From: Arenicellaceae bacterium
GTDB lineage: Bacteria > Pseudomonadota > Gammaproteobacteria > Arenicellales > Arenicellaceae
Direction of reading: 5' to 3'
DNA length: 64,000 nucleotides
Assembly (NCBI GenBank): GCA_029246505.1
Contig: JAQWNC010000011.1
Location: 1 to 64,000, forward strand
The position numbers and the translations under genes are program-made. The notes under the pieces were generated by a model, which saw only the letters and a list, made by a program, of their open reading frames with translations, was not told the DNA's origin and made no database searches. Positions 1-64,000 of the stretch are shown one piece after another. Positions within the stretch are counted from its first letter, which is position 1, and each line of letters starts with the position of its first letter.

Positions 1-445
1 CCATCAAATCGTAATTACCATTATGAACTTCGTGTTTGACTATCAATCCTCGCCAGTGTGAATTCCCTTGTGGGCCTTTGTAAGCTTCGTTGTGTAAGTA
101 ACAAGCACCCACCACAAGGCCACGCTGTATAGTTCCATCCGCCAGTTCCCTTTCCCCAACTTTTCGCGTTTGTTGATGGCCTTGGGTGAATGAAAAACCG
201 ATATTTTTAATTCGGGTTTCCATCATTCCGCCGTATGGCTTACCCGTCATTGGGTTCGCGAAAAAATGACTGTATGCCACTCCATCCAAGTGGCAAATTT
301 CTAAAAAGTCGTGAACTTTCCAACCCATTTCTTCTAGATGAAAATCGTCGTAAGATAATTTACCTTGCAAGATGGGGTTATCGTTTACAAACCGCTCCAA
401 TCGCTGCTCGTGATTTCCCAGCAAAAAATGCCAGTCGGACTTCAG
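1..445 (-). pseudogene. Phage-type metallophosphoesterase, N-terminus lost
   Basis: The minus strand holds a reading frame of about 148 codons with no stop, running off the left edge of the window. It contains the calcineurin-like motif LLGNHEQR, then SHFF and GHQQ, and near the edge a conserved YKGPQGNSHWRG stretch. I recall this last stretch from small phage metallophosphoesterases. The GNHE motif normally lies about 100 residues into the protein. Here an in-frame TAA occurs only a few codons upstream of it, so the N-terminal half with its first metal ligands is absent. No usable start codon precedes GNHE. The fragment is either a phage remnant or one side of a rearrangement or assembly joint near position 445. 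The reading as a phosphoesterase is confident; its phage origin is inferred from family resemblance. Confidence 0.72.
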
Positions 446-1410
446 TTTGTGTTATTTTTTTATTTTTAGCTATCTTAAGCGCATCAGCCTTTCTTACTAA
501 AGAGCTAGATTCAAACTATAAACTGGTTACCACTTGGGGTGGCGGTGGCGAGGGACCTGGTGAATTTATCTTTCCCGCCGGTCTCAAAGTTTACAATAAT
601 GAAGTGTATGTGGTTGATGTAGAAGGCCATAACATAGAAGTATTTGATCTAGATGGAAACTATCTGCGCGCTTTCGGAAAAGAAGGAGATGGCCCGGGAG
701 AGTTTAACCGCCCGTGGAACATCTATTTTCATCAAGATGAGCTTTATGTTGCAGCGTATGCAAACAACCGTATAGATATTTATGATCCTGACGGAACATT
801 TAAACGTTCGTTCGGAAGCCTAGGAACTGGCGACGGCGAAATGGAAGGTCCAACAGCGCTGACAATTGACAGCCGCGGTAACATTATTATTGCTGACTTC
901 TATAATCATCGTGTGGTACGTCATGATGCGGAAGGGAATTTTATTTCTGCTTGGGGAGTAGCTGACGAGCCTAGTGCAAGGAACAATCGCTTTAATTATC
1001 CACTTGATCTAATTTCCAGCCGCGACAGTGAATTTATCTATATTGTCGATAGTGGGAATGAACGAATAAAGGTATATGACGCGGACGGTGAGTATAAATA
1101 CAAGTGGGGCGGACCATTCGGTTACAATATTTTTATTACTTATTTTGACTGGTTTCCATTTAAAGGATGGTTTTCTGACCCAAAATCGATTGCAATTGAT
1201 CAACGTGGACAAATTTACGTCGGCGATGCCAGCAACAAGCGCATTCAGGTTTTTGACGAAAGAGGTTCGTTTATTACCGCGTTTGGCGCGACAGGCGAAC
1301 ACGAGTTTAGAAATATTGGCGGAATCGATGTTGCAACCGATGGTTCAATCTTTGTGGTCAATCAACGCACAAGTACCATTCAAAAATGGCAATATAACCC
1401 AAGCGAGTAA
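235..1410 (+). CDS. NHL-repeat beta-propeller protein, native 5' end lost
   Basis: The supportable protein begins near residue 71 (position 445) with a hydrophobic export or anchor segment. It is followed by about six NHL-type blades with recurring G-GPGEF, I-V-D--N-R--V and FG/WG elements, which form a beta-propeller outside the cytoplasm. Residues 1-70 of the open frame are simply the antisense of the phosphoesterase fragment on the other strand, so the ATG at 235 is unlikely to be ancestral. No ATG, GTG or TTG lies in frame between 445 and the hydrophobic segment. Known NHL propellers bind proteins or ligands or act as lyases; nothing here fixes a substrate. The DUF6152 gene follows after 62 bases in the same direction and may be co-transcribed. 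Confidence 0.62.
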   Translation: MAYPSLGSRKNDCMPLHPSGKFLKSRELSNPFLLDENRRKIIYLARWGYRLQTAPIAARDFPAKNASRTSVCVIFLFLAILSASAFLTKELDSNYKLVTTWGGGGEGPGEFIFPAGLKVYNNEVYVVDVEGHNIEVFDLDGNYLRAFGKEGDGPGEFNRPWNIYFHQDELYVAAYANNRIDIYDPDGTFKRSFGSLGTGDGEMEGPTALTIDSRGNIIIADFYNHRVVRHDAEGNFISAWGVADEPSARNNRFNYPLDLISSRDSEFIYIVDSGNERIKVYDADGEYKYKWGGPFGYNIFITYFDWFPFKGWFSDPKSIAIDQRGQIYVGDASNKRIQVFDERGSFITAFGATGEHEFRNIGGIDVATDGSIFVVNQRTSTIQKWQYNPSE

Positions 1411-1472
1411 TCTAACCACCTGAAAGCCTCAGATACACTATCGATTCATTAGCAACCAATCCGTATAAAAAT

Positions 1473-2498
1473 ATGAGCAAACTTAAGACTTCGGCACAGT
1501 CAATATCCGCATTTCTCTTGATACTTTTACTCATTGGAATTCCCGGCGTACCTCAGGCGCATCATTCACCTACCATGTATCAACGGACCACAACCGAATT
1601 GGAAGGTGAGCTTTTCGAGGTGAAATGGCGAAACCCCCATATTACTTTTCGTATGCTACTGGTCGATGCTACCGGTGAGGAATTCATCTGGGATTTAGAA
1701 GGGCATTCGATCTTCAATCTTCAGCGAGCAGGTATTACACGAGAATCGTTGCCGGTAGGTGAGCGAGTAAGAGTCATCGGACGCAAGTCAAATATCAACG
1801 ATCATTCGATGCTTGCAGACAAAATGATATTGCAGGATGGAAGTGAGTTAGAGCTTTGGTCTGGCGCGTTCTCACAATTCAACGATGCCGAGAATCTTCA
1901 AGACGCCGAATCAGACAACTTGGGGGTCTTCCGTGTCTGGACGCTGGCCCAGGATGACGTCTTACGCGCGGTCACACAAACGAACGATCTGCCACTCACC
2001 GAGGGGGCTATCTCCATCAAGGCTTCATGGAATGGCTTAGATAATTACTCAATGCGATGTGAGGCGCCGGGTATGCCGGCTATGATGCTTACACAGAACC
2101 CAATGGAATTCGTAAATGACGGTCAGACAATTCGGTTGCGTACGGATTACTACGATCTGGTTCGCACAATCCATATGGAACAGAGCGAAGTCCCCCCCGA
2201 TATACCCTACTCCCATTTAGGGTACTCCATCGGACACTGGGAAGGTGATAATGTTCTCGTCATTAAGACAACGCAAATCAACTGGCCTTATCTCGACAAC
2301 CGGGGAACACCACTGAGCGATACGATAGAGGTAGTCGAGCGACTTTCACTCAGCGAAGATCAAAGTCGCCTGGACTTTCAGATTACGCTCACCGACCCCT
2401 CAATGTTTTATGAGCCTGCGGTACTGAGGGGGCAATGGTTCGCCCTTGGCGACACCATTGGGCGGTACCAGCTTGACTGCCCCGATTACGATGACTAA
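1473..2498 (+). CDS. Secreted DUF6152-family protein with a C-terminal GHW-EGD domain
   Basis: A 341-residue protein with a clear signal peptide (hydrophobic LLILLLIG core) followed by the AHHSP motif that opens DUF6152 proteins. Residues ~30-130 match that module: KWRNPHI, then a W-D---H--FNLQRAG-TRESL segment and VGERVRVIGR. Residues ~215-335 form a second module with YSIGHWEGDNVLVIKTT, then an ERLSLSEDQSRLDFQITLTDP-type strand series. Both modules are common in secreted proteins of uncharacterised function. The gene at 48290-49105 carries related modules in the opposite order. The role is unknown; periplasmic or surface location is inferred from the signal peptide. Confidence 0.75.
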   Translation: MSKLKTSAQSISAFLLILLLIGIPGVPQAHHSPTMYQRTTTELEGELFEVKWRNPHITFRMLLVDATGEEFIWDLEGHSIFNLQRAGITRESLPVGERVRVIGRKSNINDHSMLADKMILQDGSELELWSGAFSQFNDAENLQDAESDNLGVFRVWTLAQDDVLRAVTQTNDLPLTEGAISIKASWNGLDNYSMRCEAPGMPAMMLTQNPMEFVNDGQTIRLRTDYYDLVRTIHMEQSEVPPDIPYSHLGYSIGHWEGDNVLVIKTTQINWPYLDNRGTPLSDTIEVVERLSLSEDQSRLDFQITLTDPSMFYEPAVLRGQWFALGDTIGRYQLDCPDYDD

Positions 2499-2547
2499 CT
2501 CGCTAAACACAAGCGTGTAACGTTGTAGTAACTGCGGCATTCAATAA

Positions 2548-4122
2548 TTATGAATCAGGAAATACAACATTCCATGTCACTGACGCTATTTTTTGGTGAA
2601 CCCTCGTTTGAGCTTCTAACAAGCGCGCCTTAATCGATAACAAATCGACTCCGAGCATTTCCCCGTGGCGTTTTTTCGCTTGCCCGGCAATCCACACACT
2701 GTCAATATCTTCTCTGGCTGCAAAAGTTAAAATACGATTTCCTAGACTACCGAGCGTGCCGAAGCCTAATCGATCGGTATTAAGAAGAACCAGATCGGCA
2801 CTTTTACCAATAGTGATCGTCCCTACCTCGGTTTCACGATAAATAGCCTTTGCACCCAATGCGGTAACAAAATCCAGCGAATCGACTCCTTGATAGGTGT
2901 TAGCGATCGCCAGACCTTGCGGCGAAGTATACTGATTCCAGAATGAACCTCTCACGTGCTCAAAATAGTCCCCCGGGAGCGATAGTGGCACATCCATACC
3001 GATACCAACCCTAACACCCGCCTGTCGTGCACGACCATGAACAGAAGGACCGCGCCACGCACCCCAGCCCATGTATGGAAACTCACCCATAGTAGTAGCA
3101 GCAATCGAACAACCGTTAATCTTAAACATTTGCAGTTCTTCCGCTGTTAGCCGATTAGCATGTGCCACATGATAATCTGGGCCAAGCAAGCCGGCCTCCT
3201 GAAGATCTGGAACTCCTGAATCTGTGTGCCCCATAATTCCGGCGGGATACTGGCGGTTAGGATTGGGTTTGTGCATGTGTGCGGCGAGCATTTTTATTCT
3301 GTACGAACGAACTCGCGCCCAATCATCTTTAATTTCTTCAATTTGGGAGCCAGTTCCCGTTACAGGTGCTAGCGCAAGCTGCAATGGCGCAGAACTATCA
3401 TTGAACATATCCTCCTGAAGCTGGGTCGCCGTATCCCATTGTTCTTTAGTAGTTTCTCGGAGCTGGTTCAAACTTTCTAAGCTATCGATAGTATCGCCTA
3501 GTTTAAATGGGGGAGTTGACTTGCCTAGTTGAAAGGCGAAATACCCACCTATTCCAGAGTCCTTCAACCCTTGTGCTGCATCCATGACCTTGGCTTCAGT
3601 ATCTGCACAATGTGCATAGTCTACGATTGATGTAACACCCGAATCAATCGCTTGTAAGCCTCCTGCGAGCTCAGCAATATAATGGTCCTCCGGCTCCATA
3701 GCGAGTATCGCACTCTGGGCCCATGGAAAGTAGGGGTATACAATTGGAGCGAGCTTACTCATGTACCCCATGCTAATGGTCTCCCAAACGTGTCGATGCC
3801 CGTCGATCATGCCTGGCATCAGGATCATACCCTGTGCATCGATAACTTCGGCGCCGTCGGCAGAGAGCCCTGTTCCAATGGCCGCAATCCGGCCATTATT
3901 GATCAACACATCGGTAGCCATTTGCTCACCTAGCACCGGGTCCATCGTCAGAATATCCGCGCCCCGAATCAAGACCCTGGTCTGCTTTCCAGCAACTGAT
4001 GAAGCCACCTCTGTAGTAGCATTCTGAGCAAATGCGCCCCCCGTATAGCCCGCAAGTGCCGTAGATGCGGTGGCAGTCGCAGCCAACCGTAAAAACTCTT
4101 TTCGCGTGATTTTTTCGCTCAT
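2548..4122 (-). CDS. Exported metal-dependent amidohydrolase (COG0402-like)
   Basis: A 524-residue amidohydrolase-superfamily enzyme. The N-terminus (ITRKEFLRLAA followed by an Ala-rich stretch ending AFAQ) looks like a Tat-type signal with RK in place of RR. The metal site is visible: HRH at residues 109-111 in GMIDGHRHVW, a later His in LAAHMHK, a His in YHVAHANRLTAEEL, and an Asp in GIGMDVPLS. This set is typical of TIM-barrel deaminases and chlorohydrolases of the ATZ/TRZ and guanine deaminase group. The composite beta-sandwich is formed by residues ~50-95 and the C-terminus (KSADLVLLNTD). The substrate cannot be deduced. Neighbours are unrelated, and the gene converges with the DUF6152 gene. 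Confidence 0.85.
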   Translation of the reverse strand: MSEKITRKEFLRLAATATASTALAGYTGGAFAQNATTEVASSVAGKQTRVLIRGADILTMDPVLGEQMATDVLINNGRIAAIGTGLSADGAEVIDAQGMILMPGMIDGHRHVWETISMGYMSKLAPIVYPYFPWAQSAILAMEPEDHYIAELAGGLQAIDSGVTSIVDYAHCADTEAKVMDAAQGLKDSGIGGYFAFQLGKSTPPFKLGDTIDSLESLNQLRETTKEQWDTATQLQEDMFNDSSAPLQLALAPVTGTGSQIEEIKDDWARVRSYRIKMLAAHMHKPNPNRQYPAGIMGHTDSGVPDLQEAGLLGPDYHVAHANRLTAEELQMFKINGCSIAATTMGEFPYMGWGAWRGPSVHGRARQAGVRVGIGMDVPLSLPGDYFEHVRGSFWNQYTSPQGLAIANTYQGVDSLDFVTALGAKAIYRETEVGTITIGKSADLVLLNTDRLGFGTLGSLGNRILTFAAREDIDSVWIAGQAKKRHGEMLGVDLLSIKARLLEAQTRVHQKIASVTWNVVFPDS

Positions 4123-4181
4123 GAATGCTTCTCCATCATCGTTATCAATTCAATAATATGGCCTAACTCCGCTGTTGAGTA

Positions 4182-4388
4182 TTACTTCTCACCAAAAGTA
4201 TATCTCACGCTGGCACCATTCATCTTTGACAGGCTAGCAGTTAGGGTTCGTACCGACTGGCCGTTTGTACCTGCACCAGACAATATTACTTCATCTTTAA
4301 TATTATTTACAACGAGTCGCACTCTCCACCGGTTATCTGCTGATACGAGATAGATACTTGCATACGCAACTGCTCGGACATACCACAC
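4182..4388 (-). pseudogene. C-terminal remnant of a TonB-dependent receptor
   Basis: The 68 codons read like the last strands of a TonB-dependent outer-membrane receptor. A strand of type NRWRVRLVVNNIKDE resembles the usual RW-V-L-G-NLTDE element near the C-terminus. The protein ends GASVRYTFGEK, close to the usual terminal aromatic strand. The frame stays open upstream only to about 4448, where TAA stops it, and no plug or barrel precedes it. I read this as the surviving tail of a decayed receptor between the amidohydrolase and the tRNAs. A chance open frame is possible, since the fragment is short and the match is from memory. Confidence 0.42.
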
Positions 4389-4520
4389 AAAACAGGTAGC
4401 AGACTGTACACATAATCTTGTTGGAGACGCTAGGTCATTGATTTTGGTTTAAGTGGAGAACGCGCTCCAGCCTAGCTCGAAAGTAAGTTTTGATACATCG
4501 CTTAAAACCCTTATGTACTG

Positions 4521-4594
4521 TGGAGGCTAAGGCCGGAATCGAACCGGCGTACGCGGCTTTGCAGGCCGCTGCATAACCACTCTGCCACCCAGCC
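4521..4594 (-). tRNA. tRNA-Cys (GCA)
   Basis: Reading the minus strand, a full cloverleaf folds. The acceptor stem pairs GGCTGGG with CTTAGCC, allowing two G-U pairs. The D-arm is present, the anticodon loop is CTGCAAA with anticodon GCA, and the T-arm contains GGTTCGATTCC. The discriminator T is followed by an encoded CCA. It lies 119 bases downstream of tRNA-Gly on the same strand. Confidence 0.95.
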
Positions 4595-4626
4595 ACAGAA
4601 CAGATTTTTTACAAATTAAACTTATC

Positions 4627-4665
4627 AAAAAGAGGGAGAGAAGATTTGTCCTCTCCTCCCCCTTT
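4627..4665 (-). terminator. Probable intrinsic terminator between the two tRNAs
   Basis: On the minus strand a purine-rich arm (GGGGGAGGAGAG) faces a pyrimidine-rich arm (CTCTCCCTC) across a roughly 10-base loop and runs straight into TTTTT. One A is bulged and a few outer pairs are G-U. It sits after tRNA-Gly and before tRNA-Cys, so it may end or attenuate transcription from the tRNA-Gly promoter. Confidence 0.5.
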
Positions 4666-4713
4666 GATTCTAAAACGAATTGATCTCTTATCAAGCATCA
4701 ACGATTTAAATTC

Positions 4714-4788
4714 TGGAGCGGGAAACGAGATTCGAACTCGCGACCCCAACCTTGGCAAGGTTGTGCTCTACCACTGAGCTATTCCCGC
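4714..4788 (-). tRNA. tRNA-Gly (GCC)
   Basis: The minus strand starts GCGGGAA and ends TTCCCGC plus TCCA, giving a perfect seven-pair acceptor stem with encoded CCA. The D-arm (AGCTCAGTGGTAGAGC), anticodon loop with GCC in CTTGCCAAG, and T-loop GTTCGAATC are all standard. A strong promoter lies just upstream. Confidence 0.96.
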
Positions 4789-4800
4789 AGAAGAGGCGTG

Positions 4801-4828
4801 ATTGTAACCGCGCGTTATTAACTGTCAA
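4801..4828 (-). promoter_or_regulatory. Sigma-70 promoter of tRNA-Gly
   Basis: On the minus strand a perfect -35 TTGACA (4823-4828) is followed after 16 bases by a -10 TACAAT (4801-4806), one base from consensus. The -10 ends 12 bases before the first base of tRNA-Gly, and the stretch between is GC-rich (CACGCCTCTTCT). No other gene fits this position. Confidence 0.8.
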
Positions 4829-4864
4829 GCTCTAGTTTTTCACGTTTAAAAACCAGCCTTTATA

Positions 4865-5440
4865 CTAATTTTTACTCAAAATAGGCCAGGCCGCTTTAAG
4901 ATAAATCAGCATCGACCATAACGTTAGAGCCGCGGCTAAATAAAGAAGTAGTTCACCTAATACAAAAACCGGTATGCCCCATAAATCATTATGGAAAAGC
5001 AGCATTCCAATGGCTATCATTTGAAAGGTTGTTTTAACCTTGCCCAGCATAGACACCGCGACGGTCGCTCTGCTTCCCTCAGAAGCCATCCACTCACGCA
5101 ATGCCGATACGACTATCTCTCTGCCAACGATCACCGCTACCGAAACCGCTAATAGCCAAGTACTATATACGCTACCGAGCACCTTAGGGTCTGAAATCAA
5201 CACGATTAGCGATGCTGAAATAATTAGCTTATCTGCCACAGGGTCCAGGAAGGCACCAAATGCCGTTTGCAAATTCATCTTACGAGCAAAGTAACCGTCT
5301 GCCCAATCAGTAATTGCTGCGCCGACAAATAAAATAGTTGCGACCAACCCACTCCAGGGTCGATCCATCATATATACAATGACCAGCGCCGGAATCACGA
5401 CGATTCGCACCAAGGTTAAAATATTTGGTAAGTTCCACAT
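4865..5440 (-). CDS. pgsA: CDP-diacylglycerol--glycerol-3-phosphate 3-phosphatidyltransferase
   Basis: This integral membrane enzyme makes phosphatidylglycerophosphate, the first committed step to phosphatidylglycerol and cardiolipin. The 191-residue protein starting MWNLPNILTLVRI has the CDP-alcohol phosphatidyltransferase signature complete: D--DG--AR, eight residues, G---D---D (from DWADGYFARK to FLDPVADK). Four or more hydrophobic segments follow. A longer in-frame start at 5521 would overlap the uvrC end and add residues foreign to the family, so the ATG at 5440 is preferred. It lies 34 bases after uvrC, the uvrC-pgsA order known from many gammaproteobacteria, and is probably co-transcribed with it. 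Confidence 0.93.
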   Translation of the reverse strand: MWNLPNILTLVRIVVIPALVIVYMMDRPWSGLVATILFVGAAITDWADGYFARKMNLQTAFGAFLDPVADKLIISASLIVLISDPKVLGSVYSTWLLAVSVAVIVGREIVVSALREWMASEGSRATVAVSMLGKVKTTFQMIAIGMLLFHNDLWGIPVFVLGELLLYLAAALTLWSMLIYLKAAWPILSKN

Positions 5441-5474
5441 AGCGGTATTATGAACGATATTTGAAATACTTTTA

Positions 5475-7292
5475 CTACAGCGTTTGTAAATAATTGTAAA
5501 TTCGTTCGGCCAACTCCTCATTTACGCCTGGCGCCAGACTTAAATCTTTCACGCCAGCTTGTCGAACACCTTGCAGCCCGCCAAAATGTTTTAGTAAAGT
5601 CTGCCTGCGTTTGGCGCCTATGCCCGGAATCTCCTCAAGTGCAGAGCTAGTTCGAGACTTGCCACGCTTTAGTCGATGCCCGCTAATCGCAAAACGATGC
5701 GCCTCGTCTCGAATTTGGTTGATTAGATGCAGTGCTGGCGAATGTGCGCCGAGTACTAACGGAAGCTTTTTACCAACAAAAAATAATTTTTCAAGACCCG
5801 CTTTGCGCCCATCGCCTTTGGCCACGCCTATAAGTTTAAATTTATCTGCGCAACCAAGCGCTTGCACTGCGGTGTTCGCTATACCTAGTTGACCTTTGCC
5901 CCCATCGATAAGCACAAGGTCCGGAAACTTACCTACTCCATCAATAATTTTCTTATACCGGCGTTTGAGCACTTGTTCCATCGCAGCATAATCATCACCG
6001 CCGACAATGCCGTTAATGTTGTAACGGCGATAATCTATTTTTATTGCCCCTTCAGGGCCAAATACTACGCAACTGGCTACCGTCGCCTCCCCTTGGGTGT
6101 GACTAATATCAAAACATTCAATACGCGTAGGAGCCGACTCCAACTTCAATGCCTCGGTTAGTGCCAAAAATCGTTGTTCTAAGGTACTTCGGTCTTCCAG
6201 GTGTTTACGCAAATGCAGGTCAGCATTTATCTTACAATGGTCCAGCCATTGCCTACGGTCTGCACGTACGTTACTAACAATTTTAACTTTGTGCTCCGCT
6301 TGCTGGCTAAGTACCTCTTCAAGCCATGCCGCATTAGCAGGATGGGGGTCGCAGACCAGTAATTTGGGTACGGTTTTATTCAAATAAAATTGCTGAATAA
6401 AGGCCCCAAGCACCTCTTCTGGCTCAATATCGAGTAATACCGTTGGGTAGTAAGGATTGCTACCGCTATGCCGCCCGTTGCGTAAAAACATCAATTCAAC
6501 GCAATGCTTTCCGTGAGCAGTTGCCAAACTAAGAACATCCGCCTCTCCTACTTCGCTATTAATAGACTGATTAGCCTGTATTTTGCGCAGTGCATTAATC
6601 CGATCTCTAAAGAAGGCTGCTTGCTCAAAGTCTAAATCCTTTGATGCTGCGTCCATGTTTGAAATTAGCTTATCGGTCAAGGTTTGATCTTTTCCGGTTA
6701 AGAATAGAATCGCCTGATCTACGTCTTCTTGATACAACTCGTGCGAAATCAGATCAACACACGGTGCAGTGCAACGTTTAATCTGGTATTGCAAACATGG
6801 CCGGGTTCTATTTTGATAGTAGCTATCTTCACACTGGCGTACTGGCAATACCTTTTGCAAATGAGACAAGGTTTCACGTACAGCATAAGAGTTCGCATAA
6901 GGCCCAAAATACCTTCCTCCACCTGATCGGTCGCCGCGATACAACGTGACTCTAGGGTACTCGTGGCTGGTATCCAGATGAATATAAGGATAGCTTTTGC
7001 TGTCTCTAAGCAGCACGTTATAACGCGGTTTGAGCTCCTTAATAAGGTTCGATTCAAGCAGCAGCGCCTCATTTTCTGTGTGGGTGATGGTGATTTCAAT
7101 TTTATCCACACGAGACATCATTGCTTCGGTTTTAGTGGATAAACCGGTGAGCCGAAAATAGCTCGATAACCGCTTTTTTAGGTTCTTGGCTTTACCAACG
7201 TATAGTAAAAGGCCATCCTCTGAGTACATTCGGTAAACACCGGGCGCAATGGTTGTATTAGCCAAGAAAACTTTGCTGTCAAAGGTTGCCAC
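5475..7292 (-). CDS. uvrC: Excinuclease ABC subunit C
   Basis: UvrC makes the dual incision in nucleotide excision repair with UvrB. The 605-residue length is normal. An N-terminal GIY-YIG nuclease domain (GVYRMYSEDGLLLYVGKAKN, residues ~17-36) is followed by a UVR motif (DLDFEQAAFFRDRI) that contacts UvrB. Next come the RNase H-like C-terminal nuclease (ECFDISHTQGE, then VLIDGGKGQL) and tandem helix-hairpin-helix motifs (LEEIPGIGAKRRQTLLKHFG) at the end. Its start codon directly abuts the stop of the upstream uracil-DNA glycosylase gene, so the two repair genes are almost certainly co-transcribed. Confidence 0.97.
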   Translation of the reverse strand: MATFDSKVFLANTTIAPGVYRMYSEDGLLLYVGKAKNLKKRLSSYFRLTGLSTKTEAMMSRVDKIEITITHTENEALLLESNLIKELKPRYNVLLRDSKSYPYIHLDTSHEYPRVTLYRGDRSGGGRYFGPYANSYAVRETLSHLQKVLPVRQCEDSYYQNRTRPCLQYQIKRCTAPCVDLISHELYQEDVDQAILFLTGKDQTLTDKLISNMDAASKDLDFEQAAFFRDRINALRKIQANQSINSEVGEADVLSLATAHGKHCVELMFLRNGRHSGSNPYYPTVLLDIEPEEVLGAFIQQFYLNKTVPKLLVCDPHPANAAWLEEVLSQQAEHKVKIVSNVRADRRQWLDHCKINADLHLRKHLEDRSTLEQRFLALTEALKLESAPTRIECFDISHTQGEATVASCVVFGPEGAIKIDYRRYNINGIVGGDDYAAMEQVLKRRYKKIIDGVGKFPDLVLIDGGKGQLGIANTAVQALGCADKFKLIGVAKGDGRKAGLEKLFFVGKKLPLVLGAHSPALHLINQIRDEAHRFAISGHRLKRGKSRTSSALEEIPGIGAKRRQTLLKHFGGLQGVRQAGVKDLSLAPGVNEELAERIYNYLQTL

Positions 7293-7958
7293 TTAGTTGC
7301 TCTCAATAACTTCGCGGGCTCGGGCGAACACCTGATAGAACATCTCTGGCGTTAAACGTTTGGTATTGGTGTTGTAACGGCTGCAGTGATACGAATCTAA
7401 TAATAGTTGACCAGAAGGCAAGGAATGCTCATTAGCATGCCCAAACCGATAGTCTTTTAACTTTAACCTGAATGCTCTAAGCACAGCTTGATGCGAGATT
7501 GCACCAAGGCATAAAATAACCTGAGTTCGCTTGGCTGAGTCTTTTAAGTCATCAGGTTTACAAATGCCGAGTTCATTCTGCAAATAGGTATTGCAGGTTT
7601 GCACTTCTTCAGTGGTTGGCTTGTTTCCCGGGGGAAGACACAGTACTGCATTGGTTATGCGTAATCCTAATAATTCGAGGCCATCACCCAGGGCCACAGA
7701 TTCCGCTTTATTCGCGAAGCCATATTTATGCAGGGTTTCATACAGCAAGTTGCCCGCATAATCTCCGGTAAAGGCTCTTCCGGTGGCATTAGCGCCGTGC
7801 ATGCCTGGCGCCAAACCAACCACCAGCACTTGAGCGTCTGCATCGCCAAATGGCGCAACGGGACGGCAATGATAATCAGGGTTTGCTACTTGCACATCAT
7901 CCATAAAATTCGCCAGTCGTGAACAGGCGCGGCAGTCAGGGTCAAAACTTGAATTCAT
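7293..7958 (-). CDS. udgB: Family 5 (UdgB-type) uracil-DNA glycosylase
   Basis: A 221-residue member of the uracil-DNA glycosylase superfamily. Motif 1 is GLAPGMHGANATGRAFTGD, which is diagnostic of the family 5 (UDGb) branch, not of Ung. NAVLCLPPGNKPT and the C-terminal DSYHCSRYNTNT motif complete the uracil pocket. The CRAC pair near the N-terminus and further cysteines can supply the iron-sulfur cluster seen in families 4 and 5. The enzyme removes uracil, and in this family also hypoxanthine and other deaminated bases, from DNA. It lies immediately upstream of uvrC with no gap, pairing base and nucleotide excision repair in one unit. It is divergent from efp. Confidence 0.9.
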   Translation of the reverse strand: MNSSFDPDCRACSRLANFMDDVQVANPDYHCRPVAPFGDADAQVLVVGLAPGMHGANATGRAFTGDYAGNLLYETLHKYGFANKAESVALGDGLELLGLRITNAVLCLPPGNKPTTEEVQTCNTYLQNELGICKPDDLKDSAKRTQVILCLGAISHQAVLRAFRLKLKDYRFGHANEHSLPSGQLLLDSYHCSRYNTNTKRLTPEMFYQVFARAREVIESN

Positions 7959-8116
7959 TAGTATTAAACAGAGTAAATGCGATTTAAGATACAGGACTTA
8001 ATCCAGTCGTTTGAATGGCTGAATATATATTCGACTATTCTTCAACAAAGGCTGCTTTACATCAATAGCAGACCCTAAAATCGCCTTCATTCATTTTTAT
8101 ATTAGAGAATTAGTTT

Positions 8117-8683
8117 ATGCCAAAGATTTCTGCATTTGATATACGCGTTGGTAGCTTAATCGAGCACCAGGGCAAGCTGTGGCGGGTACTAAAGAAAAAC
8201 CACGTAAAACCAGGCAAGGGAGGGGCTTTCGTGCAGGTAGAAATGAAAGAAACCAACCAGGGTACTAAACTTAATGAACGCTTTAGGTCTTCTGACAAAG
8301 TAGAAAAAGCCCACGTCGAGCAGAAAAAAATGCAGTATCTATATGCCGATGGCAGTGACCACATATTCATGGATACTGGCACCTTTGAACAACTGACCAT
8401 TCCTGGCGAAAGTATTGAAGATCAAATCGGTTTCTTGCTTCCGAACACAGAAGTACAGCTAAACTTTCATAATGAGAGCCCGATAGGAATGGATCTTCCT
8501 GATAATGTAGTACTCACAATTGCCGATACAGAAACAGTCGTAAAAGGCCAAACCGCCGCTGGTGGTGGCAAACCGGCCACTATGGAAACTGGCATTCGTG
8601 TTACCGTACCTCCGTTTGTGAATATAGGCGATAAAGTAAAAATTAATACCGAAACTGGTGATTACGTAGAACGCGCTGAGTAG
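8117..8683 (+). CDS. efp: Translation elongation factor P
   Basis: EF-P enters the ribosomal E-site and relieves stalling at polyproline runs. The 188-residue protein has the KOW-like domain I with the loop VKPGKGGAF, whose Lys is the usual modification site. Two OB domains follow, ending with the family signature near PATMETGIRVTVPPFVNIGD. By recall, several stretches (KLNERFRSSDKVE, PVVKGQTAA-like, GIRV-VPPF) look closer to the alphaproteobacterial type than to the Escherichia coli protein. No modification genes (epmA, epmB) are nearby. The gene is alone on the plus strand, divergent from udgB. Confidence 0.95.
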   Translation: MPKISAFDIRVGSLIEHQGKLWRVLKKNHVKPGKGGAFVQVEMKETNQGTKLNERFRSSDKVEKAHVEQKKMQYLYADGSDHIFMDTGTFEQLTIPGESIEDQIGFLLPNTEVQLNFHNESPIGMDLPDNVVLTIADTETVVKGQTAAGGGKPATMETGIRVTVPPFVNIGDKVKINTETGDYVERAE

Positions 8684-8757
8684 TAAAAGACGCTCACCTA
8701 GCCCGGTGCCGCTTATTTGCTCCGGGTAATTGATCCAGGCATTTGATTCAAAAACTA

Positions 8758-9921
8758 CTAAGCTTTAAGTTTTGGCTGTTTGCCCAATTGTAAAAAGTAC
8801 GCAGTTGCAACCAGCAACATAACGACTCCGGCAATCATAAAAACCCCGCGGCCGCCAATACTTGCCCATAAATAACCGGCAACGATACTACCTATTGCCC
8901 CACCACCGCCATAGGCAACCGAGCTGTATAGCGCCTGCCCATGCACTTCGTACTTACCTCTAAAAAACTTGTGTATGTGCTGCATGCTCACGGCGTGAAA
9001 TAGTCCGAAAGTGATCGCATGTGAAGCTTGTGCTATTAATACAATGCTCGCAATGTCAGGGTACAGCGCTATAGTAAGCCAGCGTATTCCGGCGAGGAAC
9101 AAAGCGAACACAAACAAGTTAAGCATTTTAAAGTTGTTTAACAAACGATGCACAAAGACGAATAACACAACCTCGCAAACCACACCTGCCGCCCAAAACA
9201 ATCCTATTTCTGTTTTGCTATAACCTGTTTGCTCAAAATAGATACTCAGGAAGCTGTAGTATGGGGCATAACATAGCTGCATAGCCACGCAGGCGAGAAA
9301 AAACCAAATAACCTTAGGCTGGCGAAGAATTCCTGTAATCCGCAGATTTAGCGATGACTCTTCTACTACATGAGGAGTGGGCTTAACTATCAATGTCGAT
9401 ACCCAAATTCCAACCAATGCAATAATCATTGCCGGCACCACTATATGAGCCCCATATCGATCGGTGAGCACGCCCATTAACAACACGGTGATAATAAAGC
9501 CTATAGAACCCCACAGCCGAATGCTTCCGTATTTATCACGCTGGTCATTTAAGGATCTCAGCGTTTCGGCCTCTACCTGAGGTAAGGCTGCATTCCAAAA
9601 AAAGCTATAAAGCGTCATGATAAGTGCGATTTTGATAAACGAGTCTGCCCAAAAAACCCCTGCAAAACAAAGTAGTGATAAAAAGCTCGCATATCGGACG
9701 ATTGAAAATGCGACTTTAGTTTTACCAGATAAGTACGCCCAAATATAAGGCGCGGCTATTTTAGTCAACATGAATATCGACATTAGCTCACCAATTTGAG
9801 CGGGTGAAAATTGAATACTATTCAGATACAGCGGCCAGTACGGCGCCATAATGCCCAGCGTGGCAAAATAGAAAAAGTAGAACGAGCAAATCGGTAACCG
9901 TGAAAGACTAAGCCGTATCAT
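8758..9921 (-). CDS. MFS transporter, HcaT-like
   Basis: A 387-residue inner-membrane transporter with about twelve hydrophobic segments. The opening MAPYWPLYL and the later DKYGSIRLWGSIGFI motif resemble the MFS_1-like group that includes the putative phenylpropionate permease HcaT and nucleoside/sugar-like permeases. The internal duplication is visible, with a second half starting at about residue 205. The substrate cannot be told from sequence. The gene stands between efp (convergent) and aroC (same strand, 71 bases away) with no catabolic genes beside it. Confidence 0.85.
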   Translation of the reverse strand: MIRLSLSRLPICSFYFFYFATLGIMAPYWPLYLNSIQFSPAQIGELMSIFMLTKIAAPYIWAYLSGKTKVAFSIVRYASFLSLLCFAGVFWADSFIKIALIMTLYSFFWNAALPQVEAETLRSLNDQRDKYGSIRLWGSIGFIITVLLMGVLTDRYGAHIVVPAMIIALVGIWVSTLIVKPTPHVVEESSLNLRITGILRQPKVIWFFLACVAMQLCYAPYYSFLSIYFEQTGYSKTEIGLFWAAGVVCEVVLFVFVHRLLNNFKMLNLFVFALFLAGIRWLTIALYPDIASIVLIAQASHAITFGLFHAVSMQHIHKFFRGKYEVHGQALYSSVAYGGGGAIGSIVAGYLWASIGGRGVFMIAGVVMLLVATAYFLQLGKQPKLKA

Positions 9922-9992
9922 TTATAAGCCCAGTATCTCGCATCACGATACAGCCCTCGCTAACGATATTTCAGAGCTAACGCGAGATCAGG

Positions 9993-11093
9993 TTAATCTC
10001 GCGAGGCCGGAATTAGATGGGTGGCTAGTTCCACATCAGCATTTTGTCCACGATGCCGTAAATATTGATCCATAAGCGTTATCGCCATCATTGCCTCTGC
10101 GATCGGCACTGCGCGTATTCCTACGCAAGGGTCGTGTCGGCCCTTGGTGACCAACTGCACCGGTTCACCTGCCTCGTTTATTGAGTGCCCTGGCGTGGTA
10201 ATGCTCGACGTCGGTTTAAGTGCAATACTCGCTTCTATATCCTGACCAGTGCTAATGCCACCCAACACACCACCTGCATTATTACTTGCAAACCCGTCCG
10301 GGTAAATTTCGTCGCGGTGCTCGGAACCTCGCTGTTCCACCGATAAAAATCCAGCACCAATCTCAACTGCTTTTACTGCATTAATACTCATCAAGGACCT
10401 GGCTAATTCTGCATCGAGCCGATCAAATACTGGCTCGCCCAAACCTACTGGCACACCGCTTGCGCGTACGTTAACTCGGGCTCCAATCGAATCGCCGTCT
10501 TTACGAAGAGCAATAATTAAATCTTCCATGGCTTTTACTATGCTCGCATCCGGCGAGAAGAACGGATTATTATCTATCTCGGCAAAATCTAATGAACTGA
10601 CTTGAATATCGCCCATCGCGGCCAAGTATCCGGTAATCGTGATTCCCAATCGATCCTGCAAGTATTTTCTGGCGATGCCACCAGCTGCCACCCGCATTGC
10701 TGTTTCACGAGCAGAAGATCGACCTCCACCCCGATAGTCTCGAAACCCATGTTTTTGAAGGTATGTGTAGTCGGCATGACCGGGACGAAACTTATCAGCA
10801 ATCTCAGAATAATCTTTAGAGCGCTGATCTTCATTTCTAATCAGCAAACCAATAGGCGCACCCGTGGTTTTACCCCCAAATACGCCTGATAATATTTCAA
10901 CAGCATCCGACTCGCGCCGTTGTGTAGTAAATTTTGATGTGCCTGGCTTGCGTTTGTCTAACCGGGGTTGTAAATCACTTTCAGAAAGTTCCAAACCCGG
11001 TGGGCAACCATCGACGATTGCCGTCAATGCTATTCCGTGACTCTCGCCTGCCGTAGTCACACTAAATGCCTGCCCGATTGTATTACCCGCCAT
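9993..11093 (-). CDS. aroC: Chorismate synthase
   Basis: AroC removes phosphate from 5-enolpyruvylshikimate-3-phosphate to give chorismate, the last common step to aromatic amino acids and folate, using reduced FMN. The 366-residue length is normal. The family signatures are visible: GESHG near the N-terminus, [21 protein letters not shown] at about residue 125, [13 protein letters not shown] and the C-terminal [16 protein letters not shown]. It lies between the MFS gene and apbC and is probably transcribed with apbC. Confidence 0.97.
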
Positions 11094-11165
11094 AATTCGA
11101 CTCGTAGTTTGATTTACTCAACCGATTACCCAACCTGATAATCGACATGCATATTTCTATAATCA

Positions 11166-12251
11166 CTAGCTCTCAATAACGATTTTTGGAAAAACTTTTG
11201 AGTAATCTTTGCTGGATTTAGCAAGACCCGCGGCAACTTTTAGCGCGGCGCTTCTATACGCCGTGCCAGCTAGCGAATCGGGTTCCAGTACCGTTATCGG
11301 GGCACCCTCATCAGCCTGCAAGCGTATATCAACGTCTAACGGTACGTCGACCAAAAATTCTAACCCATATTCTTTCGCCATTACTTTACCGCCACCCTGG
11401 CCAAAAATATGCTCCTCATGACCACATTCACTGCAAACGTGAGTACTCATATTTTCGATCACGCCCAAGACCGGAATTTGAACTTTCTCGAACATTCGGT
11501 AAGCCTTACGGGCATCCAGCAAAGCGATATCCTGTGGTGTTGTAACAATAACCGCGCCAGATACCGGTACTTTTTGAGACAAGCTCAATTGCGTGTCGCC
11601 GGTACCGGGTGGTAGGTCAATAAACAAGTAGTCCAGATCGCTCCACGCAGTTTGATTTAGCAATTGATCTAGCGCCTGAGTAACCATAGGGCCGCGCCAA
11701 ATCATCGGTGTTTCTTCGTCTATCATAAAACCGATAGACATAATTTGAATACCATGGCCCCGCATAGGCAACATCGATTGTTTGTCCAAAAACTCAGGTT
11801 TGCCTGACACACCAAACATGCGCGGTTGGCTTGGCCCATAAATATCAGCATCCAAAACCCCAACGTTAGCACCATCCATTGCTAGTGATACCGCCAGATT
11901 CGCGGTCACTGTCGATTTACCAACCCCGCCCTTGCCTGAGGCAATAGCAATGATATTCTTAACCCCGGGTAACGGACTCAAGCCACCCTGAACCTGCTGG
12001 CTGATCACTTCGCTGCTAATCACCAGATCGACTTTATCGATTGGCTCAGCTGGGTCACCATCAGTAATTGCTTGAAGTAACGCTTTCTCAAGATCAGGAC
12101 GTACGCCTTCCAAGTAAAAACCAGCCTTCAGTTTTACTGTCGCTACGCCAGCTGAAACCTCTACCGATTGCAGACACGATAAGTCGTTTAGAGAACTATC
12201 CAGCAAGGGAATATTTACAGATTCCACGATCTTTTCGATTTCAGTCGGCAT
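11166..12251 (-). CDS. apbC: Iron-sulfur carrier P-loop protein ApbC/Mrp
   Basis: Mrp/ApbC is a cytoplasmic P-loop ATPase that carries or inserts iron-sulfur clusters. The start at MPTEIEKI (12251) gives 361 residues; an upstream GTG or ATG start at 12323 would add 24 residues not typical of the family. An N-terminal DUF59/MIP18-like domain (residues ~5-85) precedes the deviant Walker A GKGGVGKST, DADIYGPSQPRMFG, and the C-terminal CxxC (HVCSECGHEE) that binds the bridging cluster. In this window it is one of few iron-sulfur factors, the usual isc operon being incomplete. Confidence 0.95.
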   Translation of the reverse strand: MPTEIEKIVESVNIPLLDSSLNDLSCLQSVEVSAGVATVKLKAGFYLEGVRPDLEKALLQAITDGDPAEPIDKVDLVISSEVISQQVQGGLSPLPGVKNIIAIASGKGGVGKSTVTANLAVSLAMDGANVGVLDADIYGPSQPRMFGVSGKPEFLDKQSMLPMRGHGIQIMSIGFMIDEETPMIWRGPMVTQALDQLLNQTAWSDLDYLFIDLPPGTGDTQLSLSQKVPVSGAVIVTTPQDIALLDARKAYRMFEKVQIPVLGVIENMSTHVCSECGHEEHIFGQGGGKVMAKEYGLEFLVDVPLDVDIRLQADEGAPITVLEPDSLAGTAYRSAALKVAAGLAKSSKDYSKVFPKIVIES

Positions 12252-12437
12252 GATATTATGATCAGAATTAATATGGCTGAATCGTACAGTGTTTTGACAT
12301 TTAGCTAAACATACACAGGCCATTATCGTGGCTCATTAATCGCATTAGTTCAACGTAATCCACGCATACTGTGTTTATAATCAATCGTTAACATTCTATT
12401 TAGTTTAAAAATCATTTAGACGTAAATATTCGTGAAT

Positions 12438-13793
12438 ATGGACCAAACCGAGCACATTTATCAGGTTTCTGAATTTCTAGCAGAGGCTAAATTTTTGCTC
12501 GAAATGAGTTATCGCTCGGTATGGCTAGAAGGTGAGATTTCCACACTACGTGCTCCTGCTTCAGGGCACCTATATTTCACTTTAAAGGATGATACAACTC
12601 AAATTCGTTGCGCTATGTTTCGCAATCGCGCAGCACGGAATACGATCACGCTTGAAGAAGGACAATTGGTCCAGTTGTGTGCAAAATTTACTATTTACGA
12701 AGCCAGAGGCGACGTTCAACTAATCGTAGAGGAAGTTAAGGAGGCCGGTACCGGCCAGCTCTTGAAGCGATTCGAAGAACTTAAGAAAAAGCTCGCAGCT
12801 GAGGGGCTTTTTTCAGAGCAAAACAAACAGAAAATTCCACGCTTCCCGACCCGCGTAGGTATTGTCACGTCTTCAACTGGGGCCGCCTTGCGCGATATTT
12901 TGACGACATTGAAGCGTCGTAATTCCGGAGTCGCTGTAGTTGTCTACCCTAGCCTAGTGCAAGGTGCAGAAGCACCGACTACCCTGATTCAAGCATTAAA
13001 CGACTGCATTCAACATGATCAATGTGATGTGGTTATTGTTTCTCGCGGAGGGGGTTCGATAGAGGATTTAGCCAGCTTTAACGATGAAAATCTCGCTCGA
13101 CTGATTACAGCTTATCCAATACCCATAATTAGTGCCGTTGGCCATGAGGTTGATTTCACCATCAGTGATTTTGTAGCTGACGTACGAGCAGCTACACCAA
13201 CCGCTGCAGCAGAACTTGTAGCACCGGAACGTATTGCGCTATTAGCTGAACTGGCTGCCCGTGGCATTCGAATGCAGACGATAATAAGCCAAAGTTTACA
13301 AACAAAATCGCAGGCAGTTGATCTATTAAGTAGATCTATCGTTACGCCAGGCCGTAGTTTGAAATTGCGCTTTGATAGTACCCACTTACTTGGCAAGCGC
13401 ATGCATCGAGAGCTACTCAATCGCCTTAAAAGTAGAGCTTCGCAGATGCGCTCAGCGAGGCAAAGTTTTCGTAGATTGCATCCCGAAAAGCAATTGGTAG
13501 ATCAATACCAACGCCTCAAGCAGATGAACCATCTACTGCACACACAGGTTTACGCAAATATTAAAGAACAGCAGCATAAAATTGGTTTAGCCGCTGAGAA
13601 ACTCCGCCTGATAAGCCCATTGGGTGTACTTGAACGTGGTTATGCGTTGGCGCGTTTGGATGCTGCTCCCAAAGCGGTAGTGAAATCGACCCAACAGGTG
13701 CGTGTTGGCGACAAATTAAATATCAGGCTATTCGACGGAGAAGTTTCTACGAAAATTTTAAGCACGGTACCAGGCAACGACCGTGATACTTAA
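12438..13793 (+). CDS. xseA: Exodeoxyribonuclease VII large subunit
   Basis: XseA forms, with XseB, the single-strand nuclease ExoVII that works in repair and recombination. The 451-residue protein has an N-terminal OB-fold (SVWLEGEISTLRAPASGHLY) and the nuclease core with RVGIVTSSTGAALRDIL, VVIVSRGGGSIEDLASFND and SAVGHEVDFTI-DFVADVRA-TPTAAAEL. A coiled-coil C-terminal region ends with PLGVLERGYAL. A GTG two codons upstream (12432) is an alternative start. xseB is not in the window. The downstream LytM gene begins inside its last codons. Confidence 0.97.
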   Translation: MDQTEHIYQVSEFLAEAKFLLEMSYRSVWLEGEISTLRAPASGHLYFTLKDDTTQIRCAMFRNRAARNTITLEEGQLVQLCAKFTIYEARGDVQLIVEEVKEAGTGQLLKRFEELKKKLAAEGLFSEQNKQKIPRFPTRVGIVTSSTGAALRDILTTLKRRNSGVAVVVYPSLVQGAEAPTTLIQALNDCIQHDQCDVVIVSRGGGSIEDLASFNDENLARLITAYPIPIISAVGHEVDFTISDFVADVRAATPTAAAELVAPERIALLAELAARGIRMQTIISQSLQTKSQAVDLLSRSIVTPGRSLKLRFDSTHLLGKRMHRELLNRLKSRASQMRSARQSFRRLHPEKQLVDQYQRLKQMNHLLHTQVYANIKEQQHKIGLAAEKLRLISPLGVLERGYALARLDAAPKAVVKSTQQVRVGDKLNIRLFDGEVSTKILSTVPGNDRDT

Positions 13794-14874
13794 AGCACTG
13801 CTGTTGTTGGTCACACTAGCTCTATGTTCGAGCATGCCGCTAATATCTCAAGAAATAGAAGGAAACCTAACCCCTGGCGGTTTCGCATTGGTACCAGTAT
13901 TTAGCGTTGACAGGCCTAGCATGCGATTTGGATTAAAACCTATCGCGGTATTGGATGATTATGCAGATAGTGGTGTGTGGCTGGGGCTAGTCGGTATCGA
14001 TATTCTCACTGCGCCTGGCCAGTACCTGCTGACCAAAAGCAAACAGGGACATGAAGAGCAAGAAGGCCTGGTAGGTATCACCGTGCAACCAATAGAGCAC
14101 GACTTTCGGCCTAGCAGAACTATTACTACCCGCTTTGAAGAATATTTACGAAACGTGCTAGCTAAAGATAGAGGAGACTATGCTGCTAGAGATATCGTTG
14201 GTGAATGGCACGAAAGTCAGCTTTTCTCATTTCCGTTCCTCCTTCCGCTCGAAGACGGAGAAATGGATGAGGTAACTATCGGGACGTACGTTCAATATCC
14301 AAGTGGTAAGTTAGATCCGGTTAACGCACTATTTCTACGAACCAATAAAGCTAGAACGCGGGTAATCGCGCCCTCCGGTGGGATAATACACAGAGTCGAG
14401 CAATCCAAAGACCGTATGGTGAATACCAACATGATGATCAATCATGGTCAGGGAGTATTTAGCATTCTCAAGGGAGAAATTTATCCTGAAGTCAGCGTTG
14501 GAGACATTGTCGAAGCGGGACAATCCATTGCACTCGTTACCGCAGGGGATCGTCGCATAGATAGGGGCATGCACGATTTATCCTGGCAACTTGTGCTAAA
14601 TGGCGATCTGGTAAATCCGAGTCACTTTTTAGAATTGGACCTAAGTGCCTATTATCAAAAACTAATTACCGATGCAGAAGCTTATTTTTTATCTATCGAA
14701 GCCGCTGAACAACTTAATGCGTTACAAATGTTGGAGGATACAAGCTCCGACCAAGCTGATGCCCCCAACTCTACTATTACCGCCCAGACAGAATCGACAG
14801 ATGATCAGCAATCTACTGGTGATGCCGAGCCGACAAATTATCAAGTTACAAACCCAACAACAGAAACAGAATAG
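13783..14874 (+). CDS. Exported protein with a degenerate LytM (M23) domain
   Basis: A 363-residue protein with a signal peptide (residues 1-~22) and a LytM/M23 fold at residues ~185-290. VIAPSGGIIHRV, MMINHGQGVFSILKGE, VSVGDIVEAGQSIALV and the final strand are all in the expected order. The zinc-binding H---D and H-H pairs are not seen. The usual LHFEI strand is replaced by HDLSWQLVLNG, so it is probably a non-catalytic domain like those of amidase activators. The C-terminal ~60 residues are Asp/Thr/Gln rich and low in complexity. It starts with GTG overlapping xseA by 11 bases, implying coupled translation. The functional link to xseA is unknown. Confidence 0.72.
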   Translation: MILKALLLLVTLALCSSMPLISQEIEGNLTPGGFALVPVFSVDRPSMRFGLKPIAVLDDYADSGVWLGLVGIDILTAPGQYLLTKSKQGHEEQEGLVGITVQPIEHDFRPSRTITTRFEEYLRNVLAKDRGDYAARDIVGEWHESQLFSFPFLLPLEDGEMDEVTIGTYVQYPSGKLDPVNALFLRTNKARTRVIAPSGGIIHRVEQSKDRMVNTNMMINHGQGVFSILKGEIYPEVSVGDIVEAGQSIALVTAGDRRIDRGMHDLSWQLVLNGDLVNPSHFLELDLSAYYQKLITDAEAYFLSIEAAEQLNALQMLEDTSSDQADAPNSTITAQTESTDDQQSTGDAEPTNYQVTNPTTETE

Positions 14875-14926
14875 AAGCGTTATGCCACAATCTATTACTT
14901 GGTTGCCCTAAGTGATCGCTCTTGAT

Positions 14927-15907
14927 TTAGTCCAGTAATCCTTCGGACCGATACCAATCAACTGTTCGGCGCATACCTTCATCAAGCTCGACCTGCGCCG
15001 CATAGCCCAAAACGCGTTTAGCCTTGGAAATATTAAACGCACGATTGTTTTTAAAGAACTTGATGCGACGCCTATGCAAGGGTGGCTCTATACCGAACGG
15101 TTTGCACACCACTTCACACAACCACCCAGCAAAATACATAGGCCAATAAGGTACCCGTATATACGGTTTCTTTACCCCGAGTGCACGCGCTGCGGTATGA
15201 ATATATTCTTGTAAGCTCAAGTATCTCTCTCCACCAATAAAGAATATTTGACCGTTAAGATCCTTGGTATCAAGGATGCACTGATAGCCCCTCACGAGAT
15301 CATCGATATAGACCGCGTGAAAATACTCCCTACAAGGCCCGATCAGTAAAAAACGTTGATGTTTAATCATTCGAAACATTTTAAGCATACGAAAATCGCC
15401 AGGGCCGTATTGTGAGGTTGGCCTTACGATAACAATCTCCATAGCACCCTCCTCGGCATATTTATGACAGGCCTCTTCAGCCAACAACTTAGTTGACTGA
15501 TACAAATCACCAGGATTTAGCGGCGAATTCTCGTTGGCTGGGGTATGCTTTACGTCGCCATGCACCCCTATCGTTGAAGTGTGGATAAAACGCTTAACGC
15601 CACAGTCCCGAGCCATCTTCAATGCTGACTTGGTACCTGCTTGATTGGTTTTGTAATAACTTTCGTCTGTTCCCTTAACTACACGAAAGTTTGAAACGGT
15701 ATGAATCACCGCATCTACCCGGGTAAAAAGTTTGGTCAACGCCTCATGGTCATTAATATCGCCGACAACAAAATAATCAGGTTCTATCAAACCTATCATT
15801 TTTTGTTCGTCACGCACTAAAGCATGAATAGTATGGCCTGCTAACTGCAACGATTTTGTAAGGCTCGAACCCAAAAATCCAGTCGCACCTGTAATAGCTA
15901 TCTTCAT
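14927..15907 (-). CDS. NAD-dependent epimerase/dehydratase (extended SDR)
   Basis: A 326-residue extended short-chain dehydrogenase. The Rossmann motif is TGATGFLG (residues 6-13) and the catalytic set is S111, Y136 and K140 (YQSTK). A C-terminal substrate domain follows (RVPYWPMYFAGWLCEVVCKP). Such enzymes epimerise, dehydrate or oxidise nucleotide sugars, or reduce ketones in lipid and steroid-like substrates; this sequence does not decide between them. It is the last gene of a six-gene leftward cluster for a glycoconjugate, 88 bases after the methyltransferase. A role in remodelling the sugar or lipid made by that cluster is inferred. Confidence 0.85.
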   Translation of the reverse strand: MKIAITGATGFLGSSLTKSLQLAGHTIHALVRDEQKMIGLIEPDYFVVGDINDHEALTKLFTRVDAVIHTVSNFRVVKGTDESYYKTNQAGTKSALKMARDCGVKRFIHTSTIGVHGDVKHTPANENSPLNPGDLYQSTKLLAEEACHKYAEEGAMEIVIVRPTSQYGPGDFRMLKMFRMIKHQRFLLIGPCREYFHAVYIDDLVRGYQCILDTKDLNGQIFFIGGERYLSLQEYIHTAARALGVKKPYIRVPYWPMYFAGWLCEVVCKPFGIEPPLHRRRIKFFKNNRAFNISKAKRVLGYAAQVELDEGMRRTVDWYRSEGLLD

Positions 15908-15995
15908 AATAAAATAATTTCAAAACCTCAAAATAATCTACTCGTAGGAATACACCAAATCAACAGGGTTAACCAACGAATAAAAATGAATTTGA

Positions 15996-16847
15996 TTAGG
16001 TAAGCTTGCGAGCCTTTACGATCAGACTATGTCCTTGTGTCCAGAATAGCAATTTATCTAGCTGCGGCAATAGCCATACTATTGGATAAATAAGGCTAAA
16101 AAATTGAAATTTTTTGCGATGTTTATTCAGATCATCACCGCTTACAACATTACCCTTGCTTTTGTCACTGCCGCTTTCATTGCCCTGAGCATGGTCACCA
16201 CCTGACATGCGATCAAGCAACAAGCTAATCAATACATCGTAAAACTCTACAAAGAATTTAGAGTACGTATGGTGCGCAGTTATTTCAAAATACTCGCTAC
16301 AGACAATCATTAAAGACTGTAAATCGTATCCAGGCCTGAGATGACCATGCTTTTCGTCAGTAAGTCCACAAGCCAGTCTTAATTTCCGTATCAACGAGCT
16401 TGGTCGAAAATGCGGCACGTTTATAATCAGGCAAGCATCGGGTTTCATGATTCGATGCAATTCACTAACAAATGCTCGATCATTCTCAATATGCTCAAGA
16501 AAATCTATGATAACAACGGTATCGAACGTCTGCTCTGCATGAGTGGTACGCCCACCGTCAAATAACTCGACCTCAGTTCCAACCATCTGTTTGATGCCAT
16601 CCACAATGGCGGGATCTAAATCAGCGCTGGTCCAATTGCCTCCAGATTCACGCAGCAAATAGCTCAAAACACCATTATCCGCACCAATATCCAAGCATCG
16701 AGAGTTATCGGTGGGTGCTATATAACCGCGTATAGCCGAAAACTTAGCTTTTTTCAGAATGGATTTTTCATACAAACGAAGTAGCATTGATTGGTACTCC
16801 GTAAGCTCGACAGGTACGAGCTTAGAACAAACAATGTCTGCCATCAT
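15996..16847 (-). CDS. Class I SAM-dependent methyltransferase
   Basis: A 283-residue methyltransferase with motif I as CLDIGADNGV (residues 51-60). An acidic residue follows strand 2 (SADLDP), and IIDFLEHI with NVPHF marks the later strands of the Rossmann-like fold. The C-terminal region (residues ~240-275) is hydrophobic and may touch the membrane. A stretch of Gly/Ser/Asp around residues 218-235 looks like a linker. Its start overlaps the acyltransferase stop by four bases (ATGA), so the two are translationally coupled. The acceptor is probably a sugar or lipid intermediate of the cluster, by context only. Confidence 0.82.
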   Translation of the reverse strand: MMADIVCSKLVPVELTEYQSMLLRLYEKSILKKAKFSAIRGYIAPTDNSRCLDIGADNGVLSYLLRESGGNWTSADLDPAIVDGIKQMVGTEVELFDGGRTTHAEQTFDTVVIIDFLEHIENDRAFVSELHRIMKPDACLIINVPHFRPSSLIRKLRLACGLTDEKHGHLRPGYDLQSLMIVCSEYFEITAHHTYSKFFVEFYDVLISLLLDRMSGGDHAQGNESGSDKSKGNVVSGDDLNKHRKKFQFFSLIYPIVWLLPQLDKLLFWTQGHSLIVKARKLT

Positions 16848-17644
16848 AATTCTCGCCGATCCTTTATTTTTTTTGCAGGTATGCCCGCGACTACGGTGTA
16901 ATCGTCGACATCGCGCGTCACTACAGAACCGCTACCCACAATAGAATCTCGGCCGATATTCGTGCCATCCAACACTTGTACTGAAGCCCCTAACCAACTG
17001 TTATTGCTCACATTAATTCCTTTCATAGTTTGCCCTTGATCCATTATAGGTATTTCAATTGAATCGCTTTTATGATCGCCGCCACCGATTAAATAACAGT
17101 AGGCGCCGAACAATACTTTCTCGCCAACACTGACCTTGCTAGCCGATTGAATAAAACATGATTGGGCAATATTACTATTGTCTCCAATCTCAATATCACC
17201 GTCTTTACAGCTCAAAACGGTATTTCTTCCGACTAGCACATTGTTGCCTAGAGTAATGCCGCGATTCGAATCACCCTTGGCATCGAGCACTGCGTAGTCG
17301 TCAACAGCAACATTCTCACCCAGATGAATTTTAGCAGGGTGCCTAATTGTCACGCCGCGTCCAACGATCAACCCACCCCCACATGAACCAAGCAATCGTT
17401 TTAAGTAGAATTTTCGCAATAAGTAACCGATGGCACCCGGCAACGGCATGAAAAATAAGGTATAGAGTTCAAAAGTGAGCAGGCTGATTAGCCCACTTTT
17501 ATCTACATTAATATCCTGATACTTACTTATTGCTGACGTCGAATCATCGGTCAACGCACCCTGCAAGCGTGTGGTACCTGTTGTTTTGTACTCTTTCACC
17601 TGACTAGCCTTTGTGGTCTCATTAGTCGTCTCATGCTTTGTCAT
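16844..17644 (-). CDS. Left-handed beta-helix (hexapeptide) acyltransferase
   Basis: A 266-residue protein. An N-terminal hydrophobic stretch (residues ~50-70) is followed by a long hexapeptide-repeat domain with successive [IV]-G-[ND] coils: IHLGENVAV, ITLGNNVLVG, IEIGDNSNI, VSVGEKVLFGA, INVSNNSWLGA and IVGSGSVVT. The end AGIPAKKI is typical of the maltose/galactoside O-acetyltransferase class. GGGDHKSD may supply a catalytic His. It probably acetylates a sugar on the cluster's product. The methyltransferase gene overlaps its stop codon, and the GT2 gene lies 69 bases upstream. Confidence 0.85.
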   Translation of the reverse strand: MTKHETTNETTKASQVKEYKTTGTTRLQGALTDDSTSAISKYQDINVDKSGLISLLTFELYTLFFMPLPGAIGYLLRKFYLKRLLGSCGGGLIVGRGVTIRHPAKIHLGENVAVDDYAVLDAKGDSNRGITLGNNVLVGRNTVLSCKDGDIEIGDNSNIAQSCFIQSASKVSVGEKVLFGAYCYLIGGGDHKSDSIEIPIMDQGQTMKGINVSNNSWLGASVQVLDGTNIGRDSIVGSGSVVTRDVDDYTVVAGIPAKKIKDRREL

Positions 17645-17713
17645 TTCATGTTTTATAGAATTAGCATTGTACAGATCATTCGCGCTGTCAGAAAATATCC
17701 AACCGGAAAAAGA

Positions 17714-18766
17714 TCACACAAACTTTCTAATAAGCCGCCAATAAATATTTAAAAACTTATTCAGGGCTTTATAACCGGCCATAAGGATTTTATTGTTTAC
17801 GTAATCGGAATAAACAAAGATATCTCCCGCATCCATGACCTGATTGTCGGGTAACTTTCGATAAGATTGAATTTGCTTCCGGACCCGACGGATATCGCTA
17901 AAGTCGCGAAAAAATACTTTCCAGCCAAGGAAGTAATCACTCATGCCTCCTTTCATAACTAAAAAAGCGACCAACGAGCATTCATAGGCGATTAGGGCCG
18001 GGGCGGCTAATAGTATTGTTCGCATTCGATACATTTCCGCTATAAAACGTAAACGATTTTGAACCGCAGCGAGATAGCGTTTAGAGCTCTCAAATCGCTT
18101 ATGAACAACCACTGCCTTAGGAACTTGATAACACTTGTACCCGTAAAGATTCAGTTTATGATTAATTTCACCATCGTCACCCCAGCCTAAAATATAAGCC
18201 TCGTTGAAAAACGACACTTCGGCTGCGCGTTGCTTGTCGATCATTTGCACGCCCCAGCCAATGCTAACTCGTGGTTGATCATCGACCTCGTTGATATTTG
18301 CATCTCGATTAGTATTTGGAGAAGCGCCTACATAATGTAATATTTGACCATCCTGGTAGATACTGGATTCATTATCCCAGTGTACTGCACGAGTAAGACA
18401 CGCAGCTGCGTCTGGATATTCATTAAACACCCGAACCAGTTGCTGCACACAATCTGGCTTTAATTCAACATCATTATCTACAATAAAAACTAGAGGTTGT
18501 AAGGCTTTATTAAACGCAGTATTACGCACTTTATTAAGATTTCCACCACTATTAACCCCTAGCTCGATTACTCGGGTGTTTGCCCAACCATTGTGCACAA
18601 TCTCTACACTGTTATCGGAAGAACCATCATCTACCATCAACACCTCACCGACAGTCTCGTTGAGATTAGCAATAGACTTAAATAAGCCTGGCAACTTATC
18701 TTCGCCGTTATAGTTCATCACCGCGATACTAACGTCGCGGCATTTAAAGTGGCGTTGTGAATTCAT
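17714..18766 (-). CDS. Family 2 glycosyltransferase
   Basis: A 350-residue GT-A fold transferase. VSIAVMNYNG opens the nucleotide-binding domain, VDDGSSDNS follows, and VDNDVEL supplies the D-D metal-binding motif. GWGVQMIDK and GWGDDGEIN (residues ~180-215) fit the rhamnosyl/GT2 group. The C-terminal third carries a hydrophobic segment (AAPALIAYECSLVAFLVMKG) suited to membrane contact. It is the third gene of the leftward cluster, 105 bases after the UPF0104 gene. Donor and acceptor are unknown. Confidence 0.87.
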   Translation of the reverse strand: MNSQRHFKCRDVSIAVMNYNGEDKLPGLFKSIANLNETVGEVLMVDDGSSDNSVEIVHNGWANTRVIELGVNSGGNLNKVRNTAFNKALQPLVFIVDNDVELKPDCVQQLVRVFNEYPDAAACLTRAVHWDNESSIYQDGQILHYVGASPNTNRDANINEVDDQPRVSIGWGVQMIDKQRAAEVSFFNEAYILGWGDDGEINHKLNLYGYKCYQVPKAVVVHKRFESSKRYLAAVQNRLRFIAEMYRMRTILLAAPALIAYECSLVAFLVMKGGMSDYFLGWKVFFRDFSDIRRVRKQIQSYRKLPDNQVMDAGDIFVYSDYVNNKILMAGYKALNKFLNIYWRLIRKFV

Positions 18767-18871
18767 TAAATTAGGTGGTCACGCTGAATCGGGCGCATTT
18801 TGACAGTTTTGCCAAGACTCTACAACGATATACGCAAATACTGGCGACATACACTAGCGGCGACTCTACGG

Positions 18872-19810
18872 CTATTTTCGTGGTGTTTTCAGGTAGGCCA
18901 GCCCACCGGCCACTGATAGCAGTAAATCCGCAAGGGTGATACTCAATCCAAGCGAAAACCCGTCGGTAGAGTCCATTCCAACTAAATTGAAAATCCCAAC
19001 TAAAATCCCTTCCCGCAAGCCTATTCCACCAATCGAAATGGGCAACATAATCAATAACATCGATAATGGTATTACCAACATTAAGAATGTAAATGACACA
19101 TCTATCCCCAGCGCCAACGCCATCAACCAAACAGATATCACTCGAGTCAATTGCAAGCCGCATGAACCAAGAAATGACCAAAATAAAACTAATGGCACAT
19201 GGCTGTAAACTTGCATAGTTTTGCTTACGCGCTTTACAAATAACCCAAGCGGAGCCAAGTTTATACTACTAAATATCCGGTTCAGAATATTGGCCGCACC
19301 GTCGTTTACTGAAACGAATATTAGCAATGCAACTGCAGATGCTCCCAGAAAGAGTATAAGCAGAAAAACCGGGTTTTGTAATTCCGCCGGGCTTTGAAGC
19401 AAGCCGACAAGTGCTACCAGCAACAAAGCAACCAAAGCCAACAACTTATCGCAAAGTACCGATGCGGTGACTTGAGTAGGATTGTCAATATCTCGATTCA
19501 AGTAGTACGCCCGTATAATATCAACACCCAGACTGGATGGTAAAAAAGTACCCCACAATTTGCCTACCAGAGCATTTGCCAGTAGTTGCAAAAAACTGAC
19601 GCCACGATTAAACACATGAATCAGTAATAGCCATTTCCAGGTAAACACCAAGCGTTCAAGAACTAATGTGGCCAAGTGCAGGCTCAACCATAGCCCAGAT
19701 GCGGCAAACAAGGTGTCTTGGACCAGCAACCAATCTACCTGACTCAAGGCGAGCCCAAATATCAAAAAGCTGAACAGCAACTTGAGTAAATAATTAGCCG
19801 AAATTTTCAT
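18872..19810 (-). CDS. UPF0104 / lysylphosphatidylglycerol-synthase-type membrane protein
   Basis: A 312-residue integral membrane protein with about eight hydrophobic segments, similar to the flippase-like membrane domain of lysylphosphatidylglycerol synthases without the catalytic domain. A conserved LGVDI-RAYYLN--I stretch and the ISIGGIGLREG element near the end support the family. The start at 19810 shares its A with the TGA of the upstream fusion gene, a TGATG coupling; a GTG or ATG at 19831 is less likely. In similar clusters such proteins are suspected of lipid or glycolipid translocation. That role is family-based inference. Confidence 0.82.
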   Translation of the reverse strand: MKISANYLLKLLFSFLIFGLALSQVDWLLVQDTLFAASGLWLSLHLATLVLERLVFTWKWLLLIHVFNRGVSFLQLLANALVGKLWGTFLPSSLGVDIIRAYYLNRDIDNPTQVTASVLCDKLLALVALLLVALVGLLQSPAELQNPVFLLILFLGASAVALLIFVSVNDGAANILNRIFSSINLAPLGLFVKRVSKTMQVYSHVPLVLFWSFLGSCGLQLTRVISVWLMALALGIDVSFTFLMLVIPLSMLLIMLPISIGGIGLREGILVGIFNLVGMDSTDGFSLGLSITLADLLLSVAGGLAYLKTPRK

Positions 19811-22620
19811 CACTCGACCCTTCGAAACCAATCGTAAACTTCAGAAATTTGCATCTTTCTCGAGGCATCATCCCAGGAATGATTTTGTACCAAATAATCC
19901 ATCAGACTTTCTACGCTATACCGATCCGGCAAACGTGCAGCGCCAATATCCGTCCTGCGAATAACTAGATCGGATAAATTTTTGACTAATTCATTCGCAA
20001 GTACAAAATCGATTTCTGCCAGTGATACAAGGGTGTTTGGAATACATTGTGACTTGTCTGGAGAAGAAAACTGCTGCTCTAATATTGTCCTAGCACCTGA
20101 ACCGTAGCGGCCAATTAATCTATCTATACTGTCAGTATCCACGGCCTGCCCAAAAAGTTTTAGCAGTTCGTCACGGAATTGTTCCACAACACCCATAGAT
20201 GAAACCCCAAAATCGCTCCCGTAGCGCATAGCTGACGATGCCCTTGGGCCTTCGGGTTTGTCCTTAATCTTATCTAGAACCTGCTCTGCAATATTCTCGG
20301 CGGTCGTATACTTTACCGCCGCAATCTTAAAATAGCCGGGAGCGGCAGATGAAGCATCAATTATTGAGTGACTCAGTAGTCGTCGATCAGGATCGCCTTT
20401 CCCAGAACGAGCCGGCAATAATCCAATCTCAATATGTGCCAAAGCGTCCTCTAGTAACTCAGGCTGATTGTTGCTCGATAAATCATTTATACACGTCATT
20501 AACTCACGTTCAGAAAGCAATAACGGTAACTGACCGCCTTGATGTTCAAAATACCAAGTACCTGCAACCAAACGGTTTTGCCAAGGACAAATAAATAGTT
20601 TGCGTCGTTTATCGACAGAGTCTATCCCCCAAGCTGCTGCGTGCTGTGGCGGCGTGTTAAAAACAAGATTGACGCCCTTAACCCAATCTATATTAGTTTT
20701 ACGCTCTAACAAATCGCTCGGTAGACTTGGTAAATTTAATTCGGTTCCCGTTGCATCTATGAACCAATTGCAGTGAATTGACCACGCTTGTTGATTAATT
20801 TGATCAACTACATCGACGACAAATTTATGGCTACTTATTCTTTGAACATCAATAACATTCTGATAATTAACACAATTCGCACCAAGTTCTTGCGCACTCA
20901 ACACCTGGGCTAGAACACCACGTTCAGGATACTGAATTTGTGCCTCTTGCCAAAAAGCCACAATCCCACTTAGCCCACCAGGCGCTTCCTCACTCGATAC
21001 TACAGCCGTACCATATTTTCTTAATTTATCTGTCGAATTCCACGGCGAAACAAGTCCAATACGAATAATTACGTGATAAAACCATAAACCGAGACGGTAT
21101 ATTGGTCCAGATCTCAATATTCCGGGTCCAGACGCTATAAAAAACTCGAGTGGTTTTAATAGATAAGGATAGTGCTTTATCCATTCATTCTGACTTTGCG
21201 CAGACATCCGAGAACGAAATATATCACCGGTTTGTAAGTATCTCAGCCCGCCATGAATAGTCCGTAAATTATTCGCTGATGCCTCTCCACCAAAATCGTC
21301 CTTTTCTACCAAAGTTACCGAATAGCCCTGGCTAGCTGCACGTAAAGCAATACTTGCCCCGGTTATTCCACCCCCGGCGATTACCAACTGGCTAGATAAC
21401 GTTGAACTTAAGCCCTCTACGTTGTGAGACATTCCAAGTACGTCGCCTACGGCCTCATACAAATCGCCAACCGCCTTTTTAAAACTAATCTGACTGTGCG
21501 ACTGCTTCGCGTATTTATGACCTGCTGCTCCTAACTGGAGACGCTGTTGCTTGTCTTCCAGCATCGCCAACATAGCATCACCAAAACTAGCAGCATTCGC
21601 ATCAGCAAGCTTCGAGTTTTCGTCGTTTAATACTTGAGTATGTGTTGGTAATCGAGTTGCTACAGTGACCACGCCCGCATAAAGATAGGAGTAGATTTTC
21701 ATCGGCGTATTTGTGCCCTGTGAACGCGCCGAAACTAAGATATCCGCCTGACATAGGAAGTCTGCTAAATGCTCGACCGGTCGCGTACCGGCGAACCGAA
21801 CGCGTGAGCTAATCCCTAAGGATTCCACCACCTTTGTATATCTAGCGATATGGGTACGACTCCCCCCCACTATAACCAGAGTCGCACTTTCATTACGATT
21901 AAACGTGTGCTGAGAAGCCTCTAACAGCAAGTCTATGCCTTGATAGCCCTCTAAGTTCCCTACGTACAAGATCATTTCACCGGTAACTTTTAAAGTGTTT
22001 CGCAAATCTTCTATAGGCGCGCCAGATATATCGTCGAATAAGGCCACATCCTTTACCAGATGAATCCCGTGGCTGCGATGTGCGCGTGCAAAATGAGCAA
22101 TATCTTCACACATAGGTGCCACAACACAGGCTTCACGTACCACCCTAGATTCTAACCAGCGCATAGCGCCTTTTAGAGGGGTTAACCACGGTAAAGCAGC
22201 GCACACCTGATCTGACAATAGTGAGTCCATATCGTATATGTATGGTGTGCCAAATCGCTTCTTAAGCAACCACGCGATAAACCCTGCTTCCTCTACTGCG
22301 TGGACCAGATCATAATTGCCGCTGAAAATTTGTCTCCACGCTGCGAACAGCATATGCACATCTAGCCACACCTTAGCCAACGAGAAACCAGGCCCAATTG
22401 GGCGCTTCGAGCCTGGAATCAGACTATCTTGATAGTTGGCTGGAGAATCGGGAAGCCGCTGTATCGTCAGGCCCGCATAATCTCTGTGTTGCCCACCAAG
22501 AAATGTGAGTAAGTGAACTTGATGGGCTCGTACGCTCAACTCTTTGAGTAGTAAATCAATTGCGATTGGCGTACCACGCTCTATATAAAACGGCTGCGGA
22601 GCGAGGAAAAGAATTTTCAC
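19810..22620 (-). CDS. Fusion of a GT4 glycosyltransferase and a GlpD-like FAD oxidoreductase
   Basis: A single 936-residue frame. Residues 1-~395 form a GT-B family 4 glycosyltransferase: APQPFYIERGTPIA at the N-terminus, VHAVEEAGFIAWLL, LYVGNLEGYQGIDLLLEA, and a donor-site region around TPMKIYSYLYAG. Residues ~408-936 resemble glycerol-3-phosphate dehydrogenase GlpD. The FAD motif is VIAGGGITGASIA (residues ~413-425), then TIHGGLRYLQTGD, a DAO barrel, and a C-terminal GlpD helical domain (GRYGSGA, then LVIRRTDIG). An internal ATG at residue 397 has no convincing ribosome-binding site, so one polypeptide is likely. No frameshift or stop separates the halves. It leads the leftward cluster and is coupled to the UPF0104 gene. 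Confidence 0.88.
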   Translation of the reverse strand: MKILFLAPQPFYIERGTPIAIDLLLKELSVRAHQVHLLTFLGGQHRDYAGLTIQRLPDSPANYQDSLIPGSKRPIGPGFSLAKVWLDVHMLFAAWRQIFSGNYDLVHAVEEAGFIAWLLKKRFGTPYIYDMDSLLSDQVCAALPWLTPLKGAMRWLESRVVREACVVAPMCEDIAHFARAHRSHGIHLVKDVALFDDISGAPIEDLRNTLKVTGEMILYVGNLEGYQGIDLLLEASQHTFNRNESATLVIVGGSRTHIARYTKVVESLGISSRVRFAGTRPVEHLADFLCQADILVSARSQGTNTPMKIYSYLYAGVVTVATRLPTHTQVLNDENSKLADANAASFGDAMLAMLEDKQQRLQLGAAGHKYAKQSHSQISFKKAVGDLYEAVGDVLGMSHNVEGLSSTLSSQLVIAGGGITGASIALRAASQGYSVTLVEKDDFGGEASANNLRTIHGGLRYLQTGDIFRSRMSAQSQNEWIKHYPYLLKPLEFFIASGPGILRSGPIYRLGLWFYHVIIRIGLVSPWNSTDKLRKYGTAVVSSEEAPGGLSGIVAFWQEAQIQYPERGVLAQVLSAQELGANCVNYQNVIDVQRISSHKFVVDVVDQINQQAWSIHCNWFIDATGTELNLPSLPSDLLERKTNIDWVKGVNLVFNTPPQHAAAWGIDSVDKRRKLFICPWQNRLVAGTWYFEHQGGQLPLLLSERELMTCINDLSSNNQPELLEDALAHIEIGLLPARSGKGDPDRRLLSHSIIDASSAAPGYFKIAAVKYTTAENIAEQVLDKIKDKPEGPRASSAMRYGSDFGVSSMGVVEQFRDELLKLFGQAVDTDSIDRLIGRYGSGARTILEQQFSSPDKSQCIPNTLVSLAEIDFVLANELVKNLSDLVIRRTDIGAARLPDRYSVESLMDYLVQNHSWDDASRKMQISEVYDWFRRVE

Positions 22621-22748
22621 TGAAGCACTACCAATATAGGTAACACTATACAGATGCAGAAAACTTCAGCGCTCAATTTTCTGAACTTGCTTTTACCTAC
22701 GGCAAAAAAAGCGCTAGGATAGATTTTATTTATAACTGAAACGTACAT

Positions 22749-23282
22749 ATGGCATCGCCCATTGCGCACTCCCTAGCCGGCATTAATATTCTTGCGTTAT
22801 GTTTTCCCGATCGATTAAAATATTTACCCATGTTGCTTCTATCGATGTTTGTTGCCACCCTACCTGATTTCGATTTAATAGTATCAGGCATAACGCACCG
22901 AACAATTATGCACTCAATTACTTTCTCCGTTGCTATTTCGATGAGTCTTTTTATTTGGCTCAAGATAAAAGCCAGTCCATTATATCTCGTGATTCCGAGC
23001 TTATTTTTTTTTGGAATAGTAAGCCACATAATTATTGACTGGTTTAGCCTGGATTTAAGTGAACCAGCAGGTTTAGTCATAGGATGGCCATGGAATATGG
23101 AATATCAAATTAGCGATCACACTATATTCTTAAACCTGCATAGAAATGATTTTTTTGAGCCAACGATCATTACCCACAACGCTAAAGCATTGCTGCAAGA
23201 AAGTATCATAATGTTACCCGTAACGCTGCTTATCTTGTTTTGCCGGCGCTCGTATTTTCATACGGGTTTTCGCTGTTCTTAA
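22749..23282 (+). CDS. YdjM/DUF457-type inner-membrane protein
   Basis: A 177-residue protein with four to five hydrophobic segments. It begins MASPIAHSLAGIN, the hallmark of the YdjM family of predicted membrane-bound metal-dependent hydrolases. Conserved polar positions include H7, the LPDFDLI motif, HRTIMHS and SHIIIDWFS, which together look like a His/Asp metal site within the membrane. Its function is not established. It diverges from the GT4-GlpD gene with about 128 bases between. Its end overlaps the end of der by 53 bases on opposite strands. Confidence 0.75.
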   Translation: MASPIAHSLAGINILALCFPDRLKYLPMLLLSMFVATLPDFDLIVSGITHRTIMHSITFSVAISMSLFIWLKIKASPLYLVIPSLFFFGIVSHIIIDWFSLDLSEPAGLVIGWPWNMEYQISDHTIFLNLHRNDFFEPTIITHNAKALLQESIIMLPVTLLILFCRRSYFHTGFRCS

Positions 23283-24609
23283 AACTTAGCCGCACTCGGG
23301 TGCCAACCATATGGTAAGCATCCTCTATACAACTGGCGATATACCGCTTATAGGTTTTCGGTAGCTTGTCTAACTGATTTCCATGCAATACTACGTGTGG
23401 TGGATTTTTGCCACCCTGATGCCCGTACTTAATTTTAATTCGACGAATACCAACCATGGGAGGCTCTTGTCGTTCTGCGGCAGCCGCTAGTACGCGATTT
23501 AATCGGCCTGTGCCTAAATCAGTAAGTGCGGAATCGTATATCTTTCTTACCATCGGTAAAATCTTCCCAACGCCGGTACCGTGCAATGCGGAGATCGGCA
23601 ACTCTTCAAAGTTCCCTGAGTATCTAAACTTTTGGTCGAACATGTTTCGCAGGCGCTTTTTCTCGTAATTGCTAAGATTGTCCCACTTGTTTAGCAATAA
23701 AAGCGTGGAGCGACCGCGTTCTAATATCAAACTAAGCAACCGAAGGTCTTGTTCAAATATTCCGGCTTGAGCGTCCATGACCATTAACACAACATGCGCA
23801 TTTTCAATCGCTTGTACTGTTTTAATTACTGAAAAATGCTCCAGTCGGTCATCAATACGCCTTTTTTTACGCATACCGGCAGTATCAATAAGCACGTACT
23901 GTTCCCCTTCAGATTCGAACGGTACGTAAATACTGTCTCTGGTCGTTCCCGGCGAATCGTACACAACAACTCTGTCTTCGCCTGTGAGCCGATTTATCAA
24001 GGTTGATTTACCAACATTTGGACGCCCAACTACCGCTACCCTTGGAACATCAGAAGGCAAATTAAAGTCGGTATGCGCTTCCACCGTCTCAAGCGCCATA
24101 TCCATTAACCGTCGAACCCCATCGCCATTCTTTGACGATACCGGATACGGTTCACCCAAACCCAATTCGAAAAAATCGCTACGCACTACATCCTTATCTA
24201 ATCCTTCAGCCTTATTTAACAAAAGATATACTGGCACGCGATCTTCGCGACGTAACTGATCTGCAATCTCTCTATCAGTTGTTGACAAACCCTCTCGGCC
24301 ATCAACAATGAATAGAACTGCATCGCTCTCTTCTATTGCATAATCTACCTGACGACGCATCAAGTCGTGTATTTCAGTTCCCTCGACTTCAATGCCACCT
24401 GTATCAACTATCCAGTAAGGTCGTGAGCCAATTCGCCCTTCCCCTATCATACGATCTCGCGTTACACCTGGTTGATCATCTACGATCGCATCGCGGCTTC
24501 GAGTTAAACGGTTGTACAGTGTTGATTTACCGACGTTCGGACGGCCAACAATCGTTATTACTGGCCGATTCAGAGTTTCTTCCGTGTCCAATTCTTTCTT
24601 CATAGCCAC
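23230..24609 (-). CDS. der: Ribosome biogenesis GTPase Der
   Basis: Der (EngA) is an essential GTPase for 50S subunit maturation. The 459-residue protein has two G domains in tandem, each with a P-loop GRPNVGKST: first in VGRPNVGKSTLYNRL at residue ~22, second in VGRPNVGKSTLINRL at residue ~198. DTGG and DTAGM are the G3 motifs, NKAE and NKWD the G4 motifs. A KH-like C-terminal domain follows with KIKYGHQGG and a basic tail. It is the last gene of the rodZ-hisS-yfgM-bamB-der series, 143 bases after bamB. Confidence 0.97.
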   Translation of the reverse strand: MAMKKELDTEETLNRPVITIVGRPNVGKSTLYNRLTRSRDAIVDDQPGVTRDRMIGEGRIGSRPYWIVDTGGIEVEGTEIHDLMRRQVDYAIEESDAVLFIVDGREGLSTTDREIADQLRREDRVPVYLLLNKAEGLDKDVVRSDFFELGLGEPYPVSSKNGDGVRRLMDMALETVEAHTDFNLPSDVPRVAVVGRPNVGKSTLINRLTGEDRVVVYDSPGTTRDSIYVPFESEGEQYVLIDTAGMRKKRRIDDRLEHFSVIKTVQAIENAHVVLMVMDAQAGIFEQDLRLLSLILERGRSTLLLLNKWDNLSNYEKKRLRNMFDQKFRYSGNFEELPISALHGTGVGKILPMVRKIYDSALTDLGTGRLNRVLAAAAERQEPPMVGIRRIKIKYGHQGGKNPPHVVLHGNQLDKLPKTYKRYIASCIEDAYHMVGTRVRLSFKNSENPYENTSAGKTR

Positions 24610-24752
24610 GTAATGATAGTCGTTTGGTCAAGGTCAAACTCTAACCAGACTAGACCTCCAGCGCAAAGTTACCTTTTAGATGCAAAAGCGTGTTGCGTGC
24701 GGTGCGGTACAACTTGATGAAACTGGTAGGATCCATTAAGGATGTCTTTGTA

Positions 24753-25913
24753 TCAGCGTCGCGCTGCAGAAATAGAGCTTAGTTCACCGCTAGTGTTCAG
24801 CAAATATGCCTTATCTAATCGAATCAGTGGTTGTGACACCAATCCTTCGCCACCGATCTCATAATCGCCTAAAAATTCACCATCGCGCTTATCTAAAACA
24901 TAGACGATACCGTCAAAATCGGAAAGAATTATATAGGGGCCTAGAGAAGCCGGAGCGCTTAATTCCCTATAGAGCAATTTATCATTAGTCCAGACATTTT
25001 TGCCGGTCAATAAATTAAGTGCTACAACCCGACTATCACGATCCACTGCGTATAAATACTGCATGTCGATGGCAAAAGGATGATGAGTAGCAACCTCTGA
25101 AGTCCATAAAACTGCTCGCTCTTCTAGATTCAGCGCAATAATCGCACCTTGATATGATGCTGAGAACAATGTTCCGCGTACCAAGCTTGTGCGAGCATCA
25201 ACGTCTACTAATCTCTCTAATTCATTTCGGCCCCGGGGATAAGCGACAGGTATCTCCCATAATACTCGTCCTCCTTCTAGCTCTGCAGCCAGTAATTTGC
25301 CGTTTGGAAACCCAACAATTACCACACCTCTTTCAAGTAACGGTTCTGCATCGCCTAGTAGTGAAAGGCTAGGTACTTGTCGAACGATACTCCAGACCTC
25401 GACCCCATTTTCCACATTCAGCCCAGACAGTCGACCATCTGCAGTCCGCACAACTACACGACCGTCAGTTGCCATCGGGGGCGCTGTAACCACACTGCTA
25501 ACGGCAACCTTCCAACGCGTATCACCTGATGTTGCATCCAAGGCATACACATTGCCTTCATAGGTACCGACAAATATCAAACCAATACCCGCGCCTACGC
25601 CACCAGAAATCGACTCCCTTAAATTTACGGCCCAAGCTTTTCTTCCAGTCTCAGCATTTACAGCAACAACATGCCCCTCGGGCGATGCAGCGTAAACATT
25701 TTCACCCGCTAATCGAGGTGTTAGTCCTACATGAGAGCTGTCAAAACCAGCGCCTAAACCAACTGACCAATTCCTTACGATTGATTGGGTCTTTTCAAAC
25801 TTTGGCCGTTCAGCAGGTTCCAACTCTGGTATTAACGACTCTTTTGTTGAATTGCAGCCATCTAAAAACAATACTCCCATTACGATCGCTATTGATAGGT
25901 GTTTTATCTTCAT
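24753..25913 (-). CDS. bamB: Outer-membrane assembly lipoprotein BamB
   Basis: BamB is an eight-bladed PQQ-like propeller that aids BamA in inserting outer-membrane proteins. The lipobox LDGC at residues 17-20 follows a hydrophobic signal, giving a lipid-anchored N-terminus. Propeller repeats such as NAETGRKAWAVNLRE, DATSGDTRWKV, ENGVEVWS and LEERAVLWTSEV recur through 386 residues, a normal length. It starts 6 bases after yfgM, clearly one operon. Confidence 0.95.
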   Translation of the reverse strand: MKIKHLSIAIVMGVLFLDGCNSTKESLIPELEPAERPKFEKTQSIVRNWSVGLGAGFDSSHVGLTPRLAGENVYAASPEGHVVAVNAETGRKAWAVNLRESISGGVGAGIGLIFVGTYEGNVYALDATSGDTRWKVAVSSVVTAPPMATDGRVVVRTADGRLSGLNVENGVEVWSIVRQVPSLSLLGDAEPLLERGVVIVGFPNGKLLAAELEGGRVLWEIPVAYPRGRNELERLVDVDARTSLVRGTLFSASYQGAIIALNLEERAVLWTSEVATHHPFAIDMQYLYAVDRDSRVVALNLLTGKNVWTNDKLLYRELSAPASLGPYIILSDFDGIVYVLDKRDGEFLGDYEIGGEGLVSQPLIRLDKAYLLNTSGELSSISAARR

Positions 25914-25919
25914 ATTTAA

Positions 25920-26693
25920 CTAATTCTGAATACTGTCAACATTTGTAGCACCGTCATCAACTACCGGATCAGCAGCCTGCGCTGTTGTGTCATCAACTTG
26001 AGAATTAATATTTTGAGTATTCTCAAATTGTACGTCAGCAACAATACTTGCAGTACCGGCGCCAAGGGCATCGGCCTTCAGCTGCAAGATACCTGCATAG
26101 CCTGGATCAGCAGAAACCGATTCACCGGCACTAGTATATTTTTCTCGCGCTAAATCTAGATCGCCCTGGCCATAGGCAATATCACCTTCAAGCTCGAGGT
26201 ACTGAGAATCAAATCCCACTCTTTCTGATTCTGCATCAATTGCAGTCTTCGCTAATTCGAATTCGCCCTGCTCCAGATACACTCGAATAATTCGCAGATT
26301 TGCGACATGCGCCAAACCCGGCTCACTAGCACTGCTTTTTACAAGCGCCAAACTTTTCAATGCATTTACAAGTTCACCACTATCAGTCAACAGTTTGGCC
26401 TGAATCAATGCTGCCTTGGTTGCGTATATCGTACCGCCGTGGTCGTCAAGAATAGTCTTACTTAACTCGCGCGCTGTAGCACTATCGGGTGCATTCATTG
26501 CTCCTAGCAAAAGATTGTACTGGGCGGAAGCTTGCTCTAGCCCGTCATTTTGCTGAGCCTGCCAGTAATTGTACCCTCCTATGGCAGCTATACCGATCAA
26601 AGCACCAGTAACTACCGATACACCATTTTCTTTCCACCAGGCTTTAATGCGTTCTGCCTGTTCTTCGTCTGTTAAAATTATGTCGTTAGCCAT
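25920..26693 (-). CDS. yfgM: YfgM, TPR-containing membrane ancillary protein
   Basis: YfgM is a bitopic inner-membrane protein associated with the Sec/PpiD machinery. The N-terminal cytoplasmic helix has the typical DEEQAERIKAWWKENG motif. One membrane segment (VVTGALIGIAAIGGY) precedes a periplasmic region of TPR-like helices. At 257 residues it is longer than many relatives, owing to an Asp/Thr/Ala-rich tail of about 45 residues after the TPR part. It lies between hisS and bamB, the standard gammaproteobacterial order. Confidence 0.9.
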   Translation of the reverse strand: MANDIILTDEEQAERIKAWWKENGVSVVTGALIGIAAIGGYNYWQAQQNDGLEQASAQYNLLLGAMNAPDSATARELSKTILDDHGGTIYATKAALIQAKLLTDSGELVNALKSLALVKSSASEPGLAHVANLRIIRVYLEQGEFELAKTAIDAESERVGFDSQYLELEGDIAYGQGDLDLAREKYTSAGESVSADPGYAGILQLKADALGAGTASIVADVQFENTQNINSQVDDTTAQAADPVVDDGATNVDSIQN

Positions 26694-26870
26694 ACTAAAT
26701 TAAACCCAATCAATAAATTACCAATCAACTATTATTTGCGACGCGCCTGTCTTTTCAATGCTTTGCACGAAATTCAAGGCAGCGCATCATACCAGTTGGC
26801 GGGGTAAAGAAACCACCGTTAACCCCTTCCTTTTCAAATAATTAAATGTTTCTTCAAATTAAATAATAAG

Positions 26871-28142
26871 TTAATCAATTTGATTGAGTAACTCGGCCAC
26901 GCTAGAAACCATATGCTCCATATTCACACTGCGCTGCGCACCATTATTATCTCGCAATAATTTAATTGCTACTTTACCTTTCTTATATTCATCTTCTCCC
27001 AATATGACCGCCAACATTGCGCCACTTTTATCTGCGCGTTTAATTTGATTTTTAAAGGAGCCATCTCCACAATGCATCTGTACTGAATGGCCAGCGTTAC
27101 GGAGCTCTCTTGCGAGAACAAGCGCTTGCTTACGCGCAGAGGAACCTTCAGAAATAAAGTATACGAGGGGCTTAGGGCTATCTGATACCTGCCCACTAGC
27201 CTCAATGATATCCAGCAATCGCTCCAATCCAATCGCAAAACCAAAAGCTGGAAGCAACTTGCCGCCTAAATGCTCTGCAAGATGGTCATATCGTCCACCG
27301 GCGCATACTGTACTTTGTGCCCCTAAGCCCGAATGCACCCATTCAAACACTGTATTATTATAGTAATCCAGCCCACGTACCATGCGCTCATTAACCGAGT
27401 ATGGAATTTCCATAGCCGTCAGCAGCTTCTGTAATTCATCAAATCGCGCAAGTTCACTTTGATCCAAAAACTCAAGAATACTCGGTGCCGAATCCAAAAT
27501 TGCGCAGGTCGCAGGCACTTTGCTATCTAAAATTCTAAGTGCATTGTTATCTAATCGCTTCTGGCTATCTTCATCCAGCTCACTCTTATGGGGCTCAAGG
27601 TAGGCTTTTAGTGCCTGCAGGTAAGATGTTCTGCCGGACACACTACCCAAATTATTGATTTCCAAAGTCGGCTGCTTTATTTCCAGCTTTCCCCACAGAT
27701 CATTTGACAGGCAAAGTACTTCTGCCTCGATATCAGCACCGCTCCACCCGTAGGCTTCTATGCCGACTTGATGAAACTGCCTAAACCTTCCTTTCTGCGG
27801 GCGTTCATAACGAAACATTGGCCCTTGATACCAAACACGGCGTTGTTGATTATGAAACAGACCATGCTGCAAACCTGCTCGAACTACGCTCGCGGTACCT
27901 TCCGGTCGCAAGGTAATGAATCCCCCATTTCTATCCTCAAAGGTGTACATCTCTTTGGAGACGATGTCGCTCAATTCGCCGATCGAACGCGAAAATAAGG
28001 CTGTTGATTCGACTAATGGAGTACGAATCTCACGGTAATCGTACATTTTAAATAATTCGTGGAATATCGCCTCCAGCGCCTGCCAAGAATGAATCTTCTC
28101 CGGCAACAGATCGTTCATTCCCTTGATCGATTTAATACTCAT
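26871..28142 (-). CDS. hisS: Histidyl-tRNA synthetase
   Basis: HisS charges tRNA-His. The 423-residue class II synthetase shows KGMNDLLPE at the start, motif 2 as MFRYERPQKGRFRQFHQ, and the histidine loops LRPEGTA and RGLDYYNNTVFEW. Motif 3 appears as GFAIGLERLL and a C-terminal anticodon-binding domain ends the protein. The start is the ATG at 28142, 20 bases after the rodZ stop. The usual ispG gene between rodZ and hisS is absent. Confidence 0.97.
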   Translation of the reverse strand: MSIKSIKGMNDLLPEKIHSWQALEAIFHELFKMYDYREIRTPLVESTALFSRSIGELSDIVSKEMYTFEDRNGGFITLRPEGTASVVRAGLQHGLFHNQQRRVWYQGPMFRYERPQKGRFRQFHQVGIEAYGWSGADIEAEVLCLSNDLWGKLEIKQPTLEINNLGSVSGRTSYLQALKAYLEPHKSELDEDSQKRLDNNALRILDSKVPATCAILDSAPSILEFLDQSELARFDELQKLLTAMEIPYSVNERMVRGLDYYNNTVFEWVHSGLGAQSTVCAGGRYDHLAEHLGGKLLPAFGFAIGLERLLDIIEASGQVSDSPKPLVYFISEGSSARKQALVLARELRNAGHSVQMHCGDGSFKNQIKRADKSGAMLAVILGEDEYKKGKVAIKLLRDNNGAQRSVNMEHMVSSVAELLNQID

Positions 28143-28162
28143 CTATTAAACTCTCTATAAAC

Positions 28163-29203
28163 TTATTGCACTCGCGGCGTCAGTGATACAGAAGACCGTA
28201 CCCCATTGCCCGGCCAGGAATTAAGCGTAAAACGGGCAAAACTCAAACTATTTGCGTAAGACGAAAGGTCTACCGCTTTACTATCCAACTCCAACTCGGC
28301 CCCATCGATGTTCCCGACAAACACTGCCGCAGGCAAATAGATACCAAACTCAATGACCTCACCACCTTTACAGGTACGATAAAATAATTTTTCGCCTGAA
28401 ATATCGCGAATGTCCAGCCAAACCGCAGATGTGCAGTTCACCTTTAGATTGTTCATGCCAAATTTAAAAACACCATCCTTTGAGCTTTTCGTTGGCGAAG
28501 TGAAAATGCTAGCTGGGGACGTTACTTCTCTATCACTGGACAGTGAAGTACCCGCTGTACCGCCGCTAGCAGCCACCTGAATTTTATCCACATCACCCAC
28601 TGGGTTAACGCCTCTGTTGGACGTCATGGCGAGTAATTGTCCAGCAGCAAGCTGTATAACTTCTCTGGAGCGCACATCGCCCTCTGATATGTTTTGATTA
28701 GCCTTCGTTTGTGTATCCGAGGTGGTTTCTGGATTTACTTCTTCACTTGGCTCGTGCTGAAAATACCAAACTATATAAGCAATCATAGCAATAGATATTA
28801 AAATAATAAATAATTCCGGCCATCCCATGCCTGTTTTTGGCAAAGGTACAGTGCGCCCTAATACCATTTTGTGAAAACCACTATTGCCATCCCCTGAAAC
28901 TGGAAAAAACGACAAAACCAAATCAGAATCTAACTCTAATATTTGTGCATAAGACTTAATATAACCTCGAATAAACGTAGCTTCAGGTAGCGAGGTATAG
29001 TCGTCAGTTTCCAGGGCTTCAATACACGATACAGAGAGACACAAGCGAGCAGCAACATCTTGCACCGAGAAACCTTTAATACCTCTTCCCACAGCCAGAA
29101 GTGCACCACAGGAACCCTTTGGCTGATTAGCTGCGTCCAGTTTTTTCTTTATCAACGTAGCTGTCTGAATAGCAGTTGACTCAATTTTATTTTTATTACT
29201 CAT
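28163..29203 (-). CDS. rodZ: RodZ-like cytoskeletal protein
   Basis: RodZ links MreB to the inner membrane and helps keep rod shape. An N-terminal helix-turn-helix domain (FSVQDVAARLCLSVSCIEALE, then LPEATFIRGYIKSYAQIL) is followed by a membrane segment (ELFIILISIAMIAYIVWYF). A low-complexity linker leads to a DUF4115-type beta domain with VWLDIRDISGEKLFYRT. Starting at 29203 gives 346 residues; an upstream start at 29224 adds seven. The insert after ANQPKG (residues ~30-42) is longer than in E. coli RodZ. It lies between pilW and hisS, as in other gammaproteobacteria. Confidence 0.87.
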   Translation of the reverse strand: MSNKNKIESTAIQTATLIKKKLDAANQPKGSCGALLAVGRGIKGFSVQDVAARLCLSVSCIEALETDDYTSLPEATFIRGYIKSYAQILELDSDLVLSFFPVSGDGNSGFHKMVLGRTVPLPKTGMGWPELFIILISIAMIAYIVWYFQHEPSEEVNPETTSDTQTKANQNISEGDVRSREVIQLAAGQLLAMTSNRGVNPVGDVDKIQVAASGGTAGTSLSSDREVTSPASIFTSPTKSSKDGVFKFGMNNLKVNCTSAVWLDIRDISGEKLFYRTCKGGEVIEFGIYLPAAVFVGNIDGAELELDSKAVDLSSYANSLSFARFTLNSWPGNGVRSSVSLTPRVQ

Positions 29204-29315
29204 AAGACCTAACTTAAACGACACACTAGCGAGTTGACGCGCGCAGACGAATTACCTCAGGGCTATCCGGGTATAGTTCTCAGCATTTATCGGCAGCTTC
29301 CGCATCATCTAGTGC

Positions 29316-30014
29316 CTATTCGGCTTCATAACCTAGCATTAAAGTTCTCGCATCTGGGTCTGTAACCGAAATATAACGTTCTTCGTAGGCACGTGCACCC
29401 ATGGAGTTTTGCTGTGAAAATCTGATCTCGACCATTTTTTCGAGTGCTGAGGGAATCCAACTATCTATATCTAATGCCCTCCGCAATAACACTTCTCTTT
29501 CTTCTACAATACATTCGCTTGCGCGGCTCAGACTAAGATGGCTATTCCCAAATAGGGAGTTGCCAGCAGCTAAAAGAAAATAGTCGACAGATTCTCGATA
29601 CCTTACTCGTCGACACAAAAAAACACCATAATCATGCGCGGCTTTAGTATTTCCTGAATTAGATCTAACTGCACGACGAAAGTACTCATTTTTTTCATCA
29701 GCCTCATTTAGATGAAGTATTAACAAAGCAGACACATAGTTTGTATCTGAATGATCCTTCTGAATATCCAGCGTCATCTGAAGCTCCTCACGAGCAACCT
29801 CCAGCTGGCCTGAGCGTAAATAATTCGCCGCCAGTTCAGCGCGGGTGCCCGCAGTACTATCCTGCTGATTCGCCTTAATTAAAATCGCAGCGCTACCACC
29901 GCCAGAACTTGCGTACGACGCAAGCGATTGGCATAGAAGCAAAGCACCAAGTGCTGCCTTAATTTTCAGTCTTTTCAATCTCTGGCCGATAGTATTTCCC
30001 GAGTCCCTGCACAT
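29316..30014 (-). CDS. pilW: TPR protein of the PilF/PilW type IV pilus family
   Basis: PilF/PilW is a periplasmic TPR pilotin needed for secretin assembly in type IV pili. About 232 residues with repeats such as [21 protein letters not shown] and [20 protein letters not shown] place it there, as does its position between rlmN and rodZ. The known proteins are lipoproteins. Here the signal region [21 protein letters not shown] has a Cys but no good lipobox, so cleavage by signal peptidase I after SYA looks likelier. The start is uncertain: ATG at 30014 overlaps rlmN by 56 bases, and an in-frame TTG at 29978 removes twelve residues. No other pilus genes are near except FimV at the far end. Confidence 0.8.
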
Positions 30015-31098
30015 AACGTTGGGAACGGCGTGTTCGATCAGTAACCATACCAGCTAATTGACCACATGCTGCACCAATATCATCACCTCGCGTTTTTCGA
30101 ATGGTAGTAAGTACCCCCTGTTGCTGCAAGTGATCTCTAAAACGATGAATCCGATTATTTGATGAGCGCTTAAACTCACTACCTTTAAAGGGATTAAATG
30201 GAATCAGGTTGACCTTACCTGGCATGTCTTTAAGCAACTCGGCCAACTGGCGTGCGTGTTTTGGCTCATCATTGACCTCTTGGAGCATTACATATTCAAA
30301 AGTAACACGTGCCCGCGCTGAATCGGCTACATACCTGCGACAAGCATCCAATAACACAGCAATTGGATACTTCTTATTCAGCGGCACAATGCTGTCGCGT
30401 AATTCATTGTTCGGCGCGTGCAGTGACACAGCTAAACTTACCGGACAATCAGCCTTTAATCGATCAATGGCTGGCACGATACCTGCAGTACTCAGGGTTA
30501 TACGTCTACGCGACAAACCAAATGAAAAATCATCTTGCATAATGTTCATTGCGGAAACGACATTATCGTAATTAAGCAGTGGTTCGCCCATGCCCATCAT
30601 TACAATATTACTCACTAAACGATCATCCGTATCATAGTGCTGAGCGAGCAAAAACTTAGCTAACCACAGCTGGCCGACGATTTCCGCCGAAGTTAGGTCT
30701 CGCGAATACCCCTGTTTACCAGTAGCACAAAATGCGCAGTCCAAAATACATCCGGCTTGCGATGAAACACACAAAGTGCCCCGGCGGACTTCCGGAATAA
30801 ACACCATCTCAATAGCATTAGTTTTATCCACGCGCAGTAACCATTTTCGCGTTCCGTCAGAGGATATATGGTCACTAATAATCTCAGGCAGTGAAACGTT
30901 TGCTACCTCGACAAGCTCTTCCCTTAAGCTACGACTTAAGTTTGTCATCTCCTCGAAATTCAATACACCTTGCTGATGAATCCATTTCATCACCTGAGAA
31001 GCACGAAACGGCATTTGCCCTATACCGGCAAAAAACCGTGTCATATGCTCACGATCCATACCCATCAGGTTAATTTGATTAGCCGTTTCCAAACTCAA
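29959..31098 (-). CDS. rlmN: Dual-specificity RNA methyltransferase RlmN
   Basis: RlmN is a radical SAM enzyme that methylates A2503 of 23S rRNA and A37 of some tRNAs. The cluster motif C---C--C is present as CILDCAFC (residues ~115). [12 protein letters not shown] is the GGE-like region, and the C-terminal Cys in [10 protein letters not shown] is the catalytic methyl-carrying residue. 379 residues is normal. It overlaps pilW downstream and follows ndk upstream, the conserved order. Confidence 0.97.
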
Positions 31099-31151
31099 AA
31101 TCTCTTGCCCGTTTATTGCAAATATTTATGACATTAACTATTACACCAAAA

Positions 31152-31583
31152 CTAACGCGTGCGGGCGATTGCACCTTCACTACCAAAAAAGAACTCAATC
31201 TCAGCGCGGGCAGTATCTGGCGCATCTGACCCATGTACGGCGTTCTGATCAATACTTTTTGCGAAGTCAGCACGTATAGTTCCAGCATCTGCTTCTACAG
31301 GGTTTGTAGCGCCCATTAACTCTCGATTCTTTGCCACCGCATGCTCACCTTCAAGCGCCTGGACCATAACCGGACCAGAAGTCATGAAGTCAACCAAGTC
31401 TTTAAAAAATGGCCGCTCACGATGAACGTCGTAAAAATTTCCAGCCATTTCTTCGGTAAGGTGCAGCATCTTGGCAGCAACTATTTGTAACCCACCTGCT
31501 TCAAAACGGGAGTAAATTTCTCCTATAACATTCTTTGCTACTGCATCAGGTTTGATAATAGAAAGAGTACGCTCAACTGCCAT
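31152..31583 (-). CDS. ndk: Nucleoside diphosphate kinase
   Basis: Ndk balances nucleoside triphosphates by a phosphohistidine intermediate. The start at [15 protein letters not shown] (31583) gives 143 residues, the family length; the longer frame to 31679 adds an unrelated leader. The active-site segment NAVHGSDAP holds the catalytic His, and [15 protein letters not shown] is the usual core. An iscA gene lies 248 bases upstream, where many gammaproteobacteria have hscBA-fdx-iscX next to ndk. Confidence 0.97.
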
Positions 31584-31831
31584 GGGGTTATCTCCAATAA
31601 AAAAATAAAATTTTATAAATGAAATGTGCTTTAAGTTTTTGAAACTGTGGGAGTTTAAACACCAAACTGAGTAACACAAACAGGCGCGGTATTCTACTGC
31701 TACGAGGGGGTTCCTACAATGGAAGTCCTGTTGATATTGGTTAGAAATCGGGCAATTACAGCCCGATCATGTACCGATCGAAGGAATATTTAGCTGCTGG
31801 GCAAAAAGCAGCCAAAACTAGGGTAATCTAA

Positions 31832-32161
31832 CTAGCTCGCAATTGCGAAACTTTCACCACAACCACATTCACCGGTTGCTCTGGGGTTGGAAAATCTAAA
31901 TGTTTGATTTAAGCCTTCGCTTACATAATCAATCTCGGTACCAGCGACTAAATCCATGCTCTTCGCATTTACATATACATCGATACCAAAACTGGAAAAA
32001 ATCTGGTCGTCGCTAGATTTCGCTTCGGCAGTACCTACCGAATAAGCAAAACCTGAACAGCCCGACTCGGTGATTCCAAAACGTAAACCAATACTCCCAG
32101 GCGTTCTACTAAGAATTTCCTGGACTCTTTCGGCGGCTTTTTCAGTTAATGTTACAGACAT
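31832..32161 (-). CDS. iscA: Iron-sulfur A-type carrier IscA
   Basis: A 109-residue A-type carrier that ferries iron-sulfur clusters to apoproteins. Three conserved cysteines are present, one in ESGCSGF and two in GECGCGES. The opening MSVTLTEKAAERV and the EGLNQTFRFSNP element match IscA better than ErpA. It lies between cysE and ndk without iscR, iscS, iscU, hscBA or fdx, unlike the normal isc operon. It may serve a SUF pathway encoded elsewhere; ErpA is the alternative label. Confidence 0.9.
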   Translation of the reverse strand: MSVTLTEKAAERVQEILSRTPGSIGLRFGITESGCSGFAYSVGTAEAKSSDDQIFSSFGIDVYVNAKSMDLVAGTEIDYVSEGLNQTFRFSNPRATGECGCGESFAIAS

Positions 32162-32241
32162 TTTATTTTAAGTCGATACCCGATACTTGCTGCCAGATTG
32201 CTTAGTGTTTAATACAAAGCCATTTAGAAAATGCAACTGTA

Positions 32242-32973
32242 TCAGGTTTTGTGCATTGCTTCGATGTCTAGACAAGTGGGGTCAAAATCGGTGACTTCAA
32301 TACCAGCCACATCGATACCACCGGCTTTGAGACGCTCCAGCAAAGTACGATTAATAGATTCCATTTCACCAACACGGCCACATAATCGCAGGATAGCGAC
32401 TGCCACAGGATCGTGTACCTGCTGACGCTGGCCATAAGCCTCGAAAGAATCATCAAGCACTTTTTCGTCTAGGCAGTGAGCGGGAATCCCAACTACAGTT
32501 ATATCATTCGGTACAGCTTTCGTAACCACGGAATTGGAACCTATGCGTGCGTTGTCGCCAATCGTGATGGGTCCAAGAATCTTTGCACCCGCACCAACTA
32601 CTACCCTCTGGCCTAAACTAGGATGTCTTTTGCCGCTTTCCAAAGAGATCCCACCTAACGTAACTCCATGATAAAGCGTGCAATCGTCGCCGACCTCAGC
32701 GGTTTCACCGATCACCACTCCTATACCATGATCTATAAATACCCGTCGCCCCAACTTCGCTGCTGGATGAATTTCGATACCCGTCAACCATCGCGCGATA
32801 TGAGAAAACAACCGCCCAAGCCAAAACAAACGTTGATTCCAGAGCCAGTGATTAAAACGATGTAGTACAACTGCATGAATCCCCGGATAACAAGTTAGAA
32901 CTTCGAGCTTGGACCTGGCTGCAGGGTCTCGTTCAAATACTACCGCTACGTCTTCTTTAATTCGCGCAAACAT
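32242..32973 (-). CDS. cysE: Serine O-acetyltransferase
   Basis: CysE makes O-acetylserine, the precursor of cysteine. The start at [17 protein letters not shown] (32973) gives 243 residues. The N-terminal helical SATase domain ends in [19 protein letters not shown], and the left-handed beta-helix follows with [10 protein letters not shown], the glycine loop and [24 protein letters not shown]. The C-terminal tail is longer than in the short EpsC type. It lies between trmJ and iscA. In isc loci cysE often precedes iscR, supplying cysteine for cluster assembly, so its position is a relic of that arrangement. Confidence 0.95.
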
Positions 32974-33086
32974 AATTATTACAACCGATAAAAAATTTTC
33001 AAAAACTAGCCGAAGCTTATAGACTGCCAAAGGATAACAAATCCTGCCGACCGATCCGCGATCAATCACATTAATGATTTAACATT

Positions 33087-33893
33087 TTATTCTATGGATT
33101 TACCTTTCCAACGCGCGTCTCCTTGGGCTGCGTACGAAGCGCTGGTCATAACCCCCCTAATAATCTGTAACTCCTCAACGGTTACATCGGCCTTGCTAAA
33201 TAGTCTAATTACTTTACGCATCAACTTAGTCGCGGGGCGACTTTTAATAAACTCGATCGCATATAAAGTTTCTTCGATATGCTCATACATTCCAACAAGA
33301 TCACCATGGCTAGCGAGCGCTTCCCAATCTTTGCTGCTGTGCTCTTCATTCGGAACCGCCCCAGCACTTTCTTCCTGAAACAAGAGCACTCGCTTACGAA
33401 TTTCATACGCAATAATCTGCGCTGCGCTAGCCAGATTCAACGAGCTAAAATCGGGGTTAGATGGAATCATTATCTGTAATCGGGTCTGATCCATTTCCTC
33501 ATTATCGAGCCCACTTCGTTCGCGACCAAAAACTATAGCTACTGGGGTTATCGCAGCCACATCGACCACATCAATGGCTGCCGCTGCAGGCTCTTTTAAT
33601 GACCAACTCACCTCACGTGAACGTACTGAGGTACCTACCACTAAGGAGCAGTCTGCAACTGCTGCTGCCAAACTGTCACAAACTACCGCACTATCGAGTA
33701 CATCCATTGCACCAACGGCACGCCTAACGGCTACCTCATTCGGGTAGTCCTCTGGCTTTACCAAATATAATTTAGTAAGCCCCATCGTCTTCATTGCTCG
33801 TGCAACTGCACCAATATTTCCCGGATGACTAGGCTCGACGAGTACAAAACGGATATTATTCGCGATATCTCCTTCTGTTTTTCTAACTACCAT
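33087..33893 (-). CDS. trmJ: tRNA Cm32/Um32 methyltransferase TrmJ
   Basis: TrmJ is a SPOUT-fold enzyme that 2'-O-methylates position 32 of tRNAs. The 268-residue protein opens FVLVEPSHPGNIGAVARAMK, carries FGRERSGL in the knotted SAM site, and has PSNPDFSSLNLASAAQIIAYE near the knot. A C-terminal helical extension follows. It diverges from suhB, the standard gammaproteobacterial arrangement, with about 158 bases between the starts. Confidence 0.95.
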   Translation of the reverse strand: MVVRKTEGDIANNIRFVLVEPSHPGNIGAVARAMKTMGLTKLYLVKPEDYPNEVAVRRAVGAMDVLDSAVVCDSLAAAVADCSLVVGTSVRSREVSWSLKEPAAAAIDVVDVAAITPVAIVFGRERSGLDNEEMDQTRLQIMIPSNPDFSSLNLASAAQIIAYEIRKRVLLFQEESAGAVPNEEHSSKDWEALASHGDLVGMYEHIEETLYAIEFIKSRPATKLMRKVIRLFSKADVTVEELQIIRGVMTSASYAAQGDARWKGKSIE

Positions 33894-34051
33894 AAAACTT
33901 TACCGATATTCTCTACTTAAAATTAAGGCTTATCTGCTAATCCAGAGGCAATTGGCACGATCGCTCTTTCAAAGTGCACCCAGCGCCTATAAAATCCAGC
34001 CGCACCCACCAATACTCGATTTTGGCATTAACCGTCAACGAATCTTTATAT

Positions 34052-34912
34052 ATGAATCCACTGCTTACCATCGCCGTAGAGGCTGCTCGCGAAGCTGGAC
34101 AAGTAATATTACGTCATGCTCAGCGTATGGATCGAATCAAAGTTAGCGAAAAGGCCAGAAATGACCTGGTTACTGACGTCGATCGAATGGCCGAAAATTG
34201 CATTATAGGCACTATTCAAGAAGCTTACCCCACACATGACATTTTGGCTGAAGAAAGTGGAACTTTAATGGCCGGTGATACCGCAGATCGAATTCGATGG
34301 ATTATTGACCCACTTGACGGAACGACAAATTTCATACACAGCATCCCTATCTACTCTGTAAGCATTGCTATTGAAGTCGTAGGAAAGATTTCGCATGCAG
34401 TAGTATTTGACCCTAATCGAAATGAACTATTTACCGCAAGTCGCGGCAAAGGCGCTTACTGTGATGGTCGCCGAATACGTGTCTCAAAAACGCAACGATT
34501 AGGCCAAGCTGTGCTCGCTACCGGCTTCCCATATTCTGAAATGGATAATTTATCACCATGGATGCGTTCATTTCAGGCGATCTTGCCTCGCGCTCGTGGA
34601 GTCAGACGAGCAGGTTCAGCTGCACTTGATTTAGCCTATGTCGCTAGTGGCCGTTATGATGGATTCTGGGAGCTTGGCTTAAAACCCTGGGACATTGCAG
34701 CTGGATTATTATTGGTTCGTGAAGCCGGCGGTCTAGTATCCGATAATGACGGAACCCAGAATAGCTTAGAGAATGGTCATGTTATCGCGAGTAATTACAA
34801 TCTTCGTGATAGGTTTTTCGGTGTTATCAATTCTCACTGTAATTCTGACAAGTTGCTCGCAAGGCGTCTTGAAAAGACAAATGAAAAATCTAAAAAAGGA
34901 ACTAACTCCTAA
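34052..34912 (+). CDS. suhB: Inositol-1-monophosphatase SuhB
   Basis: SuhB hydrolyses inositol monophosphates and also works with the NusA antitermination machinery on rRNA operons. The start at MNPLLTIAVEAAREAG (34052) matches the family; an upstream start at 33974 adds 26 unusual residues. Metal ligands are visible in ILAEESG, IDPLDGTTNFIH and KPWDIAAG. The 286-residue length is slightly longer than E. coli SuhB owing to a basic tail. It is divergent from trmJ and 136 bases upstream of mutS on the same strand. Confidence 0.95.
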   Translation: MNPLLTIAVEAAREAGQVILRHAQRMDRIKVSEKARNDLVTDVDRMAENCIIGTIQEAYPTHDILAEESGTLMAGDTADRIRWIIDPLDGTTNFIHSIPIYSVSIAIEVVGKISHAVVFDPNRNELFTASRGKGAYCDGRRIRVSKTQRLGQAVLATGFPYSEMDNLSPWMRSFQAILPRARGVRRAGSAALDLAYVASGRYDGFWELGLKPWDIAAGLLLVREAGGLVSDNDGTQNSLENGHVIASNYNLRDRFFGVINSHCNSDKLLARRLEKTNEKSKKGTNS

Positions 34913-35048
34913 AGTGACTGCCCAACCTCAAAAACTTATCTAACGAGATATACTTCAAACATCGGGTTCATTCTTTGGTGCGGAATAACACATGGAATCT
35001 ATTAAGCTATAACCAAACTGAAGCAATGGAGACTCAGAAACCTTTTTG

Positions 35049-37628
35049 ATGAAAAAAAACAATAACTTAAATCATACTCCAATGATGCAACAGTATTTAC
35101 GCATCAAGGCGGATTATCCAGACATTCTAGTTTTCTACCGCATGGGTGATTTTTACGAGCTATTCTTTACCGATGCAGAAAAAGCATCCAAACTACTTGG
35201 TATTACCTTAACTACCAGAGGTAGTTCCGCCGGTAATCCTATTCCGATGGCCGGCATCCCCTACCATAGTGCCGATCAATATCTGGCTAAATTGGTGAAT
35301 CAAAACCAGTCGGTCGCAATTTGCGAACAAATTGGCGACCCCAAAACCAGTAAAGGACCAGTCGAACGTAAAGTTGTACGCGTAATCACCGCTGGCACAC
35401 TAACTGAAGAAAATCTACTAAACGAACGGCGCGAAAACTTACTGATGGCAATCAATGTCCTCGACGAAGGTTTTGCTTTTGCTGTATTGGAGCTAGCAAG
35501 CGGCCAGTTTTATGGCCAAACTGCCAAAAATAAATCAGAAATGATGGCCGAACTATCACGGCTAGCTCCTTCAGAAATTTTGATTGCGGACGACGCCAGT
35601 ATACGGCAACCCGACTTTGATGCTACCAACAGCCAATTGGTTCCGAGCTGGTATTTTGCTACCGACGTTGCCCTCCCTTTATTACAGCGTCAATTCGAAA
35701 CTAAAGATTTAACGGCCTTTGGCGTAGCCGATGCCCCGGAAGTGCTTTTTGCAGGTGGGGCCTTGCTTCAATATGCAAAAGATATGCGCTATCAAAACAT
35801 CCCGCACTTAAAAACTTTTCGATTACGATATCCCAACGATTACCTAATAATTGATGCCGCAAGCCGAAGAAACCTCGAACTAGAAACCAATTTGTCCGGT
35901 GGTTCGGAGCATACACTAATCGAATTACTAGACCGCTGCGCAAACCCCATGGGAGCACGAAGCCTTAGACGGCGGGTACATGGCCCGCTAAGAGATCAGC
36001 AATCGATCAATACTAGACTCGACGCGGTACAGGAAATGCAGGAGTACTCATTACAGAGATTGCTCGCCCCCTTACTTCGAGATATAGGCGATATAGAACG
36101 CATAATCACACGCATCGCTTTATTTACCGCCAGGCCACGCGATCTTGTACGCATGAAAATCGGCTTGTCTCTGCTCCCCAAAGTGCTTGAACTTCTTGGT
36201 AACACTCTAACCAGAAACATCAACCAGGCTAAAGTCCATTTAGGCCCATACCCCGAGCTATACGACTACCTAGCACGCGCAATCGCTGATGAGCCGGCAG
36301 CGCTTATACGTGATGGTGGAGTGATTCGTGACGGCTTTGACAAAGAATTAGATGACCTCCGCAAACTCGACACCAATAGTCAGCAGTTTCTGCTCGAATT
36401 TGAGCAACAACAAAAGGAAATTACCGGCATAGCCGGGCTAAAAGTTAAATATAACCGTGTGCATGGATTCTACATAGAAGTCAGCAAAGCGCAGGTAGAC
36501 AGCACTACGGGAATACCAGAGCATTATATTCGTAGACAAACCTTAAAAAATGCTGAGCGCTATGTTACAGAAGAGCTCAAAACCTATGAAGAAGAAGCAC
36601 TACTAGCCAAAGACAAAGCACTCACACGGGAAAAACTACTATATCAGCAAGTACTTGAATTTCTTGCTCACTCGATAACTCAGTTACAGCAAGCCGCAGA
36701 AGCAATCGCTGAAATAGATGTATACAGTACGCTTGCTGAACGGGCGGCAACCTTAAATTGGTGTCGACCTGAGTTTAAATCTAATCAGATTCTAAGTATT
36801 AAGGGCGGCCGCCATCCAGTAGTGGAACATTCCCAGAACGAGCCATTTATTCCAAATGATCTAGAGTTGGATTTAGACCGGCGAATGTTAGTCATTACTG
36901 GCCCCAACATGGGTGGTAAGAGTACATATATGCGGCAAACAGCATTGATCACCTTGCTTGCTCATACCGGCTCTTTTGTACCTGCAGACAAAGCTATCAT
37001 CGGTACAGTAGATCGGATTTTTACTAGAATTGGCGCCGCCGATGATCTCGCTGGGGGTCGTTCAACATTTATGGTCGAAATGACCGAAATGGCGCAAATA
37101 CTAAGAAATTCAACAAATAGTAGTTTGGTTTTGGTCGATGAAATTGGACGAGGTACCAGCACCTTTGACGGTTTGGCACTTGCCTGGTCTTGTGCTCAAA
37201 CCCTAGCGACTACAGTGCAGCCTTATACTTTGTTTTCCACTCACTACTTCGAAGTAACATCCCTCGCAGAACAATATGAGAGCATTAGAAATGTGCATCT
37301 CGACGCGGTCGAACATGGCAATAATGTAGTATTTATGTACCAGGTAAAAGATGGGCCGGCTAACAAAAGTTATGGAATACAGGTGGCCCGACTTGCCGGA
37401 GTGCCCGATGCTGTGTTACAGGCAGCAACCGCGCAACTTCGTGTGCTGGAACGCTCAGTCCACGAAACTAGTGCAGAAATGGAAGTAAGTTCAACCGGAC
37501 AAGCTAATTTATTTGAAAGTGATCAGCAGCTAGAAGCAATTCAATTGCTCCAATCCGTTGACCCGGACACCTTGAGTCCACGTGAAGCCCAAGCGCTTGT
37601 TTATGAGCTTAGGCGCTTGATTGATTAG
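35049..37628 (+). CDS. mutS: DNA mismatch repair protein MutS
   Basis: MutS recognises mismatches and starts repair. The 859-residue protein (ATG at 35049, one codon after a TTG) has the mismatch-binding F-x-E in [11 protein letters not shown]. The connector, lever and clamp domains follow, then the ATPase with Walker [10 protein letters not shown] at about residue 617, [14 protein letters not shown] and the STHYFEV stretch. The C-terminus ends with the tetramer-forming helix ([15 protein letters not shown]). mutL is not in the window. Confidence 0.98.
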
Positions 37629-37758
37629 TTTGCTTCAAAACTAGGCCGGCAGAATTTTATGCTAGCAGCTATCCATTCACCCTATAAGTTAATTTCTATG
37701 CCCAAAGATACATACCTCAAGGCTATATTATAATTAACCCTCACTCCAGTTTGTGGAG

Positions 37759-38559
37759 CTATTGTACGATCCCCATCCGAGCAGCTAAAGTGTCAGCCGG
37801 TAAATAACCGGGAATCATATCACCTGTATCGGTAACAATAGTTGGTGTGCCTGCCACCCCAATCTTCTGGCCCAATCTGTATTGATCGGCGACTGGGTTT
37901 GCGCAGCTGGGAGTCTCGGGATAACGCCCTTGCTTTGCTTCAGTCAAGGCAGATTGCTGATCTTGTGAGCACCAAACCGACACCATCGTATTATAAGTTT
38001 TCGAAGCTATACCTGAACGAGGAAAAGCCATATATCGCACCTGTATGCCAGCCGCATTTATAGCATCTATTTCGGAATGCAATTTACGACAATAACCACA
38101 ATCGACGTCGGTAAATACATTGATATACCTTTCCATGTTCTCGGGGCCGAATACAATCATCTCGTTTGTATCCAAATTAGACATCAACTTACCAACGCGT
38201 AGTTTTTTAGCTTCAGCTGAATGATTAATATTCTTTTTAGAGTCGAATAGTTGACCCAATAACACCTGATCGCCTTGCGCCAAAACAAACATAACATCGC
38301 TACCAATCTCCACCTGATATATACCGTCAAATTGAGTATCTGATATAGATTGAACCTGAGTTCCCGATTGCGCCACATTACCTAAGACCTGATTAATCTT
38401 CTGCTCAACCTGACTGATTTCCGTATCGCTTCCCACCTGGGCATTAATACTTGTGGCGGCAATCATAGTTGCAGCAAAAGTTGCGGCTATAGCTGAGATG
38501 GCCACTACTAGTGAAAACACAAAGGGCTTCAACTTTACGCTAATCCAATATTTACTCAT
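37759..38559 (-). CDS. dsbC: Thiol:disulfide interchange protein DsbC
   Basis: DsbC is a periplasmic disulfide isomerase. The active site is CGYC in TDVDCGYCRKL, and the cis-proline loop is GTPTIV near the C-terminus. An N-terminal dimerisation domain (residues ~45-110) precedes the thioredoxin fold. The signal region is long and Ala-rich (ISAIAATFAATMIAATS), possibly with a later start. Two further cysteines (VWCSQD, PSCANP) are typical of DsbC. It faces mutS tail to tail across 130 bases. Confidence 0.93.
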   Translation of the reverse strand: MSKYWISVKLKPFVFSLVVAISAIAATFAATMIAATSINAQVGSDTEISQVEQKINQVLGNVAQSGTQVQSISDTQFDGIYQVEIGSDVMFVLAQGDQVLLGQLFDSKKNINHSAEAKKLRVGKLMSNLDTNEMIVFGPENMERYINVFTDVDCGYCRKLHSEIDAINAAGIQVRYMAFPRSGIASKTYNTMVSVWCSQDQQSALTEAKQGRYPETPSCANPVADQYRLGQKIGVAGTPTIVTDTGDMIPGYLPADTLAARMGIVQ

Positions 38560-38938
38560 TTTTTCTCTCGTTATAAATTTTCTTACAAATGTCTTATTTG
38601 GGTAACACTACTTCAGTTTTCGCGGCTATCTACGCCTAAAGTAATTAACGTTGAAGACAAAGTTAATAACGGCAAGTAAGCTACATAATTACGAGCGCAA
38701 TCATAATATGACAACGGCCATAATATAATACTTAAACCAAGCAATTAATAGCCTAGGATTACACACACTTTGTAAAAATTTCCTGATTATTAGCAGACTG
38801 CAACTATATGATTGAAAACGTTTTAAGCTGTACTCCTTCAAGTTTTCGAGCACCTAGCATGTTAGGCTGCCTCCGGTATGTTTGTTTACGCTCCAAGATA
38901 CAAAATTTGAGTTAAACTAATCTTGCACCTATCTGTAA
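38560..38938. other. Long AT-rich intergenic stretch
   Basis: About 380 bases between dsbC and the broken transglycosylase gene. I see no tRNA, no good open frame, no strong hairpin with a T-run and no repeat. It must hold the divergent promoters of the two genes, but no convincing -35/-10 pair stands out. Confidence 0.6.
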
Positions 38939-39607
38939 ATGCCCTGGATTCGACTACAGTCACTCACTGATCTATTAACGCCAAGGTTTATTTCCAGCGG
39001 CGTAATCCACCTATTTCTGGTCTTCTTATTTTGCTTTTCGGCACCCGCAGAAGCCGGAACAATTTTCATTTATTAGGTAGTTAATAGCTCACGATTGATC
39101 ACTGACTCAGATCCAGAAGATGGTGATTACCATTTGGTGAAGCGTTATTCAACCGAACCATTTTCAAAACGTAAAGTCGGTTCTTCAAATACTTCCAATG
39201 TAACCCTATCCAAATTCGATGAACTTATATTGGAAACTGCTGACGCACATAAACTTGACCCCGTATTAGTTAAGGCGATTATTCATGTCGAATTGGCCTT
39301 TGAACAATTTGTGGTACCACGAACTGGTGCTATGGGATTAATGCAAGTGATGCCGGAGACCGCAGCTCAATATAACCTTATCGCCAATCAATTTGACCCT
39401 CAGCACAACGTCAATGCCGGCGCACATCACCTAAAAGACCAGTAGGAGCTATTTGATGTCAATATTCGTTTTACTCTGGCCGGATATAACGCAAGCTCCA
39501 ATGCGGTAAATAAGTACAACGGAGTAACGCCATATGCCGAAACGGAGCGATATGTGCTCAAAATGATGACACTTTACTCCGAATATTTAAAACTGGATCT
39601 TAATTAG
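38939..39607 (+). pseudogene. Lytic transglycosylase (SLT) gene broken by two in-frame TAG codons
   Basis: One frame runs from ATG 38939 to TAG 39605-39607. It encodes a signal peptide, a GTIFIY start of the DUF4124-like region seen in such enzymes, the SLT core, and the C-terminal PYAETERYV. It is interrupted by TAG at 39074-39076 and again at 39443-39445. The SLT core keeps the catalytic Glu in HVELAF, but the normally adjacent Ser is Leu. GAMGLMQVMPETA is intact, and the usual YNAG is YNAS. Intact relatives cleave peptidoglycan in the periplasm. Two stops plus motif drift argue for decay. A 116-codon middle section (39095-39445) stays open from a TTG but lacks the signal peptide and the end. 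Confidence 0.82.
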
Positions 39608-39714
39608 AGTTTTAGTAAAAAAAAGCGAAGTTAAACTAATTAAATAAATTTCTCTCTAATTCGATAGTCGACGCAGACACTATCTATTTGAAGTGTAACT
39701 ATCGTGAGCTGCCG

Positions 39715-40503
39715 CTAGGACGGAGTGTTTCTTGCCCCGACTATAAGTAACTTCATAGTTCGTACCGCTTCATCCATACCCGTTAATACGGCTCGAGAAA
39801 TAATTGAATGCCCGATATTCAAACAAACTATTTCGGGGATTCTAGCAATCGCTTCCACATTTCGATAATGCAAACCGTGCCCAGCGTTGACCTGTATGCC
39901 TAGCTTTTCAGCATAGCTACTTGCTTCTACAATCCGAGCTAAGCTCTCCTCTTGCACCTTCTGATTTTCTGCATTTGCATAGGCACCTGTATGCAATTCA
40001 ACAATATCTGCACATACATTTTTAGCAGCATCCAACTGCCGCTCATCAGGATCCACAAATAAGGACGTTCGAATACCTAACGATTTTAGCTCTATAACGG
40101 TTTGTCTTAAAGCATCGAGTTCGCTTACCACATCCAGCCCACCTTCAGTCGTCAACTCTTCGCGTTTTTCTGGCACAAGGCACACTTCTGCAGGTTTCAA
40201 CATAAGCGCGATCGCTAGCATCTCTGCAGTGTTACCCATCTCAAGATTTACCGGCAGATCTTGCTCATCCATCATTCCATTTAGATCATGGTCTTGAATG
40301 TGCCTTCGGTCTTCCCGTAGATGAATGGTAATCCCATCTGCTCCAGCTTCACCGGCCAATTGGGCGGCTAACACGGGATCAGGGTACGTTGTACCACGTG
40401 CCTGCCGCAAAGTGGCAACGTGATCGACATTGATTCCTAGCTCAATTATAGGTAGTTGCTGCTGTACCTTGATTCCATCGCCCTGCTGTTGATTTGTTTG
40501 CAT
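39715..40503 (-). CDS. pdxJ: Pyridoxine 5'-phosphate synthase
   Basis: PdxJ condenses 1-deoxyxylulose-5-phosphate with 3-amino-2-oxopropyl phosphate to give pyridoxine phosphate. The TIM-barrel signatures are ELGINVDHVATLRQARG, GADGITIHLREDRRHI and VNAGHGLHYRNV near the end. At 262 residues it is slightly long because of a Gln-rich leader of about 17 residues; an internal start is possible. It is the last gene of the lepA-to-pdxJ series. acpS, which usually follows, is not there. Confidence 0.95.
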   Translation of the reverse strand: MQTNQQQGDGIKVQQQLPIIELGINVDHVATLRQARGTTYPDPVLAAQLAGEAGADGITIHLREDRRHIQDHDLNGMMDEQDLPVNLEMGNTAEMLAIALMLKPAEVCLVPEKREELTTEGGLDVVSELDALRQTVIELKSLGIRTSLFVDPDERQLDAAKNVCADIVELHTGAYANAENQKVQEESLARIVEASSYAEKLGIQVNAGHGLHYRNVEAIARIPEIVCLNIGHSIISRAVLTGMDEAVRTMKLLIVGARNTPS

Positions 40504-40527
40504 TAATCCTTAGTCTTAAATTCGCGA

Positions 40528-41238
40528 TTACTCTCGACAACTCGCTTGATATAAAGTACGACTGACTATATCGTGCCTGCCAAGCAAGTGCGATAGCTGC
40601 ACTCTTAATAAGAGTTTAGCTTGCCCTAAACTCTTATCGTCAAGAGTATTTCCTGATGCAAGCGCTCGAAGCATATAACCACTATAAACATCTTCACGAG
40701 CTGGGGCACCATTAAATAGTACAGCACCCCTACCATTAACATAGCGATAATGCGCCCCATCTTGAATCGCTTTGCCGGATTCAAAATCACAATCCAGCCG
40801 AAGCTCATAACCTGTTTCACGAAGAATTATAAATTCGAATGCTCGCAACACTGAATGCAACTCTTCAGGACTCTGCAAGCGATCCATAGCAATTGTATAT
40901 TGATCAAATAACAAACGGTGCGGGTCGTGTCGCGCTAATAAACGGTATATCAGCTCATTAACGTAAAATCCACAAATCATCGACTGTCCAACGAGTTCGT
41001 TAAAGCCTCCAGCAGTCTCTGCACCGGTTAGTATGGGGATTTCGCCCCTCCCCATCCAACTCATCACTAAAGGCTGAAAGGGTTGCAACATGCCCCTATA
41101 TTTGGATTTCTTCGCACGAGCACCTTTTGCCATCAAGGCAAGCCGCCCGTACTCACGGCTAAACACTTCGATAATCCAGCTAGTTTCTCCAAAAGGCCGA
41201 TTAATTAGCACATAGGCTGGTATGTTTTTTACCCGCAT
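40528..41238 (-). CDS. recO: DNA repair protein RecO
   Basis: RecO loads RecA on gapped DNA with RecR and anneals SSB-coated strands. The 236-residue protein has the N-terminal OB-fold (AYVLINRPFGETSWIIEVFSR, then ALMAKGARAKKSKYRG) and a helical C-terminal domain with FYVNELIYRLLARHDPH. No zinc-finger cysteine set is seen, as in other gammaproteobacteria. It lies 24 bases before pdxJ and 37 bases after era. Confidence 0.94.
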   Translation of the reverse strand: MRVKNIPAYVLINRPFGETSWIIEVFSREYGRLALMAKGARAKKSKYRGMLQPFQPLVMSWMGRGEIPILTGAETAGGFNELVGQSMICGFYVNELIYRLLARHDPHRLLFDQYTIAMDRLQSPEELHSVLRAFEFIILRETGYELRLDCDFESGKAIQDGAHYRYVNGRGAVLFNGAPAREDVYSGYMLRALASGNTLDDKSLGQAKLLLRVQLSHLLGRHDIVSRTLYQASCRE

Positions 41239-41275
41239 ACAGCCCTAAACAGCAATGTGTCCAAGCTCAATAAAG

Positions 41276-42181
41276 TTAGAGTCCTTCACCATAGCCCAGA
41301 CGTTGTATATCCCGCTGACTATCCGCCCATCCACTGCGCACTTTTACCCAGAGTTCTAAAAAAACTTTCTTTCCAAATAACAACTCTATACCCAGTCGAG
41401 CTTTGCTGCCTACGCTTTTAAGTCGCGCGCCCTGTTTTCCGATCACCATTGGCTTGTGAGAAGCTTTATCCACCCATATTTCAGCGCCAATGGATACCAA
41501 GGCTTCTGTCTCATCACAACTAATCAAATCTACACCCAAGCTGTAAGGGAGTTCATCTCCCAACTGGCGGAATAGCTGCTCACGTATAAGCTCAGAGGCC
41601 AAAAAACGAACACTACGATCAGTTACTTGATCTGGATCAAATCCAGGACCCTGCGTGGGTAAGGCTTCTCCAATTACGTTAAACAAATGATCCGTATTTA
41701 CACCTTTAAGTGCAGAAACAGGAACAATTTCAGTAAAATCATACAAAGTGGAAGATTCAGCAATCAAAGGCAATAAACGATTTTTGTCCTTTAGCATGTC
41801 TACTTTATTAATAACCAGAATCATCGGCACATTGCGTCCTTTTAACAGGTCAAGGACCTTTTTATCCTGTGTTTTCCAGCCTTTAGAATCAATCATCAAC
41901 ACCACCATATCAACACCCTCGGTGCTAAGTATCGCAGTACGATTTATAACCTTATTCATGGTCTTAGTACCCTTATGGATACCCGGCGTATCTACAAAAA
42001 CTATCTGTTGATCTTCATCCGTCGAGATTCCAAGAATACGATGCCGAGTTGTTTGGGCTCGATGAGATGTAATGCTAATTTTTTGTCCTATCAACTGGTT
42101 CATCAATGTTGATTTTCCGACATTCGGCCTACCTACCAGAGCAGCAAATCCAAAGCGAAAATATTCAGGTGTTTTATTCAT
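41276..42181 (-). CDS. era: GTPase Era
   Basis: Era binds the 3' end of 16S rRNA during 30S assembly. The G domain begins AALVGRPNVGKSTLMNQL, with DTPG and NKVD motifs. The KH domain follows with GKQGARLKSVGSKARLGIE and ends in LGYGEG. 301 residues is the family length. It sits between rnc and recO, the universal neighbours. Confidence 0.97.
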   Translation of the reverse strand: MNKTPEYFRFGFAALVGRPNVGKSTLMNQLIGQKISITSHRAQTTRHRILGISTDEDQQIVFVDTPGIHKGTKTMNKVINRTAILSTEGVDMVVLMIDSKGWKTQDKKVLDLLKGRNVPMILVINKVDMLKDKNRLLPLIAESSTLYDFTEIVPVSALKGVNTDHLFNVIGEALPTQGPGFDPDQVTDRSVRFLASELIREQLFRQLGDELPYSLGVDLISCDETEALVSIGAEIWVDKASHKPMVIGKQGARLKSVGSKARLGIELLFGKKVFLELWVKVRSGWADSQRDIQRLGYGEGL

Positions 42182-42251
42182 AGGGTTTAGCGATCTGCGT
42201 AAGTAGTTTAGTGGAGGCGTTATCCAAATAACGAAAAAATCATACTCACCT

Positions 42252-42926
42252 CTAATGGTTAGCTAAAAAATCTAACGCCGATGCAGCCGCAGATTGCTCA
42301 GCTTTCCTTCGACTTGAATCACACTCAATAAATTCGGTATCAATATCAGGCAAACGACAAACCACTGTGAATTGCTGCTGGTGCTGTTCTCCGGATACCG
42401 ATTTAATCCAATATTCAGGTAGTGCGCTACCAGATTCCTGAATTTGTTCCTGAAGTAGACTCTTAGGATCTTTATATCCCTGATCTTCAGACAGTGCGGA
42501 AAACTTTAGCTCAAATACACGTTCGACAAATTTGCCTGTTACTGCTAGGCCCTGATCCAAATACAACGCACCAATTATTGATTCAACTAGGTCAGCTAAT
42601 ATCGAGTCTCTATTAAAACCGCCACTTTTTAATTCACCTTCACCAAGCCGAACATGGTCGTTTAAAGCTAACTGACGCCCTATGCTTGCCAAGGTTGTCT
42701 TCTTCACCATTTCTGAACGCATACGACTTAACTGACCTTCGTTTGCGTGTGGGAAACTTGAGTAGAGCTTTTCCGATACTATTAAATCCAGTACCGCGTC
42801 ACCCAAAAACTCAAGGCGTTCATAGTTCTCTGCGTGATAGCTTTTATGGGTAAGGGCAAGCTCTATTAGCCTGTGATCGTTGAATTTTAGCCCTAGCATT
42901 CGAGCTAATTGCTCGACACTCAGCAT
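42252..42926 (-). CDS. rnc: Ribonuclease III
   Basis: RNase III cuts double-stranded RNA, including rRNA precursors. The 224-residue protein has the signature NYERLEFLGDAVLDL with catalytic acidic residues, a second acidic cluster near ILADLVESIIGALYLD, and a C-terminal double-stranded RNA-binding domain from about residue 150 (DPKSLLQEQIQE). Its ATG abuts the stop of the DUF4845 gene, so translation is coupled. Confidence 0.97.
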   Translation of the reverse strand: MLSVEQLARMLGLKFNDHRLIELALTHKSYHAENYERLEFLGDAVLDLIVSEKLYSSFPHANEGQLSRMRSEMVKKTTLASIGRQLALNDHVRLGEGELKSGGFNRDSILADLVESIIGALYLDQGLAVTGKFVERVFELKFSALSEDQGYKDPKSLLQEQIQESGSALPEYWIKSVSGEQHQQQFTVVCRLPDIDTEFIECDSSRRKAEQSAAASALDFLANH

Positions 42927-43264
42927 TATTCCACCGGCCTCTGAATAGAATCATCAAACTTAACAGGCAAACTAATATTTTCAAATAGAGGAACAGCACG
43001 CTGATAATTAAAATTTACCGTTACCAGGTTTTTCTCTCGTTGCACCTTGACTAAATTCCCCCAATCGGTCAAATCATCGGCATCATCCATTAGCATCTGC
43101 ACGCGCATATTTCTCAACAAACCAATATTAGTAATAGCGCGCAGATTAGACTTATCCAAACCATCGTTTACCGCATTTCTGACTGCAGTGTGGTTGCTAT
43201 AGATAGGCAACAAGTTCATGAAAATAAATGATGCGAATATGATTACGGAAATAGTAAAGATCAT
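42926..43264 (-). CDS. DUF4845 membrane protein, 5' end possibly frameshifted
   Basis: A small bitopic protein with one hydrophobic segment at the start (VIIFASFIFMNLLPIY) and a soluble periplasmic domain with FNYQRAVPLFENI near the end. This matches DUF4845 proteins found between lepB and rnc. Relatives begin with a short basic stretch followed by GISLWGM. That stretch exists here in frame upstream of 43264 but has no start codon before a TAG. An ATG at 43318-43320 opens the basic leader in another frame, so one base may be lost or gained in an A-rich run near 43285-43300. As written, the ATG at 43264 gives 112 residues. Confidence 0.72.
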   Translation of the reverse strand: MIFTISVIIFASFIFMNLLPIYSNHTAVRNAVNDGLDKSNLRAITNIGLLRNMRVQMLMDDADDLTDWGNLVKVQREKNLVTVNFNYQRAVPLFENISLPVKFDDSIQRPVE

Positions 43265-43363
43265 TCCCCATAGGCTGATTCCTTTTGTTTGTTTATTGAA
43301 GAAAATTTCTGTTTGTTCATGCTAGCGCCGACCTTGATTGTCGAGTAATTGCCGTTGCCTCTG

Positions 43364-44125
43364 CTAAATACTATCACCTATGCGTTCAAACGCCACACCG
43401 CCACCGCGAGCAACGTCCCAGCTAAACCATATAAAAAAAGCTCTACCTACGACATTCAGCTCTGGCACAAAGCCCCATGCACGACTGTCGTTACTATGAT
43501 CTCGATTATCGCCCATTACGAAGTAATGACCTTCTGGTACCTCTCTTCTAGCCGGCCTTGGCGCAGCCTGGGGATTAATTAATATATGGTGAGTGTCATC
43601 TCCCAACCGCTCAGTCAACTCAAGTGCTGCAATTGCCCTTCCATAGCTAGTTTGGAACTCATAAGCGGATTCTAAGACTGTGGTTTCCAATGGTTTTCCA
43701 TTGACCGTTAAACGTTTGTTTTGATACTCGATTACATCACCCGGCAAACCAATTACCCGTTTTATGTAGTTAGTTTTATTATCTCCAGGCCACCGAAATA
43801 CCATTACGTCACCACGTTCCGGTATATTCACCGAGGCGAGAATATTGTGCACCACTGGCAACCGAATGCCATAAGAGAACTTATTCACCAATATAAAGTC
43901 GCCCACCTGTAAGGTCGGCAACATTGAGCCTGAAGGAATTCGGAACGGTTCAACTAAAAAGGATCTCAGCATAAATACTATCAGCAAAACCGGAAAAAAT
44001 GATTTCGCATAATCTACGTACCAGGGCTCCTCGCCAGCCCTTCGTTCTTCGCTCGCCAAGTATCGCCACAAAAGAGCAATAATGCCGGTAACCAAAATCG
44101 CGATAAATAATACTAATTCAAACAT
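43364..44125 (-). CDS. lepB: Signal peptidase I
   Basis: LepB cleaves signal peptides at the outer face of the inner membrane. Two N-terminal membrane segments precede the catalytic Ser in RIPSGSMLPTL and the Lys in YIKRVIGLPGD. GHYFVMGDNRDHSNDSR is the conserved late box. 253 residues is slightly short for the group. It begins 5 bases after the lepA stop. Confidence 0.97.
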   Translation of the reverse strand: MFELVLFIAILVTGIIALLWRYLASEERRAGEEPWYVDYAKSFFPVLLIVFMLRSFLVEPFRIPSGSMLPTLQVGDFILVNKFSYGIRLPVVHNILASVNIPERGDVMVFRWPGDNKTNYIKRVIGLPGDVIEYQNKRLTVNGKPLETTVLESAYEFQTSYGRAIAALELTERLGDDTHHILINPQAAPRPARREVPEGHYFVMGDNRDHSNDSRAWGFVPELNVVGRAFFIWFSWDVARGGGVAFERIGDSI

Positions 44126-44130
44126 AACTT

Positions 44131-45939
44131 CTAATCCCCACCAATATTAAGCACTGCCAGAAAAGCTTCCTGAGGTATTTCAACTGAGCCGATTTGCTTC
44201 ATACGTTTTTTACCAGCTTTCTGTTTTTCCAGCAATTTTTTCTTACGCGTTATATCACCACCATAGCATTTTGCCGTGACATTTTTTCTAAGCGCTTTGA
44301 CTGTTTCTCTGGCAATAATTTTAGATCCTATTGAAGCTTGGATCGCCACGTCGAACATTTGCCTTGGGATAAGCTCACGCATCCGCTTAACCAGATCTCG
44401 GCCTCTATATTGTGACTGCTCACGATGCACTAATACGGCCAATGGATCCACACAATCACCATTAATTAGCACGTCCACTTTTACCATGTCAGCTGCCTCA
44501 TAGCCGAGCAACTCATAATCCAGAGAGGCATAACCACGGCTCACTGATTTTAGTTTATCGAAAAAATCCATCACCACCTCACTCAATGGAATCTCAAAGG
44601 TAAGCATCGCCTGGCGCCCAAGATACTGAATATCTTTTTGTGTCCCCCGCTTCTCAATACATAAGGTAATAACAGCGCCAATATACTCTAATGGCATAAG
44701 CATATTGGCACGAATTATGGGTTCTCGAACTTGTTCAATACGGGACAAATCGGGCAACGCCGCAGGATTAGATATTGAGACTTCTTCGCCACTATTCAGC
44801 TCCACTTTATAAACCACTGTCGGCGCGGTAGTAATCAACTCAAGATCATATTCTCGTTCAAGCCTCTCCTGTACTATTTCCATATGTAGCAAGCCTAGGA
44901 ATCCACAGCGAAAGCCGAAACCAAGGGCATCAGAGGTCTCAGGTTCGAAGTGCAAAGATGCATCATTAAGGCTTAGTTTCCCAAGCGCATCTCTAAAGCT
45001 TTCAAAATCAGCAGAATTTACTGGATACAGTCCAGCAAAAACTCTAGGTTGAACTTCCTGAAAACCTACTAATGCTGTATCTACTGGTGATATTGAACTG
45101 GTGATTGTATCGCCAACTTTAGCATCAGTGATATTCTTTACACCACTAACTAAATAGCCAACCTCGCCACAGGCCAATTCCTTCTTTGGAGTACGTTTTG
45201 GCGAGAACACACCTAACTCGTCTATTTGATGGTCCTTACCGGTCGCCAGCATACGAATTTTATCTCTTAACTTAAGCGAGCCCTGCATCACCCTGACAAG
45301 CGAAACTGTACCCAAATAATTATCAAACCACGAATCAATGATTAGTGCCATGGTACCTGCTTCCGCATCACCTTGAGGGGCCGGGAGAATACGTACAATT
45401 TCCTCAAGCAACTCGCCTATGCCTATACCGGTCTTTGCACTAACGAGCAGTACACCGCTACAATCAATGCCAACGACATCTTCTATCTCGCTAGCCACTC
45501 GATCAGTATCAGCCGCAGGTAGATCAATTTTGTTCAGTACTGGCAAAACTTCCAAACCTAGATCGACTGCGGTATAGCAATTAGCCACGGTTTGCGCTTC
45601 AACTCCCTGAGAAGCATCAACTACTAGGATAGCCCCCTCGCAAGCAGTTAATGATCGGGATACCTCATAAGAAAAATCCACGTGGCCCGGGGTATCGATC
45701 AAATTTAACTGATATTCAAGGCCATCTTTTGCCTGATACTTTAAGCTGACGCTTTGCGCCTTAATTGTGATTCCTCGCTCCCGTTCCAGCTCCATAGAGT
45801 CTAAAACCTGAGCCTCCATTTCACGGTCGCTTAAGCCATCACAATATTGAATAAATCGGTCAGCTAATGTTGATTTACCATGATCAATATGCGCAATAAT
45901 AGCAAAGTTTCGAATCAGGTTCTGGCGTTGATTACTCAA
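44131..45939 (-). CDS. lepA: Elongation factor 4 (LepA)
   Basis: LepA is a ribosome-bound GTPase that affects initiation and back-translocation. The 602-residue protein opens with [17 protein letters not shown], has the DTPGHVDF G3 and NKIDLP G4 motifs, and ends with the LepA-specific C-terminal domain containing [20 protein letters not shown]. It heads the lepA-lepB-DUF4845-rnc-era-recO-pdxJ operon and diverges from nadB across 195 bases. Confidence 0.98.
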
Positions 45940-46134
45940 TCGTTAATACCTAGTGGGAATACTGTGAATACAATAAAAAAGACGCATCCGCGCCTTACAA
46001 CATGGATTCTAACAAAATGCGCAGCATAACTATTGTCAATTACACATTCTTACAGATGTTTTTTTAGTAATAGCCAGTAAGTATAGGTAGTCATATAATC
46101 GACTAAACAGTCAAAATTATTAGAAATCTCGCAA

Positions 46135-47778
46135 ATGAACAAGAATCATACCGAAGTATTGATCATCGGGGGCGGTGTCGCAGGACTGAGCTTGAGCCTC
46201 AGGCTTGCCCAATCAGGCATTAAGGTTACGCTAATATCCAAGGAAGAGCTTACCGAAGGCAGCAGTCTTTATGCGCAAGGTGGGATTGCAGCGGTACTAA
46301 ACAAGGAAGATTCATTCGCTTCACACATCGAAGACACTTTGACCGCGGGTGCAGGTTTATGCAACCGACAAACAGTAGGCTACATTGTAGAAAATGCTCC
46401 TGATGCAATCGACTGGTTGGTTGACAATGGTGTTGAATTTACGGTTATCGATGGCCCAGAGTACGACGGCGCTGATTCGAAATATCACCTCACTCGCGAA
46501 GGAGGCCATTCTCATCGTAGAGTTATACATGCGCAAGATGCCACCGGCCGAGAAGTCGCGACTACACTGGAAAACCTAGTTCGAGCAGAACCCGGAATAA
46601 CTACCCTTGAGCATCACATTGCGATTGATTTAATCACTGCGCAAAAACTGGGCTTGGCAAGCCCAGATCGTGCAGTTGGTGCTTATATTTTAGATACCAA
46701 AACTAGCAAAGTAGGGGTTATTTCGGCGGAATCTCTAGTACTAGCAACGGGTGGTGCTTCAAAATCATATCTCTACACAAGTAACCCGGATACTTCGACA
46801 GGTGATGGAATAGCGATGGCGTGGCGGGCAGGTTGTCGAATCTCTAATATGGAATTTGTTCAATTTCATCCAACCTGCTTGTATCATCCACAAGCAAAAT
46901 CGTTGCTAATATCTGAGGCTGTGCGAGGAGAAGGTGGTCGTTTGCTGTTGCCTGATGGCACACGGTTCATGAAACAACATCATGAATTAGGAGAACTCGC
47001 ACCTCGAGATATTGTCGCTCGTGCGATCGACTATGAAATGAAATTACATGGACTCGATTCGGTATTTTTAGACATCAGCCACAAACCTAAAGATTTTATC
47101 TTAGAGCACTTTCCAAATATCTATAAAAACTGCATGCAGTACGGTTTTGATATATGCCAAGAACCCGTTCCCGTGGTACCAGCAGCGCATTATACCTGTG
47201 GTGGTGTTGTCACCGATTTACAAGGCCGAACTGATCTAACCAATTTATATTGTGTCGGCGAAGCCTCGTGCACTGGGCTACATGGCGCTAATCGCTTAGC
47301 TAGCAATTCTTTGCTCGAATGTCTCGTAATGGCAGACGCAAGCGCCAAACATATCTCAGCAAATTGTACTAAAACGAAAATATCACCGGCTATACCCGAA
47401 TGGGATGAAAGCCGAGTAACAGATCCGGACGAACGTATTGTGGTAGCGCATAATTGGGATGAATTACGCCGCTTCATGTGGGATTACGTTGGCATTGTTC
47501 GAACCGATAAGCGGCTGGAGCGAGCAGCTCATCGAATCGATCTGCTCAAGGAAGAAATTCGCGATTATTACAGTAATTTTAAAGTATCCAGCGACTTATT
47601 AGAATTGCGAAACTTGGTCACTGTCGCAGATTTGACCGTTCAATGCGCCCTAAATCGTCGGGAAAGCAGAGGCTTACACTACACTCTAAATTATCCGAAA
47701 ACTAAAAGAATCGCAAGAGATAGCGTAATCGTCCCTACCAACTATCCTGCGCACGCAAATATGGTTAGTTGGGATTAA
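46135..47778 (+). CDS. nadB: L-aspartate oxidase
   Basis: NadB oxidises aspartate to iminoaspartate, the first step of de novo NAD synthesis, with FAD. The 547-residue protein shows LIIGGGVAGLSLSLRLA, SSLYAQGGIAAVL, the active-site TREGGHSHRRV, and EGGRLLLPDGTRFM. The C-terminal helical domain has ALNRRESRGLHYTLNYP. nadA and nadC are not nearby. It is divergent from lepA, and no rpoE/muc genes lie between. Confidence 0.97.
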   Translation: MNKNHTEVLIIGGGVAGLSLSLRLAQSGIKVTLISKEELTEGSSLYAQGGIAAVLNKEDSFASHIEDTLTAGAGLCNRQTVGYIVENAPDAIDWLVDNGVEFTVIDGPEYDGADSKYHLTREGGHSHRRVIHAQDATGREVATTLENLVRAEPGITTLEHHIAIDLITAQKLGLASPDRAVGAYILDTKTSKVGVISAESLVLATGGASKSYLYTSNPDTSTGDGIAMAWRAGCRISNMEFVQFHPTCLYHPQAKSLLISEAVRGEGGRLLLPDGTRFMKQHHELGELAPRDIVARAIDYEMKLHGLDSVFLDISHKPKDFILEHFPNIYKNCMQYGFDICQEPVPVVPAAHYTCGGVVTDLQGRTDLTNLYCVGEASCTGLHGANRLASNSLLECLVMADASAKHISANCTKTKISPAIPEWDESRVTDPDERIVVAHNWDELRRFMWDYVGIVRTDKRLERAAHRIDLLKEEIRDYYSNFKVSSDLLELRNLVTVADLTVQCALNRRESRGLHYTLNYPKTKRIARDSVIVPTNYPAHANMVSWD

Positions 47779-48040
47779 ATACTCGTTACTAAACCTGAGA
47801 ATTCATCAGTCACCAAACTCGTCTATCCGTTTTCCTATATTGATAGCGAGTTACCGAACTTCCGGTTATCGCCTAAAATTCCGGACAATAGTGTTATGAG
47901 ATATATGATGTGTTCATTCTCAACCATTAGCCCTACCTTAGAAAATTTTTCGCCTATCTAGGTGAGAGTTGGAATGACTGCTTATTGCCCAAAGCGGTCA
48001 CTGATAGTTAAGCACTATGGACACGCTGCTGGGTAAGTGA

Positions 48041-48286
48041 TTTTTTACCAAATCGGGCGCTTTCTCCACGGTTACGCCGTTATTAATTGAAAAAAGTGAT
48101 CTAATTATCACTCTGCCTTTACTACTTGCGAACAAATTCAAGATTTTTCCCCGCCTTGAGATTCTTGATTTACCGATAGGCCTTGGACCGTTTCCCTATG
48201 CACAGGTATGCGATGTCCGTCGTGATACCGATTCCCTGAATATCTGGCTTAGAGATTTAATGCGCAAACAATGCAAAAAGATCTAG
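48041..48286 (+). pseudogene. C-terminal remnant of a LysR-family regulator
   Basis: An 82-codon open stretch bounded upstream by TGA (48038-48040) and ended by TAG at 48284-48286. It reads SDLIITLPLLLANKF, then ILDLPIGLGPFPYAQVC and IWLRDLMRKQ. This is the final part of a LysR effector-binding domain, where a late segment is typically TLP--LA and P-P----W and an H-WLR helix ends the protein. No helix-turn-helix or first half precedes it; the 260 bases upstream show nothing I recognise. It is a remnant between nadB and the DUF6152-related gene, three bases from the latter's stop. Confidence 0.62.
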
Positions 48287-48289
48287 GGA

Positions 48290-49105
48290 TTAGTCGATGG
48301 ACTCAGGCTCGTAACCAACTCCCTCCCATCCATCCGAAGGTCGTATGATAGTTAATATTTGCAACCGAGGCGAACCATCACGCGCCCTCCTGCCTTCTAC
48401 TTCGACTATATCACCGACACTCAGACCCCTTTGTTTCCAGCCTCTACGATGCAGGATATTTCGCGGATATGTCTCTGACTCCCACAAAACAACTTCACCA
48501 TCATCCGTCTTTGACCAGTCCATGGCCACCGTGATTGGTTTACGATAATATTCTGGATCATCAATCGTCATTTCAATTCGCTTTTTCCCGGGTTCGAGTA
48601 GTGTGTGCTTTTCAATGACATGGATATTTTCACTATGGGGAAAGGCTTGTGGCCGCAAATAACCCGCTTCGACACCGATAGTATCAATAGTCAATGTGTT
48701 GCCCTCTATCTTACCCGTGGAGTGGCCCATTAACGATAGTAATGGGTCGTCCGGATGATCGCGTCCATCAAGAAAAACGCGTCGTACCTGGTGCTGGTAT
48801 TCATACAACATAGTGATGCGATCGTCCTGCTGTATGATTTCATGGGGAAAAGGTGCGGAAGCAATACGTACCAAATGAAAGACACACAGGTGAGTGGGAT
48901 CATTGAGGGGGTCGGTAGCCCAGACATCCTGCTCGGCCTGACCCTTTTCAGTAAAAGGTGGCTTAACCGGCCAGGGTTCTGTTGCCCACTGGTCCGCTAC
49001 CCATATGCCGGAAAAATCTGGCAGCTCATCTGCGAATGCTGGCGAAATGAACAAGCTGAAAGTGGCAACTGTAAATATCAAGCGTAAATCGTGGCTGAAT
49101 TTCAT
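48290..49105 (-). CDS. Secreted protein with the DUF6152-related modules in reverse order
   Basis: About 271 residues with a signal peptide (IFTVATFSLFISPAFA) followed by DELPDFSGIWV. Residues ~70-190 hold the module with ITMLYEYQHQVRRVFLDGR, LMGHSTGKIEGNTLTIDTIG and TIDDPEYYRKP. The C-terminus (~205-260) matches the later half of DUF6152: WESETYPRNILHRRGW, LSVGDIVEVEGRRARDGSPR. The protein at 1473-2498 has these modules in the other order. ATG at 49114 is an alternative start three codons upstream. The role is unknown; the mature protein is probably periplasmic. Confidence 0.75.
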   Translation of the reverse strand: MKFSHDLRLIFTVATFSLFISPAFADELPDFSGIWVADQWATEPWPVKPPFTEKGQAEQDVWATDPLNDPTHLCVFHLVRIASAPFPHEIIQQDDRITMLYEYQHQVRRVFLDGRDHPDDPLLSLMGHSTGKIEGNTLTIDTIGVEAGYLRPQAFPHSENIHVIEKHTLLEPGKKRIEMTIDDPEYYRKPITVAMDWSKTDDGEVVLWESETYPRNILHRRGWKQRGLSVGDIVEVEGRRARDGSPRLQILTIIRPSDGWEGVGYEPESID

Positions 49106-49341
49106 AACAATCATTTTTATGAATTGGGTGTCATATAAATATAGCGTATGGGAAGAATAAACACCCTATACCCATAATCAAGAAGTATCAATCAGCCCAA
49201 ACATCTCGTAAATCCTTTTATCTCTAACATTACGAATGACCGCTTTGAGTATATAGCGATCACAGCGGTAACACGAAAGGAGTGTAGGTTAATCTGTATC
49301 AGCGGTTAACAGAACCCAAAGCATAGATATAAAGTAGGCAG

Positions 49342-49590
49342 TTACTCGACTAGATTAGCTAGTTTCTCAACGATACCCTGCACATCTTTTTCATCTGATG
49401 AACTGCGTGCAAATATCCAATCCATAATTATTGGATCTTGTACTTCCAATAATTTGCAGAATGCGGTCTTTTCAGAGTTGCTTAAAGTGTCATAAGAGTG
49501 ATCGAGAAACTGGGTCAACAATACATCCAGCTCACGGACACCACGACGACATCGCCAACGAATTTTACCGGCTGGTAAAACCTCCCTCAT
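49342..49590 (-). CDS. sdhE: SdhE, FAD assembly factor for succinate dehydrogenase
   Basis: SdhE (SdhAF2 family) promotes covalent FAD attachment to SdhA. The 82-residue protein keeps the RG--E motif in RRGVRELDVLL and the later CKLLEVQDPIIMDWIF helix. It lies 73 bases after sdhB on the same strand, so it is probably the last gene of the sdh operon. In many gammaproteobacteria it lies next to ygfZ or nadB instead. Confidence 0.92.
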   Translation of the reverse strand: MREVLPAGKIRWRCRRGVRELDVLLTQFLDHSYDTLSNSEKTAFCKLLEVQDPIIMDWIFARSSSDEKDVQGIVEKLANLVE

Positions 49591-49663
49591 ATCGACCCGA
49601 TCACAGTGAGCGCATCCAGATCAATATAAAGATACGATTTCACTGGGCCGCTTGTTTGTCCTT

Positions 49664-50449
49664 TTACAGTGCCCGTTCTGCAATCAACTTTTTGATTTCG
49701 CCGATTGCTTTACCAGGATTCAAATCTTTCGGGCACGTATTTGTGCAATTCATGATGGTATGACACCGATATAATTTGAACGGATCCTCCAATTCATCAA
49801 GTCGATCACCAGTAGCGTCATCCCGTGAGTCTACTATCCAGCGATAAGCCTGCAACAAAACAGCTGGCCCCAAATAGCGATCGCTGTTCCACCAATAACT
49901 GGGGCAAGACGTGGAACAGCAAGCGCACATAATACATTCATAAAGACCATCAAGCTTGGAGCGATCTTCTTTCGATTGTAAACGTTCTTTGCCAGGCGAG
50001 ACCGGTGTATCCGATTTCAGCCAGGGCTTTATCGAAGCGTACTGCGCGTAAAAATGCGTCATATCTGGCACTAAGTCTTTAACGACAGGCATGTGCGGTA
50101 ATGGGTAAATTTTAACAGCGCCTTTACAGTCGCTAATTGCCTTTATGCAAGCCAGCGTATTAGTACCATCAATATTCATAGCACAAGAACCACAAATACC
50201 TTCCCGACAAGAACGCCTAAAGGTCAGAGTCGGATCAATTTCATTTTTGATCTTAATTATTGCATCTAAAACCATTGGCCCGCAGGTATCCATATCCAAC
50301 TCATAAAAGTCAAGACTAGGATTATCCTCATCTTCTGGAGCCCAGCGGTAGATATTAAATTTTTTAACATTTTTGCTACCTTCCGGAGCTGGAAAATGTC
50401 GGCCTTTTTTAATTTTGGAGTTAGCTGGTAGGGTAAATTCTGCCATCAT
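49664..50449 (-). CDS. sdhB: Succinate dehydrogenase iron-sulfur subunit
   Basis: SdhB carries three iron-sulfur clusters from the flavin to quinone. Cys motifs are complete: CREGICGSC with a further Cys for the [2Fe-2S] cluster, CIMCACC-TSCP, and [15 protein letters not shown] for the other two. 261 residues is slightly long because of an N-terminal leader. It follows sdhA after 108 bases. Confidence 0.97.
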
Positions 50450-50557
50450 TAGGTCCTATACTGATCCGCCACCGTTAGTGAATTAATCAATGTTTAGTTG
50501 CTTGTGTATGTAAGTTGGTTGTAAATGTTCGGCTAGAATATTTATTCTTATCGAAAA

Positions 50558-52339
50558 CTAATAAACACGCGCTTTTGGTTGGATATATTCAATATCGTCA
50601 GTCAATGTAAAATCATGTACTGCTCGGTATTCAAATTTCACGTCGCCATCAAACCAGGCCAAAGTATGTTTCATCCAGTTCTCGTCATCACGATCTGGAA
50701 AATCCTCACGGGCATGAGCACCACGGCTTTCTTTACGATTGTGTGCTGAATTCACAGTTACCACGGCTTGAGAAAGCAGGTTTTCCAATTCCAGCGTTTC
50801 AATTAAGTCAGTATTCCACGTTAACCCACGGTCGACGGTTTTCACATCTTTAAAGCTATCGTATACTTGCGCCATACCATCAACACCCTCCTGCAATACC
50901 TCTTCGGTGCGAAATACTGCACAGTTGGCTTGCATGGTACGCTGCATATCCAGTCGAATTTTGGAGGTAAGTCGTCCTCCGTCCGCATATCGTAGTTTAT
51001 CCAGCCGATCAATACTTTGTTCGCCAGCTTTCTCTGGAAGGTCCGGTATCGATTCGTTTTTATCGATAATTTCGGCCGCTCGCAAAGCTGCTGCTCGCCC
51101 AAACACGATTATATCCAACAAGGAATTTGACCCCAATCGGTTGGCGCCGTGTACAGAAACTGACGCTGCCTCACCAATTGCCATCAGACCCGGCACGTAA
51201 GACTCAGCGTCACCTCCGACTGCCGCGCGCACTTCACCGTGGTAATTAGTTGGAATCCCGCCCATGTTGTAATGCACTGTTGGTAATACTGGAATCGGTA
51301 CTCTTGTTACATCAACGCCAGAAAAAATTCGATCTGACTCAGATATTCCCGGTAGTCGTTCAGCCAATAGTTCCGGCCCAAGATGTTCAAGATGTAAATG
51401 AATATGGTCTTTATCTGCGCCAACACCACGACCTTCCCTTATTTCGATGGTCATTGACCGTGACACAACATCTCGCGATGCCAAATCTTTCGCGTTAGGC
51501 GCGTAACGTTCCATAAATCTCTCGCCTTCGGAATTGGTTAAATAGCCCCCTTCACCACGCGCACCTTCTGTTATGAGGCAACCAGCGCCATATATACCCG
51601 TAGGGTGAAATTGAACGAACTCCATATCTTCTAACGGCAAACCCGCTCGCAACGCCATACCGCCACCGTCACCAGTGCACGTATGCGCCGACGTAGCTGA
51701 AAAATATGCGCGCCCGTATCCGCCCGTAGCCAAAACTGTAATACGTGCGTTAAATCGATGAATTGAACCATCTTCCATGCACATCGCTATCGCACCCCGA
51801 CATTCGCCATTAACCATGATCAGATCAAGTACAAAATACTCGATAAAAAATGTCGCATCGTGCTTTAAGCTTTGTTGATACAAAGTGTGGAGTATCGCGT
51901 GCCCGGTTCTATCTGCCGCTGCACAGGTACGCAATGCTTGACCTTCACCAAAGTGCGTTGTCATTCCACCAAATGCACGTTGATAAATTTTACCTTCCTC
52001 GGTCCGGGAAAATGGCACGCCGTAGTGCTCTAACTCATACACTGCGGCAGCGGCATTCCGACACATATATTCAATTGCGTCCTGATCGCCCAACCAATCA
52101 GAGCCTTTTACGGTGTCGTACATATGCCACCGCCAATCATCTTCGCCCATATTAGCCAAGGCGGCACTCATGCCGCCTTGTGCCGCTACTGTATGGCTTC
52201 GAGTAGGAAATACTTTTGTGAGGCAAGCAGTAGACAAACCTGCAGCGGCCATACCAAAAGTAGCCCGCAAACCCGCGCCACCAGCACCCACAATCAACAC
52301 GTCATACGTATGATCAGTTATTTTATAATCACCTGGCAT
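50558..52339 (-). CDS. sdhA: Succinate dehydrogenase flavoprotein subunit
   Basis: SdhA oxidises succinate with covalently bound FAD. The 593-residue protein has [16 protein letters not shown], the flavinylation site [26 protein letters not shown] and [12 protein letters not shown] around the active site, and the C-terminal [18 protein letters not shown]. It starts 6 bases after the sdhD stop, typical for the sdhCDAB order. Confidence 0.98.
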
Positions 52340-52345
52340 ATTCGG

Positions 52346-52738
52346 TCAGCCTCCGATGGCCACTTTTAAAATAGACACGACTGAAACAACAGCCAATAAC
52401 AAGGACCCACCTTTAACCAATAACAGTAATGTCATGCTAACCGACTTAGTATGAATATAGTCTTCAATAACAACTTGTATTCCGGTTTGCCCGTGATACA
52501 AAGAAACAAGCACAAACAACAACATCAAGCTGGAATTTAGCGGAGAGCCAAACCAGCTTATGACAGCTCCATACGGCGCAGCAAAAATAGCCAGTAACGA
52601 ATAAACAAACCATAAACAAAGCGGAATTAGCGCCACTGCAGAGATTCGCTGTAACCACCAATGAGACAACCCCTCATTGGCAGAACCCAAACCACGGGCA
52701 TTTTTTAATGGACTCCTAAACTTCATTTTTCGCCTCAA
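52346..52738 (-). CDS. sdhD: Succinate dehydrogenase membrane anchor subunit
   Basis: A 130-residue protein with three membrane segments. GLGSANEGLSHWWLQRISAV is the usual opening. LYHGQTGIQVVIEDYIH carries the heme-ligand His and the quinone-site residues. It lies directly before sdhA and 109 bases after sdhC. Confidence 0.93.
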   Translation of the reverse strand: MRRKMKFRSPLKNARGLGSANEGLSHWWLQRISAVALIPLCLWFVYSLLAIFAAPYGAVISWFGSPLNSSLMLLFVLVSLYHGQTGIQVVIEDYIHTKSVSMTLLLLVKGGSLLLAVVSVVSILKVAIGG

Positions 52739-52847
52739 CCATTGCCTTAACTAACATCTAAACTCTTACGGGAATTATATTTTCAGTTACAAATTTATCG
52801 CCAATTCAAACCACGACTAGACAGTAAAACACTCTAACGAACCAAAC

Positions 52848-53240
52848 CTAAATTAACCCGTAAGCACACAACCACGTAGCCAGTGTCATCAGTATCGAAA
52901 CAACGACAACTGCTGCACCACTCCGGTACAAGGTTGAAATTTCATACCCTTTACCAATATCCCAAAATAGATGTCGAACCCCATTACAGAGATGGTAGAA
53001 AATCGAAAAAGTCCAACCAAGCAGTAATAAACGCCCAACTGGATAAGCCAAATATTTCATCGCGTGACCGTAGTTGTGCTCACCAGATTGCAACATGTAC
53101 AGCCACAAGACTAGAACTGGTATTCCTACCATCAAGAAAATCCCAGTACCCCGGTGAAAAATTGACAGAACCATAGTTAATTGCAAACTATAAACCTGCA
53201 AATGAGGTGACAGTGGGCGGTCAGTATTAATATTCGACAT
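52848..53240 (-). CDS. sdhC: Succinate dehydrogenase cytochrome b556 subunit
   Basis: A 130-residue three-helix membrane protein. RPLSPHLQVYSLQLTMVLSI with HRGTGIFL is the standard quinone-site opening, and YHLCNGVRHLFWDIGKG carries the heme-ligand His. It is the first structural gene of the operon, 47 bases after the SdhAF4-like gene. Confidence 0.95.
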   Translation of the reverse strand: MSNINTDRPLSPHLQVYSLQLTMVLSIFHRGTGIFLMVGIPVLVLWLYMLQSGEHNYGHAMKYLAYPVGRLLLLGWTFSIFYHLCNGVRHLFWDIGKGYEISTLYRSGAAVVVVSILMTLATWLCAYGLI

Positions 53241-53287
53241 AGCTATACGTAGTTCTTGTTATGTGCGGCCGGGGCTACACGGGAACA

Positions 53288-53542
53288 TTAAAAATCGTAA
53301 CAACGACCTTTGTGCTCCCAATCCCCATAACGTGTAGGCTCAGGACCATCAGTACCGCCAACTTCTATTGCGGTAGAATTTTCACTCTTTTTAGCCTGGG
53401 CATGGACTGCTGGAAATGTGGGAACCGATAATTCGGCAGCAGCAGCCTCAAGAATAGGTTTTGCGGCAGTCGTGGTGAAATTCGCATCGACATCCGTCGA
53501 AACCCCACTCACTGATTCACCATTTTTAATACTATTATTCAT
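53288..53542 (-). CDS. SdhAF4-like (DUF1674) succinate dehydrogenase assembly factor
   Basis: An 84-residue protein whose end, DGPEPTRYGDWEHKGRCYDF, is the conserved block of DUF1674. That family includes SdhAF4, which in eukaryotes binds and protects flavinylated SdhA before it joins SdhB. The first 60 residues are Ala/Ser/Thr-rich and not conserved. Its place directly upstream of sdhC on the same strand supports the role. By recall it is more usual in alphaproteobacteria than gammaproteobacteria. The block matches well; bacterial function is inferred. Confidence 0.85.
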   Translation of the reverse strand: MNNSIKNGESVSGVSTDVDANFTTTAAKPILEAAAAELSVPTFPAVHAQAKKSENSTAIEVGGTDGPEPTRYGDWEHKGRCYDF

Positions 53543-53692
53543 CGATTCAAGATTATCTACATGCTTGATATATCAACGTAATTAGCGACTAAGCAGGCAT
53601 TTTTCGAGCGCCCAAGATGTTACCATACCAACTGAAAATTGCTACTGCTGCTTGGCAATCAAGCTCACTCTCTAAATCAACAATTAATTTCT

Positions 53693-54649
53693 ATGCCTAC
53701 CCCTGCAAAATTTTTACAAATAATTCTCGTTACAGGAGATGACCGAATCGCCTTTCTTCAAGGGCAGCTAAGCTGCGAGATGGTTAACGCAGAAGGTTCG
53801 ATTCAGCTAGCGACAATGTGCAATCCAAAAGGCAGAATTATTACAATATTTCACGTTATCTGCACGAGTGAAGCAGTCTATTTAGTCGCGAGAGCAGACC
53901 TCATTGAACCCGCGTCTACTCACCTGAAACGTTTTGTATTTAGAAGCAAAGTACAAATTAGCCACCAACATTCCATAAATGTCTTTCTGTCCGACACTAC
54001 TAGTAACCCCGAACACACCTTGCTCATACCAGGGACCATCGAAGAGTTAAATAACAGTAATGTGCGCGCCCGGCTAGCTAACCCAAACACTGTGGAATTA
54101 ACACTATCAACCAATGCCGATTCTAGTGTGATAGGTAATTTTTCTAGTAATGACAGCGAACAGAATGCGGAATTCTTTTGGTCTTACCAAATGCATGCAA
54201 GTGCTATACCTGAATTAACACTTGAGCAAAGTGAGAAATACCTACCTGAGCCTCTAAACTTGGATTTAAGCGGAGGTATTAGCTTCGAAAAGGGGTGTTA
54301 TACCGGCCAAGAAGTCATCGCGCGCATGCACTACCTCGGCAAAGCCAAAAAGCGTTTATACCAGTTTGCTACGAACAACCCCATAATAATTAACGGGGCG
54401 ATGTCAGTGTTTGACCAGCAAGGTAATAATATTGGCGAAGTCTTCAGTGTCACAGCAGATTATAAAAGCTTAATAACAACCTCTCCAATAGCAGCTAGTC
54501 ATTCTGAAAAAAGTCTTATTGGCTTAGCCATCTTAACTAGACACCCACCTGATAACACAATCGACTCGGAAACCCATCAGTACTGGATAAATCAGGCTCC
54601 AGATGAGCCCGACTCGATAAGCATTAAGGCGAGCTGTCCAAAATACTAA
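53693..54649 (+). CDS. ygfZ: YgfZ, folate-binding iron-sulfur maintenance protein
   Basis: YgfZ supports the assembly or repair of iron-sulfur enzymes with a bound folate. It belongs to the GcvT-like fold. GDDRIAFLQGQLSCEM opens the first domain, and FEKGCYTGQEVIARMHYLGK is the diagnostic motif with the key Cys. The start at 53693 gives 318 residues; an earlier start at 53639 adds 18. It diverges from the SdhAF4-like gene, facing the sdh operon. Confidence 0.92.
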   Translation: MPTPAKFLQIILVTGDDRIAFLQGQLSCEMVNAEGSIQLATMCNPKGRIITIFHVICTSEAVYLVARADLIEPASTHLKRFVFRSKVQISHQHSINVFLSDTTSNPEHTLLIPGTIEELNNSNVRARLANPNTVELTLSTNADSSVIGNFSSNDSEQNAEFFWSYQMHASAIPELTLEQSEKYLPEPLNLDLSGGISFEKGCYTGQEVIARMHYLGKAKKRLYQFATNNPIIINGAMSVFDQQGNNIGEVFSVTADYKSLITTSPIAASHSEKSLIGLAILTRHPPDNTIDSETHQYWINQAPDEPDSISIKASCPKY

Positions 54650-54764
54650 CTATACAAAACAACAACGCAGATAAACGGAAAACCAATGGTCTGAAATAGC
54701 CTGAAATAAATGCTGAAAAGCCCAAACCACCCTTTTAAATAAAGTGACTAATCAGAGGGTTCAT

Positions 54765-55049
54765 TTAATTCGTGGCAGGAACCACCTGAATAAATTGCTC
54801 ACCCTCCTTTACAAAACCAAGCTGGCTGCGGGCTCGTTCCTCAAGCACCTCACTACCTTCACTTAATTCTCTCACCTGAGCATACAAAGCTTCATTCCGT
54901 TCGGACAAACTGTTGTTCTCAGCTCGCAAATCATCCAGTTGCTGATTCAACGAATTCAGCCGGAGAAACCCATACCTACCAATCCACAGCTGGTACTGAA
55001 ATATCAGTATAAGTATTAGAATGCCCCACAAAAGGTACTTCTTAAACAC
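54765..55049 (-). CDS. ftsB: Cell division protein FtsB
   Basis: FtsB forms the FtsQLB complex that activates septal peptidoglycan synthesis. The 94-residue protein has one membrane segment (LLWGILILILIFQYQLW), then a periplasmic coiled coil (LNQQLDDLRAENNSLSERNEAL), and ends with an ARSQLGFVKEGEQFIQV stretch. In most gammaproteobacteria it lies between eno and ispD; neither is here, so it appears relocated or trimmed. Confidence 0.93.
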   Translation of the reverse strand: MFKKYLLWGILILILIFQYQLWIGRYGFLRLNSLNQQLDDLRAENNSLSERNEALYAQVRELSEGSEVLEERARSQLGFVKEGEQFIQVVPATN

Positions 55050-55223
55050 TTACACCCCCCAACAAACTTCTCTGAGGACACCAGATAGTGTGTTTAACAG
55101 CATGAGTCAACACAATATATTCATATTCCATTAGATCTTGAATATACCTGATTATAAGATCAAGGGACGCAACATGAAACCGCATGGCTACAATTAAAGT
55201 GACCAGGTAAAGTCCTTGAAACA

Positions 55224-55869
55224 ATGATGCACGGGTTAAATATCAAAGTGAATATCCTAACCATCACAAATGTAATCAAACGTCATCTACTAACAATTGC
55301 ACTACCAGCTGCCCTTTTAGCACCATTTTTAATTATTTCAGAACCTGCTCAAGCAGATAATGATAGTCTATTTTTTGGTCAGTATGCTACATGAAAATGG
55401 ACAACTTGGGCTAAAGCGGCCAAAGTTAAAAATGGCGCTGATGGGTTCAAAGATTGAAATGCGACCGGGTTGGTTCTGGGTTATGAATTCGCTCTCTCCC
55501 GGTAGGCTACGATAGCTCAGTTTCGATTGAGATAGAACTCCTCTAAGTCCGGAAATTCTGCTATTGATCCAGCAAGTAGCTTCTTATTCGGAGGCGTCGC
55601 AGGTAAATGGGACGCGGATATTACAAACGTTTTTTTTGCTTATCGTTCGCCTGGCACAGAATTCTTTAAGGGAAAACTCGGATTTCGGCGCAGCCAGGTT
55701 CAATTAAAATACCCAGCTTTACTAGCGAAAGCGATGATGTATCGGTGCTTGGGGCTCCGGACTTAGATTATGATTAAGCGACTGGAGCATGTTTGAGGCA
55801 GAATACACTACAGGCGCTGCAACTAATAACATTGGCTTGATTAGCGTCAATGCAATGGCAACTTTTTAA
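55224..55869 (+). pseudogene. Decayed outer-membrane beta-barrel protein gene
   Basis: An intact signal peptide (LTIALPAALLAPFLIISEPAQA) leads into DNDSLFFGQYAT and then TGA at 55392-55394. Beyond it, pieces of a small barrel protein continue in changing frames: KWTTWAKA, GLVLGYEFALS, AIDPASSFLFGGVAGKWDADI, FFAYRSPGTEFFKGKLGF. The last strand SVNAMATF ends with the Phe expected of an outer-membrane barrel and stops at 55867-55869. At least three frame changes and several stops separate these pieces. Intact relatives are OmpA/OmpW-like membrane barrels of unknown role. Confidence 0.68.
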
Positions 55870-56023
55870 ATAAATTTACTCGTTCGAGCTGTTTTGTTTA
55901 GCCCCATCTAATTACAAAGTTTTACCACAATTGGAAAAATAAGCCCGTGGTATATAAATAGATTAGCTGATGGATTTAAATAGTCACCAGCTTTAAGGAT
56001 TAGTAGCCACTATTTTCAACCAG

Positions 56024-57256
56024 CTAACCCAGTTGAATATCATCAATAATATCTTCTGGATCTTCTAGACCAACTGCTAATCGAATAAGCCCCTCACTTA
56101 TACCAGAAGCGTCACGTTCCTCTTCGCTCAATCGACCATGCGTGGTGGTGGCTGGGTGAGTGATTGTTGTTTTGGTATCACCCAAGTTGGCAGTTATTGA
56201 TACAAGTCTCGCGGCATCCATTAATTTCCAGGCAGCCTCGCGGCCACCAGACAATGTAAATGATATCACGCCACCAGAAGCACTTTGCTGGGAGGCAGAA
56301 AGTTCATATTGCGGATGCGAGGGCAAACCCGGATAAAACACCTTCTCTATACCTACCTTGCTTTCGCCCGCTAGTGAATCTAAATGCTTTGCAATGGCGA
56401 GCGCGTTACTACTAATCTTGTCCATTCTGAGCTGCAAGGTTTCTAACCCTTTCAAAAAAATCCAAGCGTTAAACGGGCTCATGCTTAAACCAGCACCTCG
56501 CATAATCGGTAATAACTTCCCTTCAACTAATTCGTTTGTACCCACCACCGCACCACCAACTGCTCTACCCTGGCCATCCAGATACTTAGTCGCCGAGTGG
56601 ACGACAAGATCGGCACCCATAGTTAATGGAGTCTGAAGCGCAGGCGTGCAAAAACAATTATCAACGCCCACCAGAATATCTTGATTAAAGCTCTTTACTA
56701 GCACACTGATTGCGGCCACATCACCTACTTCAGTAAGCGGATTTGCAGGCGTCTCAAATAACACCAAACGGGTATTACTTTGCAGTGCAGACTGCCACGA
56801 ATCAAGGTCTATAAGGTCTACAAAAGTATATTCAATTCCAAATCTAGACAATATATTCTTAAATAAAATTAGGGTGGTGCCAAACATATTTCGCGACAAT
56901 ACGACATGATCACCGACCCCAAGCACACCCAAACATAGCAAAGTGTAAGCAGCCATCCCCGATGATGTTCCGATGCATGACTCACCCCCCTCAAGCGCTG
57001 CCAAACGTTCGGTAAATGTATCAACGGTAGGGTTACTAAACCGAGCATAAATATACCCTTCTTCTTCGCCGGAAAATCTTGCTGCCGCTTGCGCTGCCGA
57101 TTCAAACACAAAACTCGATGTCACGACAATACTTTCAGAATGCTCTCCGTATTCGCTACGATGCTGGCCCGCCCTAATGGCCCTTGTAGCAGGTCCATAA
57201 TCTAGCCAGTCCCGGATATTTCCGTTCCTGTCACGCTCTTTGTTATCGTCAGTCAC
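56024..57256 (-). CDS. metZ: O-succinylhomoserine sulfhydrylase
   Basis: MetZ makes homocysteine from O-succinylhomoserine and sulfide with PLP. The 410-residue protein opens DYGPATRAIRAGQHRSEYGEHSE, carries the PLP-binding Lys in VHSATKYLDGQGRAVGG, and has TLGDTKTTITHPATTTHG near the end. It lies 33 bases after purF, the conserved purF-metZ order in gammaproteobacteria. Confidence 0.96.
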   Translation of the reverse strand: MTDDNKERDRNGNIRDWLDYGPATRAIRAGQHRSEYGEHSESIVVTSSFVFESAAQAAARFSGEEEGYIYARFSNPTVDTFTERLAALEGGESCIGTSSGMAAYTLLCLGVLGVGDHVVLSRNMFGTTLILFKNILSRFGIEYTFVDLIDLDSWQSALQSNTRLVLFETPANPLTEVGDVAAISVLVKSFNQDILVGVDNCFCTPALQTPLTMGADLVVHSATKYLDGQGRAVGGAVVGTNELVEGKLLPIMRGAGLSMSPFNAWIFLKGLETLQLRMDKISSNALAIAKHLDSLAGESKVGIEKVFYPGLPSHPQYELSASQQSASGGVISFTLSGGREAAWKLMDAARLVSITANLGDTKTTITHPATTTHGRLSEEERDASGISEGLIRLAVGLEDPEDIIDDIQLG

Positions 57257-57289
57257 GTTTAGTCCGTCTTAAGTAAGGGATGACACATG

Positions 57290-58825
57290 CTAAGCGACAA
57301 CTTCCAAGTCACCCTCATCGGCATCAACATCTATTGGGCCGTTTGTAACGCGTAACTTTTTTGCTCCTTCGCTACGCTCCAACTCTAACGCCTCTAAATA
57401 ATGCTCGCTCACATCTCCCGTGATGTACTTTTTATCGAAGCACGATGTATCAAACCCTTTAATATCGGGATTGCCAGCACTTGCACATTCGACCAGGTCA
57501 TCAAGATCCTGGTACCAGAGATGATCTGCACCAATCAAATTACATACTTCTTCAACACTTCGACCATTAGCGACCAACTCTGAAGCTGTCGGCATATCAA
57601 TTCCGTAAACATTTGGATAACGAACCGGTGGAGCAGCCGAGGCGAAATATACTTTTTTTGCACCAGACTCCCTAGCCATTATAACGATTTGGCTAGAAGT
57701 TGTCCCCCGCACAATCGAGTCATCCACTAGCAGCACGTTCTTATCGCGAAACTCCAGTTCAATTGAATTCAATTTCTGACGCACAGACTTTTTACGTTCC
57801 TCCTGTCCAGGCATGATAAATGTACGACCAATGTAGCGATTTTTCATAAATCCTTCACGGTAAGGAACACCCAGATGATAAGACAACTGTAAGGCTGAAG
57901 TCCGACTTGTATCTGGAATAGGGATGACTACATCGATAGGTTTATCCGGCAAGTTCTGCTTTATTTTTCTGGCTAACGCATCTCCCATTCTCAAACGAGT
58001 CTTGTAAACTGAAATACCGTCGATCATAGAGTCTGGTCTAGCGAAGTATACGTGCTCGAATATGCAAGGTGCATAGGCACTTTGTTTGGCGCACTGCCGC
58101 TTATGCACTTTACCGTCAAATTCGACCAGAACCGCTTGCCCGGGATGGACGTCGTCAACAACGTCAAAACCCAACCCATCTAAAGCGACACTTTCAGATG
58201 CGACGATATGTTCTGCACCTGTTTCTGTATGCCTTATACCCCTTATAAGTGGGCGAATACCGTACGAATCTCTAAAGGAGACGATTCCGAACCCGACGAT
58301 AAGTGCAACCACGGCAAAACCACCACTACATCGCTCAAAAACGCCTTCAATAGCCTTAAATACGGCTTCTGGAGGCAGTTTACTTTCACCCTCAGGTATA
58401 TGCCTCAACAGCTCGTGAGCAAACACATTGAGTAAAATTTCAGAGTCCGAGTTTGTATTTAGATGACGCCGATCTTCTCGATATAAGTCGTCTCTTAACT
58501 CAACTGCGTTAACTAAATTACCATTATGTGCTAGCGCAATTCCAAAAGGTGAATTCACATAGAACGGCTGCGCCTCCGAAACAGAGCTAGACCCGGCTGT
58601 CGGATACCGACAATGCCCTAAACCCGAGTTTCCTTCGAGTTTTTGCATATGCCTCATATGAAATACGTCTTTGGCAAGTCCATTAGCCTTGCGCAAATAA
58701 AGACGGTTATTCGCGCTTGTAACAATACCTGCTGCGTCCTGCCCCCGGTGCTGAAGTATCGTCAAACCATCGTAAAGCGCCTGATTTACCGGGCTTTGAC
58801 CAACTATCGCTATGATGCCGCACAT
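57290..58825 (-). CDS. purF: Amidophosphoribosyltransferase
   Basis: PurF transfers ammonia from glutamine to PRPP, the first step of purine synthesis. Cys2 after the start Met ([10 protein letters not shown]) is the glutaminase nucleophile. [12 protein letters not shown] follows, and the phosphoribosyltransferase loop is [13 protein letters not shown]. 511 residues is normal. It lies downstream of cvpA after 94 bases. Confidence 0.98.
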
Positions 58826-58919
58826 AATTTATAAGTACTAGAACTCTACAATCTGGTGATAAAGAAAACCAAAAACAAAATAACTACTAAGTGCAAATTT
58901 AATAACAGCTTTAAACATA

Positions 58920-59408
58920 TCAACTCGCTGGGGATTCAGCCACTACCTTGGGTAATAGCTGGCTAATTAGGTCTGCAGTAGGATCAAAGTAAGAAATAAA
59001 ATTTGAGGCCAACCAAAATTCTGATCTACTTAATTCGATACCCCTTGAAACAATAATAAGTATCGCGATTAACAAAATTGCGCGCAGTACACCAAAGGCT
59101 GCACCGAGCAATCTATCCGGCCCTTGAATAGCCTTAACTGCGATAGCCTTATAAAGCAAATAACTGACAATACTGAACAAAAACAAACTAACCACGAATA
59201 CCACAACAAAAGCAATACCGCTCTGCAAAGCTACGCCGGGGATATACTTTGCAACTAAAGGAACTGCCCAGTCTGCATAGCTCAAACCAAGCCAGAAGGC
59301 GAGCACCCATGAAATGATCGACAAAGCTTCCCGAATTAAACCACGCATCAACCCGACGCCAACCGAGATCGCCACGATAATCACCAATATAATATCCAAG
59401 CCACTCAT
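58920..59408 (-). CDS. cvpA: Colicin V production protein CvpA
   Basis: A 162-residue membrane protein with four hydrophobic segments. LDIILVIIVAISVGVGLMRG opens the CvpA domain, and GPDRLLGAAFGVLRAILLI is the typical third segment. The role is poorly defined; loss affects envelope integrity and colicin V export in E. coli. It is located between the SPOR gene and purF, as elsewhere. Confidence 0.93.
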   Translation of the reverse strand: MSGLDIILVIIVAISVGVGLMRGLIREALSIISWVLAFWLGLSYADWAVPLVAKYIPGVALQSGIAFVVVFVVSLFLFSIVSYLLYKAIAVKAIQGPDRLLGAAFGVLRAILLIAILIIVSRGIELSRSEFWLASNFISYFDPTADLISQLLPKVVAESPAS

Positions 59409-59426
59409 ATGCGTATCTAATCGATA

Positions 59427-60020
59427 TTAAGGAAAAACGGTTATCAAGCCCGGCTCACCCGTTTGCTGTTCCAGACGAGTTCTAGCCCTAGCCGCATCTA
59501 CTCGCCGCTGGTAAGGCCCAATCCAAATACGAGTCGCCATCCCCCTGGAAGTCTCGATAGTATCTGTATCGGGTTCAAATCCTTTACTGCTTAAATCCAC
59601 AAGAAGTTTTTTAACGTTCACAGCATTCACAAAGGTGCCTACCCTTACCATCCAACCTCGCTCCACAGTGTTTGCAGAAACTGCAGGCGATCCAAGTTTT
59701 TTCACCACCGGCTTGCTTGCGGGCGTACGTTTGGGGGCAGAGCTGTCTGCTACCACAGTTTTCGGCTCGGCACCTTTGTCAATGATTGTACTATTTTCTT
59801 CGATTGGGGTTATCTTCGAAACAAAGACAGTAACTTCTTCTTCGCTTGATACATAATCGTTTCTAAGCCCTTGAATAAATTGACCTTGATCGGATATTGA
59901 AGTTGAATCAAACCCATCATCACTATCCAAGATAACAGGCAATATTATCACTGCAAGACCAATCAGAATCGCTGCACCTACCAAACGCTTCTTTGGGTCA
60001 AATTCTTCCACTACCGACAT
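59427..60020 (-). CDS. SPOR-domain protein, DedD-like
   Basis: A 197-residue bitopic protein. KKRLVGAAILIGLAVIILPVIL is the membrane segment after a short cytoplasmic tail. An Asp/Lys/Pro-rich linker leads to a C-terminal SPOR domain (GWMVRVGTFVNAVNVKKL, then TRIWIGPYQ). SPOR domains bind denuded glycan at the division septum. Its position between folC and cvpA matches dedD. Confidence 0.9.
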   Translation of the reverse strand: MSVVEEFDPKKRLVGAAILIGLAVIILPVILDSDDGFDSTSISDQGQFIQGLRNDYVSSEEEVTVFVSKITPIEENSTIIDKGAEPKTVVADSSAPKRTPASKPVVKKLGSPAVSANTVERGWMVRVGTFVNAVNVKKLLVDLSSKGFEPDTDTIETSRGMATRIWIGPYQRRVDAARARTRLEQQTGEPGLITVFP

Positions 60021-60046
60021 ATAATCAGATCGTGCTAAAAAGGCGT

Positions 60047-61336
60047 TTATTCAGTTACCGATTGGTGTGCGAGTATATCACCGACCAGTAAAAACGAACC
60101 GAAAACTATTAGTAGATCGTCGTCTTTCAGAATCTTCATTACTTCCTCCCAGAGTTCAACGCTATCACCTCGGCCCATAATTCTTGCGGTCACGTTCCTA
60201 GAATTCGCAGCCTGATTTAGACATTCTTCCAAACCCCCGGCGGAAAACGCTCTCGGAGAGTCCAATTCGACAATAAACCAATTATCAACATATTCTACAA
60301 TATGCTCCAGCGCTGGCACAACCGACTTGTCAGCAAGCATTCCAAATATCGCGTACACCCTGCCCGCAATCGAAAAATCTCGCAAAAATCTTGATAATGC
60401 TCGAACTGAGTCTTCATTATGCGCGACATCTAAAACAATTAGCGGCCTATCTGACAAAACTTGCTTCCGACCTGAAATAATCGCACAACTAAATGCTTTC
60501 TCCAGGGCAGAGTCTGGAATATCAAAACACTGCTGCGCTTTTAACAGTTTAACCACGCAAGCCGCATTATCTAGTTGCTCCAAACCACCAGAAAATGGCG
60601 TAGTCAATAAATCGGTCAGGGTTCCGCCATTTGTATCAACCAGTAAAAAGTCTCCATCTTTGTCCAAAAAGTCGAAGTCTTGACCAAGTAGCAATATCTG
60701 AACTTCAACCACGTCTGCACGCTCAACTACAGTTTGCGGCAAATCTCGATCACCGCACACTACAAGCTGTCTGTTCCTTAGCAGACCAGCTTTCTCAAAA
60801 CCAATCAGCTCTCGAGTATCACCAAGTAATTTAGTGTGATCCAGCGCAATGTTCGTCAATAGAAGTGCATCAGCATCAAGCAGGTTCATAACATCCAGCC
60901 GCCCACCTAAACCTGCCTCCAATACAAGCACATCCAACCCTGCATTTGAGAACACAATGAAAGCGGCTAACGAAGTAAATTCAAAAAAGGTTAATGGCTC
61001 ATTCTCACGCGCTTTCTCTACCTCCATAAAGGCAAAAATTAGCAGTGCATCACTAACTTCAACGCCATTCACACGAATACGTTCAGTGAATCTAATCAAA
61101 TGCGGTGACGTATAACTGCCAACCGGAATATCAGCACATCTAAACGCTTGTGTTAGTAACTCTACACAGCTGCCCTTGCCATTAGTGCCTGCGACCGTAA
61201 TCAAATACGGTAGTCTGTCAGTTAACCTTAACCTCTCAAATACTTTTTGAGGACGATCCAGACTGAACTCCATTTCTTGTGGATGCAAAGATTGCATATG
61301 ATCAATCCACACATCAATATTTTGACTATCAAGCAT
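60047..61336 (-). CDS. folC: Dihydrofolate/folylpolyglutamate synthase
   Basis: FolC adds glutamates to folates and, in bacteria, makes dihydrofolate. The 429-residue Mur-ligase-like protein has the P-loop VAGTNGKGSCVELL, SYTSPHLIRFTERIRVNG, and LGGRLDVMNLLDA. The C-terminal domain has LDVAHNEDSVRAL. It lies between trpF and the SPOR gene with no accD, which usually precedes it. Confidence 0.96.
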   Translation of the reverse strand: MLDSQNIDVWIDHMQSLHPQEMEFSLDRPQKVFERLRLTDRLPYLITVAGTNGKGSCVELLTQAFRCADIPVGSYTSPHLIRFTERIRVNGVEVSDALLIFAFMEVEKARENEPLTFFEFTSLAAFIVFSNAGLDVLVLEAGLGGRLDVMNLLDADALLLTNIALDHTKLLGDTRELIGFEKAGLLRNRQLVVCGDRDLPQTVVERADVVEVQILLLGQDFDFLDKDGDFLLVDTNGGTLTDLLTTPFSGGLEQLDNAACVVKLLKAQQCFDIPDSALEKAFSCAIISGRKQVLSDRPLIVLDVAHNEDSVRALSRFLRDFSIAGRVYAIFGMLADKSVVPALEHIVEYVDNWFIVELDSPRAFSAGGLEECLNQAANSRNVTARIMGRGDSVELWEEVMKILKDDDLLIVFGSFLLVGDILAHQSVTE

Positions 61337-61425
61337 TCAATACAAATAAAACAGTCGTATATAGCATCGTCATCTTACTAGTCAGCATAGGGACACACTC
61401 AATATTTGCTGGTAACTCAAGAGCC

Positions 61426-62055
61426 TTATGATTCAATCCTGGCAGATGCTATTTGCTCGAAGCTGGCAATTAGTTTTTTTGAGTCCTTTATACCCGGCTC
61501 AAGCTCGATACCGCTATTAAGATCAACGGCATAAGGATTTAGTTGCCGTAGGGGCTCACGCAAGTAATCCGGCCCTAAGCCACCTGCCAAAATCAACGGC
61601 GCTTGGCTAGCGGAAGGCCATGCTTTTCGATCAAAAGCCTGTCCTGTACCACCATAACTCTGCGTATTGCTAGCATCCAACAAAAATGCTCGCGCTGAGG
61701 CATAACCAAGGTCGCTAGTATTTAGCTCTCTTGAATGTTCTGCTGATACGGCCTTAATATATGGCAAGCCTAAAGATTCCGCAAAATCAGGGCTTTCATC
61801 ACCGTGCAGTTGCACAAGATCAAGGCCAACTTCACTATTGATCTGACGAACTTCTCTAGCACCCAGATTCACAAAAACACCCACCAAATTTACAAATGCA
61901 GGAACAACTTCTCTAACCTTTTTCGCTTCATGTATATCGACAAACCGCGGACTCGCTGGGTGGAAAATAATACCAATTGCATCAGCACCTAACCGCACGG
62001 CTAGCGCAGCATCCTCCGCTCTGGTAATCCCACAAATCTTTACTCGTGTGCGCAT
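61426..62055 (-). CDS. trpF: Phosphoribosylanthranilate isomerase
   Basis: TrpF opens the ribose ring in tryptophan synthesis. The start at MRTRVKICGIT (62055) gives 209 residues; a GTG or ATG at 62073 would overlap truA. The barrel motifs KICGITRAEDA, DLVQLHGDES, LILAGGLGP and VDLNSGIELEPGIKD are in place. It starts 11 bases after the truA stop. No trpA or trpB is present nearby. Confidence 0.96.
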   Translation of the reverse strand: MRTRVKICGITRAEDAALAVRLGADAIGIIFHPASPRFVDIHEAKKVREVVPAFVNLVGVFVNLGAREVRQINSEVGLDLVQLHGDESPDFAESLGLPYIKAVSAEHSRELNTSDLGYASARAFLLDASNTQSYGGTGQAFDRKAWPSASQAPLILAGGLGPDYLREPLRQLNPYAVDLNSGIELEPGIKDSKKLIASFEQIASARIES

Positions 62056-62066
62056 TTTAAATCTAA

Positions 62067-62870
62067 TCACCAAAATCTAACTGGCTTAGGTACCGGCATA
62101 ATAATCGCAAACTCTGTTGGATACTCAACTTTAGCTAGATATAAGCCCTCAGGTCTTCCGGTAACACCGCCCTTGGTTCTATCTTTTGCCTGTAATACAG
62201 TTTTTGCCCATTCTACCGGTTCCTCACCTGCACCAATAGTAAGAAGTACGCCGACAAGGTTTCTGACCATATGCTGTAAAAATGCGTTTGCCACTACGTC
62301 AATCCAAATCCAAGGACCTGCGGATGCAACCTCCAACTTCGTAATCGTTCTAACCGGTGAGCGCGCTTGACAGCCAGAAGCACGGAAGGAACTATAGTCA
62401 TTCTCTCCGGTCAAATACGTGGTGGCTTTTTGCATTGCGGACACATTAATCTTACGGTATTCATGAGTAACCAACTGGCCATACACCGCACTGGCTTCGC
62501 GTTGATTTAATATAATATAGCGATAGCTCCGTCTAATGGCTTTAAATCTAGCATGAAAATCATCGCTGACTCGTTGTGCGGCTCGCAAACGAATATCAAA
62601 CGGTAAATCCGTATTAGCACCCATTACCCAGGCTCGATCAGTTCGCTCTACCGGGCTGTCAAAATGGATTACCTGCCCTGTTGCATGTACTCCGCTATCA
62701 GTCCGACCCGCAGTAATAACAGATATCGGTTGGCCCGCTACATTAGAAAGTCCCTGTTCGACGCAACGCTGCACAGTTCGCTCACCATCCTGTGATTGCC
62801 ACCCCTTAAAGTCACTACCTCGATATTCGACCACCGCTGCATATCGTGCGTTTAATTCTTGTTGAGCCAA
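62067..62870 (-). CDS. truA: tRNA pseudouridine(38-40) synthase TruA
   Basis: TruA makes pseudouridines 38-40 in the anticodon stem of tRNAs. The 267-residue protein has AAVVEYRGSDFKGWQSQ near the start, the catalytic Asp in AGRTDSGVHATGQVIHF, and FLQHMVRNLVGVLLTIG near the end. It follows fimV after about 130 bases, the usual fimV-truA-trpF order. Confidence 0.97.
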   Translation of the reverse strand: MAQQELNARYAAVVEYRGSDFKGWQSQDGERTVQRCVEQGLSNVAGQPISVITAGRTDSGVHATGQVIHFDSPVERTDRAWVMGANTDLPFDIRLRAAQRVSDDFHARFKAIRRSYRYIILNQREASAVYGQLVTHEYRKINVSAMQKATTYLTGENDYSSFRASGCQARSPVRTITKLEVASAGPWIWIDVVANAFLQHMVRNLVGVLLTIGAGEEPVEWAKTVLQAKDRTKGGVTGRPEGLYLAKVEYPTEFAIIMPVPKPVRFW

Positions 62871-63001
62871 AATATTGATTAACAGCTTAAGCTACATTGA
62901 CGGGTACTACTATTATAGGCATCGCAATGAATGGTAAAGATATTCACATCAGATCATAAAAATGCTAAGTGCCACCCAACGAGAGAAACGAATAAGTACA
63001 A

Positions 63002-64000
63002 TCAGGCATTCAGTTCAGACAAGATCTCAGACGCGCGTTTCTTTTGTTTGCTATTTCCATGCTCCATTACATCTATAAGAATTTGACCTGCGCCTTCCCC
63101 ATCACCCAATTCAACATAAACCTCGGCTAAATCAAGCTGGGTTTGTATATCTTCAGAATCTAACGCCTGAATCGAACCAGCATCACTAGCATTCTCACTT
63201 ATTGTAAGATCGGACAATTCACTAAGCTCGCCGACAGCAGTAGCATCGGGAGTCAGCATCTTTGAATCATGTTCAATGCTATCACTGAGATCAATATTAA
63301 ATTCGCTACTAGATACCGTTGGTACACCATTCGAAAGGCCCTCACTTGGCAGATTGATCGTCGACATATCCAGTGTTTTCGCATTACTCTCCTGCACGTC
63401 GAACGCGAGCCCGTCGCTTGATAGAGAATCACCCAATCGAATCGGTGCGCCCGAACTAGCATCACCAGTTGTGGCAAAAATCGGGGTTGTTAATCCCAGC
63501 CCTTGACCCATTTTGACAACTTTACGCCAAAGCTTGTCTTCAGCAACTTTTTTATCGGCATAAAATTGTTCTGCAAGACTTTCAAATTCAGCCTTATTTT
63601 CTTGCTTATGGTAAATTTCGAGTAATTTAAGCCGGATGTCAAAACGATCATCTGAGCGTTTAAGCCCCTCTTTTAGTACCTCTATAGCCTGATCATCGCG
63701 TCTATAAGCAAGGTAAACTTTTGCCCCAACGAGTGGATCCACATCATCTGAGTGAGCGGTAGCGGCATCATCATTATATACGGTTAAAAATGAAGAACTC
63801 TTGCCTTGCGAACGACCAACGCCAAGACCATCGTCGTCGAGATCAACTCCCTCATGCAGACTAGCGGCATCGAATTGACTATGCGTCCCCTCAACGGCCA
63901 TCGAAGGCATACTATGCCCAAACTCCTCTTGTGCCCTGCGACGACGCAAGAACAGTAAAGCGAAAAGTGCGGCAATAGCAGCTCCAATTACCCCCAACGT
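63002..64000 (-). CDS. fimV: FimV family protein, C-terminal part (runs off right edge)
   Basis: The open frame continues to the right edge, so the gene's N-terminal part is outside the window. Visible are a membrane segment (AAIAALFALLFLRRRRA), then a cytoplasmic region with TPR-like repeats (VYLAYRRDDQAIEVLKEG) and an acidic linker. At the end is the FimV C-terminal domain, DIQTQLDLAEVYVELGDGEG then LSELNA. FimV is an inner-membrane hub that activates type IV pilus function and polar placement in Pseudomonas. Position next to truA fits. Confidence 0.9.
   Translation of the reverse strand, partial: TLGVIGAAIAALFALLFLRRRRAQEEFGHSMPSMAVEGTHSQFDAASLHEGVDLDDDGLGVGRSQGKSSSFLTVYNDDAATAHSDDVDPLVGAKVYLAYRRDDQAIEVLKEGLKRSDDRFDIRLKLLEIYHKQENKAEFESLAEQFYADKKVAEDKLWRKVVKMGQGLGLTTPIFATTGDASSGAPIRLGDSLSSDGLAFDVQESNAKTLDMSTINLPSEGLSNGVPTVSSSEFNIDLSDSIEHDSKMLTPDATAVGELSELSDLTISENASDAGSIQALDSEDIQTQLDLAEVYVELGDGEGAGQILIDVMEHGNSKQKKRASEILSELNA

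Follow-up and report, generated by a model that had tools for sequence, protein, structure and literature searches.

A single reading frame in the DNA analysed here (the window, 64,000 nucleotides from an Arenicellaceae bacterium) joins a GT4 glycosyltransferase (GT) to a GlpD-like FAD oxidoreductase. The same fusion is found over its full length, with 68% identity, in a second species of the genus (G001). Because other bacteria usually encode both enzymes by separate, neighbouring genes in surface-sugar clusters, the fusion suggests a step of cell-surface glycan synthesis that is as yet uncharacterised. The product is, on balance, probably a bifunctional enzyme of surface-glycan synthesis, with a flavin half that oxidises a hydroxyl other than that of glycerol-3-phosphate, on the glycan or on its acceptor.

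The fused ORF (19810..22620, minus strand) starts with a GTG at 22620 and encodes 936 aa in 936 codons; the plus-strand reading of this interval is full of stops. It comprises, all on the minus strand, the GT4 half (residues 1-395, 21436..22620; supported by Pfam and AlphaFold2), a linker (residues 396-409, 21394..21435) and the GlpD-like FAD half (residues 410-936, 19813..21393; supported by Pfam and by its predicted fold). The linker is poorly conserved and includes neither a stop nor a conserved internal start codon. In the GT half, Glyco_trans_4_4 (residues 22-181) and both Glyco_trans_1_4 and Glycos_transf_1 (residues 210-369) exceed their Pfam gathering cut-offs. The FAD half carries an FAD-binding DAO domain (residues 412-692, 20545..21387; 89 bits, cut-off 27.9) and a DAO_C domain (residues 814-920, 19861..20181; 40 bits, cut-off 31.4). 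In the alignment, the conserved Met1 of separate GT relatives coincides with the GTG start. The first-pass annotation, which did not state the strand, had described one 936-residue frame linking a sugar transferase (residues 1-~395) to a GlpD-like flavoprotein complete with C-terminal domain; Pfam bears this out.

The FAD half has the predicted GlpD fold. Modelled from an alignment of 46 relatives (pLDDT 88.7, pTM 0.92), it superposes on Escherichia coli GlpD structures with TM-scores of 0.77-0.86. With GlpD (PDB 2qcu, 2r4e; 3da1) and the type 1 glycerol-3-phosphate oxidase GlpO (2rgh), it shares the whole fold including the C-terminal domain, the FAD motif, the HGGLRY motif and Lys354. Unlike them, it lies outside the canonical GlpD clade and far under the NCBIfam GlpD equivalog cut-offs (NF008899, 130 bits against 360; NF009906, 120 against 352), has R317 and the GGK triplet replaced, and belongs to a family whose members are joined to a GT4 or have a GT4 gene next to their own in a glycan cluster. 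Residues were compared by aligning 68 cluster proteins with 12 canonical GlpDs of the same order. R317 and R332, which we take to be substrate-binding residues of E. coli GlpD, are Arg in 12/12 canonical proteins. At the R317 position, 54 cluster proteins have Leu and 8 have Val (62/68), and the window protein has Leu; R332 is retained in 23/68, where the alignment is gappy, and is His in the window protein. GGK, found in 12/12 canonical GlpDs, is xVK, xIK or xTK in most cluster proteins. The FAD-binding glycines, H50, R54, K354 and T356 are kept in nearly all 68. In the tree, canonical GlpDs lie on one side of a branch with support 100/99. The cluster family is not necessarily monophyletic, since two of its FAD proteins (L046, L047), each with a separate GT neighbour, adjoin the canonical group. 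Judged by its sequence, the FAD half is not a GlpD despite the intact predicted fold, because it scores below the GlpD cut-offs, canonical GlpDs form a separate clade and R317 is replaced. The first-pass annotation had left two alternatives: oxidation of a glycerol-phosphate-like or other polyol group linked to glycosylation of the same product, or recruitment of the flavoprotein to a new sugar or lipid substrate. The second is favoured over glycerol-phosphate oxidation because R317 and GGK are lost across the family, the flavin site is kept and some genomes also carry a canonical GlpD.

These comparisons weigh on the possibility that the flavoprotein half functions as a glycerol-3-phosphate dehydrogenase, which would feed DHAP and electrons or modify a glycerol-phosphate substituent, the fusion being a mere convenience. 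GlpD and GlpO are its closest solved relatives, R54 and K354 are kept, its DAO_C domain is in the only DAO_C protein found in the genome, and a glycan-borne glycerol-phosphate group could still be the substrate. However, 130 bits against a cut-off of 360 and the loss of R317 and GGK argue against this activity, as does the presence, in several genomes (e.g. G024, G034, G045, G058), of a canonical GlpD separate from the cluster-type protein. The only glycerol-kinase match in the host genome (G000:C17:95352-95777, L159; E 2.5e-43 over 142 positions) is fragmentary and interrupted by six stop codons, and is likely a decayed gene. Together with the lack of another DAO_C protein in that genome, it is consistent with lost glycerol use. 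A glycerol-3-phosphate dehydrogenase is therefore considered unlikely.

About equally unlikely is a flavoprotein half without catalysis, acting as scaffold or regulatory partner of the glycosyltransferase. Its substrate-site residues are altered, a long branch (1.92) leads to the fused lineage in the FAD tree, and in every pair compared the FAD half has diverged faster than the GT half. Between the window protein and G001, the FAD halves are about 64-65% identical (dN 0.26-0.28) and the GT halves 74% (dN 0.18), dS being saturated for both. Against a loss of catalysis stand strong purifying selection, the full fold predicted with high confidence, and the conservation of the FAD-binding glycines and of H50, R54, K354 and T356 noted above. 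An oxidising flavin half is the preferred reading.

The GT half keeps the GT-B fold of its family (AlphaFold2 pLDDT mostly above 90). The halves were modelled apart because aligning fused, GT-only and FAD-only proteins together misplaced the FAD-only rows onto the GT half; in the full-length model, confidence is high for the GT half alone, since the FAD half had two aligned rows. MshA (3c48), PimA and PglA share the GT-B fold and the Pfam Glycos_transf_1 family with it, and the PEP-CTERM/XrtA glycosyltransferase model TIGR04063 matches it weakly. The usual GT4 motif consists of E-x7-E and a diphosphate-binding Arg/Lys pair, and not every GT4 member keeps it. Unlike MshA and its kin, the GT half has Asn222/Gln227 in place of the Arg/Lys pair (alignment to MshA) and Ser311 in place of the second Glu; these substitutions are invariant in the family alignment (A4). 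R299 and N304-K308 are invariant in the family in place of the usual catalytic residues. Given these substitutions, sugar transfer by this half is an assumption.

The linker bears on whether one protein or two are made. Cleavage of the joined protein, or an additional internal start for the FAD half, would give two proteins acting separately, and the window protein has an in-frame ATG at residue 396-397. This ATG is not conserved in G001 and, by eye, no ribosome-binding site precedes it at proper spacing, which makes such an outcome quite improbable. No stop or frameshift interrupts residues 390-410, a region flagged by the first-pass annotation (~395-410) as the place where one might be found, and the linker (~20 residues) aligns without gaps to that of G001, with only 24% identity. 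An artefact of assembly or frameshift, joining two genes that are indeed separate ORFs elsewhere, is close to refuted by the same in-frame fusion at 68% identity in G001, its ungapped linker, and the lack of a conserved internal start codon. Assembly error is excluded because this second fusion combines the ungapped linker with saturated synonymous sites and low non-synonymous change. The GT4-GlpD-like fusion is thus real and not due to chance.

At E below 1e-60, neither 109 genomes from the order nor 369 genomes sampled from the class yielded a further fusion; with this threshold and the few candidates scored per genome, very divergent fusions could be missed. Within the genomes searched, the architecture proposed for a wider search by the first-pass annotation is confined to one genus, G001 being the only other carrier. 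A literature search restricted to open-licence texts retrieved no paper on this architecture or cluster. The simplest history would be a single fusion event within this genus, joining two genes that are adjacent and often overlap.

In other families of the order, the GT and FAD genes are separate and adjacent. The whole fused protein used as a direct query against genome_contigs gave no match; an alignment of GT halves was needed and retrieved 80 loci, a few of which are contigs of the genomes of the order already examined. The FAD neighbour was not selected for, since the query contained the GT half only. A FAD-family gene is present in 52/80 loci, of which 46 have it on the same strand and no more than 1.2 kb away; it is missing from 28, some of them on short contigs. 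Loci with both genes span 12 named phyla, including Cyanobacteriota, Chloroflexota, Nitrospirota, Thermodesulfobacteriota, Verrucomicrobiota and Pseudomonadota, and many pairs of separate genes overlap by a few bases. The side-by-side split orthologues that the first-pass annotation suggested looking for are therefore common, and their occurrence in many phyla supports its proposed link between oxidation and glycosylation.

In the window, the fused ORF is followed on the same strand (minus) by genes encoding a flippase-like membrane protein (LPG_synthase_TM; 18872..19831), whose frame overlaps the end of the fused gene, a GT2 glycosyltransferase (17714..18766), a hexapeptide-repeat acyltransferase (16844..17644), a SAM-dependent methyltransferase (15996..16847) and an HpnA-like NAD-dependent epimerase/dehydratase (14927..15907; 163 bits, below the TIGR03466 HpnA cut-off of 367.65). 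The GT2 gene is a conserved neighbour; the acyltransferase and methyltransferase were assigned by domain matches and recur in the loci of relatives. The same neighbours are found in other phyla, with a second methyltransferase family. Some clusters of relatives also include an asparagine-synthase-like amidotransferase and a GMC oxidoreductase. From the functions of these families, the neighbourhood would correspond to a pathway that makes a surface glycan or glycolipid. The cluster site, between bamB-der and M23-xseA genes (window 12432-14874 and 23230-25913), is also found in other families of the order.

The divergent neighbour of the fused ORF (22749..23282, plus strand) encodes a YdjM-family membrane protein, identified by a domain match. 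A YdjM gene also adjoins the FAD gene in 8 cyanobacterial loci (e.g. L056:8982-9521, L065:8953-9495), and because of these two associations the protein may be part of the pathway. A large membrane protein with weak YfhO similarity is encoded directly before the GT in several relatives (L034:6058-8511, L033:6877-9765). A family of ~270 residues (cluster 5, alignment A5), with D-x-H-x-H and GTDPLP motifs and no Pfam match in the members scanned, is found beside the GT and FAD pair at L042:4256-5071, L077:4967-5818 and 24 other loci. Within the set of 80 genome_contigs loci, every locus that has it also has a FAD gene, and in some loci it is apparently fused to a methyltransferase. Its D-x-H-x-H motif suggests a resemblance to metal-dependent hydrolases. 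No match to this family was found in the genome of the window organism.

Exopolysaccharide-type clusters with the flippase-like LPG_synthase_TM, for example on plasmids of Leisingera and other roseobacters, likewise include GT4, FAD oxidoreductase, epimerase, methyltransferase, acyltransferase and flippase-like genes; they differ in that the FAD oxidoreductase is a separate gene or is missing from the part read. One Leisingera plasmid has its GT, FAD, epimerase and methyltransferase genes surrounded by sugar-nucleotide genes and by O-antigen ligase, sulfotransferase and sugar transferase genes. On the Leisingera biofilm plasmid NZ_CP038235.1 (70338-71833, L137), the FAD oxidoreductase is annotated as two overlapping pieces, possibly through a frameshift or mis-annotation.

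The reaction that we infer for the fused enzyme, with its substrate, order of steps and electron acceptor, would be as follows. The enzyme would act in the biosynthesis of a surface glycan (exopolysaccharide or glycolipid). Its N-terminal GT-B (GT4) half would add a sugar onto a membrane-associated acceptor, and its C-terminal GlpD-fold half would carry out the FAD-dependent oxidation of a hydroxyl on the same glycan, on the acceptor or on an attached polyol. Free glycerol-3-phosphate would not be the substrate of the flavin half, from which electrons would pass to the membrane, as in GlpD. The fusion would keep the glycosylation and oxidation steps on one chain.

As a Rosetta stone, the fusion suggests that two genes recurrently adjacent across distant phyla act on one product. 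The best-scoring curated models of the FAD family are glycerol-3-phosphate dehydrogenases, yet this family very likely has another activity. More tentatively, the pair of GT4 and GlpD-like proteins, which occurs in 12 or more phyla and is fused in a single genus, could lie at the centre of a glycan pathway that is so far undescribed. In such a pathway, a membrane flavoprotein would oxidise a glycan or lipid-linked hydroxyl rather than glycerol-3-phosphate and would couple surface-glycan modification to the respiratory chain. The clusters of the family seem to build a surface glycan.
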